Origin: Patescibacteria group bacterium AH-259-L05 | GTDB lineage: Bacteria > Patescibacteriota > Patescibacteriia > UBA2591 > UBA6264 | NCBI GenBank assembly: GCA_027717985.1 | Contig: JALLOO010000007.1 | Span: 1 to 35,632 of the forward strand | Reading direction: 5' to 3' | DNA length: 35,632 nucleotides | In this document: piece by piece, positions 1 to 35,632 of the stretch | How positions within the stretch are numbered: the stretch's first letter is position 1 | How the letters are laid out: every line of letters starts with the position of its first letter | Position numbers and translations under genes: made by a program | The notes under the pieces: generated by a model | Seen by the model: only the letters and a program-made list of their open reading frames with translations | What the model was told of the DNA's origin: nothing | Databases searched by the model: none

Positions 1-1182
1 TATACCCAACCAAAGCCCAACAGGCGCTCCTTGAAAGCCAGCTCTCTTTTTGCCGCTGGCTGTACAATTATTTTTTAGAACAACGGAAAAATGCGTATGA
101 AAAGGATAAAACAAGGATAACATGTTTTGATCAAATAAAACAAATACCAGAACTTAAAAAGGAAAAACCAGAATTAAATAAGATCTATTCTCAAGTATTA
201 CAAGATGTACCCAGAAGATTAGACAAATCGTTTCAAAACTTTTTCAGAAGAGTTACCGAGAATAAGAATGGGAAAATTCAAAAACCAGGGTATCCAAGAT
301 TTAAAGGGAAAAATAGATATGATAGTATTGCGTATCCTCAATCAGGATTTGAATCAAAAAACAATAAACTTAATCTTTCAAAAATAGGTTCCATTAAAAT
401 TATACTTCATCGACCAATTAAAGGAAATATTAAAACATTAACCATCAGAAGAACAAATACTAATAAATGGTATGCTTATTTTACTGTTGAGATTGATCAA
501 GAATTACAAAAACCATTATTAGAACATATCGCCAGAAAAGATTGTGTTGGGATTGATGTAGGACTTTCCAGTTTCTTAACCACAGACACAGGAGAAGAAA
601 CGGATAATCCAAGATATTTAAGAAAGTCAGAGGAAAAACTAGCTCAGATTCAAAGAAACCATTCTCAAAAAAAATTACGAAGTAACAACAGAAATAAATC
701 AAGATTGAAAATAGCTAAATTACACGAGAAAATCAATAATCAAAGACAAAATTTTTTACATAAATTAAGTAAATCTTTGGTCAATAACTTTCAATTAATT
801 GCCTTTGAAAAATTAAATATCAAAGGTTTAGTTAAGAACAAATATCTATCAAAAGCAATTACCGATGCTTCCTGGGGTACATTCCTACAAATGCTTACCT
901 ACAAAGCGGAAGAAGCTGGTATATGGGCAATCGGAGTGAATCCCCAGAATACATCTCAAATGTGTAGTGGCTGCACAAAGCATGTTCCAAAAACTCTCGC
1001 TGCAAGAATTCATAAATGTCCTGAATGTGGCCTCACCATAGACAGAGATATGAACGCAGCCAGAAACATTCTTACATTAGCTTTAACTACCGTAGGAACT
1101 ACGGAAATCAACGCCTGTGGAGATGTCTCGTTGGAGATGTCGTTGAAGCAGGAAGCTTTATCCCTTTTAGGAATAGAGTAGT
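1..1182 (+). mobile_element. IS200/IS605-group element carrying tnpB, left part outside the window
   Basis: The element is recognised from its tnpB gene and from its right end, which matches the right end of the degenerate copy at 2591-2853 (on the other strand) up to the word GTTCACA near 1181-1187. No Y1 transposase (tnpA) is visible, but the left part is cut off. Insertion is convergent with, and directly against, the stop codon of rpsK. The exact right boundary is uncertain by a few bases because the matching word overlaps the rpsK stop. Confidence 0.8.
3..1181 (+). CDS. tnpB: TnpB RNA-guided endonuclease of IS200/IS605 type (5' end outside window)
   Basis: The frame is open from base 3 to the stop at 1179-1181 (392 residues seen); the first ATG inside the window, at 705, is internal, so the true start lies left of base 1. 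RuvC-like catalytic residues are in place: Asp of GIDVG (555-557), Glu of FEKLN (807-809) and Asp of DRDMNAA (1047-1049). A zinc ribbon CxxC...CxxC has its cysteines at 963, 972, 1017 and 1026. Members of this family are guided by an RNA (omega/re-RNA) made from the 3' end of the element and cut DNA next to a short motif, helping the element to be kept after excision. Nothing in the visible part is broken, so it may be active. It is transcribed toward rpsK. Confidence 0.93.
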   Translation, partial: YPTKAQQALLESQLSFCRWLYNYFLEQRKNAYEKDKTRITCFDQIKQIPELKKEKPELNKIYSQVLQDVPRRLDKSFQNFFRRVTENKNGKIQKPGYPRFKGKNRYDSIAYPQSGFESKNNKLNLSKIGSIKIILHRPIKGNIKTLTIRRTNTNKWYAYFTVEIDQELQKPLLEHIARKDCVGIDVGLSSFLTTDTGEETDNPRYLRKSEEKLAQIQRNHSQKKLRSNNRNKSRLKIAKLHEKINNQRQNFLHKLSKSLVNNFQLIAFEKLNIKGLVKNKYLSKAITDASWGTFLQMLTYKAEEAGIWAIGVNPQNTSQMCSGCTKHVPKTLAARIHKCPECGLTIDRDMNAARNILTLALTTVGTTEINACGDVSLEMSLKQEALSLLGIE

Positions 1183-1205
1183 TCACACTCTTCGTACTTT
1201 TCGCG
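1085..1205 (+). ncRNA. Candidate omega/re-RNA with guide running into rpsK
   Basis: Placed by analogy: in TnpB elements the scaffold RNA comes from the 3' end of the gene plus the right end, and the guide is the flanking DNA. The last ~95 bases before 1181 are the only part kept in the tnpB-less copy at 2591-2853, which suggests functional constraint. Any guide would be the ~16-20 bases after about 1186, antisense to the last codons of rpsK. The boundaries are guesses. Confidence 0.3.
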
Positions 1206-1578
1206 GACGACATCCATTATGTGGTACCGCAGTAATATCTTTAATCGATAACACATTAATACCATTGGAATATAATGACCGTACTGCTGCTTCTCGTCCC
1301 ATCCCAATGCCTTTAACAAAAACCTGGGCCTCTTTAAGTCCATACGCTTTAACTTTGTCTACTACGTCTCTTACAATAATACTTGCTGCATACGGTGTTG
1401 CCTTTTTCGGACCGCGGAATCCACATCTTCCTGCACTTGACCACGCTAATACATTACCTGACTCGTCAGTTAAAGTAACCATCGTATTGTTATAGGTGGC
1501 TTTAATATACGCCCGTCCGCGCGGAACGGTTCTAATTATTTTTTTCTTTTTTCGAGTTTTCGTTGTTTTTTTTGCCAT
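1183..1578 (-). CDS. rpsK: 30S ribosomal protein S11
   Basis: 131 residues with the usual S11 body: a lysine-rich N terminus, IKATYNNTMVTLTDESG, GRCGFRGPKKATPYAA, and the C-terminal NGCRPRKVRRV. S11 sits on the platform of the 30S subunit near the Shine-Dalgarno/anti-Shine-Dalgarno helix. It is the third of the r-protein genes here (infA, rpmJ, rpsM, rpsK) but is separated from rpsM by 168 bp, an unusually wide gap for this operon, filled by the structure at 1598-1703. rpsD/rpoA/rplQ, which normally follow, are not seen; tnpB lies there instead. The TGA stop (1183-1185) falls in the word shared with the IS right end. No Shine-Dalgarno is visible. Confidence 0.97.
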   Translation of the reverse strand: MAKKTTKTRKKKKIIRTVPRGRAYIKATYNNTMVTLTDESGNVLAWSSAGRCGFRGPKKATPYAASIIVRDVVDKVKAYGLKEAQVFVKGIGMGREAAVRSLYSNGINVLSIKDITAVPHNGCRPRKVRRV

Positions 1579-1597
1579 GCGAAAAAAACTTTAATTT

Positions 1598-1703
1598 TTT
1601 CGAGCACCCAGCCATTTCTAGGGCTCGAAAGATTAACTTATTTTTGAGGTTTTATTTTCGATAAAAACAATAATTTACGTTCGCGTTTTAGAAAGGGCTG
1701 GGT
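1598..1703 (-). promoter_or_regulatory. Competing RNA stems (pseudoknot-type) just upstream of rpsK
   Basis: In the rpsM-rpsK gap a perfect 8-bp stem (1598-1605 with 1623-1630, TTTCGAGC/GCTCGAAA) encloses a 17-nt loop. Fourteen bases of that loop (1606-1619) can pair, 13 of 14, with 1690-1703 (ACCCAGCC... with ...GGCTGGGT). The two pairings cross each other. The proximal stem ends about 20 nt before the rpsK ATG. Autogenous control through a pseudoknot is known for S4 in the E. coli alpha operon; a similar role here is inference. Confidence 0.45.
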
Positions 1704-1746
1704 AGCAACTTTCTTTCATTTATATACACGTTAAGGTAAAAAATTA

Positions 1747-2136
1747 CTATGTTTTCTTTGTCGACGGCCTTCTCCCACTCCCCAACGTTCGCCTTACATT
1801 ACCACGGATCGTTCTGCTATTAGTCTGCGTTTGCTGACCTCGAACCGGCAACCTTTTTGTATGCCGCTCTCCTCGGTAGCATTTAATGTCTTTGAGCCGC
1901 TTGATATTGCTTGATATAGATCTTTTAAGTGCTCCCTCAGTTTGGTACTTACGTTCAATAATGCTTTTTAGTGTATCAACTTCTGCCGTGGTTAGATCTT
2001 TCGCCTGCTTATTTATATCTATATCTGCCTCGTTTAATATCTTATTTGACAAATTTCTCCCAATGCCAAAAATATAGGTTAAACCTATTTCAACTCGTTT
2101 ATTTGATGGTAAATTAACGCCAACAATTCTTGCCAT
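1747..2136 (-). CDS. rpsM: 30S ribosomal protein S13
   Basis: 129 residues, full length. It begins MARIVGVNLPSNKRVEIGLTYI and continues with the helix-two-turn-helix region (IGRNLSNKIL). It ends in the conserved basic tail with RHTKRLPVRGQQTQTNSRT and RPSTKKT, which contacts tRNA and bridges to the 50S subunit. It lies 2 bp after the rpmJ stop, so it is translationally linked to rpmJ and infA. The start is fixed by the family N terminus. No strong Shine-Dalgarno is present. Confidence 0.97.
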   Translation of the reverse strand: MARIVGVNLPSNKRVEIGLTYIFGIGRNLSNKILNEADIDINKQAKDLTTAEVDTLKSIIERKYQTEGALKRSISSNIKRLKDIKCYRGERHTKRLPVRGQQTQTNSRTIRGNVRRTLGSGRRPSTKKT

Positions 2137-2138
2137 AT

Positions 2139-2252
2139 TTAGCCTTGTCGTTGTTTATGTTTAGGAGTTTTACAAATCACATATATCCGCTTTCCACGGC
2201 GGACTATTTTACAATTACGACATATTTTTTTAACCGATGCACGAACCTTCAT
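2139..2252 (-). CDS. rpmJ: 50S ribosomal protein L36
   Basis: A 37-codon gene, translated by hand: [20 protein letters not shown], then [17 protein letters not shown]. It has the zinc-binding set of L36: Cys11, Cys14, Cys27 and His32, so it is the zinc-containing form. Its ATG overlaps the infA stop in an ATGA (2249-2252), which is the classical coupling of infA and rpmJ, and its stop lies 2 bp before the rpsM start. Confidence 0.96.
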
Positions 2253-2479
2253 AGTCTATACACAATTCTCCCTTTATTAAGATCATACGGGCTCATCTCG
2301 AGCCTCACGCGATCTCCAGGCAAAATTCTAATTCGATACATTCTCATCTTGCCAGATAAATGCGCTAATATTTTCTTCCCATTATCGAGCCGTACGCGAA
2401 ATGTAGTTGCCGGAAGAAGTTCTTCAACTACTCCTTCGGTGATTATAAAATCTTTTGATATATTTTTGCTATCGGGCAT
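2249..2479 (-). CDS. infA: Translation initiation factor IF-1
   Basis: 76 residues forming the single OB fold of IF-1: [39 protein letters not shown] and [23 protein letters not shown]-1 occupies the 30S A site during initiation. The start at 2479 is the only ATG before an in-frame upstream stop. No clear Shine-Dalgarno stands directly before it, but a small upstream reading frame with a good Shine-Dalgarno (2469-2534) runs over the start. infA is the first gene of this alpha-operon fragment; secY, adk and map are not next to it. Confidence 0.97.
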
Positions 2480-2534
2480 TAATAAAATCGATGCTAATAT
2501 GCGGATTAATACTAATTATACGAATAGTTGTCAT
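2469..2534 (-). CDS. Possible 21-residue leader peptide overlapping the infA start
   Basis: The ATG at 2534 is preceded by AAAGGAG with six bases of spacing, the best Shine-Dalgarno in this operon, while infA itself has none. The frame encodes [20 protein letters not shown] plus R and stops 8 bases beyond the infA ATG, so translation could deliver ribosomes to infA. Composition is not decisive and no homology is claimed. It could be chance. Confidence 0.3.
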
Positions 2535-2564
2535 CTCTAGCTCCTTTTAGTCGCGAGAGATGAC
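2530..2564 (-). promoter_or_regulatory. Hairpin hiding the leader Shine-Dalgarno and ATG
   Basis: Perfect 9-bp inverted repeat GTCATCTCT/AGAGATGAC (2556-2564 and 2530-2538). In the mRNA the loop holds AAAGGAG and the 3' arm holds the ATG of the small leader frame. Part of it (GATGACAAAAGGG on the plus strand) resembles the unit of the dispersed repeat family. A translational switch is possible but unproven. Confidence 0.4.
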
Positions 2565-2590
2565 AAAAGGGAATATTATTTTACATATTT

Positions 2591-2853
2591 ATATGTGAAC
2601 CACTCTATCCCTAAAGGGATAAAGATTCCTGCTTCATAGTCGAGAGTAACCCCTCAACTCCACAGGCGTTAATTCCCGCAGCCCCTGCGGTATAGCTCCA
2701 AACAAGAGCTTATAAATGTATTTTCTCTGCGTCACCGGTTGAAGTTTTATATCAAGACCTGCTCATGACAACCCTATACTTCAAGTTTCAAAGAGCCGCA
2801 TGAACTTTAGTTTAAACTCTGTAGTATTCTCAACTTCCAGAGCATATGTTCAC
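2591..2853 (-). mobile_element. tnpB-less derivative of an IS200/IS605-type element (PATE/MITE-like)
   Basis: Read on the minus strand, the last ~95 bases match the 3' end of tnpB plus the right end of the element at 1-1182. They encode TAGAAGINACGVEGLLSTMK, then QESLSL and a stop, against GTTEINACGDVSLEMSLKQE in the complete gene. Next come the palindrome ATCCCTTTAGGGAT and the word GGTTCACA. The other end has GGTGAACATATG and a CTCTG/CAGAG stem. The whole catalytic part is missing, so it could move only with help in trans. It lies between the promoter at 2871-2898 and infA. Confidence 0.7.
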
Positions 2854-2870
2854 CGTATTCTATGACTACT

Positions 2871-2898
2871 ATTGTAGCATTTTCAAAAACATAGTCAA
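2871..2898 (-). promoter_or_regulatory. Probable promoter of the infA-rpmJ-rpsM-rpsK fragment
   Basis: -35 TTGACT (2893-2898), 16-bp spacer, -10 TACAAT (2871-2876) on the minus strand. It would give a leader of about 380 nt that carries the whole tnpB-less element and the hairpin at 2530-2564. The remainder of the gap, 2899-2969, holds only small GC-rich palindromes around CCCTTAAGGG. Confidence 0.55.
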
Positions 2899-2969
2899 GG
2901 GCTTATAAGCTCTCATCTCTTCCCTTAAGGGGGAGGGGCTTCGCTTGTTTTCTATAAATGTCAACCCCC

Positions 2970-3785
2970 TTAGGGATGAACTAAAAAATTGATTCGACTA
3001 TCAAATACCGGAAGGCGAGAATAAAATGGCGGGAATATATCAATGGTCACCCACTTAATGCCAGGGACGCTCATCAGCATCTGTTTTGCCTTATCAACAC
3101 TCTTAAACCGTATCATATCTTTTAAATTTGCCACGTCATATATTGGAACCACCTCTTCTTGTACGGATATCAAAATACGAGCAATGCCTGAAACAATATC
3201 CTTGTGTAATACATTTATTTCCCATGACTTTGGATGAAATATAAAAATCTGCTTTTCAACATCTGATTCCTCAAAAAGCGCTGCTACTTTATATGCTACC
3301 AATTGTTTTAAATCGTCCTGTTTGAAAACAAATATGGTATTATTGTTTTCATTTTTCAATTCATCAACAAGAACATAGTCGCTCCCTGATGCTCGCGAAC
3401 TCTGTTCTCCATAGGGCTTCCGCCCTCTGGCGTCGCTCACTTCATTCGCTCCTGTCACCCCGACGGAGAAACTACGTTTCCCCGACCCCTTTCCTGTTGT
3501 ATCGGAATTTTTAAATTCCGATACAACAATATATTCTTTCTCATAACCATCGCTCATCTCATCAACAATCTGGGCAGGAATAGTATCTAAATTAAAAAGC
3601 ACATTTGTTGCATTTTGATCTAAGGTAATTTCAAAGGTCATAATAAACGGCTCTGAATTAACTGTCACGTCTACCTGCGCGCCCACAATCCATACCAGTA
3701 AAAACAAGGCTACTAAAATAATGAATCCGGCAATAAAAAACCGAAATGAAACAAATCGATATTCCATGGTATCAAAATCCGACAT
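2970..3785 (-). CDS. Single-pass membrane protein of a CPR family, function unknown
   Basis: 271 residues from the ATG at 3785, chosen because GAGG stands 9 bases before it; ATGs at 3815 and 3767 lack one. A transmembrane segment lies at about residues 16-36, followed by an outside domain. The C-terminal stretch (DLKDMIRFKSVDKAKQML... then IDIFPPFYSRLP) resembles, from memory, C termini of membrane-anchored baseplate-J-like CPR proteins of unknown role; it is not a clear FtsQ, although it follows murB where FtsQ often lies. The start overlaps the murB stop by 14 bases. Residues about 97-134 are encoded by an in-frame dispersed repeat (see 3381-3495). Flanking segments EYIVVSEFKNSD and DYVLVDELKNEN look like a diverged duplication. 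Confidence 0.6.
   Translation of the reverse strand: MSDFDTMEYRFVSFRFFIAGFIILVALFLLVWIVGAQVDVTVNSEPFIMTFEITLDQNATNVLFNLDTIPAQIVDEMSDGYEKEYIVVSEFKNSDTTGKGSGKRSFSVGVTGANEVSDARGRKPYGEQSSRASGSDYVLVDELKNENNNTIFVFKQDDLKQLVAYKVAALFEESDVEKQIFIFHPKSWEINVLHKDIVSGIARILISVQEEVVPIYDVANLKDMIRFKSVDKAKQMLMSVPGIKWVTIDIFPPFYSRLPVFDSRINFLVHP
3381..3526 (-). repeat. Dispersed repeat inside a coding region, with a 14-bp hairpin
   Basis: The segment 3381-3495 contains the words GGTGACAGGAGCGAA and GAAGTGAGCG (minus strand), like the intergenic repeats at 6340-6540. It keeps the reading frame of the surrounding gene. It is followed at 3497-3510/3513-3526 by a perfect 14-bp inverted repeat (TTGTATCGGAATTT with AAATTCCGATACAA). 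Confidence 0.6.
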
Positions 3786-4704
3786 AGATAATTTCCTCTT
3801 CCAAATCAATTCCAAACTTTTGTTTTACGCATAACTTGGCACGGGCAATAAGTTCACGTACATCATGTGCGGTTGCTGATCCGCTGTTTTCAATAAAATT
3901 TGCATGTATATCACTGATACTAACCTTGCCTTTTTTAGTTCTTTTAAGACTACAAGAATCAATAAGCCACCCTGAAGGGATCTGCCCATACCCTTTAAAC
4001 TCATTCATTTCAGGAAATTTTTTTAAGCACGTCTTATCAATTGCTGAAAAATTGATGTTTTTAAAAATACACCCACAGCTTGCTTGATACGGCTGTGTTT
4101 TGTTGCGATACGTAATATGCTTAGTAATGCCTTTTTCAATTTCTTGCTTATTCCCTTTTTTTAATTTCAATACCACGCGTACAATAATATCATTGTTATT
4201 CTTTCTCTTAAAAACACTATTGCGATATGAAAATCTACAATTGTTATTTTCAAGATCAACAACTGAACCTTTTCTTACCACTCTTACTGTTTTAACTAAC
4301 TCAGAGATTGAATGGCCATGCGCTCCTGCATTACCTCGCACGGCGCCACCAATCGTTCCGGGAACGCCTCCGGCCCACTCAAGCCCGGTTAAGCTGTTTT
4401 TTAATGATGCAGACACGAGCGTAGATAAAAATACACCTGCATCAGCAATTATATTTGTTTTTAATACCGTATAGGTATTCATGCGCATCTTAACTACCAA
4501 GCCATCAAACCCTTTATCTGCAATTAAAATATTGCTTCCCCCGCCCAAAATAAAATAAGGGATATGCTTATGTTTTGCCCACTTCAAGGCCTCAACTATT
4601 TCATCTTCGGTACGGGCCTCAATAAAATAAGCGGCAGGGCCACCAATTTTAAAGGTGGTAAACGGTGCAAGAGTAACATTTCTTTGTATCTTTTTCTCTA
4701 TCAT
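3772..4704 (-). CDS. murB: UDP-N-acetylenolpyruvoylglucosamine reductase
   Basis: 310 residues. Catalyses the NADPH-dependent reduction of UDP-GlcNAc-enolpyruvate to UDP-MurNAc in the cytoplasm, using FAD. FAD-binding features are TTFKIGGPA (16-24), GGGSNIL (54-60) and GGVPGTIGGAVRGNAGAHG (112-130). The proton-donor serine is probably Ser209 in ASCGCIFKN; the C-terminal domain has PSGWLIDSC and HANFIENSGSATAHDV. The YRNS at 160-163 replaces the usual YRxS with the same spacing. The length fits the short (type II) class. A promoter 7 bases before the ATG implies an almost leaderless mRNA. The next gene overlaps its stop. Confidence 0.95.
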   Translation of the reverse strand: MIEKKIQRNVTLAPFTTFKIGGPAAYFIEARTEDEIVEALKWAKHKHIPYFILGGGSNILIADKGFDGLVVKMRMNTYTVLKTNIIADAGVFLSTLVSASLKNSLTGLEWAGGVPGTIGGAVRGNAGAHGHSISELVKTVRVVRKGSVVDLENNNCRFSYRNSVFKRKNNNDIIVRVVLKLKKGNKQEIEKGITKHITYRNKTQPYQASCGCIFKNINFSAIDKTCLKKFPEMNEFKGYGQIPSGWLIDSCSLKRTKKGKVSISDIHANFIENSGSATAHDVRELIARAKLCVKQKFGIDLEEEIIYVGF

Positions 4705-4711
4705 TACTACT

Positions 4712-4740
4712 ATTGTACAGTTTTTTTATTGTATTCGCAA
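4712..4740 (-). promoter_or_regulatory. Promoter of murB
   Basis: -35 TTGCGA (4735-4740), 17-bp spacer, -10 TACAAT (4712-4717). The -10 ends 7 bases before the murB ATG (4704), so the transcript would begin at or next to the start codon. Confidence 0.55.
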
Positions 4741-4770
4741 TGTTCACTTACGTCACTAAATAGTGATTAT

Positions 4771-4803
4771 AAAAACAAAAAGTGGGGATCAACATTCCCC
4801 ACT
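4771..4803 (-). terminator. Rho-independent terminator after the gene at 4816-5223
   Basis: Stem AGTGGGGA/TCCCCACT (4781-4788 and 4796-4803) with a 7-base loop, followed on the minus strand by TTTTGTTTTT. Confidence 0.85.
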
Positions 4804-4815
4804 CTCCTGAGAGTA

Positions 4816-5223
4816 TTATTTCTCTACACGTTTACCTTTGGTAATCCGATGATGAGCGTTCCAGTCAAAATACCTATGTGTCCTTTCTGGCTTATAGAGA
4901 ATCCAATGACCATCTTCTTTTTGTTTTAACTCATAATCTGCTGAAAAAATGCCAGCGATCTTAAGGCCCAAACCAGCAGTAGCTTCAGGATTTTCTTTCC
5001 CGTCTTTATTGCGTATACTGAATGAGTCATGGCGTGTCCCAGCCCAATCTTTTAGCTCAACTATTTGCTCTGAATAATGCAACGTGTTATATCCGGGAAA
5101 CAGCCCAAACAGTGCTTGTCTAAGCTGTCCGCTCCCATCCCTATAATATCCCGAATAAAACTTTGACTGCAACCAAAGAGCAAAAAGCACTACAATAATT
5201 ACACCAATTGATAATTGTGTCAT
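4816..5223 (-). CDS. Small membrane-anchored protein, function unknown
   Basis: 135 residues. An N-terminal hydrophobic helix (about 5-19, IGVIIVVLFALWL) is followed by a soluble domain rich in charged and aromatic residues (SGYYRDGSG, LKIAGIFSADYEL, HRYFDWNAHH). I do not recognise a family. A strong Shine-Dalgarno (AAGGAGG), a good promoter and its own terminator show a monocistronic gene. It is divergent from corA. Confidence 0.75.
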   Translation of the reverse strand: MTQLSIGVIIVVLFALWLQSKFYSGYYRDGSGQLRQALFGLFPGYNTLHYSEQIVELKDWAGTRHDSFSIRNKDGKENPEATAGLGLKIAGIFSADYELKQKEDGHWILYKPERTHRYFDWNAHHRITKGKRVEK

Positions 5224-5271
5224 TTTCCCCTCCTTGTAATTAAGGGTTTAATGATCTACTCAACATTTATT

Positions 5272-5299
5272 ATTATACAGCATAAATTTATTTTGTCAA
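5272..5299 (-). promoter_or_regulatory. Promoter of the 4816-5223 gene
   Basis: -35 TTGACA (5294-5299), 16-bp spacer, -10 TATAAT (5272-5277), both consensus. Only 6 bp separate it from the divergent corA promoter. Confidence 0.8.
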
Positions 5300-5305
5300 T
5301 ATCTG

Positions 5306-5334
5306 TTGTACCAAAGTTATTAACATGGTACAAT
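5306..5334 (+). promoter_or_regulatory. corA promoter carrying a 7-bp dyad
   Basis: -10 TACAAT (5329-5334) with TTGTAC 17 bases upstream (5306-5311). The words TTGTACC (5306-5312) and GGTACAA (5327-5333) form a perfect inverted repeat that covers both promoter boxes, which suggests a repressor site. Confidence 0.5.
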
Positions 5335-5358
5335 TATTATATAGTAAAATATTAAATA

Positions 5359-6294
5359 ATGTTTATGCCCTCCCCACATATTCAAAAAATTGAAACAAAA
5401 AATCTTACTTGGATTGACATATCTCGTGTTGGCCAAGTTGAAATGAGCTATTTGGAGAAAAATTTTGGTGTTCGTCCGCTGCATGCATCAGACTGTTTAA
5501 GTAAAATTCAAAGACCAAAACTTGCCTCAGCTTCAAAATATATTTTTATGGTGCTTTTATTTCCCCTCTATCATAGAAAAACACGAAAAATTACGCCTGC
5601 AGAAATTGATTTTTTTATTTCCTCACACACACTTATTACGGTTCATAGAAATGAACTCTCATCTTTAATTAACTTTTTTAACCGGTGTCAAATATCTAAA
5701 TCACAACAAGAAAAATATTTTACCGGCAGTCCTGCGACATTGTTATATGAAATTTTAAATCGCTTATTTTCCTACTGCGGGCCTATTCTTGATAACATCC
5801 ACCTAAATACTGAAAGTATTGAGGAAAATATATTCAGAGGTAATGAAAAACGCATGGTACGAGAGATTCTTATTTCAAAAACTAATATTGTTAATTTTAG
5901 AAAAATTATGCAGGTTCATCGTGCCATTATTTCTAAGCTTATTGAAAAAAGCTCTACATTTTTCTCTGCAGGAAAACTTAAGGCATATTTTGAAGAACTA
6001 ATTGAAACCACTGAGGATATTTGGCAAAATCTCGAGAATATGAATCAAACCATTGAGGCATTAGAGCGGACGAACAACTCGCTCATCTCATATCAGCTTA
6101 ATGATGTTATAAAGATACTAACGACCATTTCAGTGATTGTCCTGCCCATTACCTTACTGGCGAGCATATTTGGCATGAATTTAAAATTTATGCCGTTTAT
6201 TGAACATCCGCTTGCATTTTGGCTCATTGTCGGACTTATGGGCCTTGCCTTTTTAGTGATAATTTTCTTTTTCAAAAAACGAAAATGGCTCTAG
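5359..6294 (+). CDS. corA: CorA-family divalent cation (Mg2+) channel
   Basis: 311 residues. The family forms pentameric inner-membrane channels for Mg2+ (some members Co2+, Ni2+ or Zn2+). Seen here: an N-terminal alpha/beta cytoplasmic domain (MFMPSPHIQKIETKNLTWID, HASDCLSKIQRPKL), a long helix to about residue 245, TM1 ending in the signature GMN (272-274), a short loop with MPF, TM2 (about 284-305) and the basic end KKRKWL. The loop after GMN is typical. The gene has its own promoter and is convergent with the orphan at 6648-7388. A start at Met3 is equally possible. Confidence 0.93.
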   Translation: MFMPSPHIQKIETKNLTWIDISRVGQVEMSYLEKNFGVRPLHASDCLSKIQRPKLASASKYIFMVLLFPLYHRKTRKITPAEIDFFISSHTLITVHRNELSSLINFFNRCQISKSQQEKYFTGSPATLLYEILNRLFSYCGPILDNIHLNTESIEENIFRGNEKRMVREILISKTNIVNFRKIMQVHRAIISKLIEKSSTFFSAGKLKAYFEELIETTEDIWQNLENMNQTIEALERTNNSLISYQLNDVIKILTTISVIVLPITLLASIFGMNLKFMPFIEHPLAFWLIVGLMGLAFLVIIFFFKKRKWL

Positions 6295-6347
6295 CCCTAC
6301 TTAATGTATAGAAATCTTTGCCATCCCTTTCCTGTCTTTCCATATGG

Positions 6348-6540
6348 GGTGCGGAATGACAGGAGAAGGGTGCGGAATGACAGGAGAAGGGTGCGGAATG
6401 ACAAAAAAGGAATGACAAGGCGGGGAATGCGGGATGATACCTTTTCTTGTCTTCCCTCGCGAACGAAGTGAGCGAGGGATGGAATGACAAGGAGAAAAAA
6501 ATGGGGTGACAAAGGAGAAAGTCATTGCGCGCAAACTCCA
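6348..6540. repeat. 21-bp minisatellite and degenerate units between convergent genes
   Basis: Two exact copies and one changed copy of GGTGCGGAATGACAGGAGAAG (first 20 given by GGTGCGGAATGACAGGAGAA) start at 6348, 6369 and 6390. They are followed by looser units sharing GGAATGACA up to about 6515 and a hairpin TCCCTCGC/GCGAGGGA (6453-6460, 6472-6479). The unit is close to that of the array at 34811. No gene is supported in 6295-6565. Confidence 0.9.
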
Positions 6541-6565
6541 AGGTGAGCAACATAATAAAAAGGCA

Positions 6566-6606
6566 ATAAAAAAAGTCCCGCACCAAACGTAAGATGCGGG
6601 ATTTTT
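6566..6606. terminator. Bidirectional terminator between corA and the 6648 gene
   Basis: Stem TCCCGCA/TGCGGGA (6576-6582, 6595-6601) with a T tract on both sides (TTTTT on plus, TTTTTTTATT on minus). Confidence 0.85.
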
Positions 6607-6647
6607 GCGTCAAAGGCTCAAGCCGTCAAGAGAGATAGGCATCCAAC

Positions 6648-7388
6648 TCAGAACTGCTGAGTGACAGCGAGACCAACGTGCTCAAAGGCTTCGTTGTCCT
6701 TCCAGCGGCCGATGCTAAGACCTTGGGGACTGAAGAAACCAACTATGACATGATAACCATGAACATGAGAGGGCACATCTTTGCTTCTAATCCAAAGGTT
6801 CTCAAAAAGGCGCTCCTTAGTAGTTAGATAGTGCAGAATAGTGGTATAGACCATTACTCTCGCTCGAGGCACCTCTTCGTACTCCTCAAGCAGCGCTACC
6901 TGTTCATTCCATGTCTTATCTGTGTAATCTACAGCATCCTTATAGATCAAGCGCCATGCAGGCTTTTCTCTCTTCCTGGCAAATGACTGTTTATTATACC
7001 ACGCACCTTCATGATCATGAAAGAGTTCTTTCTTAACCATCTTTCGAATATTGAGGATTGAAAGACCGAAGTCAGCAACCAGTAGATGCGTGTCTTTGCA
7101 TTTTTCAAGCGTTTCTTCACTAAACGATACAACCTGTAATGCTTCCAGCGGCCTCACATTAAAACCAGCTGCTATTGCATCGTCCATACCCAGTATATTC
7201 CGTCCCATAATCTCCTTGGTCTTGCTCAGACTTGTCCAATCCCTTGACTGAATTCCGTCTCGCAGAAAAATTTGGAGATCCCTTTTTGTAATACGCCCAC
7301 TATCGATTTGGGCCCAAAACTCTTTCAACTGGGCGGGTACTGGAGAATCCCAATCACCCAAACCAGTAGCATGTGATTTACTCATCAC
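6648..7388 (-). CDS. CPR-type orphan protein, function unknown
   Basis: 246 residues, soluble, no recognised enzyme motif. The N-terminal segment KEFWAQIDSGRITKRDLQIF resembles, from memory, a helical motif found at the start of many CPR orphan proteins. The middle holds EALQVVSFSEETLEKCKD, and the rest is rich in aromatic residues, ending in WIRSKDVPSHVHGYHVIVGF. AAGGAGG stands before ATGATG, so either Met1 or Met2 may be used. It has its own promoter, a leader with two hairpins and a shared terminator: a stand-alone unit. Its set-up is like that of the orphan at 10378-10989. Confidence 0.75.
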   Translation of the reverse strand: MMSKSHATGLGDWDSPVPAQLKEFWAQIDSGRITKRDLQIFLRDGIQSRDWTSLSKTKEIMGRNILGMDDAIAAGFNVRPLEALQVVSFSEETLEKCKDTHLLVADFGLSILNIRKMVKKELFHDHEGAWYNKQSFARKREKPAWRLIYKDAVDYTDKTWNEQVALLEEYEEVPRARVMVYTTILHYLTTKERLFENLWIRSKDVPSHVHGYHVIVGFFSPQGLSIGRWKDNEAFEHVGLAVTQQF

Positions 7389-7408
7389 ACACCTCCTTAA
7401 ATGAACTT

Positions 7409-7451
7409 TATCCTGTTCCTCAGGATACGGTACTCTTTACCTTTTAAAGAG
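7409..7451 (-). promoter_or_regulatory. Two small hairpins in the leader of the 6648 gene
   Basis: TATCCTG/CAGGATA (7409-7415, 7421-7427) around a 5-base loop, and CTCTTTA/TAAAGAG (7433-7439, 7445-7451). They lie between the promoter and the Shine-Dalgarno and may stabilise the mRNA or control its translation. Confidence 0.4.
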
Positions 7452-7458
7452 CATTATA

Positions 7459-7486
7459 ATGATAACACATCTTTCAAAAAAGTCAA
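7459..7486 (-). promoter_or_regulatory. Promoter of the 6648 gene
   Basis: -35 TTGACT (7481-7486), 16-bp spacer, -10 TATCAT (7459-7464); TATAAT follows directly (7453-7458). On the plus strand TACAAT at 7495-7500 is a likely -10 for cysS, but with only a weak -35 (TTTCAA, 7472-7477). Confidence 0.6.
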
Positions 7487-7523
7487 TACCCTGCTACAAT
7501 AAGAAGGGTTAAAATAAAATAAT

Positions 7524-8888
7524 ATGCTTCAAATCTATAATACACTTACCCGGCGAAAAGACCCATTTAAACCTCGCCATAAAAAGCGAGTTGATATTTT
7601 TGTATGCGGACCGACCATATATGATTATATGCACATAGGACATGCCAAAACGTATGTGCAGTTTGATGTGATTGTTAAATACTTACGATATAAAGGATAT
7701 AGGGCATATTATTTGCAAAATGTCACTGATATTGATGATAAAATTATTAAACGAGCGCAAGAAAAAAATATAGACCCTGCAAAGTTGGCACGAGAATTTG
7801 AGGGTTACTATCATGACGATGAAAAAAAACTTGGTATTACCTCGGTTACTAAATATGCCCGCGCAACTGATTATATAAAGGATATTATCAAACAAACACA
7901 AGCGCTATTAAAAAAAGGGTATGCATACAAAATTTCTGATGGATATTATTACGATATTACCAAGTTTAAAGACTATGGAAAATTATCTGGCCGCACTGCA
8001 TTAGGAGCAGAAGATGCAGTTTCGCGCATTGACGAAAGTGTTGCAAAAAAAAACAAAGGAGATTTTTGTTTATGGAAGTTTTCTAAACCTGATGAGCCAA
8101 GCTGGGATACAAAAATCGGGCGCGGAAGGCCCGGGTGGCACATTGAAGATACAGCCATTACTGAAAAACATTTTGGTCCTCAATATGATATTCATGGCGG
8201 CGCCCGCGACCTTATATTCCCTCATCACGAAGCAGAAATTGCGCAAATGCAAGCAATCTCTGATAAATCGCCCATGGCTCGTTTTTGGATACACACGGGA
8301 TTTTTAACAGTTGATGGTAAAAAAATGAGTAAATCTTTGAAAAACTTTATCACCGTAGACGATGCATTAAAAAACTATGACTACAAAACACTACGATTTT
8401 TTTATCTTTCCAGCCACTATCACTCCCCTATTGACTTCACTGATGAATCAATAAAAAGCGCGCAACACGGCCTTGAACGTTTAAATGACTTTATTCAATA
8501 TACCAAAATACATAAAAAAGATAACAAAGAATTGACTCAAAAAACCAAACAACAATTTATCACTGCCATGGATGATGACTTTGACACGGTCAAAGCAATT
8601 GCAGCTTTATTTGATTTTATAAACATTTGTTACAAAAAAAATATTGGGGGAAAATCTGCATATAAGTTATTAAAAAAAATTAATACTATATTTGACATAT
8701 TTACCTTTAAAAAACCGCGCATTCCTCAAAACATCACTATACTAGTAGAACAGCGCGAAAAACTTCGCGAACAAAAAAAATGGTCAGAAGCTGACCAGAT
8801 TCGCAAAAAAATTCAAACACTCGGATTTACTGTTGAAGACACAGATAAAGGCCCAATTGTTAAAAAATTAGGAATTAAACTCTTATAA
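7524..8888 (+). CDS. cysS: Cysteinyl-tRNA synthetase
   Basis: 454 residues, class I synthetase that charges tRNA-Cys. It starts LQIYNTLTRRKDPFKP; the zinc ligand Cys28 lies in CGPTIYD, the HIGH box is at 37-40, and KMSKS lies at about 266-270. Other marks are GRPGWHIEDTA, DIHGGARDLIFPHHEAEIAQ and the C-terminal helical anticodon domain ending with AEDTDKGP-like EDTDKGPIVKK. The length is normal. It is transcribed alone and is convergent with higA (18 bp between stops). Confidence 0.97.
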   Translation: MLQIYNTLTRRKDPFKPRHKKRVDIFVCGPTIYDYMHIGHAKTYVQFDVIVKYLRYKGYRAYYLQNVTDIDDKIIKRAQEKNIDPAKLAREFEGYYHDDEKKLGITSVTKYARATDYIKDIIKQTQALLKKGYAYKISDGYYYDITKFKDYGKLSGRTALGAEDAVSRIDESVAKKNKGDFCLWKFSKPDEPSWDTKIGRGRPGWHIEDTAITEKHFGPQYDIHGGARDLIFPHHEAEIAQMQAISDKSPMARFWIHTGFLTVDGKKMSKSLKNFITVDDALKNYDYKTLRFFYLSSHYHSPIDFTDESIKSAQHGLERLNDFIQYTKIHKKDNKELTQKTKQQFITAMDDDFDTVKAIAALFDFINICYKKNIGGKSAYKLLKKINTIFDIFTFKKPRIPQNITILVEQREKLREQKKWSEADQIRKKIQTLGFTVEDTDKGPIVKKLGIKLL

Positions 8889-8906
8889 AGAGGTGTTATC
8901 AGAAAA

Positions 8907-9206
8907 CTAAGCAGGCTGTAATGTTTTTACCTCTTTTTTTAATATACGTGCCAATGTTTCTGATTCTCGTTCTAAATCATAACGTGACTGTAAATTAAGC
9001 CAGAATTGAGGCGAGATACCAAAATACTTGCCAAGACGCAAAGCAGTGTCTGCCGAAATAGCACGCAGACCGTGCACGATTTCATTTATGCGGCGCGGGG
9101 CGACACTAATATCCTTAGCCAAACGGTACTGGCTAATATTAAGCGGGGAGAGAAACTCCTCCATTAATATTTCTCCGGGATGAATTGACTTTATTTTTTT
9201 AGGCAT
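8907..9206 (-). CDS. higA: HigA-type antitoxin (XRE-family repressor)
   Basis: 99 residues. The family opening IHPGEILMEEFLSPLNISQY is followed by a helix-turn-helix (RLAKDISVAPRRINEIVHG) and ADTALRLGKYFGISPQFWLNL. HigA neutralises the RNase HigB and represses the operon. It lies 13 bp after the restored end of higB, the usual toxin-first order. The intact antitoxin beside a broken toxin may be left over as a repressor or as an anti-addiction gene. Confidence 0.93.
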   Translation of the reverse strand: MPKKIKSIHPGEILMEEFLSPLNISQYRLAKDISVAPRRINEIVHGLRAISADTALRLGKYFGISPQFWLNLQSRYDLERESETLARILKKEVKTLQPA

Positions 9207-9219
9207 AGTTTAGATTATA

Positions 9220-9500
9220 TTAATGATAATCAGTTATTTCAACATCGTAAGCATCCCCCTTTAACCATTTAAAGCATATACGCCATTGCTTATTAATACG
9301 AATACTTGTTGACCCTTTCTGCTTCCTTTTAGGGCTTCAAGGCGATTAGCTGGTGGTACACGTAAATCATTTAATGAGGCAGCGGCATCTAGCATCCAAA
9401 GTTTGCGCAATGCAACTCTCTGTATTGAGGAGGGAAATTTGCGTGAATATTCTCTATTAAATATCTTTTGCGTTTCTTTGGATTGAAAGCTTTTTATCAT
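9220..9500 (-). pseudogene. higB: HigB toxin gene with a one-base deletion
   Basis: From the ATG at 9500 the frame reads MIKSFQSKETQKIFNREYSR and continues to LEALKGSRKGQQ, then goes out of frame and stops early at 9261. In the next frame the expected C-terminal part follows at once: SIRINKQWRICFKWLKGDAY, then DVEITDYH and a stop at 9220. The family reads GQHSIRIN at this place, so one base is missing near 9304-9308. The lost part contains the C-terminal YH that belongs to the RNase active site in this family. A sequencing error or recoding cannot be excluded. Confidence 0.85.
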
Positions 9501-9513
9501 ATTGTATATACTA

Positions 9514-9550
9514 ATATTAACGTAACACAATAATATTGTCAAGCGTTAAT
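9514..9550 (-). promoter_or_regulatory. higBA promoter with concentric operator dyads
   Basis: -35 TTGACA (9537-9542), 17-bp spacer, -10 TAATAT (9514-9519). An inner palindrome ACAATA-A-TATTGT (9527-9539) and an outer ATTAACG/CGTTAAT (9516-9522, 9544-9550) share the same centre, 9533. This fits binding of HigA dimers. Confidence 0.75.
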
Positions 9551-9591
9551 ACTGTGGATAACTTAGAATATCAGATAATAAAGATTGGGCG

Positions 9592-10299
9592 CTATAGTGG
9601 GACTAAACCATTTTTATATCTTTCAAATGAAGGGCGGCTGTGAACCGCTATTTTATTATATATAAATGAAGGGATCCCAATATCAGCTACAAAGATTTTG
9701 CCGCAGGCTTTTCGTGCCTGCTTTCTTCGAAATGCTTGCTTTGGAAGCGCCAATGAAAGGGTTATCCATGCTTTAATGCATGGTGAAAAACACTCCCCCG
9801 CGGTTGAATCTATGCCCGTAGGAATATCATAAGAAATAATTTTGCCTTTTGATTGATTTATGAACTCAACGAGCTCTTTAAAATCTTTACGAGGTGCGCC
9901 AGACAAGTTATATCCAATTAACGCATCAATTATAATATCACTATTTTGTATCAACTTTTTGGCTTTGGCTTTATTGTTTGGATAATAAATAAGAGACAGT
10001 TTCATTTTTTTAATCAATTGCAAATGATGCACAGAATCCGGGCTCATGTTTTTTGATACTAAAACAAAATTGACTTTGTAGCCCGAATTAGCTAGATGAC
10101 GTCCTGCGCATAACCCATCACCTGCTTGATTTCCCTTCCCGCATACAATCATGATTTTTGATTTTTTTGGAATCTTTCCATGACGAAATAAATTAAGCAT
10201 TTGCCATCCCGCAAGCTCCATCATCTGCCTGATCTCTAACCCATTTTTTATGGCAAGATCGTCAAGTTTAGCCATTTGTTGTGCTGCTGCATAATACAT
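9592..10299 (-). CDS. nnrE: NAD(P)H-hydrate epimerase domain protein (YjeF N-terminal domain only)
   Basis: 235 residues, a Rossmann-like YjeF_N domain that equilibrates the S and R forms of hydrated NAD(P)H. It lacks the ADP-dependent dehydratase domain that is fused in E. coli Nnr. Visible motifs are MIVCGKGNQAGDGLCAGRHL (usual GxGNNGGDG, here NQAGDG), IIDALIGYNLSGAPR and SYDIPTGIDSTAGE (usual DIPSGLDxxTG). The Asn-Gly to Gln-Ala change sits in the cation/nucleotide loop, so the activity may be altered. The start follows the terminator of the preceding gene, with AGAGGT as a weak Shine-Dalgarno. No dehydratase gene is seen in the window. Confidence 0.85.
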   Translation of the reverse strand: MYYAAAQQMAKLDDLAIKNGLEIRQMMELAGWQMLNLFRHGKIPKKSKIMIVCGKGNQAGDGLCAGRHLANSGYKVNFVLVSKNMSPDSVHHLQLIKKMKLSLIYYPNNKAKAKKLIQNSDIIIDALIGYNLSGAPRKDFKELVEFINQSKGKIISYDIPTGIDSTAGECFSPCIKAWITLSLALPKQAFRRKQARKACGKIFVADIGIPSFIYNKIAVHSRPSFERYKNGLVPL

Positions 10300-10320
10300 A
10301 CCTCTATAATATCACACTGT

Positions 10321-10362
10321 CAAAAATACAAAACCCTTGTTCGATCTGATGAACAAGGGTTT
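10321..10362 (-). terminator. Terminator of the 10378 gene
   Basis: 12-bp stem AAACCCTTGTTC/GAACAAGGGTTT (10331-10342, 10351-10362), followed on the minus strand by TTGTATTTTTG. Confidence 0.88.
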
Positions 10363-10377
10363 ATATGCATTCTTATG

Positions 10378-10989
10378 TTATCGAGACTTAGGCACAGCAG
10401 CGAAATAAGTATTATCCCAGACAGTACCGAAAAAGCCGCACTTGAGGTGACGCATCCCATCAGTCTGAAGAAAATAAGGCACCATACGTGCTCCAGTACC
10501 CGCAGGGCCCAAGCGGTAAAAAGAACCAAGGGCAACAACCCTTAACGCTTTCTTAGGACTGCGGTATCTTTCGCAAAAAGCAAGGAACTCTTCAATATTC
10601 GCTGACCGATACCCTCCCTTATCCAGCTCGGCAACAGCATTATCTCCGCGCGTTCCTTCGCCAAAACGAAAGAGTGTAACAAGTAATTCATGCCTTCTTT
10701 TACCCTTTACTGGAAAGTGTTCCGCGGTAATAGCGTCATCAACGGTGTCAAAACTACATACATGAATCATCCCCTGAAACGAACGCCTATAATCAACTAC
10801 CGCAGAATGCGTAGATATATCAGCGAACCGAGTAAAGATTTGTTGAATCTGATAGCCAAACCACCCTTTATTACTCGTGATATCCTTTGCCTCGGTATAG
10901 GTCTGATTAGGAATATGACCAATCATAGTTGCAGCAATATCCTTAAGCTGACCCTGAGTTCTCGGACGGACTGTCTCATGATTTTTCAT
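10378..10989 (-). CDS. CPR-type orphan protein, function unknown
   Basis: 203 residues from the ATG at 10989, chosen because GGAGG lies 7 bases upstream (an ATG at 11004 has none). The C-terminal third, LRVVALGSFYRLGPAGTGAR and then MVPYFLQTDG...LKCGFFGTVWDNTYFAAVPK, resembles a conserved tail (xALGSxW...VPxL...FAAVR) that I remember from many CPR orphan proteins. The middle may fold with GKRRHELLVTLFRFGEG and FLAFCERY. There is no membrane segment or enzyme motif. It is a single-gene unit with a consensus promoter, a ~105-nt structured leader and a strong terminator. Confidence 0.75.
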   Translation of the reverse strand: MKNHETVRPRTQGQLKDIAATMIGHIPNQTYTEAKDITSNKGWFGYQIQQIFTRFADISTHSAVVDYRRSFQGMIHVCSFDTVDDAITAEHFPVKGKRRHELLVTLFRFGEGTRGDNAVAELDKGGYRSANIEEFLAFCERYRSPKKALRVVALGSFYRLGPAGTGARMVPYFLQTDGMRHLKCGFFGTVWDNTYFAAVPKSR

Positions 10990-11024
10990 GAGCTGTTCCT
11001 CCATTTATCTATTTAAGGAGCCGT

Positions 11025-11092
11025 GCTGCTGCAGGAAACTATAAAAGTCTAGCTCCAATCTCCGATCTTTTACAGCTCTTCTCCTCAGCAGC
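11025..11092 (-). promoter_or_regulatory. Long nested hairpin in the leader of the 10378 gene
   Basis: Outer stem GCTGCTG/CAGCAGC (11086-11092 with 11025-11031), then a purine/pyrimidine step (AGGA.../...TCCT) and an inner stem TGTAAAAG/CTTTTATA (11067-11074 with 11040-11047). It lies between the transcription start and the Shine-Dalgarno. No known riboswitch or T-box sequence is recognised. Confidence 0.45.
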
Positions 11093-11100
11093 CATAATGT

Positions 11101-11129
11101 ATTATATCAAAAATGAAAAATGCTGTCAA
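11101..11129 (-). promoter_or_regulatory. Consensus promoter of the 10378 gene
   Basis: -35 TTGACA (11124-11129), 17-bp spacer, -10 TATAAT (11101-11106): an exact sigma-70 consensus. Confidence 0.9.
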
Positions 11130-11132
11130 GAC

Positions 11133-11159
11133 AAAATCGGAGTCCCGATCTCCGATTTT
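11133..11159. terminator. Stem-loop after the methyltransferase gene
   Basis: 10-bp stem AAAATCGGAG/CTCCGATTTT (11133-11142, 11150-11159), 3 bp from the stop of the 11163 gene. The terminal T run is part of the stem and only GTCTT follows, so strength is uncertain. It lies against the next promoter. Confidence 0.6.
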
Positions 11160-11162
11160 AAC

Positions 11163-11750
11163 TTATATACGCCGAAATAAATACAATACAAAGTGCTCGT
11201 CATTATACTCGCTAGTGTAGCCACCACCCAAGTCTTTTCGACAAAGCAGCTGTGCCTGAAATGAATTATCAAAATAATGCAATGCATTTTTAAAGCGCTG
11301 CCGACACCACGCAAGACTTTTAATTTCTGCCACAGCACATACCAAATATCCACCATGTTTTACAACACGATACATTTCTTTAATCGACTCAATGCCGGTC
11401 AAACCAACCATCCCACTTGATACTACCACATCAAAAACAGAATCAGAAAAACCAAGAGAATACGCGTCCATATGCATACAAGCAGTATACATTGTTTTAT
11501 CATCAGCTTGTTTAAGCCGTAGCTCTGCAATATCTACGCCAATCAACGTCCCGCTCCAACCTACATTTTCAAGCTCAACACCAATCTCTCCTGGACCGCT
11601 TCCAACATCAAGGATAAACTCCCCGCCTTTAAGATATGGCTCAACATTCTCAACTGTTAACCTTGGCACGTGCCATCCTTCAAGCCGGGATCCTAATTCA
11701 TAATTATGTAAAGCATTATAATGCGCTCGTGCTTCTTTTGCCGTTTTCAT
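11163..11750 (-). CDS. Class I SAM-dependent methyltransferase
   Basis: 195 residues from the ATG at 11750. An upstream in-frame ATG (11819) lies at the promoter -35 and cannot be used. Motif I is FILDVGSGPGEIGVEL, followed by an acidic end of strand 2 (IGVDIAELRLKQAD), a motif near DAYSLGFSDSVFDVVVSS (motif II/III) and REMYRVV-like KEMYRVVKHGGYLVC. It is of the Methyltransf_11 type; the substrate is unknown. The neighbours give no pathway hint. GAGAGGG serves as a weak Shine-Dalgarno. Confidence 0.88.
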   Translation of the reverse strand: MKTAKEARAHYNALHNYELGSRLEGWHVPRLTVENVEPYLKGGEFILDVGSGPGEIGVELENVGWSGTLIGVDIAELRLKQADDKTMYTACMHMDAYSLGFSDSVFDVVVSSGMVGLTGIESIKEMYRVVKHGGYLVCAVAEIKSLAWCRQRFKNALHYFDNSFQAQLLCRKDLGGGYTSEYNDEHFVLYLFRRI

Positions 11751-11789
11751 GTATAATCCCTCTCTTTCGCTGAGTATAGAACTACAAAA

Positions 11790-11819
11790 AGCATAACATA
11801 CATCTATACTTTTTGTCAA
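11790..11819 (-). promoter_or_regulatory. Promoter of the methyltransferase gene
   Basis: -35 TTGACA (11814-11819), 18-bp spacer, -10 TATGCT (11790-11795). It fixes the start of the gene at 11750. Confidence 0.6.
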
Positions 11820-11837
11820 CTAACGTTGTAAATAAAG

Positions 11838-11864
11838 AATCGCCAAGGCTAAACCTTAGCGATT
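11838..11864. terminator. Probable bidirectional terminator
   Basis: 11-bp stem with one G-T pair: AATCGCCAAGG (11838-11848) with CCTTAGCGATT (11854-11864). TTCTTTTCT follows on plus and CTTTATTT on minus. It would end transcripts from the 12047 gene. Confidence 0.65.
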
Positions 11865-11884
11865 TTCTTTTCTCTATCACTTTT

Positions 11885-11977
11885 TTATAATTGAGGAATT
11901 TTGAAAATCCTGAAATTAATAATTTCAAGGATTTTCCCAAAATTCTGAGATTAGTTATGTGCCGAAGGCACATGTCC
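11885..11977 (-). repeat. 93-bp structured repeat, copy 1
   Basis: It matches, in opposite orientation, 18615-18707 with roughly 85% identity by eye. It has a small hairpin ATGTGCCTTCGGCACAT and a long hairpin made of GAATTTTG/CAAAATTC outside and AAAATCC.../...GGATTTT inside. It lies behind the 12047 gene. The stretch 11978-12046 shows nothing further. Confidence 0.85.
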
Positions 11978-12046
11978 AAATCAATACATACGGCTTGTGC
12001 CGCATACATTTTAATTAACTCGCGCAAATAAGGTAAGTTACTCAAA

Positions 12047-12556
12047 CTACCCAGGAGGGGTAATAATCCGCAAAACCGTAAACGGCTTTACCACAATATC
12101 ACCACCAACTTTTGTCGGAGCATCCTCTCCAGGAAACTCAAACAAGCCATCTCCGTCATCAGTATGCATCATCGCAAAAAGCGCATTCTCTCCATCTTGA
12201 AGCACCTGCCCTACCTCAACTTCGACATTACTATAAGAGCCGACAGTATAAAATCTCGAACTTCCAATCACGGCACCAGGCTTACCATCTACAGAAACAT
12301 GAATCACAATATATCCTGGATCTACAAAGTCTACCCGTCTAATCACAACCGTATCCCCATCTGGAAACATAAACCCCTCAAGCTCCTGACCTTCAACAAC
12401 AACTAAAGGCTGTTCTGGCGTCGTAGGAACGATTGCTACTTCTTTAGATACAGGTTCCTCCGTTGCTGGCGTCGATACCTCACCACCGCCCCTTAACAGC
12501 AAAAGGACAATAATTACAACGAGAACGACAATAATAACAATTAATCCTTTTTTCAT
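12047..12556 (-). CDS. Membrane-anchored surface protein with a DUF7282-like domain
   Basis: 169 residues. An N-terminal hydrophobic helix (about 4-21, IVIIVVLVVIIVLLLL) acts as anchor or signal, and a Thr/Pro/Glu-rich linker follows (24-52). The domain is marked by RVDFVDPGYIVIHVSVDGKP, GAVIGSSRFYTVGSYSNVEV and then ALFAMMHTDDGDGLFEFPGE. This pattern (GYxVIH, IGxS, G...NVxV, AMxHxDxxxDGxF) is that of DUF7282, known from archaeal and bacterial surface proteins, with no defined function. The acidic HTDDGDGLFEF loop could bind Ca2+ (inference). No Shine-Dalgarno is seen. Confidence 0.8.
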   Translation of the reverse strand: MKKGLIVIIVVLVVIIVLLLLRGGGEVSTPATEEPVSKEVAIVPTTPEQPLVVVEGQELEGFMFPDGDTVVIRRVDFVDPGYIVIHVSVDGKPGAVIGSSRFYTVGSYSNVEVEVGQVLQDGENALFAMMHTDDGDGLFEFPGEDAPTKVGGDIVVKPFTVLRIITPPG

Positions 12557-12611
12557 AAATCGTTATATTACATTAGATAATAATAGTAAATCCCATGACC
12601 TTTCTATACTC

Positions 12612-12640
12612 ACCATACCAACTTGTATAACCTTTGTCAA
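12612..12640 (-). promoter_or_regulatory. Promoter of the 12047 gene
   Basis: -35 TTGACA (12635-12640), 17-bp spacer, -10 TATGGT (12612-12617). Confidence 0.6.
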
Positions 12641-12685
12641 CTCAATCAGTCAATAGACTGTTTCAAAAGGACCGCTCGCACAATA

Positions 12686-12716
12686 AAAAGACCGTCGTAA
12701 CGGTCTTTTGTTTTTT
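12686..12716. terminator. Bidirectional terminator after the 12740 gene
   Basis: 9-bp stem AAAAGACCG/CGGTCTTTT (12686-12694, 12701-12709) with loop TCGTAA; GTTTTTT follows on plus and TATTG on minus. Confidence 0.8.
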
Positions 12717-12739
12717 CTGGAAACTCCAGAAGATTAATT

Positions 12740-13000
12740 TTATAACTTTTCGCCCTGTTTGGATCTCCACATGCCTAAATATTGTTTCCATCCATTGCCA
12801 AATCGAGAACGCAAAAGTTCAGCTGCCTCTTCAAGTATTTTCTCTCTTTTTTCTGAGACCTGGCGCCAGGCAGCAAGCCATATTTCCTCATATTTTTTAA
12901 ATAATTCTAAATCTTTATCAGACAGTGCATCAACTTCCTCCTCTATCTGACGCCAATCTACTTTATCAGCCTTTGGTTGTTCTTTTATTTTCTCAGACAT
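12740..13000 (-). CDS. Small charged helical protein, function unknown
   Basis: 86 residues, almost wholly charged helix: MSEKIKEQPKADKVDWRQIE and then ALSDKDLELFKKYEEIWLAA, with a tryptophan-rich second half (WRQV, NGWKQYLGMWR). There is no membrane segment. I do not recognise a family. It stands 17 bp after the cutA stop, so it is probably co-transcribed with tmk and cutA, and it is followed by a terminator. There is no Shine-Dalgarno. Confidence 0.7.
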   Translation of the reverse strand: MSEKIKEQPKADKVDWRQIEEEVDALSDKDLELFKKYEEIWLAAWRQVSEKREKILEEAAELLRSRFGNGWKQYLGMWRSKQGEKL

Positions 13001-13017
13001 ATATATTTTATTTAATT

Positions 13018-13320
13018 TTATACAGACTTAATCCAGTCTTCGTAATCTTTATTTGCGCTAACGTCAAGTTTCATAATGCAAGGGACATCATAGGGATGAA
13101 TCTTTTTTACTTCAGATTTAACTTTGTTCCAATTTTCTTTTTGTGTTTTAACTAATGATACAACTTCATTGTCTTTTTGTATCTTCCCTTTCCACCAGTA
13201 TAGGCTTTTAATGGGGAAAATGTTAGCGCAAGCAATTAATTTTTTATCAAGCAAATGATTGGCAACATGCTTTGCTTCTTTTTCATCTTTATGTGTAATA
13301 TAGATAATTATAAATCCCAT
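13018..13320 (-). CDS. cutA: CutA1-type divalent-ion tolerance protein
   Basis: 100 residues, full length. It has the ferredoxin-like CutA1 pattern: MGFIIIYITHKDEKEAKHVA, LIACANIFPIKSLYWWKGKI, EVVSLVKTQ and HPYDVPCIMKLDV. The family forms trimers; a role in copper tolerance is reported in E. coli, but the general role is unclear. It lies 3 bp after the tmk stop, so the two are an operon. Confidence 0.93.
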   Translation of the reverse strand: MGFIIIYITHKDEKEAKHVANHLLDKKLIACANIFPIKSLYWWKGKIQKDNEVVSLVKTQKENWNKVKSEVKKIHPYDVPCIMKLDVSANKDYEDWIKSV

Positions 13321-13323
13321 AAA

Positions 13324-14010
13324 CTATTTTAAAAATCTTTTTATGGTTTGCCAAACTTTTTCTGCTACCTCATCAATTGATAAAAGCTTATTATTTAATA
13401 CACACTCAATTGTTTTAAAATCCTGAGGAAATAATTTTACTATCTCTTTATATACATTTTCAGCGGCCTGTAAGTGCGTTATGTCTTGCTCATGAATATC
13501 TCGTTTTTTATTTCCTAAATACTCTCGTGCGCCTTTTTGTGCAATTAAATCATACGCGATTTTCGTTGGCATGTGTAAAAATATATTGATATCTGGCTTG
13601 GGAATTGATAAAATATTGTATTCTAAATTATTAACCCAATGAAAAAACGTTTCCCGCGCCTTTTTAGTTTTAATTTTGACTCCTTGATGCCCTAAATTTG
13701 ACGCAACATAGCGGTTAGACAATACTATGTATTCTTGACTAATCCATTTCTTGATCTGCGAAGCCGTCGCAAATCGATCAAGCGCATAAAAAACAGAGGC
13801 CTTATATGGCCCCACCTGCTTCCACGATCCATACTTACCCTGTAAGTACTGTTCAACAAAATGCGCTGACGGTAGCCCATATTGAGGAAAATCTACGGTC
13901 TTTACGTTATGCCCTTTACTTCTCAACCGTTTTATTAAACGTTTAAACTGCTCAGTTTTCCCTGACCCATCAGTGCCCTCTAATACTATGAACTCTCCTT
14001 TATGTTTCAT
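13324..14010 (-). CDS. tmk: Thymidylate kinase
   Basis: 228 residues. Phosphorylates dTMP to dTDP with ATP. The P-loop is GTDGSGKT (12-19), the dTMP-binding FPQYG follows at about 42-46, then RFATASQIKKW, and the DR-type motif appears as LSNRYVASNLGHQG. The lid region is AQKGAREYLGNKKRDIHEQD. The FPxYG...LG-type signature is common in CPR kinases. It is separated from rplA by the repeat block 14061-14219; no promoter is evident, so it may be read from the r-protein operon. Confidence 0.92.
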   Translation of the reverse strand: MKHKGEFIVLEGTDGSGKTEQFKRLIKRLRSKGHNVKTVDFPQYGLPSAHFVEQYLQGKYGSWKQVGPYKASVFYALDRFATASQIKKWISQEYIVLSNRYVASNLGHQGVKIKTKKARETFFHWVNNLEYNILSIPKPDINIFLHMPTKIAYDLIAQKGAREYLGNKKRDIHEQDITHLQAAENVYKEIVKLFPQDFKTIECVLNNKLLSIDEVAEKVWQTIKRFLK

Positions 14011-14060
14011 TGATTTATAGTCTTACTTTATTCCCCCTGCTTTCCGGGATACTATTCTCT

Positions 14061-14219
14061 TTGTCATTCCACACGTTCCTCACTTCGCGAGGAATGACAA
14101 AGAGAAAATGAGGAATGACAAAGAGATAATGAGAAATGACAAAGAAAAAATGAGAAATGACAAAGAGTAGTTTCATCCCGAGCAGGGGAAAAACGGAATG
14201 AAAAGAGAGGGCGGGATGA
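14061..14219. repeat. 21-bp minisatellite reaching the rplA stop codon
   Basis: Four units of the type GAGGAATGACAAAGAGAAAA+T begin at 14089, 14110, 14131 and 14152. On the left stands TTCCTC...GAGGAA; on the right are degenerate units (ACGGAATGAAAAGAGAGG, GCGGGATGAC). The last unit supplies the final base of the rplA TAG. The reading frames through it are artefacts. Confidence 0.9.
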
Positions 14220-14897
14220 CTATAAGCTAATTTTAAATCCTGGGCCCATGGTTGAGGCCAAAACAATGTTTTTAATAAATTTGTCCTTAATCTTAGGCGG
14301 TTTTGCCTTTTTAACTGCTTCTACAATAGTATTAAAATTGTCTTTTATTTTATCCTCTTTCCACGAAACCTTACCAATTACTACATGAATGCCGCCACCT
14401 GCATCATTTTTAAAAAAAAGCTTGCCCTTAGAAAGCTCATTAATGGTTCCTTTAATATCAGTGGTAATCGTTTCGGTCTTTGGACTTGGCATCAGCCCTC
14501 TCGGTCCTAAAATTTTTGCGATGTGCGCTAAATCTTTCATTATTGTCGGTTCAGCAATGGCAATATCAAAATCACATTTCTTCGTTTTTTTAATTTTCTC
14601 AATTAAATCTTGTCCGCCCACAACATCTGCGCCTGCATCTTTTGCCTCTTTTGTCTTTTCCGGACTTACAAATGCAGCGATTTTCTTTTTCTTGCCAATG
14701 TCATGGGGCAAGGTTGTTGATCCCCTCACCTGTTGCTCTGATTTTTTAGGATCAATTCCTAATATAAAATTGGTCTCGATAGATTCATCAAACTTTGCTC
14801 GAGCATGCATTGATATAAAATCTAAGGCCTCATCAAGGGTATATACCCTATTTTTATCTAGCTTAGATTTAATTTTTTGGTATCGTTTACTTCTCAT
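14220..14897 (-). CDS. rplA: 50S ribosomal protein L1
   Basis: 225 residues. L1 binds 23S rRNA at the stalk that guides E-site tRNA and in many bacteria represses its own operon. Seen are MRSKRYQKIKSKLDKNRVYT, the SIETNFILGIDPKKSEQQVR region, LPHDIGKKKKIAAF and GPRGLMPSPKTETITTDI. L1 typical GGGIHVVIGKVSWKEDKIKDN follows as AGGGIHVVIGKVSW. It is the last of secE-nusG-rplK-rplA; rplJ and rplL do not follow. Confidence 0.97.
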   Translation of the reverse strand: MRSKRYQKIKSKLDKNRVYTLDEALDFISMHARAKFDESIETNFILGIDPKKSEQQVRGSTTLPHDIGKKKKIAAFVSPEKTKEAKDAGADVVGGQDLIEKIKKTKKCDFDIAIAEPTIMKDLAHIAKILGPRGLMPSPKTETITTDIKGTINELSKGKLFFKNDAGGGIHVVIGKVSWKEDKIKDNFNTIVEAVKKAKPPKIKDKFIKNIVLASTMGPGFKISL

Positions 14898-14914
14898 AAT
14901 TCACCATGAGAGAT

Positions 14915-14966
14915 TCCTCGGCTCCCCTTCGACAAGCTCAGGGTCGCCTCGGAATGACAAAGGGGG
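14915..14966. repeat. REP-like repeat between rplK and rplA
   Basis: Contains CCCCTTCGACAAGCTCAGGG, a short imperfect hairpin common in intergenic repeats of many bacteria, joined to CCTCGGAATGACAAAGGGGG, a unit of the local GAATGACA family. It fills the 71-bp gap inside the r-protein operon. Confidence 0.8.
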
Positions 14967-14968
14967 TT

Positions 14969-15394
14969 TTAGTCCACAATTTCTAATCCCATTTGTCGGG
15001 CCGTACCCTCAACAATTCTTGATGCTGCCTCAATATCATCCGTATTTAAATCAGGTAATTTTATTTTTGCAACATTTTTTATTTGTGCCTTGGTAATTTT
15101 GCCAACCTTTTCCTGGAGCGACTTGCCCGATCCTTTTTCAATCCCAACGGCTTTTTTAATTAAACCTGACGTCAAAGGTGTTTTGATCACGAATGAATAC
15201 GTATTATTTTCATAAACACTAATCTCAACAGGGAGCACATTTCCCATTGTATCCTTGCTTCTATCATTAAATTGCTTGCAAAATTCAGCAATATTTAAAC
15301 CATGCTGTCCTAAGGCAGGACCAATCGGCGGCGCTGGCGTAGCCTGCCCTGCGGGAATTTGTAATTTAAGAATCGTTTTTACTTTTTTAGCCAT
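14969..15394 (-). CDS. rplK: 50S ribosomal protein L11
   Basis: 141 residues, full length. N-terminal domain with [20 protein letters not shown] and [14 protein letters not shown]-terminal rRNA-binding domain with [20 protein letters not shown]. It forms the GTPase-associated centre with 23S rRNA helices 43/44. It stands 28 bp after nusG. Confidence 0.97.
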
Positions 15395-15422
15395 ACAATG
15401 ATTATTAATACCTGATCATTGG

Positions 15423-15971
15423 TTACGACAATTTTTTTACTTGTAAAAAGTCGAGTTCTGCTGGGGTGTCTCTGCCAAACACAGAAATTAATACTTTTAT
15501 TCTTCCTCGTGCCTCATCTATTTCAGACACCTTGCCCTCAAAACCCTTAAACGGACCGTCAATAATACGTACGGGTGAATTAATTTCCACATCAATCTTA
15601 TACTTTGGCTCTTCAACCCCCATCCGCTTTTGAAGCGATTTTATCTCTTCTTCAGCTAAAGGAACCGGCGTGGTGCCTGAACCAATAAAGCCAGTCACAT
15701 TGGGGGTGTTTCTTACTACATACCATGAATCATCAGACACAATCATCTCAACTAAAACATAACCCGGAAATATCTTTTCAGTCACGGTCCGGCGGCGACC
15801 ATTTTTTATTTTTATTTTTTTTTCTGTGGGCACGAGAATATTATAAATTTTATCTGCCATATCTAAAGATTCAATCCTTTGTTTAAGTCCCTCAGCAACA
15901 TTTTCTTCATATCCAGAGTATACATGAATTGCGTACCAACGTTTACCTTCTTGTTGAACTTGTTTTGGCAT
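15423..15971 (-). CDS. nusG: Transcription elongation/antitermination factor NusG
   Basis: 182 residues. NGN domain from WYAIHVYSGYEENVAEGLKQ through KIFPGYVLVEM and VRNTPNVTGFIGSGTTPVPL; KOW domain from PVRIIDGPFKGFEGKVSEID. It binds RNA polymerase and links it to Rho or the ribosome. The gene follows secE by 14 bp as usual. The short N-terminal extension (MPKQVQQEGK) is not unusual. Confidence 0.97.
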   Translation of the reverse strand: MPKQVQQEGKRWYAIHVYSGYEENVAEGLKQRIESLDMADKIYNILVPTEKKIKIKNGRRRTVTEKIFPGYVLVEMIVSDDSWYVVRNTPNVTGFIGSGTTPVPLAEEEIKSLQKRMGVEEPKYKIDVEINSPVRIIDGPFKGFEGKVSEIDEARGRIKVLISVFGRDTPAELDFLQVKKLS

Positions 15972-15985
15972 GTGAAAAAATTAAT

Positions 15986-16168
15986 TTAGATAACCAATTG
16001 TAAAATATTAGTTAATATAAAGTCAACAATTCCTAAAAAAGTAGCAACAACCAAACTAATCGCAATAACAAGTAGGGTATGTCGAATCGCCTGCTGTTTC
16101 GTAGGCCAGTTTACCTTTTTTAATTCTTTAACTGACCCTTTAAAATAATTGGTTACTTTAGTAATCAT
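15986..16168 (-). CDS. secE: Preprotein translocase subunit SecE
   Basis: 60 residues, the short single-helix type. An amphipathic segment (VKELKKVNWPTKQQAIRHTL) precedes one membrane helix (about 31-56). It forms SecYEG with SecY and SecG; neither is in the window. First gene of the secE-nusG-rplK-rplA operon. There is no Shine-Dalgarno. Confidence 0.96.
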   Translation of the reverse strand: MITKVTNYFKGSVKELKKVNWPTKQQAIRHTLLVIAISLVVATFLGIVDFILTNILQLVI

Positions 16169-16250
16169 ATTTATTAGTCTCTAAAGTTTGGATAAAGATA
16201 TCATTCCTTACAAACTTCAAGGTTCTTCCGAATGAAATGAGGAAGGTTCT

Positions 16251-16270
16251 TAAAAAGACCCCACGGGTCT
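16251..16270 (-). terminator. Terminator of gyrB, also at the 5' end of the secE transcript
   Basis: 6-bp stem AGACCC/GGGTCT (16256-16261, 16265-16270) with loop of three, then TTTTTAAG on the minus strand. The predicted secE start point falls at or next to the stem. Confidence 0.65.
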
Positions 16271-16276
16271 ATTATT

Positions 16277-16304
16277 ACTATAACATACCCGTAAAAAAAT
16301 GCAA
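16277..16304 (-). promoter_or_regulatory. Probable secE-nusG-rplK-rplA promoter
   Basis: -35 TTGCAT (16299-16304), 16-bp spacer, -10 TATAGT (16277-16282). It stands between the gyrB stop (16309) and the terminator. Confidence 0.5.
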
Positions 16305-16308
16305 GTGT

Positions 16309-18522
<2,214 letters not shown>

Positions 18523-18543
18523 TTACCTATAAAATACACCTAT

Positions 18544-18572
18544 ATTATACCATAAAAATACAATAAAAACAA
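18544..18572 (-). promoter_or_regulatory. gyrB promoter (extended -10)
   Basis: -35 TTGTTT (18567-18572), 17-bp spacer, TGGTATAAT with -10 at 18544-18549. It gives a leader of about 30 nt before the ATG at 18507 and supports translation of the lysine-rich tail. Confidence 0.65.
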
Positions 18573-18614
18573 GGCAAAAATAAACTAAAAAAGAAACTTT
18601 TTCAAGCCTCTCTA

Positions 18615-18707
18615 GGACATGTGCCTTCGGCGCATAACTAATTTCGGAATCTTGGGAAAATCCTGAAATTAACGATTTCAAGGATTTTTCAGATTCCTCA
18701 ATTATAA
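18615..18707 (+). repeat. 93-bp structured repeat, copy 2
   Basis: Same element as 11885-11977 on the other strand. Order: hairpin ATGTGCCTTCGGCGCAT, spacer CTAATTTC, long hairpin (GGAATCT/AGATTCC outside, AAAATCCT/AGGATTTT and GAAAT/ATTTC inside), end TCAATTATAA. Base pair 6 of the outer stem is C-G here and T-A in copy 1. It lies between the 18730 gene and the gyrB promoter. Confidence 0.85.
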
Positions 18708-18729
18708 CAAAATTACTCTAAAAAAATCT

Positions 18730-19026
18730 CTATACGGCTTCTAGTTTGCCTACTCTTTCCTCTAATCTTCTTAACTGAAGACCGAGCGCTGCTAACTCTT
18801 GTTCCTGCTTCTCATAAAGAGCAATAAATCTGTCGAGTTTTGTAAACAACTCGCTGGAATTCTCTTTCATCCATCTGACATCTTTTTCTATGTTGGTAAG
18901 ACGGCCATCCACCGAATCAAGACGCTTGTTTACCCCTTGAAAATCTTCTTGGATCGATTCAGCAAAAGGCTCAAGCGATTCAACAAATACTTCTTTTATA
19001 TCTTTTTTTGTTAATTCTTTTGTCAT
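18730..19026 (-). CDS. Small coiled-coil protein, function unknown
   Basis: 98 residues, almost continuous heptads: FQGVNKRLDSVDGRLTNIEK, then LFTKLDRFIALYEKQEQELA and LRRLEERVGKLEAV. Proteins of this look are common in CPR genomes and have no known role. It probably oligomerises (inference). The promoter puts the transcript start 5-7 bases before the ATG; no Shine-Dalgarno is seen. Confidence 0.78.
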   Translation of the reverse strand: MTKELTKKDIKEVFVESLEPFAESIQEDFQGVNKRLDSVDGRLTNIEKDVRWMKENSSELFTKLDRFIALYEKQEQELAALGLQLRRLEERVGKLEAV

Positions 19027-19038
19027 ACTTATATATAT

Positions 19039-19066
19039 ATTGTATAACTTTAAAAAATGCTGTCAA
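19039..19066 (-). promoter_or_regulatory. Promoter of the 18730 gene
   Basis: -35 TTGACA (19061-19066), 16-bp spacer, -10 TACAAT (19039-19044), giving a nearly leaderless mRNA. Confidence 0.75.
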
Positions 19067-19103
19067 TCCGCAAAGAATAAAGTTACTCAAAAGTTAAAAG
19101 AGA

Positions 19104-19139
19104 GCAAAAATCCCGATCAAAAAACGAGATTTTCGGGAT
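19104..19139 (-). terminator. Terminator of the giant-protein operon
   Basis: 7-bp stem ATCCCGA/TCGGGAT (19110-19116, 19133-19139), followed on the minus strand by TTTTGCTCT. It lies 24 bp after the stop at 19164. Confidence 0.75.
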
Positions 19140-19163
19140 AAAAAACTTGTTAATTATCAAAAT

Positions 19164-22100
19164 TCAAAGGCTTTTAAATAATTGTCGCGCTCTATTTGTA
19201 CTAAATGTTTTTCTGTCTAACCCTAGCTTTTCAACCCATTCTGACATTTCCGTATTTTTATAAACTTCTCTAAACTCTTCAGGGCTCATATTTCCGCTCC
19301 TATAATACGTTCCGCCCTTCCCCCAATCAGGACCGCTTTCTTTAACATTTTGAATGAGCTTCTCTATTTTACCGCTCAATTCATCCTGTCTGGCAAAAAT
19401 TAAATCATTTAAATCTTTTGGAATAGGTCCGTTAGCAAGTCTGATGGCTTCCTCAGCGGCATGTCCTGTCACCTCTCTATAATTATGATATTTTTCAAAA
19501 TATGAACGCGCTATTTTTTGTCCCTTTTCATTTCCTTCCAGTGTTGTGCTAATAAAGTCCTGAAATTTTTCCGGATCTTTACCCACCTCCTCAAGACCGC
19601 CTAAATCAATTATAACTTTTTCAGCATCTGCCACCTCTTCAATAGACGCCGTTTTTGCAGTTTCCCCAACAGCTGTTACTTCAGTTGGCTCTTCAATTAC
19701 TTTCTCTTCTGCTATAGATTTTTCCGCGGGAGCTGATTCTTCGAGTGGGACTGGGGTCTCTGGTTCAGATACAACCTCTACACCAGGCATTTCCATTTTT
19801 GCTACTTCAGCATGGGTTATATGTCTCCACGACTGACCTGGCTCCAGTATATTATGAGCATGGTCTCCTTTATATGAAATAAGATTGCCCTCATCATCTA
19901 ACCCAAATGTTGTTCCTTCTTTTCCGCCTTCTATAACAACCTCTCCCTGATCATTTAATATAAATCTATCCACTCCTTGCTCTGTTTTAGCAAAGTCTTC
20001 ATGATATTCTAATAATCTTTCGCGAAATGACGTTAATTTTTCAGGCACTTCTGTTTCAGGCGTTAGTTCTGCTTGTTCAGCTGTTTGCCCAGGCGGTTGA
20101 TCAGCGACTTCTTCCGCCGGCGTTTTTGGCCCAGGGACTTCTTCTCCTACGACCGCCTCAGGTGTTTTTTCAGGAATAGATTCTGTAACCTCAAGCGGCG
20201 CTCTTAAATCTCCTTTCGTATAACTGCTGGCGAGCATATTTCCTTGTTCATCATAAAAATCAATCTGAGCACTCCCATCAGGTGTTTCTTTTAAAATATA
20301 TTTATCCGCTGATGGATACTCTTGTTTTATGGTATCTATAATGCCAGGAAGCTCTTGTTTAGTTGCTTCTGGTATATTTTTAAATTTATTTATAGTTTGA
20401 ACAAATTTATCTGAATCTTCGCTGGTTAATAACGTGTCTGGCTCCGCTTGAACAGTTTCAAAAGTAGGAACTTCCTCTGGAATTTCCGTAACTCGTTCTG
20501 TGCTCTCGGCTGCAGCTTTTTCAAATACCTGTTCAGGCGTTGCCTCTTTAGTTTCTAACACCTCGGCCTGTTCAGGCTCAGGCATTGTTTCAACCGGAGC
20601 TACAACTTCCTCAACCTCTTCAGTTGCTATAGAAACTGTATCAAGCGGGCTTTCCATCATATGTAATAATTCTTTTTTAGCACCAAAACCTTTTACTATG
20701 TCTCCTTTTTCAACTGCGCCATCGCCGTTATAATCAATTTCATATTTTGGAAATAAACGAGAGCCAGTATTTTTCATATTTACCATCTGCTGCTGGCCCG
20801 TGTCATCATAAACATATCGCGGGGTCCACATATCAGAATCAGGCAATTTTCCGCTCATTGCTTTTTCCTTAAAATGTTCAATTGCCAAATCTAGTGTATC
20901 TTTATTAAAGTCATTGCCTTCAGCAACTAAACCACCAAAATCTTTACCGATGACCCCATCATTGCCTTCTAAAACACGTAAGAAAAATTGTGTTTGACTT
21001 TGATCAAGAGCCCAATCCGGCTCGTTTTGTACCGCCTCAAGCACCAGTGCTTTAATTTGATCTTCATCCCCTGCGGCTAACGCCTCATTCATTTTGTCAG
21101 TTAAATCTTCCCAATATTCCTCGCCTACTTCAGCAAGTACTGGTTCCACTGCTTCTGCCGCTTCTAAACTTTGTAAATATTGGTCAACATCTCCTGCGTC
21201 TTTAATATCTGTTAGCAATTGATCTACCGTGGATGAATCAATAGCTTCACTCGTTTTAGAAACATATTCAGCTAAAAGTTCATTATTTTCTATAATAGAT
21301 TGTTTTGCTACATCACTCAAATCAGTCATTACTTTTTCTAATTCTTCAGCAGATGAAGCCTCGCAAAATAATTTGTCCCAATCTAAATTTTCTAATTGTT
21401 CACTGGTTACATTGTCAACATCAGCGGGCAGGTATTCTTCTGAAAAATATTCCTGCGGGCTCTCTACAACCTTATCTTTTATATAATCAATCGCATAGGT
21501 TCTCTCGGCGTCATGGGTATCAGCGCTTTCATACCACTCCTTAAACGCGCTTCTATCATCCATTTGGTTCTCTACTTCCTGCCAAATGCTATCCCCATCC
21601 TGATAATCAAGATGTTCTGGCACTGGTTCTGTAGCTATTTCTACAGGAGCTTCTGGAGCTTCTGCCTGCGCCTCACCTGCTTCAGCTGCTTCTTCTGCAA
21701 GGGCTTCAGGAACAACTTCAGGAGTAACTTCAGCAACTTCAGCTTCTATTTCTGCAAGAGCCTCTGGAGCTGCTTCTTCCCCTAAACCAAGAATTTCTTT
21801 GCCTTCTTTAGTAAAGTATCCAGCAGTTAGAGCTCCGCCCAGACCTCCACCAACCATGCTTATAAGTTTTCGCCGTTTAGTTTTCTTCTCTATTCTACTA
21901 ACATCTTGTTCAATTTTTTCTTCAAGCTTTTGAGTATTAATTTGTTGGTGCCACAACAGCTCACTAAGAACTCTTTGATTAGCAAACTCTACCTGTCTAA
22001 CATTATGAATAAAATTTTCTGCTCTGCTCTTAAGCAAAGGGTTGGAATCTAATAATCCTAATTCTATCCTGGACTGTACTAATACGACATTTTCTCGTAA

Positions 22101-23795
22101 TTGAGGCAGCTCTTCGGCTGGAAATTCAATATCTTTAATAACCTTTTCTGCTTCGTCAATCATTAATTCAATCTCCTTAATCCCTTTTATTTCTGTTTTC
22201 TTGCCTCCTGCCTCTCCAAGCACGTACCCAATACCAACTCCACCGATCGCTCCCGCCACCACTCTACCCAAACTACTGCTCCTTATAGCCACTCCTATTG
22301 CAGTACCTGTTGCCAAACTAATTATGTCATATTTATATTTCTCCCAAATCCCCTGTTCTTCTTCAGTCATTCCTTCGGGCTTTTTGTCAGGTGTGCCACT
22401 GCGTAATAAATTAAACTTTTGAACCAACTCATAAACCTTTGGTTTTTCGTTTTTTAATGCCTCTAATCTTTTTCTTGCTTCATGCTCTCCTCTTTCGTGT
22501 TGAGCTAATGTCATTGCCATCTGAACTGCCATATCTTTCTGTTGCCATTCATCAACATCAGGGTATTCAGCCCTAACCTTAGTTAAAGCGTTTAAATAAA
22601 ATTCTTTTTCTAAATCTTGTAATTTAGATTCTAAAACTTTGTCTTTTCCTTCTACTTTGGCCTTTTCATATTCTTTTAACGTTGTTATGGCTTCTTTGCT
22701 TGTTTGTCTTCTCATTTCATTGCTCATTAATCCGCTTAATTCTCTTTTCAATTTCTCTACATCTTCAAACAGGTCTTCCTGCGCCTTATTTCTTGCTTGC
22801 TCTAATTGTTTTTGAAATTTCTCTTCAGTTTTTGTGGCTTTTTTCTGTTTTGCTTTTCTTTCAATCTTTTTTGTAATCAAGCGCGTCAAAGCTAAACCTC
22901 CTGCCATAACTACCACTCCGGTACCGCCTGTTGCTATTCCAGCTGCTGCTATTAATTTAGCAGCACCGCCTATAAGAGCAAAATTTTTAAGTATTCCTCC
23001 AACCATTTTTCCGGCTTTTCCCCATCCAAATTTCGACACTGCTGCCTGCGCTTCAGCTTCTATTGTTTGCTGGATAATTTGATGGATATTTTGAGCTATT
23101 TCCTCGGCCTTCCCTTTAATTAACAAGTCTTCTTTTCCTTGACTAACAGCAACTTCTTGAATTTTCTCTTTATAAAAAGCAACAATTTTTTCATCATCTT
23201 TCTCTTCCATTAATTTATGCAGTGTTTTTATTTCTTTATCGCTTAATTTTTCAAAAATCTCTTTAGGTTCAATATCAAGATATTTTAATTCACCAGCTAA
23301 AAGTTCTTTAGCTTTTTGAGTTGTGTCCTCCGCCTCTTTGTTAATATCTGCCAACTTTTCTTTTTCCTTCGGCACTGCTTCTTGCTCTTGTTCAGGAGTT
23401 AGTGTACCTTCTTTATCAAAAGATTCCTTTTCTTTATCCACATCTTTAAGTAATTCTTCTTTCTTAGCCTCATAATCCCTTAAGGCCGTCTCATACTCTT
23501 CTTTAACGGCCTCCCTGCTTTCTTCAGTTTTTGCCTCCTTTTCAAAACCTAAAAATCCTCGAACGCCTGTAATCTTTTCCATATTTGCCTCTGCTCGTGT
23601 TAGTCGTTCACGAGCTTGTTCAAATTCACTTTCTTTTACTTTTTTCAATCGTTGTTTTAATTCTGCTTTGCGAAGTTTACTTACTCCTGTTTCTCCTCGC
23701 CCTTTTAATTCTTTTTGTAGATCTTTTATTGTAGGCCTTTTCTCTACATTTTCTTCGGAGGAAGAAGGGGGTAATTTTTCAATTTCTTTTGTCAT
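19164..23795 (-). CDS. Giant membrane/coiled-coil protein of CPR type, function unknown
   Basis: 1543 residues. From the N terminus: a SAP/Rho-N-like helical motif (about 22-52, IKDLQKELKGRGETGVSKLR and then KAELKQRL); charged coiled coil to about 250; a long Gly/Ala hydrophobic segment (about 262-305); coiled coil rich in Lys/Glu; a second hydrophobic segment with glycine-zipper spacing (about 488-530); a third (about 643-660); a Glu/Ala/Pro-rich linker (665-730); then a large acidic region with an EF-hand/dockerin-type loop DYNGDGAVEKGD at 1021-1032; more acidic linkers (PEEVAD-type); and a helical C terminus. Three membrane segments suggest that the large acidic part lies on one side of the membrane, possibly outside. 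It is last in a run of small genes starting at 25104. No enzyme domain is recognised. Confidence 0.8.
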   Translation of the reverse strand: MTKEIEKLPPSSSEENVEKRPTIKDLQKELKGRGETGVSKLRKAELKQRLKKVKESEFEQARERLTRAEANMEKITGVRGFLGFEKEAKTEESREAVKEEYETALRDYEAKKEELLKDVDKEKESFDKEGTLTPEQEQEAVPKEKEKLADINKEAEDTTQKAKELLAGELKYLDIEPKEIFEKLSDKEIKTLHKLMEEKDDEKIVAFYKEKIQEVAVSQGKEDLLIKGKAEEIAQNIHQIIQQTIEAEAQAAVSKFGWGKAGKMVGGILKNFALIGGAAKLIAAAGIATGGTGVVVMAGGLALTRLITKKIERKAKQKKATKTEEKFQKQLEQARNKAQEDLFEDVEKLKRELSGLMSNEMRRQTSKEAITTLKEYEKAKVEGKDKVLESKLQDLEKEFYLNALTKVRAEYPDVDEWQQKDMAVQMAMTLAQHERGEHEARKRLEALKNEKPKVYELVQKFNLLRSGTPDKKPEGMTEEEQGIWEKYKYDIISLATGTAIGVAIRSSSLGRVVAGAIGGVGIGYVLGEAGGKKTEIKGIKEIELMIDEAEKVIKDIEFPAEELPQLRENVVLVQSRIELGLLDSNPLLKSRAENFIHNVRQVEFANQRVLSELLWHQQINTQKLEEKIEQDVSRIEKKTKRRKLISMVGGGLGGALTAGYFTKEGKEILGLGEEAAPEALAEIEAEVAEVTPEVVPEALAEEAAEAGEAQAEAPEAPVEIATEPVPEHLDYQDGDSIWQEVENQMDDRSAFKEWYESADTHDAERTYAIDYIKDKVVESPQEYFSEEYLPADVDNVTSEQLENLDWDKLFCEASSAEELEKVMTDLSDVAKQSIIENNELLAEYVSKTSEAIDSSTVDQLLTDIKDAGDVDQYLQSLEAAEAVEPVLAEVGEEYWEDLTDKMNEALAAGDEDQIKALVLEAVQNEPDWALDQSQTQFFLRVLEGNDGVIGKDFGGLVAEGNDFNKDTLDLAIEHFKEKAMSGKLPDSDMWTPRYVYDDTGQQQMVNMKNTGSRLFPKYEIDYNGDGAVEKGDIVKGFGAKKELLHMMESPLDTVSIATEEVEEVVAPVETMPEPEQAEVLETKEATPEQVFEKAAAESTERVTEIPEEVPTFETVQAEPDTLLTSEDSDKFVQTINKFKNIPEATKQELPGIIDTIKQEYPSADKYILKETPDGSAQIDFYDEQGNMLASSYTKGDLRAPLEVTESIPEKTPEAVVGEEVPGPKTPAEEVADQPPGQTAEQAELTPETEVPEKLTSFRERLLEYHEDFAKTEQGVDRFILNDQGEVVIEGGKEGTTFGLDDEGNLISYKGDHAHNILEPGQSWRHITHAEVAKMEMPGVEVVSEPETPVPLEESAPAEKSIAEEKVIEEPTEVTAVGETAKTASIEEVADAEKVIIDLGGLEEVGKDPEKFQDFISTTLEGNEKGQKIARSYFEKYHNYREVTGHAAEEAIRLANGPIPKDLNDLIFARQDELSGKIEKLIQNVKESGPDWGKGGTYYRSGNMSPEEFREVYKNTEMSEWVEKLGLDRKTFSTNRARQLFKSL

Positions 23796-23805
23796 GGTAT
23801 TAAAT

Positions 23806-23991
23806 TTAAATTTGTTTTTTTAATTTATTTAAAACTTCTTGAATCTTTTTTTCTTCGATTCTTTTTATAATAGCGCTAACAATACTGCTCCTTTCCGCCC
23901 GCAATTCATTGAGTTTTTTAACAAACTCATTATAAATTGCTTCTAATTCCTTAATTTTCTTTTTAAGAGTTTCTGGTTCTTTAGCTGGCAT
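23806..23991 (-). CDS. Small coiled-coil protein, function unknown
   Basis: 61 residues. Two helices, one starting KKKIKELEAIYNEFVKKLNE and one with IVSAIIKRIEEKKIQEVLNK, lysine-rich and with no membrane segment. It lies 10 bp before the giant gene and 11 bp after the 24003 gene, so the three are surely co-transcribed. It may be a partner of the giant protein's coiled coils (inference from position only). Confidence 0.72.
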   Translation of the reverse strand: MPAKEPETLKKKIKELEAIYNEFVKKLNELRAERSSIVSAIIKRIEEKKIQEVLNKLKKQI

Positions 23992-24002
23992 AGGTGTATA
24001 TA

Positions 24003-24341
24003 TTATTGACTCAGCTTTGTTCCTTTTAACCGAGCTGTGCCCTGAACAAATTCATTTCCAAATTGTTGCAATGTCTTAGCAATTTTGTCAGAAAAATCCG
24101 GAATGCGGCCATTAAAAAACTCCAACACCTCATCTGACCTTGGAGATTCATTCTCACCCATAAATTTTTCAAAATCTTTCACTCCTTGCTCATCAAGTTC
24201 ATCAAGAGCCATAACACCTAAGCGCTGTTGAGCTTGAGCAGCTAATTTTTCAGTATACTCTTTTTTAAAATCCTCTGGCATAGTATCAATGCCAGCTTTT
24301 TTAATTACATCCTGAATAAATTGTTGAATCACATTTTCCAT
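24003..24341 (-). CDS. DUF5663-like small helical protein
   Basis: 112 residues. Layout matches the paralogue at 24775-25104: an opening helix (QQFIQDVIKKAGIDTMPEDF), a central KLAAQAQQRLGVMALDELDE, an acidic turn (MGENESPRSDEVLEFFNGRI) and PDFSDKIAKTLQQFGNEF. From memory this is the DUF5663 pattern, found in CPR and without known function. Second small gene before the giant gene. Confidence 0.7.
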   Translation of the reverse strand: MENVIQQFIQDVIKKAGIDTMPEDFKKEYTEKLAAQAQQRLGVMALDELDEQGVKDFEKFMGENESPRSDEVLEFFNGRIPDFSDKIAKTLQQFGNEFVQGTARLKGTKLSQ

Positions 24342-24395
24342 AGATTTATTTCTTAACTAATTAAAATTAAATTTCTCGGCATTATTATATCGTAT

Positions 24396-24449
24396 TTAAT
24401 AGCGGATATTACACATAATATTTTGTCCTGATATGCGTTCATCAGCCAT
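24396..24449 (-). pseudogene. Truncated duplicate of the start of the DUF5663-like gene
   Basis: The bases around 24420-24450 repeat those around 25075-25105 (ATATTTTGTCCT...TGTTCATCAGCCATAGA pattern). The frame reads MADERISGQNIMCNIRY and stops, against MADEHILGQNI in the full gene. It probably marks an old tandem duplication, now decayed; a real 17-residue peptide is unlikely. Confidence 0.7.
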
Positions 24450-24462
24450 AGAATAAATATAT

Positions 24463-24708
24463 TTAAATCTTCCCCCTTATCTCTGGCCCCAAAAATCTGG
24501 CTATATTCTCTTTTCTCAATCCTCTATACCACTCATAAAACCTTGCTGCACCTCCCCTTTCTCTACAAAACTCTTCTGTTTGTCTATCAATTAATCGAAT
24601 TTGCTCATCTAGTTTTTTATCAACCCTTTCACTAATATATTCTGCTTTAGACCTTTCTGCCCCTGATCCAGGTATGGAAGGGAACGGTTGTTCAAATTCT
24701 TTTTTCAT
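24463..24708 (-). CDS. Small charged protein, function unknown
   Basis: 81 residues from the ATG at 24708 (an ATG at 24765 lies in the stem-loop before the gene). MKKEFEQPFPSIPGSGAERS is followed by helix KAEYISERVDKKLDEQIRLI and an Arg-rich end (ERGGAARFYEWYRGLRKENI). It could be cytosolic and nucleic-acid or protein binding; nothing is recognised. It sits between the DUF5663-like gene and its truncated duplicate. Confidence 0.65.
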   Translation of the reverse strand: MKKEFEQPFPSIPGSGAERSKAEYISERVDKKLDEQIRLIDRQTEEFCRERGGAARFYEWYRGLRKENIARFLGPEIRGKI

Positions 24709-24744
24709 AATTTTATATGTCAAATAAATTAGGTATTTAAAACT

Positions 24745-24773
24745 AAAGGAATTTGAAAATTCCAAATTCCTTT
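24745..24773 (-). terminator. Stem-loop after the 24775 gene
   Basis: 11-bp stem AAAGGAATTTG/CAAATTCCTTT (24745-24755, 24763-24773), then AGTTTTAAAT on the minus strand. A weak T tract suggests partial termination or mRNA processing inside the operon. Confidence 0.55.
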
Positions 24774-24774
24774 C

Positions 24775-25104
24775 TTATGTTTCTAATTGTTCTAAATCTT
24801 TATCAATATCACTCACTTCATCTACCATTTCCTTTTTAACTCGTACCACTTCCTCCTGAATGATCTCAACTAAATCAGGCACTTTTTCCTGCAAAAACTG
24901 CGCTTTAATGGTATCATCCTGACCTGCTATTTTTTCAAACTCTCTATGGTCTTTTTCAGACAACACCTTCATTAAACGCAACGCAATGCGCTTTTCCGCA
25001 AGCGCTGCCATTTTATCTAATAAACGCACCTTTATATCATCAGATAATCTGGTGATCCCTAAGGCGGTAATAATATTTTGTCCTAATATATGTTCATCAG
25101 CCAT
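24775..25104 (-). CDS. DUF5663-like small helical protein
   Basis: 109 residues from the ATG at 25104; an upstream ATG at 25170 lies ahead of the promoter. Helical throughout: MADEHILGQNIITALGITRL, LLDKMAALAEKRIALRLMKV, LSEKDHREFEKIAG and VPDLVEIIQEEVVRVKKEM. The pattern (short-loop helices, LL.KM..L...R...R....L) is that of DUF5663 proteins of CPR as I remember them. First gene of the run leading to the giant protein, with its own strong promoter. Confidence 0.72.
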   Translation of the reverse strand: MADEHILGQNIITALGITRLSDDIKVRLLDKMAALAEKRIALRLMKVLSEKDHREFEKIAGQDDTIKAQFLQEKVPDLVEIIQEEVVRVKKEMVDEVSDIDKDLEQLET

Positions 25105-25135
25105 AGATACACTATTTATTTCATTTACATTATAT

Positions 25136-25164
25136 AGTATAGCATAAAAATATGCAATTGTCAA
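25136..25164 (-). promoter_or_regulatory. Promoter of the DUF5663/giant-protein operon
   Basis: -35 TTGACA (25159-25164), 17-bp spacer, -10 TATACT (25136-25141), with TATAAT overlapping just downstream. Only 17 bp separate it from the IS1595-family element. Confidence 0.8.
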
Positions 25165-25181
25165 CAACAAAAAAAAGGAGA

Positions 25182-26187
25182 TGTAATATAACTAATATGG
25201 AACAGTGGTAAGCGATTTTTTGGCTAACTTAAGCAGTAAATTAGCATCTTGCATTGAGGAAATAAACTGTGGAAAAGTTTTCCATAAATGCACCTGTTTT
25301 TGCTTCAATGGCATGATTGCTACACGTAAGTACGAAACAGGGCTTTGAAACCATTCAGGATAGGAAAAGCGAAAGGTAAACTCTGTAATCAGGTCAGGCG
25401 CTTTCTCAGGGGTGACATGGTGATACATTCGCCGGACAAAGGTGGTATAGTTACCCCACAACCCTTCGATTTCAGACGTTAAGGTAAATTCCCAACGATT
25501 ATGACGTTCATACGAATGATTCACCGGCCACCAGTTGCTGATCTTACGGTAGATTGCGGCACCATCAGAAAATAGAGTGCTGCCTGGAACCACATAGTTC
25601 GACAGAAAATCAATTGCCGTTTTTCGGTCAACTGACTTTTCAGGGATATGTTTTAATACAACCTTTCGTGTGCCGATTTGTTTTGCCCCGACAATTGCAT
25701 ATTTCTTGTTTTTTGAACCTCGGTACGCCTCATCGATTTGCACCACACCTGAGAGCCGTGTCGCGTCTAATGCATGCTCGGGTAAGTGGGTACGGAACTT
25801 CTCATACCATCGTCTCACCGTTACCAACGAGACGCCGGCCACCTTGTGTGCCTGATCAACCGGCACTTTGTTGCACCAGCACCATACCAATAACCAAAAG
25901 GTTTGTAAAGAAAGTTTCATACCGCGCAACCAGGTGACTGACGTAAAAGAAAAGGGTTTACGACATCGCTTGCACCGATACCGCTTGCCATACTTTTTAA
26001 TGGCTTTGCCCTGGCAAAAAGGGCAAAAGAGTTGTTTGCCAAACAAAATGCGTTTTAATTCCGTTCTGATCTTGCACTCAGACGGAATTTGGCGTAAGAT
26101 AGACATAGGAACATGGTTAAGATTAGTTAAAGACTTTTTTGACCTTTAATTTCTATCTTACCATGTTCCATTTTGTTTACTATACCC
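25182..26187 (-). mobile_element. IS1595-family insertion sequence
   Basis: About 1.0 kb with one transposase gene. Subterminal inverted words ATGGAACAGTGGTAAG (25196-25211) and its partner CTTACCATGTTCCAT lie at the two sides; the right tip reads GGGTATAGTAAACAAA on the minus strand, the left tip is diverged. The flanks carry an 8-bp duplication AAAGGAGA (25174-25181, 26188-26195) within a longer 11-bp match; 8 bp is the usual target duplication of this family. Confidence 0.85.
25192..26106 (-). CDS. IS1595-family transposase
   Basis: 304 residues, full length. N-terminal zinc ribbon (Cys28, Cys31, Cys45, Cys48: CPFC and CKRC), helix-turn-helix (AHKVAGVSLVTVRRWYEKFR) and an ISXO2-like RNase-H-type catalytic domain with Asp125 (VQIDEAYRG), Asp181 (LFSDGAAIY) and an acidic residue near SEIEGLWGN (Glu214). 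The gene looks intact. It is read in the same direction as its neighbours. Confidence 0.93.
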   Translation of the reverse strand: MSILRQIPSECKIRTELKRILFGKQLFCPFCQGKAIKKYGKRYRCKRCRKPFSFTSVTWLRGMKLSLQTFWLLVWCWCNKVPVDQAHKVAGVSLVTVRRWYEKFRTHLPEHALDATRLSGVVQIDEAYRGSKNKKYAIVGAKQIGTRKVVLKHIPEKSVDRKTAIDFLSNYVVPGSTLFSDGAAIYRKISNWWPVNHSYERHNRWEFTLTSEIEGLWGNYTTFVRRMYHHVTPEKAPDLITEFTFRFSYPEWFQSPVSYLRVAIMPLKQKQVHLWKTFPQFISSMQDANLLLKLAKKSLTTVPY

Positions 26188-26211
26188 AAAGGAGATGTTA
26201 TACACATCTCC
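26188..26211 (-). terminator. Terminator of the SPFH operon, T tract removed by the insertion
   Basis: 8-bp stem GGAGATGT/ACATCTCC (26191-26198, 26204-26211). On the minus strand only TTTGGG follows, where the IS begins. The matching arm with eight T's (ACATCTCCTTTTTTTT) is now on the other side of the IS, at 25169-25184. Confidence 0.7.
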
Positions 26212-26233
26212 GATTTATTGATGGTTAAAAGAA

Positions 26234-27496
26234 CTACTCTTTTTCTACCCTGGCTCCCTGGGGAACATTCAAATCAAGAGACAAATCTATCGCGGTTTTC
26301 GCCGTAAGAAGGTCAATTAAATCCTGAGCACCACCGGCAGCACTAGTCTCATCTCCATTGCCGCCCATTATAACTGTCGGCACCCAATTGCCTTTATACT
26401 GGGAAATCGCATCAGCATAATACTTGCTCACTTCTTTATAAACGTCCAACTTCTGCTTAAGAGCTCCATCTGCTGCTAAGACCAATCGTTTCCTTTCGGC
26501 CTCACCCTGACCCAGAAGAATTTGTTCCTTCTTCTTAAACCCAGCTGCTTCTTGATCAAGTCTTGCAACATCACGCCGCTGTTCAGCTTCCGTTACAAGC
26601 TTAGCCTTTATCACTTCCTGATCCCACTTAGATTTGGCTGCATCCGCTTTACCTTCCTCAGCAACCGTAATAGCTCGCTGTTCAGCTTTCTTTGCTTCAG
26701 CAATAGCAGTCTGGACTTGCATGATTGCGTCCTGCTGAGCTTCAATCTGTTTAACAACGGTTGCGTCATACAGAATCCTGTTCAAGCTAAGGTTATACGT
26801 TCGTATACCAAACTTCTGCAATGGCGACTCTTCTTGACGAGCCCTCTGATGTACTGCATTTACATCCATAACTATCTCAACCCTTGTAACGGTTTTCAGT
26901 ATACCGGTAATAAGGTCTTCTGCTTTTGAGTCGGTGCTCTTCGTGCGATACACTCCGCTTTGCGCCTGATCTTCAACGTAATTAATCAGCTGATTCCGCT
27001 TTTCTGAATAGCTCTCTTTCGATGACATCAACGGACCACTCATATACACTGCTTTTTCAAAAACAGGTCTTACTAACTCACTGCTAACAGCTGCCATACT
27101 GCCATACTTGGTATGAATTCGTGTCAACGCCTCTACGTCCAGGGGTAAATCCCAACGGGAAGACCCGGACATTTGAGCAGTACCGCCTTCGTTAAACCTG
27201 ATTTTGATCGACTGATCTCGCTTTTCGCCTTGATCACTTTCGAGAGTAAACCAGAACTGTGAAGACTTCCGGTAACGTGTGACTCTCCCGAATTTCTGGA
27301 ACTTCAAACCAGGATCTGTGTACCAATGCAATTCACCGTCAATCGGATCCTGAATAACGACGATCTCCTCAGCGTCAACACCTTCAAATACCCGACCCAT
27401 CAAAAACAGGGCCACGACCAGAACTACTGCGGTAATCGAAAGCGTTATGATTCTACCGATGCTCATCGGCTTCTTCCCTCTACTAGGGTAATCCAT
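26234..27496 (-). CDS. SPFH/band-7 (prohibitin/flotillin-like) membrane protein
   Basis: 420 residues. N-terminal anchor (about 13-34, IGRIITLSITAVVLVVALFL), then an SPFH domain with GVDAEEIVVIQDPIDGELHW and FGRVTRYRKSSQFWF, followed by a long Ala/Glu/Lys coiled coil (IEAQQDAIMQVQTAIAEAKK and then AEQRAITVAEEGKADAAKSK) with GQGEAERKRLVLAADGALKQ, typical of band-7 proteins. Such proteins form large membrane-bound cages that organise proteases or lipids. Start: AAAGGAGGGG six bases before the ATG, one base after the stop of the next upstream gene. Two small membrane proteins precede it. Confidence 0.88.
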   Translation of the reverse strand: MDYPSRGKKPMSIGRIITLSITAVVLVVALFLMGRVFEGVDAEEIVVIQDPIDGELHWYTDPGLKFQKFGRVTRYRKSSQFWFTLESDQGEKRDQSIKIRFNEGGTAQMSGSSRWDLPLDVEALTRIHTKYGSMAAVSSELVRPVFEKAVYMSGPLMSSKESYSEKRNQLINYVEDQAQSGVYRTKSTDSKAEDLITGILKTVTRVEIVMDVNAVHQRARQEESPLQKFGIRTYNLSLNRILYDATVVKQIEAQQDAIMQVQTAIAEAKKAEQRAITVAEEGKADAAKSKWDQEVIKAKLVTEAEQRRDVARLDQEAAGFKKKEQILLGQGEAERKRLVLAADGALKQKLDVYKEVSKYYADAISQYKGNWVPTVIMGGNGDETSAAGGAQDLIDLLTAKTAIDLSLDLNVPQGARVEKE

Positions 27497-27497
27497 A

Positions 27498-27830
27498 CTA
27501 CCCCTCCTTTCTTTTTTTGACCTTGTTCAGATTCCTGGACTGCTTTTTCACCTCAGCCAGGACTTGCTTAGCATGCTCAAGCCGAGCTCGAGCATCCTCT
27601 GTCTCGGTTTCTGCGTTCGTCTCAGCAAAGCTGGTTAAACGCATAGCTTCAGAGATATGCTCTTCAGCTAGTTCCAAGGCTTGCTCCGCAACCATGCGGC
27701 TCGCGCCTTGTCGTTTCCTCAAAAGAGGAAATATCGAACCACCTTTTACAATCGGTACAACGACCTGCAAAATAAAGAACAGGGCGACGATCAAAAGTAA
27801 TAGGGGTTGAAGTATGATCCATAAAGACAT
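27498..27830 (-). CDS. Small membrane protein of the SPFH operon
   Basis: 110 residues. One N-terminal membrane helix (about 4-28, WIILQPLLLLIVALFFILQV), a basic stretch (LLRKRQGAS), then a cytoplasmic coiled coil (EQALELAEEHISEAMRLTSF, ARLEHAKQVLAEVKKQSRNL). The Ala/Glu heptads look like those of the SPFH protein, so the two may pair (inference). AAAGGAGGAG serves as Shine-Dalgarno. Gene order is conserved enough here to be one operon: 15 bp to the upstream gene, 1 bp to the downstream one. Confidence 0.75.
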   Translation of the reverse strand: MSLWIILQPLLLLIVALFFILQVVVPIVKGGSIFPLLRKRQGASRMVAEQALELAEEHISEAMRLTSFAETNAETETEDARARLEHAKQVLAEVKKQSRNLNKVKKRKEG

Positions 27831-27845
27831 GACTCTCCTCCTTTC

Positions 27846-28109
27846 TTAGCTTCCTTGCCTCTCAAAGTGTTTCTTCAAATTCTCGTAGATTTCTTCTATG
27901 GTAGCATTCTTGTCCACCAGATATCTCACCAACGTTTCCTTGGTTTTGTCAGTCGCTGACTCAAACACCTGAATAAAGGCCCGAGAAATACCAGCAACAA
28001 TGAAGTTACGCAGAACAACCACCAACAGAAGGAATCCACCCCACGCAATCACACTACCCACAATACCGATAATCGTACTGTTGATATCCACAATAGTACT
28101 TGCTTCCAT
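27846..28109 (-). CDS. Small membrane protein, first gene of the SPFH operon
   Basis: 87 residues. A membrane segment near 14-34 (IVGSVIAWGGFLLLVVVLRN) continues into a weakly hydrophobic stretch with IVAGISRAFIQVFESATDKT, and a soluble end carries LVDKNATIEEIYENLKKHFE. I do not recognise the family. GGGAGG stands before the ATG. The operon has its own promoter and a dyad in its leader. Confidence 0.75.
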   Translation of the reverse strand: MEASTIVDINSTIIGIVGSVIAWGGFLLLVVVLRNFIVAGISRAFIQVFESATDKTKETLVRYLVDKNATIEEIYENLKKHFERQGS

Positions 28110-28167
28110 TTGTCCTCCCTTCGGTTCTTTTTGGTTTTACTTTTTCAACCTTGAACACGTTGTCAAA

Positions 28168-28218
28168 GAACAACATTGTTCACAAAATACATCTTAACAT
28201 ATTTAAAAAATTTGTCAA
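28168..28218 (-). promoter_or_regulatory. SPFH operon promoter with operator-like palindrome
   Basis: -35 TTGACA (28213-28218), 16-bp spacer, -10 TAAGAT (28191-28196). Right behind the start point lies the palindrome GAACAA-CA-TTGTTC (28168-28181), a possible repressor site or leader hairpin; TTGTC/GACAA words surround it. Confidence 0.65.
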
Positions 28219-28255
28219 CCCCTGTACAAGATGAGTACATGAGTAACATTAAACT

Positions 28256-28282
28256 AATGAGCGAGGGCTTGCCTCGCTCATT
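28256..28282 (-). terminator. Strong stem-loop after the 28288 gene
   Basis: 11-bp stem AATGAGCGAGG/CCTCGCTCATT (28256-28266, 28272-28282). The following T tract is poor (AGTTTAATG on minus). Confidence 0.6.
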
Positions 28283-28287
28283 GACGA

Positions 28288-28500
28288 CTACAATATGTCA
28301 TCCAGCTTACACATTACAACTGCTCCTCCCCACACTATACCTATGGATAACAAGATTATGGGGACAATGATAATGGGTGGTAATGCTATTAGCAGAGTCA
28401 ATATCGTGAAACAGAACAGTGATCCTGGCAGAGATGTGGGCTTAAGCGTGTCTAAAATGTCATCCAATATCTCCAGAGCAATTGATCGATCTCGTTTCAT
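28288..28500 (-). CDS. Small two-helix membrane protein
   Basis: 70 residues: a cytoplasmic start (MKRDRSIALEILDDILDTLK) and two close hydrophobic stretches (LFCFTILTLLIALPPIIIVP, ILLSIGIVWGGAVVM). A strong Shine-Dalgarno (AAAGGAGG), a consensus promoter and a stem-loop show a monocistronic gene upstream of, and in line with, the SPFH operon. The function is unknown. Confidence 0.72.
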   Translation of the reverse strand: MKRDRSIALEILDDILDTLKPTSLPGSLFCFTILTLLIALPPIIIVPIILLSIGIVWGGAVVMCKLDDIL

Positions 28501-28530
28501 TTTTTCCTCCTTTTGTTAATTGTTATTAAC

Positions 28531-28559
28531 ATATTAACACATTTTTCTACTTTTGTCAA
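28531..28559 (-). promoter_or_regulatory. Promoter of the 28288 gene
   Basis: -35 TTGACA (28554-28559), 17-bp spacer, -10 TAATAT (28531-28536). Confidence 0.8.
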
Positions 28560-28597
28560 TAGCAATTTTCCACAAATGAGCCCTAAATACATTTCTT

Positions 28598-28745
28598 GCC
28601 ATTCCGCCCCTTGCGAAACAAGGGGTGACAAAAGAAAGCAAGGGGTGACAAAAGAAAGCGAGGGGTGACAAAAGAAAGCAAGGGGTGCCAAAGAAATGTC
28701 ATTCCGATTCACGGAATGACAAAAGGGGGCGGAATGACAGAAGGG
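28598..28745. repeat. 20-bp minisatellite plus palindromes after uvrD
   Basis: Three exact or one-off copies of AGGGGTGACAAAAGAAAGCA at 28621, 28641 and 28661 and a decayed fourth at 28681. A hairpin CCCCTTG/CAAGGGG stands at the left edge and a perfect 10-bp hairpin TGTCATTCCG/CGGAATGACA (28697-28706, 28712-28721) on the right. It stops 4 bp before the uvrD stop. Confidence 0.9.
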
Positions 28746-28748
28746 GCA

Positions 28749-31748
28749 TTATCCTTTGTAGCGGTACTCGCAGATCTCAAAGAAGTCACAGTGTTTGCAC
28801 AGGGGTGTTGGATTTGCAGGGAAATCACTGGTTTTAATACTCTCAATCGTAGAAACTATTTTTTTCTCAATTTGTTCTAATTCTTCTGGCTTTGCTTCAA
28901 CAGATATTTTCTTTCCATTTTCTAAATAATAGCAGGTCAAACGGCTTAACTTTTTATCAAATGTATCTGGTAAAGACTTCGCAGCTAACTGATAAATTAA
29001 TAACTGCTGCTTATCACGTGAGCTCATTTGTTTTTCTTGTCCTTTTCCTGTCTTATAATCAATTATTTCTAGGCCATCGTCTCTTTCGTCAACCCGATCT
29101 ATCTTCCCCTTAACCGGATATTCTTTTACAAATATATTAAAATCTTTTTCCAAGTACTTAACACTTGGCCGGGACTTCACAAAATCCTCATAAAACATTT
29201 TTAAAATCTTTTTCCCTTTTTCTTTATATTTTTTTTGATGCTCTTTGCTCTCATACCACTCATCAATCCATGATTCATTATATAACTTATATAAATCATC
29301 AAGTGAGGGAATATGTTTGCCTGAATCCTGTTTTTTAGTTGAGAATAAATCAGTTTGGCGCGCCTTTCCCGCCTCAATCCAATTTTGTAAAAATCGACGA
29401 AGTGTTATATGTATGGTCTGGCCAAAACTAAACGTATACCTTCCCCGACGCGGCACTTTCAAAATAAACGCAAACTTATACTGGAGCGGGCATGCTTGAA
29501 ATGCGGCAAACTGTGAAAAACTAAACTTTTTCGGAATCTTTAATGAATCTCCTCTTGACTTGAGAGTCGGACCCTTAAGTGGGAGGGTGGCTTGTTTTTC
29601 TAAATAATCAAGCGTTTTTTTGGCGCCTGGTTTTTTATCTTTTGTGACTAAACCAAGCTCATATAAAAACCGGGAAAACTTTTTTCTGGTTTTCCCCCCG
29701 TAATCCTCAGCTGAGCTTATAAACAATCCGTCTTTTGCTCGGGTTAAGGCCACATAAAATAGACGCCGCTCTTCTTGCAAATGAATATCGCCCGTTGGGA
29801 TAATTTCTTTAATTAACGGATCAGGCAGCCCAATTGGTTCTTTGCGGCTAATGGTCGGAAAGCGCTTATCAAGTAACTGGGGTAAAAACACCCACCGCCA
29901 CTCAAGTCCTTTTGCGCTATGAACGGTAGAAACCTTAACTGATTCAGGACCTGCTTCTGCCTCAGATTGCAAGCCTCCCCTATCTCCGGTTTGAATCATT
30001 AAATCAATCATGCGAGAAAAATTTTTTAAAGAGGCATCAGTATTGGTTGCTTCAAAATTTTCAATATGTTTGAAAAACTGATTTATATATGAAATATTCT
30101 CCGTGCTTTGTTGACTATCCTCAAGCGCCTCATCTGATAATAATTTTAAATACCCGCTGTCATGTAAAAATGCGTACATAACCTTGCCTGCATTTTGTGT
30201 TTTTGCTACCTGGCTATGTTTTTCAATCCATGAAAGCAGTGTATTAAAACTATCAACAGCTTGTTTTGAAAGCCCCTTAATCATTGAAGCTTGCTTTATG
30301 GCCTCATACAACGACCAATTCTTTTTATGAGCCGTATGAATAAGGGTAGAAAGATCTTCATTCGTAATAGATTTGGTAAAAATCGGTGACGTGAGTATCC
30401 GATACACTGCTTGACTTTCATGATAATTATCAAGCAGTTTTATATATGCAAGAATATCTAAAATAACTGGCTTGGAAAAGAGACCAGCCCTGGCTAAAAA
30501 TTGATACGGTATATCAGCAAATCTAAGCGCTTGACAAAATGCCTCAGCAGAACTATTGGCTCTGACTAAAATAGCAAAATCATTCCAGGTTGCGTCTTTA
30601 TGTTTTTGTTTTAGTTCAATTATTTTTTCAACGATCGCACGCACCTCTTGTTCTTGTGACCTAAAATGTAAATGTTTAATCTCTGCCGTGCCAGACTTAG
30701 TTGCCTCAAGCCTCTTGCTTAATAAATCTTTGAATTTTCCACTCGAGATTTCCTCTTCAGTATAATTTTGTTCAATAAATTTATACGATAGATCAAGCAC
30801 TTCTTGTCTACTTCGATAATTTTTGACTAACGATAATACAATGCTTTTTGGGTAATCTTTTTTAAGCTGAAATACATTATTATATGCTGCCCCACGCCAT
30901 CGATACACTGCCTGTTTATCGTCCCCCACAACCGTTATATTATTATTCGGTGCGGCAAGCATTTGCAATAATTGATATTGGGCCCAGTTGGTATCTTGAA
31001 ACTCATCAACTAAAATATATTTAAACTGCTGACGATATTTTTCTAAAATTTGCGGCCGCTTGTTAAACAATTCAATCGTATAGTTAATTAAATCACCAAA
31101 ATCAAGCGCATTATTTTCTAATAATAATTGTTGATATATGTGATATGCTTCAGCAATTTCTTTGATACGCAATGATTCAGCATCTAATAGCTCATCGCTC
31201 ATAGCAGAATCTTTATCTAATTTTAGATTCTCAGCATATTCTAAATATTCAGATGGAGAAATAAGTTCATCTTTCGCTCGTGAGAAATGTCTTACCAACA
31301 CTTGAATAAACTTATTTGGATTGCCCAACGGCTTATAATAATCAAGATCAAATTTGTCAAAATTGTCTAATACTAAAAATGTCTGCCCAATGGTATCTAA
31401 CACTTTAAAATTTAAGGGCAGGCCAATATCAGCAGCATGGGCTTCTAAAATCCGTTGACAAAACGAATGAAATGTTGAAATCCATAAATCAACATATCCA
31501 TACGGCAGTAATTTATCAACGCGCTCTTCCATTTCTTGCGCTGCCTTATCCGTAAACGTCATGGCTAAAATTTCTTCTGGTTTGGCTAACTTATTTAAAA
31601 TTAAATACGCAACACGACGGGTTATCACCGTGGTCTTACCCGTCCCCGCACCTGCAATAATCAAAAGTGGCCCATGGCCATGAGTCACTGCTTGTGTTTG
31701 CTCCTTGTTTAAATCCTGCAAAATTTGATCAATTAATTTCTTATCCAT
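28749..31748 (-). CDS. UvrD/PcrA-family helicase fused to a Cas4/AddB-like nuclease domain
   Basis: 999 residues from the ATG at 31748; the promoter puts the RNA start next to it, and upstream in-frame ATGs at 31754 and 31808 lie ahead of it. SF1 motifs: Walker A IIAGAGTGKTTVI (from about 30), DEFQDTN, VVGDDKQAVYRWRGA, VSTVHSAKGLEW and EERRLFYVALTRAKD. The last ~230 residues carry FAAFQACPLQYKFAF, KGKIDRVDERDDGLEIIDYK with TG, and a final CKHCDFFEIC. This is the PD-(D/E)XK pattern with four cysteines that bind an iron-sulfur cluster in AddB/Cas4. It probably processes DNA ends in place of RecBCD/AddAB (inference). It is long for UvrD (~700) because of the fusion. Confidence 0.93.
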   Translation of the reverse strand: MDKKLIDQILQDLNKEQTQAVTHGHGPLLIIAGAGTGKTTVITRRVAYLILNKLAKPEEILAMTFTDKAAQEMEERVDKLLPYGYVDLWISTFHSFCQRILEAHAADIGLPLNFKVLDTIGQTFLVLDNFDKFDLDYYKPLGNPNKFIQVLVRHFSRAKDELISPSEYLEYAENLKLDKDSAMSDELLDAESLRIKEIAEAYHIYQQLLLENNALDFGDLINYTIELFNKRPQILEKYRQQFKYILVDEFQDTNWAQYQLLQMLAAPNNNITVVGDDKQAVYRWRGAAYNNVFQLKKDYPKSIVLSLVKNYRSRQEVLDLSYKFIEQNYTEEEISSGKFKDLLSKRLEATKSGTAEIKHLHFRSQEQEVRAIVEKIIELKQKHKDATWNDFAILVRANSSAEAFCQALRFADIPYQFLARAGLFSKPVILDILAYIKLLDNYHESQAVYRILTSPIFTKSITNEDLSTLIHTAHKKNWSLYEAIKQASMIKGLSKQAVDSFNTLLSWIEKHSQVAKTQNAGKVMYAFLHDSGYLKLLSDEALEDSQQSTENISYINQFFKHIENFEATNTDASLKNFSRMIDLMIQTGDRGGLQSEAEAGPESVKVSTVHSAKGLEWRWVFLPQLLDKRFPTISRKEPIGLPDPLIKEIIPTGDIHLQEERRLFYVALTRAKDGLFISSAEDYGGKTRKKFSRFLYELGLVTKDKKPGAKKTLDYLEKQATLPLKGPTLKSRGDSLKIPKKFSFSQFAAFQACPLQYKFAFILKVPRRGRYTFSFGQTIHITLRRFLQNWIEAGKARQTDLFSTKKQDSGKHIPSLDDLYKLYNESWIDEWYESKEHQKKYKEKGKKILKMFYEDFVKSRPSVKYLEKDFNIFVKEYPVKGKIDRVDERDDGLEIIDYKTGKGQEKQMSSRDKQQLLIYQLAAKSLPDTFDKKLSRLTCYYLENGKKISVEAKPEELEQIEKKIVSTIESIKTSDFPANPTPLCKHCDFFEICEYRYKG

Positions 31749-31757
31749 ATACATCAA

Positions 31758-31786
31758 ATAGTAGCATAAAATAACTTCTCTGTCGA
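31758..31786 (-). promoter_or_regulatory. Promoter of the helicase-nuclease gene
   Basis: -35 TCGACA (31781-31786), 17-bp spacer, -10 TACTAT (31758-31763). The RNA would begin at or near the ATG at 31748. It lies back to back with the promoter at 31787. Confidence 0.5.
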
Positions 31787-31815
31787 TTGACAAACTAACA
31801 AAATACATTTATATT
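31787..31815 (+). promoter_or_regulatory. Promoter of the 31853 gene
   Basis: -35 TTGACA (31787-31792), 17-bp spacer, -10 TATATT (31810-31815). Its -35 touches the -35 of the divergent promoter. Confidence 0.6.
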
Positions 31816-31852
31816 TATAATAACGTTCTTTCCAATAGAGAGGAGAGAAACA

Positions 31853-32077
31853 ATGGAATTTATTTTCAGATTTGAGCAGTTGTGGTGGTTTTTAACCTTT
31901 TTCGGTATTTTTGCCTGCATCCGGTTTCTTATAAGAATGCCCACCTGGGTTACTGACAAAGAAAAGAAAAAAGGCTTTTTCAGACGTAAAGGTGCTAAAG
32001 ACTTTTTATATGGACTTGCCTTTGGAGCAATCGGTATTTTTGGCGAAGCAATGCTTATCCCTATCATCTACTTATAA
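31853..32077 (+). CDS. Small two-helix membrane protein
   Basis: 74 residues. A first membrane helix (LWWFLTFFGIFACIRFLI), a basic loop (DKEKKKGFFRRKGAKD) and a second helix (LYGLAFGAIGIFGEAMLIPI). AGGAGAG gives a good Shine-Dalgarno; promoter and terminator are its own. The basic loop should face the cytoplasm. I recognise no family. Confidence 0.72.
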   Translation: MEFIFRFEQLWWFLTFFGIFACIRFLIRMPTWVTDKEKKKGFFRRKGAKDFLYGLAFGAIGIFGEAMLIPIIYL

Positions 32078-32110
32078 AAAGAACTCCTGAAATCAGGAGT
32101 CTCTTTTTTG
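32076..32110. terminator. Bidirectional terminator between the 31853 gene and the purA-like gene
   Basis: Stem ACTCCTG/CAGGAGT (32083-32089, 32094-32100) with TCTTTTTT on plus and TCTTTTTA on minus. Confidence 0.85.
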
Positions 32111-32117
32111 TACTAAT

Positions 32118-33224
32118 TTACCAGCAACGCATTTGGCGAAGTCGGGTTCTCCGATGCCAATCAAAATCAACTGTTGTCTGGGGTCCTGTCTGAACTAGAG
32201 TCACCTCAGCGCCTTCGCTGTATTTGTCAACTGTGTCTAAAAAATCCTCAATAGGGCCGGTAGTCTTTTCTTTTTCATGAATAGACCAATCAAGATAATC
32301 AGCAAAGGTTATGGCAATCTCATCAGGTCGGTTAACCTGACATGCTTCTTGAAATCCTTCTCGACTAAACGTCGCCACCCTTCTCACTTTTTTCGTCACG
32401 CTCGTTTTTTCAACAATTGGTACGTCGCTTTGAGCAATCTTTGTTACGTCGTTCCACGTAATCTCATCGGAGTCTTTATCAAATGGTCCACTATTTCCTG
32501 CAACTCTAATCGGAAAGACCCGCGCTACCCCAATTACTTGAACATTGAATCGATTCATGCTCAAGCCCGCATCAGTAGCAAGTGCGGTTGCCGTAACGTT
32601 TCTGCTGGTCACATAGGGAAAGGTGCCAAAATCAATACTTATACCATACCCTTGTGTTCCTTCAAGAATCACAATTTCATCTCGCTCAACATACGAATTA
32701 ATCATATCAACCGTATCAGCACAATACTTTTTTAGCTGATCAACATCTCTTGCTTGAACACATGATGACTTTCTTAAAATCTTATCCGCCGCAGCGACTC
32801 CAATTCCCTCACCGCTGGTAGCAGACGTGCTCCCAATTCGTACCGCTAAATCAGTATTTTGTTCTGCTCTCACGTGCTCGTTCGTAATCACATGAGCGTT
32901 ATGATCAATAAACAGTCTGTCTTTAATCCGTGAGAACTGGCTTACTGATCTCAATTCTTTCAAGAGTATATCCAGATTTATAAGAGCGCCTCTGCCAATC
33001 ACGAGCTTGGCATATGGGTTGATCCATACACAGGGAATTTGTCTCATCACAAATTTCCTGCCTTTATAATAAATCGTATGCCCTGCATTGGGCGCCCCGG
33101 TTCGAATACCAACACTTGCACATGGAGATAGATAACTCACAATCGCGCCCTTTCCTTCTGATCCATATTGTAATCCTACTACTGCAATTACTCTGCCGTA
33201 ACCATCTTTATCAGGGTTATACAT
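32118..33224 (-). CDS. Adenylosuccinate-synthetase-family enzyme, PurZ-like at the catalytic site
   Basis: 368 residues, short like archaeal PurA and phage PurZ (bacterial PurA is ~430). PurA joins IMP and aspartate with GTP; PurZ uses dGMP on the way to 2-aminoadenine. Seen: VVGLQYGSEGKGAIVSYL, where PurA has WGDEGKG; Ser22 replaces the catalytic Asp (Asp13 in E. coli) while Lys25 and the His of PNAGHT (His49) remain. Also ILEGTQGYGISIDFGTFPYV with TSRNVTA (Gln191 and the IMP-loop region). The GTP-site TKLDVLD is TFADYLD here. From memory phiVC8 PurZ reads QFGSTGKG. Own promoter and good Shine-Dalgarno (AAAGGAGG). No other Z-genome gene (datZ, mazZ) is visible. It may also be a divergent PurA. 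Confidence 0.85.
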   Translation of the reverse strand: MYNPDKDGYGRVIAVVGLQYGSEGKGAIVSYLSPCASVGIRTGAPNAGHTIYYKGRKFVMRQIPCVWINPYAKLVIGRGALINLDILLKELRSVSQFSRIKDRLFIDHNAHVITNEHVRAEQNTDLAVRIGSTSATSGEGIGVAAADKILRKSSCVQARDVDQLKKYCADTVDMINSYVERDEIVILEGTQGYGISIDFGTFPYVTSRNVTATALATDAGLSMNRFNVQVIGVARVFPIRVAGNSGPFDKDSDEITWNDVTKIAQSDVPIVEKTSVTKKVRRVATFSREGFQEACQVNRPDEIAITFADYLDWSIHEKEKTTGPIEDFLDTVDKYSEGAEVTLVQTGPQTTVDFDWHRRTRLRQMRCW

Positions 33225-33263
33225 ACCTTCTTCCTCCTTTGAAAATAGCTTTATTTTATGTTA

Positions 33264-33292
33264 ACTATATCAAAAAAATCAAAAAATGTCAA
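33264..33292 (-). promoter_or_regulatory. Promoter of the purA-like gene
   Basis: -35 TTGACA (33287-33292), 17-bp spacer, -10 TATAGT (33264-33269). The region 33293-33440 upstream shows no gene. Confidence 0.8.
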
Positions 33293-33440
33293 GCTCATTT
33301 GAACTAAAAATGATTGGCTCCCGATGTCAATCAATGCTTTACATAAATATACATATTATGTCAAGTCAAATTTTATATAATCTGCGGATAACTATACAGC
33401 CCTTTTAATCATTGCTGCTATTATCCATTAAAATATGTAC

Positions 33441-33473
33441 AAAAGAGCATCTGGTTATCAGAAGCTCTTTTTT
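33441..33473. terminator. Stem-loop terminator downstream of fic
   Basis: Stem AAAAGAGC-A-TCTG / CAGA-A-GCTCTTTT (33441-33453 with 33459-33471) with one A-A mismatch; the T run is TTTTTT on plus and TTTTGT on minus. No plus-strand gene precedes it closely, so it probably ends fic mRNA about 200 bp after the stop. Confidence 0.6.
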
Positions 33474-33530
33474 ACCTTGGGTCGTTTCCCTGAAACGGTA
33501 GCTAGGAAACGGCAAGTCTAAATACTGTCT

Positions 33531-33608
33531 TAATCATCAACCTATACTTCTTAGTAATTAGAAGCTAAAATTAGTTAATCATCAACCCAAAACCGCCCTA
33601 ATCATCAA
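33531..33608. repeat. Three copies of TAATCATCAA
   Basis: Identical 10-mers start at 33531, 33576 and 33599 (spacing 45 and 23). They lie in the 3' region of fic together with hairpin words CGTTTC/GAAACG near 33484-33500. Meaning unknown. Confidence 0.7.
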
Positions 33609-33638
33609 CGTAAAATATAGCAAGTTGCAAAGTTGTAT

Positions 33639-33670
33639 TGCGTGCCATTTGCGTGCCAATTTGCGTGCCA
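33639..33670. repeat. Three copies of TGCGTGCCA touching the fic stop codon
   Basis: Exact 9-mers at 33639, 33650 and 33662 (spacing 11 and 12); the last ends at the base next to the fic TAG (33671-33673). Read on the fic strand they are TGGCACGCA repeats. Confidence 0.8.
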
Positions 33671-34741
33671 CTAATAACCGCTAATCGATAAAACATAAAA
33701 TTTCTTTTTGCCTTCGCCTTTGCTTTTCAAAATACCAATGTTTATTAAAGAATTGATCAACCTAATTGCTGTTCTTTTAGAAACATCCAGAGCCTCTTCA
33801 ACATCACTACGGTCGATTTTGCCCATAGCAAGCACAAAATCAACAATCTTTATTTGTTGTTTAGTTAAATACACTTGCCCAATCTTACCTTTCATTTTCG
33901 CGTCTAAACTCAACGGTATAATGATATCTTTCACCCTTTTCATTTCAAATTTAAAGCCGCTGACAAAATATTCTAACCAATTAGTTGAATCGGCCTTCAG
34001 GCGTTCTTGATAATTTTTCCCTAAATGAATTGCCTTATAATACGCTGGCCTATTTTGATTATAATAATCCTCTAAAGCAAATAGCTTGCGGAAATCATAA
34101 CCTCTTTGATAAAGAATAAGCGTTGCTAAAAGCCGAGCAGTACGTCCGTTTCCATCAGCAAAAGGATGAATAGCCGCAACTTCTGAATGGGCAATGGCTG
34201 CTGCAATTATAGGGCAAGTATTGTCATGTTTAGCTTTATTAATCCATATAACTAAATCTTTGGTTAATTTTGGTACTTTTTTTGCTTCGGGGCCGGTATA
34301 CCTTATCTCGATTATCTCGCCTCCTCTACGACTTACAACATATACCCTATCTTTTCTGAACTTGCCGCACTTATCACTGTCAATAGTATTTTTAGTTGCT
34401 AAACCATGAATCTTAAGAATGGTTTGAACAGTGATTTGTCTCTTACTTTCTACAAATTTGGAAATATAATATAATGCATCACGATAGTTTTTTACTTCAA
34501 AAATATCTCGCCTTGGCGCATCTACTTTTTTGCCAACTAATACTTTTTCTACTTCATAGCGATTTAAAATATTTCCTTCAATGCCAGTAGAAGAATGAAT
34601 CATCCGTACTAATGCTTGTCTTCTTAATTTTATCTCCTGTTTGGGCAAGATTGGTGTATGTAAAACCAATGATCTTACTTCGGCGATTTCCAGTAAATCA
34701 TTAAGAATAGTATGAGTAATTGTGTATTTTGGTTGAAACAT
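33671..34741 (-). CDS. Fic-domain protein (probable AMP transferase) with winged helix
   Basis: 356 residues. The Fic active site is HPFADGNGRTARLL (His192). An N-terminal inhibitory helix of class II is visible as SSTGIEGN (Ser51, Glu55, Gly56), which holds the enzyme off until relieved. It is preceded by the usual Fic_N segment (LPKQEIKLRRQALVRMIHSS). A C-terminal winged helix (about 285-350, VYLTKQQIKIVDFVLAMGKI, VSKRTAIRLINSL) may bind DNA. Such proteins modify partner proteins with AMP, and some belong to stress or toxin systems. No antitoxin gene is adjacent, consistent with built-in inhibition. It has its own promoter. Confidence 0.93.
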   Translation of the reverse strand: MFQPKYTITHTILNDLLEIAEVRSLVLHTPILPKQEIKLRRQALVRMIHSSTGIEGNILNRYEVEKVLVGKKVDAPRRDIFEVKNYRDALYYISKFVESKRQITVQTILKIHGLATKNTIDSDKCGKFRKDRVYVVSRRGGEIIEIRYTGPEAKKVPKLTKDLVIWINKAKHDNTCPIIAAAIAHSEVAAIHPFADGNGRTARLLATLILYQRGYDFRKLFALEDYYNQNRPAYYKAIHLGKNYQERLKADSTNWLEYFVSGFKFEMKRVKDIIIPLSLDAKMKGKIGQVYLTKQQIKIVDFVLAMGKIDRSDVEEALDVSKRTAIRLINSLINIGILKSKGEGKKKFYVLSISGY

Positions 34742-34767
34742 AAAAAAGTTTAATTTTTTCTATTTAA

Positions 34768-34796
34768 ATCTTAACATAATTAAATTTAAAAATCAA
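34768..34796 (-). promoter_or_regulatory. Promoter of fic at the edge of the minisatellite
   Basis: -35 TTGATT (34791-34796), 17-bp spacer, -10 TAAGAT (34768-34773). The repeat block starts about 15 bp upstream. Confidence 0.6.
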
Positions 34797-34810
34797 CTTC
34801 CGCGTCTTTC

Positions 34811-35080
34811 GGCCGCGGAATGACAGGAGAGGGCCGCGGAATGACAGGAGAGGGCCGCGGAATGACAGGAGAGGGCCGCGGAATGACAGGAGAGGGCCGC
34901 GGAATGACAGGAGAGGGCCGCGGAATGACAGGAGAGGGCCGCGGAATGACAGGAGAGGGCCGCGGAATGACAGGAGAGGGCCGCGGAATGACAGGAGAGG
35001 GCCGCGGAATGACAGGAGAGGGCCGCGGAATGACAGGAGAGGGCCGCGGAATGACAGGAGAGGGCCGCGGAATGACAAAA
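34811..35080. repeat. 21-bp minisatellite, 12 perfect copies and a partial one
   Basis: The unit is GGCCGCGGAATGACAGGAGA+G, repeated without change from 34811; the thirteenth copy is cut at AATGACA and runs into an A-rich stretch. Because 21 is seven codons, two open frames (GMTGEGR on plus, LLSFRGP on minus) run through it; they are not genes. Confidence 0.97.
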
Positions 35081-35088
35081 AAAGGATT

Positions 35089-35119
35089 AAAAAAAATTAC
35101 GGGTACCGAGAACCCATAA
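35089..35119 (-). terminator. Terminator of tatD
   Basis: 8-bp stem with one G-T pair, TTACGGGT/ACCCATAA (35097-35104, 35112-35119), followed by eight T's on the minus strand. A second stem AATTATC/GATAATT lies between it and the stop. Confidence 0.8.
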
Positions 35120-35148
35120 TTATCAAGGTCGGGACTCGATAATTTAGT

Positions 35149-35632
35149 TTATTGATATAGGTTGAAAAGCTGGACAGCGTTTTTAGTGGTGACCTCTATT
35201 ACATCGTCAAATGACATATTTTTAATCTCAGCGATTTTTTGGGCAACAAAACGAATATATAATGGTTCGTTTCGCTCACCGCGATGCGGCTCTGGGGTTA
35301 AATAAGGACTGTCAGTTTCAAGCAACATGCGCTCAAGAGGGGCATTTTTAATTGTATCTAATATCGCGGGGCTTGCGTCTTTATACGTAATGGGTCCATC
35401 AAAACCAAGATAAAACCCAAGGTCTAAAAACTGCTGTGCAATATCTAAATCAGACTGAAAACAATGCATCACGCCTTTAGGCTTTAACGAAATATTGTCA
35501 AGAATAACCTTTAGCAATTCTTTATATCCGTCCTTAGGATTTTCCTTGGATCCGCGACAATGCAAAATAACGGGCAAACTATATTCTTTAGCCAACTCTA
35601 AATGCTGGATAAAAACTTTCTGCTGTGTCATC
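35149..35632 (-). CDS. tatD: TatD-family metal-dependent DNase, C-terminal part
   Basis: 160 residues are seen; the N-terminal ~100 lie beyond the right edge. The ATG at 35631 is internal, since it falls in the conserved QxxxFxxHLxLA helix. Metal-site motifs: LPVILHCRG, GVMHCFQSD, GFYLGFDGPITYK and LLETDSPYLTPEPHRGERNE. The family has 3'-5' exonuclease/AP-type activity on DNA. It ends with NAVQLFNL as usual. A terminator follows. Confidence 0.93.
   Translation of the reverse strand, partial: MTQQKVFIQHLELAKEYSLPVILHCRGSKENPKDGYKELLKVILDNISLKPKGVMHCFQSDLDIAQQFLDLGFYLGFDGPITYKDASPAILDTIKNAPLERMLLETDSPYLTPEPHRGERNEPLYIRFVAQKIAEIKNMSFDDVIEVTTKNAVQLFNLYQ

Follow-up and report, generated by a model that had tools for sequence, protein, structure and literature searches.

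2-Aminoadenine (Z) is an unusual DNA letter made by some viruses, and the PurZ enzyme is known from phages. The question raised here is what a PurZ-type gene does in a bacterium. The gene lies in a 35,632-nucleotide stretch of DNA from Patescibacteria group bacterium AH-259-L05 (contig JALLOO010000007.1), which is called the window throughout; its source is a tiny, probably host-dependent organism. A sequence-only reading of the window had noticed a homologue of adenylosuccinate synthetase (PurA) with the serine of PurZ at the catalytic position, and had offered three explanations: salvage of a Z-type nucleotide, a captured phage gene, or a PurA with a new substrate.

The purZ-like gene and its chromosomal setting

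The gene encodes 368 residues, a length that fits the short class of archaeal PurA and PurZ as had been proposed, and its product scores 181 bits against PF00709 (Pfam Adenylsucc_synt). Its strand has to be corrected to minus; the plus strand at 32118–33224 is riddled with stops. The gene and its flanking signals are as follows.

33264–33292, minus strand: promoter-like site TTGACA-17-TATAGT with TG before the second hexamer (an 11/12 consensus match only)
33233–33240, minus strand: ribosome-binding site AAAGGAGG, 8 nt before the ATG
32118–33224, minus strand: purZ-like gene, 368 aa, ATG at 33224 and stop at 32118
32082–32101, minus strand: terminator-like hairpin followed by a T run, 16 nt past the stop

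Promoter-like sites were no commoner in real than in shuffled sequence, so the promoter is suggestive only. Together with the ribosome-binding site and the hairpin, it suggestively brackets the purZ-like gene as a single transcription unit. A PADLOC search with the protein gave no match.

The source genome is 1.03 Mb in 63 contigs and 77.5% complete. The annotated genes of the window are housekeeping or ordinary ones (murB, corA, cysS, yjeF, tmk, rplA, nusG, gyrB, a uvrD-type helicase-nuclease gene, fic and tatD), which agrees with the earlier remark that datZ, mazZ and dpoZ are not seen nearby, and the contig is chromosomal in character. The window also contains a perfect 21-bp tandem repeat of 12.7 copies (GGCCGCGGAATGACAGGAGAG; 34811–35077) between the fic-like gene and tatD, and an IS1595-type transposase gene at 25192–26106.

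Relatives and selection

The purZ-like protein alone, used as the query against genome_contigs and viral_contigs, found nothing. With an alignment of Ser-type proteins as the query, 318 loci were found among the 84,980 species genomes of genome_contigs and 379 in viral_contigs, and the best 80 of each were examined. Nearest among the best 80 of the 318 were five Patescibacterial genes of about 49–66% identity, namely those of Lloydbacteria (58%), Jorgensenbacteria (57%), Paceibacterota (51%) and two more (about 65–66% and 50%). The about 65–66% identical orthologue belongs to a genome of the same family (G002), also reads GSEGKG, and adjoins hrcA and grpE. The next-nearest sequences (best 80 of each set) were phage contigs (up to 43–44%), followed by Aenigmarchaeota and Nanoarchaeota (about 40%).

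The other orthologues, whose neighbours were read by eye from translations, adjoin an adenylate-kinase-like gene and map, mur genes and ruvA, ftsA/ftsZ, or an rRNA methylase-like gene. These differing housekeeping neighbours indicate that the gene moved or was inserted independently, and never among recognisable phage genes. A prophage is ruled out by the housekeeping genes around both the purZ-like gene and its orthologues. Pairs of orthologues gave pN of 0.22–0.35 with pS saturated, indicating that the protein is maintained by purifying selection.

These data bear on whether the gene was recently captured from a phage, has no function in the cell and is on its way to loss. Such a course would suit the phage contigs that are its sister sequences, as well as its patchy occurrence, since only the source genome and G002 carry it among about 480 Patescibacterial genomes searched. 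It is nevertheless very improbable, because six genomes hold an intact copy, even at 49% identity, with synonymous divergence saturated and non-synonymous divergence low, the gene comes with a promoter-like site, a ribosome-binding site and a terminator of its own, and it sits beside housekeeping genes such as ftsA/ftsZ, mur genes and hrcA/grpE.

Active-site residues and diagnostic insertions

The residues that carry the assignment are encoded at the following positions.

33147–33164, minus strand: codons 21–26, GSEGKG, with Ser22 at the position that the catalytic Asp occupies in PurA
32799–32834, minus strand: codons 131–142, GSTSATSGEGIG, four-residue insertion seen in the alignment
32481–32516, minus strand: codons 237–248, FPIRVAGNSGPF, PurZ-clade insertion after Val241 (PurA has RVG-AGPF)
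32373–32405, minus strand: codons 274–284, TSVTKKVRRVA, aspartate loop, with Lys279 at the position of the Arg of PurA that contacts the 2'-OH (E. coli Arg303)
32298–32309, minus strand: codons 306–309, TFAD, NTP-base site, with Asp309 as in GTP-using PurA and PurZ0, and Phe307 as in PurZ

The replacement of GDEGKG by GSEGKG had been read correctly at residues 21–26 of the PurA homologue, as had the retention of Lys25 and His49 and the presence of Phe307 at the lysine position of TKxD, Asp309 being retained. Ser22 is no sequencing accident, since all five Patescibacterial orthologues have Ser; chance and a frame error are ruled out likewise. The four-residue insertion (GSTSxxxxEGIG) was found, among the rows compared, only in the purZ-like protein, its five orthologues and two phage contigs, L159 and L163. 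The segment RVAGNSGPF shows the PurZ-type insertion past the conserved Val. Shared by the purZ-like protein, PurZ and PurZ0 are the Ser, a Thr in the aspartate loop, the PIRV-x-G-x-SG insertion and a Lys in place of the 2'-OH-sensing Arg.

When the residues of the dGMP pocket of S-2L PurZ (PMC8342488) were mapped onto the protein, nearly all were retained (Y20, G21, S22, N46, A47, H49, S132, T133, R151, Q191, Y204, T206, R240, V241, T274, R281 and F307). S23, T273 and Q308 are described as PurZ-unique residues that touch the substrate (PMC8342488), and at their equivalents the protein has Ser22, Thr274 and Asp309, the state of 4/4 PurZ0 rows (S, T, D); in long PurA and in P. horikoshii PurA the residues are D, G, D. 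In the alignment, Lys279 falls opposite phiVC8 Lys267, which has been equated with the E. coli Arg303 that contacts the ribose 2'-OH (PMC8342488). Position 279 is, though, variable across the six Patescibacterial proteins (K, K, K, R, S, T), which speaks against strict ribose selection rather than for selection of deoxyribose.

Phylogenetic position and comparison with PurA

A tree was constructed for 55 proteins comprising Ser-type sequences, Asp-type short PurA (P. horikoshii and CPR forms) and long PurA. All Ser-type sequences formed one clade (100/99) separate from both kinds of Asp-type PurA. Within it, the six Patescibacterial proteins formed a clade (100/98) whose sister was the pair of phage contigs L159 and L163 (100/99), and the purZ-like protein lay with these on a branch of its own, outside the monophyletic phage PurZ0 branch. 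The same groups stood (99/97, 99/96 and 99/99) in a second tree from which the columns of Ser22, the 131–142 loop, the insertion, the aspartate loop and the NTP site had been taken out, and one D/S change was enough. The 368-residue protein is hence a member of the PurZ clade and not a PurA: it does not fall well inside cellular PurA, and Ser at this position was not found in proven PurA enzymes. Support was weak for the deeper branching that relates the PurZ, PurZ0, archaeal and operon types to one another, and the tree therefore does not fix whether the gene passed from phage to cell or from cell to phage.

The fold and the family models are less telling. The AlphaFold model (pLDDT 94.2, pTM 0.92) gave TM scores of 0.84/0.92 with P. 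horikoshii PurA, 0.85/0.85 with PurZ0 and 0.79/0.84 with phiVC8 PurZ; the fold does not discriminate among the three. The NCBIfam PurZ model NF038379 gave 235 bits, below its curated cut-off of 300, which is one model's naming threshold and not a biochemical feature. The two sister phage enzymes (245 and 219) were also under it, and Wayne scored 367 and phiVC8 397. Both PurA models were under their cut-offs as well (PRK04293, 260 against 368; TIGR00184, 193 against 396), the archaeal PRK04293 slightly outscoring the PurZ model (260 vs 235). PRK04293 gave a Ser-type operon enzyme 350 bits, just under its cut-off, and plasmid records label Ser-type proteins "adenylosuccinate synthetase". The trait has probably been overlooked because standard annotation gives such genes this name.

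An ordinary archaeal-type PurA, which the HMM and fold scores alone would permit, is ruled out by the tree, the insertion and the loop. The short archaeal PurA of P. horikoshii (PDB 5K7X) resembles the purZ-like protein in its fold, length class, 34% identity and GTP-site Asp, but its catalytic Asp is present, its PTRVGAGPFPTE lacks the insertion, and its VTGRRRR includes the Arg that contacts the 2'-OH. It can further be asked whether the protein is the cell's own adenylosuccinate synthetase, which would convert IMP into succino-AMP despite its Ser. It is the sole PF00709 protein in each of the six carrier genomes; the canonical purA that was to be looked for was not found, there being no other PF00709 gene in the 77.5%-complete source genome. 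The top NCBIfam score and the equally near fold of PurA also favor this role. We regard it as improbable, since the Asp is indispensable to PurA, where its conservation is 99% (PMC12884076), and the protein lies outside PurA in the tree and has the PurZ-type loop and insertion. Moreover, only 22 of 97 genomes (the source and its relatives) have any PF00709 gene, the other 75 being without purA, and purB was not found in most carriers.

Comparison with PurZ0, PurZ and the sister phage contigs

Work of Tong et al. in 2023 is said to have found that PurZ0 uses GTP. PurZ uses ATP according to the introduction of PMC12884076; one sentence of that paper gives the preferred nucleotides of PurZ0 and PurZ as ATP and GTP "respectively", contradicting its own introduction, and the assignment adopted here is ATP for PurZ and GTP for PurZ0. 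The GTP-type 2-aminoadenylosuccinate synthetase PurZ0 (actinophages Wayne, Ghobes and Archimedes; PDB 7VF6) shares with the purZ-like protein the Ser for Asp, the aspartate-loop Thr, the PIRVAGNSGP insertion, the VT-x-K-VRR loop and the NTP-base-site Asp. It differs in sequence (31–37% identity), tree branch and NF038379 score, and the purZ-like gene lies in a bacterial chromosome and stands alone, with no DutZ, DmtZ, DpoZ or DUF5664 nearby. The ATP-type PurZ (phages phiVC8, S-2L and SH-Ab 15497; PDB 6FM1 and 7ODX) shares the Ser, the stacking Phe, the KKVRR loop (as in phiVC8) and the dGMP-pocket residues; unlike the purZ-like protein, it has Asn or Gln at the Asp309 position of the NTP site, which is of GTP type here, GSTGKG instead of GSEGKG, and a DatZ/MazZ cluster.

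The partner genes of the sister phage contigs were also compared. L163 encodes a family A polymerase (PolA) whose best matches are Wayne (36%) and Cicada (33%), with SH-Ab 15497 matching weakly. Its synthetase gene is followed by a 167-aa gene and then directly by a DUF4406-dUTPase fusion, whose dUTPase portion shares 60% identity with the Cicada dUTPase across 45 aa and also matches the NDT-Dut protein of Wayne. L159 has an NDT-like gene weakly matching the NDT part of the Wayne fusion protein. PurZ0 phages have dutZ in all cases and dmtZ in most, usually fused, plus a DpoZ-1 polymerase (PMC12884076). By these matches, L163 carries a PurZ0-type Z set consisting of a DpoZ-1-like PolA and a DmtZ-DutZ-like fusion, and since the partner genes of both contigs match PurZ0-phage sets, the closest non-cellular relatives of the purZ-like gene look like Z-phages. 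The claimed likeness to PurZ is thus borne out by the phylogeny, the common insertions and pocket residues, and the Z-type genes that one sister phage contig carries. The suggestion of a captured phage gene is plausible because the sister sequences are phage contigs, while capture in the reverse direction, by a phage from a cell, is also possible.

Pathway partners in the carrier genomes

In phages, the host adenylosuccinate lyase converts dSMP into dZMP. No lyase was detected by TIGR00928 in the source genome and six relatives, nor by ADSL_C and Lyase_1 in 5/6 carriers, all of which are incomplete or of completeness not known. The Jorgensenbacteria carrier has a contig-edge fragment that matches PurB (98 bits), and PurB was not found in the source genome (G000) and G002, which are 75–78% complete. 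The lyase is likely to be truly absent from some carriers. No YfbR-like HD protein (the kin of DatZ), DmtZ-DutZ fusion or DpoZ-1-like polymerase was found in G000 and G002. The proposed genome-wide search for datZ and mazZ thus gave no datZ-like gene but a 104-aa MazG-like gene, which is not counted as mazZ because such genes are common. Small MazG-like NTP pyrophosphohydrolase genes are present in 3/6 carriers (G000:C45:5406–5627, i.e., L249; L250; L251), and their products could supply dGMP.

Ser-type enzymes in other cells

The Ser change had been associated with phages and this genome, but it is the mark of a large enzyme family with both cellular and viral members. Cells of many kinds carry Ser-type enzymes, and Ser at the catalytic position is common in cellular genomes within the PurZ clade rather than in proven PurA. 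The only cellular PurZ relatives mentioned in the literature found are four archaeal sequences with Ser or Gly, placed basal to PurZ (PMC12884076), which the purZ-like protein resembles as a cellular member of the PurZ group. Lone Ser-type synthetases were observed in Aenigmarchaeota, Nanoarchaeota and Woesearchaeota (L084–L089, L092 and L095); these DPANN sequences are 36–42% identical to the purZ-like protein. Lineages of ultra-small, host-dependent cells seem typically to carry the lone form.

Gene order was examined for 88 cellular loci, that is, the best 80 of the 318 and 8 plasmid loci. A first operon type, at 37/88 loci, places an RNase_H_2 exonuclease-like protein before the synthetase and/or a dCTP-deaminase/dUTPase-like protein after it, the latter often followed by a deoxynucleoside kinase. 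Its order is a ~690-aa RNase_H_2/DEDD-like protein, the Ser-type synthetase, the dCTP deaminase/dUTPase-like protein and the kinase, and it occurs in many bacterial and archaeal phyla (L097–L156; e.g., L140:5894–10644 and L117:5845–10641). From its gene content, it looks like a cellular Z-nucleotide or defence operon. A second type, at 26/88 loci, has a DUF7002 gene behind the synthetase, which is typically a kinase-synthetase fusion of ~545 aa, and often a CapP/IrrE-like protein with a macro-like domain in front (L100:5794–9670, L126:6063–9703, L037/L038/L040/L076–L078). Rhizobial plasmid copies have an HD deoxynucleotide phosphatase in the cluster, with Gabija, AAA or HNH and other defence-type genes adjoining. 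The remaining 25/88 loci, including all Patescibacterial and most DPANN ones, are of neither type. Both operons are defence-like in character, and no description of either was found in the literature searched.

Asp-type forms came to light as well. L039 (R. leguminosarum plasmid pRL23b2) has an Asp-type short PurA clustered with folE, purB, queE, IMP dehydrogenase, nitrile hydratase, queC, HAD and phosphoribosyltransferase genes, which resembles a 7-deazapurine nucleoside pathway. Divergent short Asp-type PurA in other Patescibacteria (L041–L044 and L023) read GDSGKG, GDGGKG, GDCGKG and GDTAKG, and form a second set of unusual PurA homologues.

These loci raise the idea that the protein belongs to a wider cellular family whose substrate is a different guanine nucleotide, such as GMP, or whose end product is a succino-nucleotide, for control of nucleotide pools or defence against phages, the phage Z enzymes being a specialised offshoot. 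It would account for the 318 loci with Ser-type enzymes, spread over many phyla of bacteria and archaea, for the two conserved operons with exonuclease-like, dCTP deaminase/dUTPase-like, kinase, and CapP-like regulator/macro-domain or DUF7002 genes at most loci examined, for the rhizobial copies adjoining Gabija and an HD deoxynucleotide phosphatase, and for the lyase not being found in most Patescibacterial carriers. However, the Patescibacterial copies stand alone and are nearest to phages with a Z-type set rather than to the operon types, and kinase and dUTPase-like partners equally fit dZTP synthesis. We consider this family-wide role rather unlikely.

Proposed function and significance

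The product of this chromosomal gene is probably a PurZ-clade 2-amino-(deoxy)adenylosuccinate synthetase whose nucleotide site is PurZ0-like and of GTP type. Judging from its residues, the enzyme would prefer dGMP and GTP and is predicted to catalyze dGMP + Asp + GTP → succino-2-amino-dAMP, with Ser22, in place of the catalytic Asp, leaving space for the 2-amino group of guanine. The closest ancestry of the purZ-like gene is with the enzymes of phages that have a PurZ0-type Z gene set, and scattered Patescibacteria have kept the gene as a lone transcription unit. Its product may serve to make dZTP, to alter DNA, to drain dGMP or to poison phage replication. Salvage of a Z nucleotide is not indicated, since the enzyme would produce a Z precursor; the notion of a PurA with a new substrate comes close if that substrate is dGMP or GMP.

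More tentatively, and with somewhat less than an even chance in our estimate, the synthesis of 2-aminoadenine nucleotides may be a cellular trait too, carried by lone PurZ-type enzymes in ultra-small Patescibacteria and DPANN archaea and, in many other bacteria and archaea, by operons that include kinases, dUTPase-like proteins and nucleases, where it possibly acts against phages by making or exploiting Z nucleotides. The finding suggests that Z chemistry extends beyond viruses. A chromosomal PurZ conserved in bacteria that are mostly devoid of purine biosynthesis allows the presence of Z or succino-purine nucleotides in cells to be put to the test, and a cell-encoded sister of the phage Z enzyme bears on how phages acquired Z-DNA.
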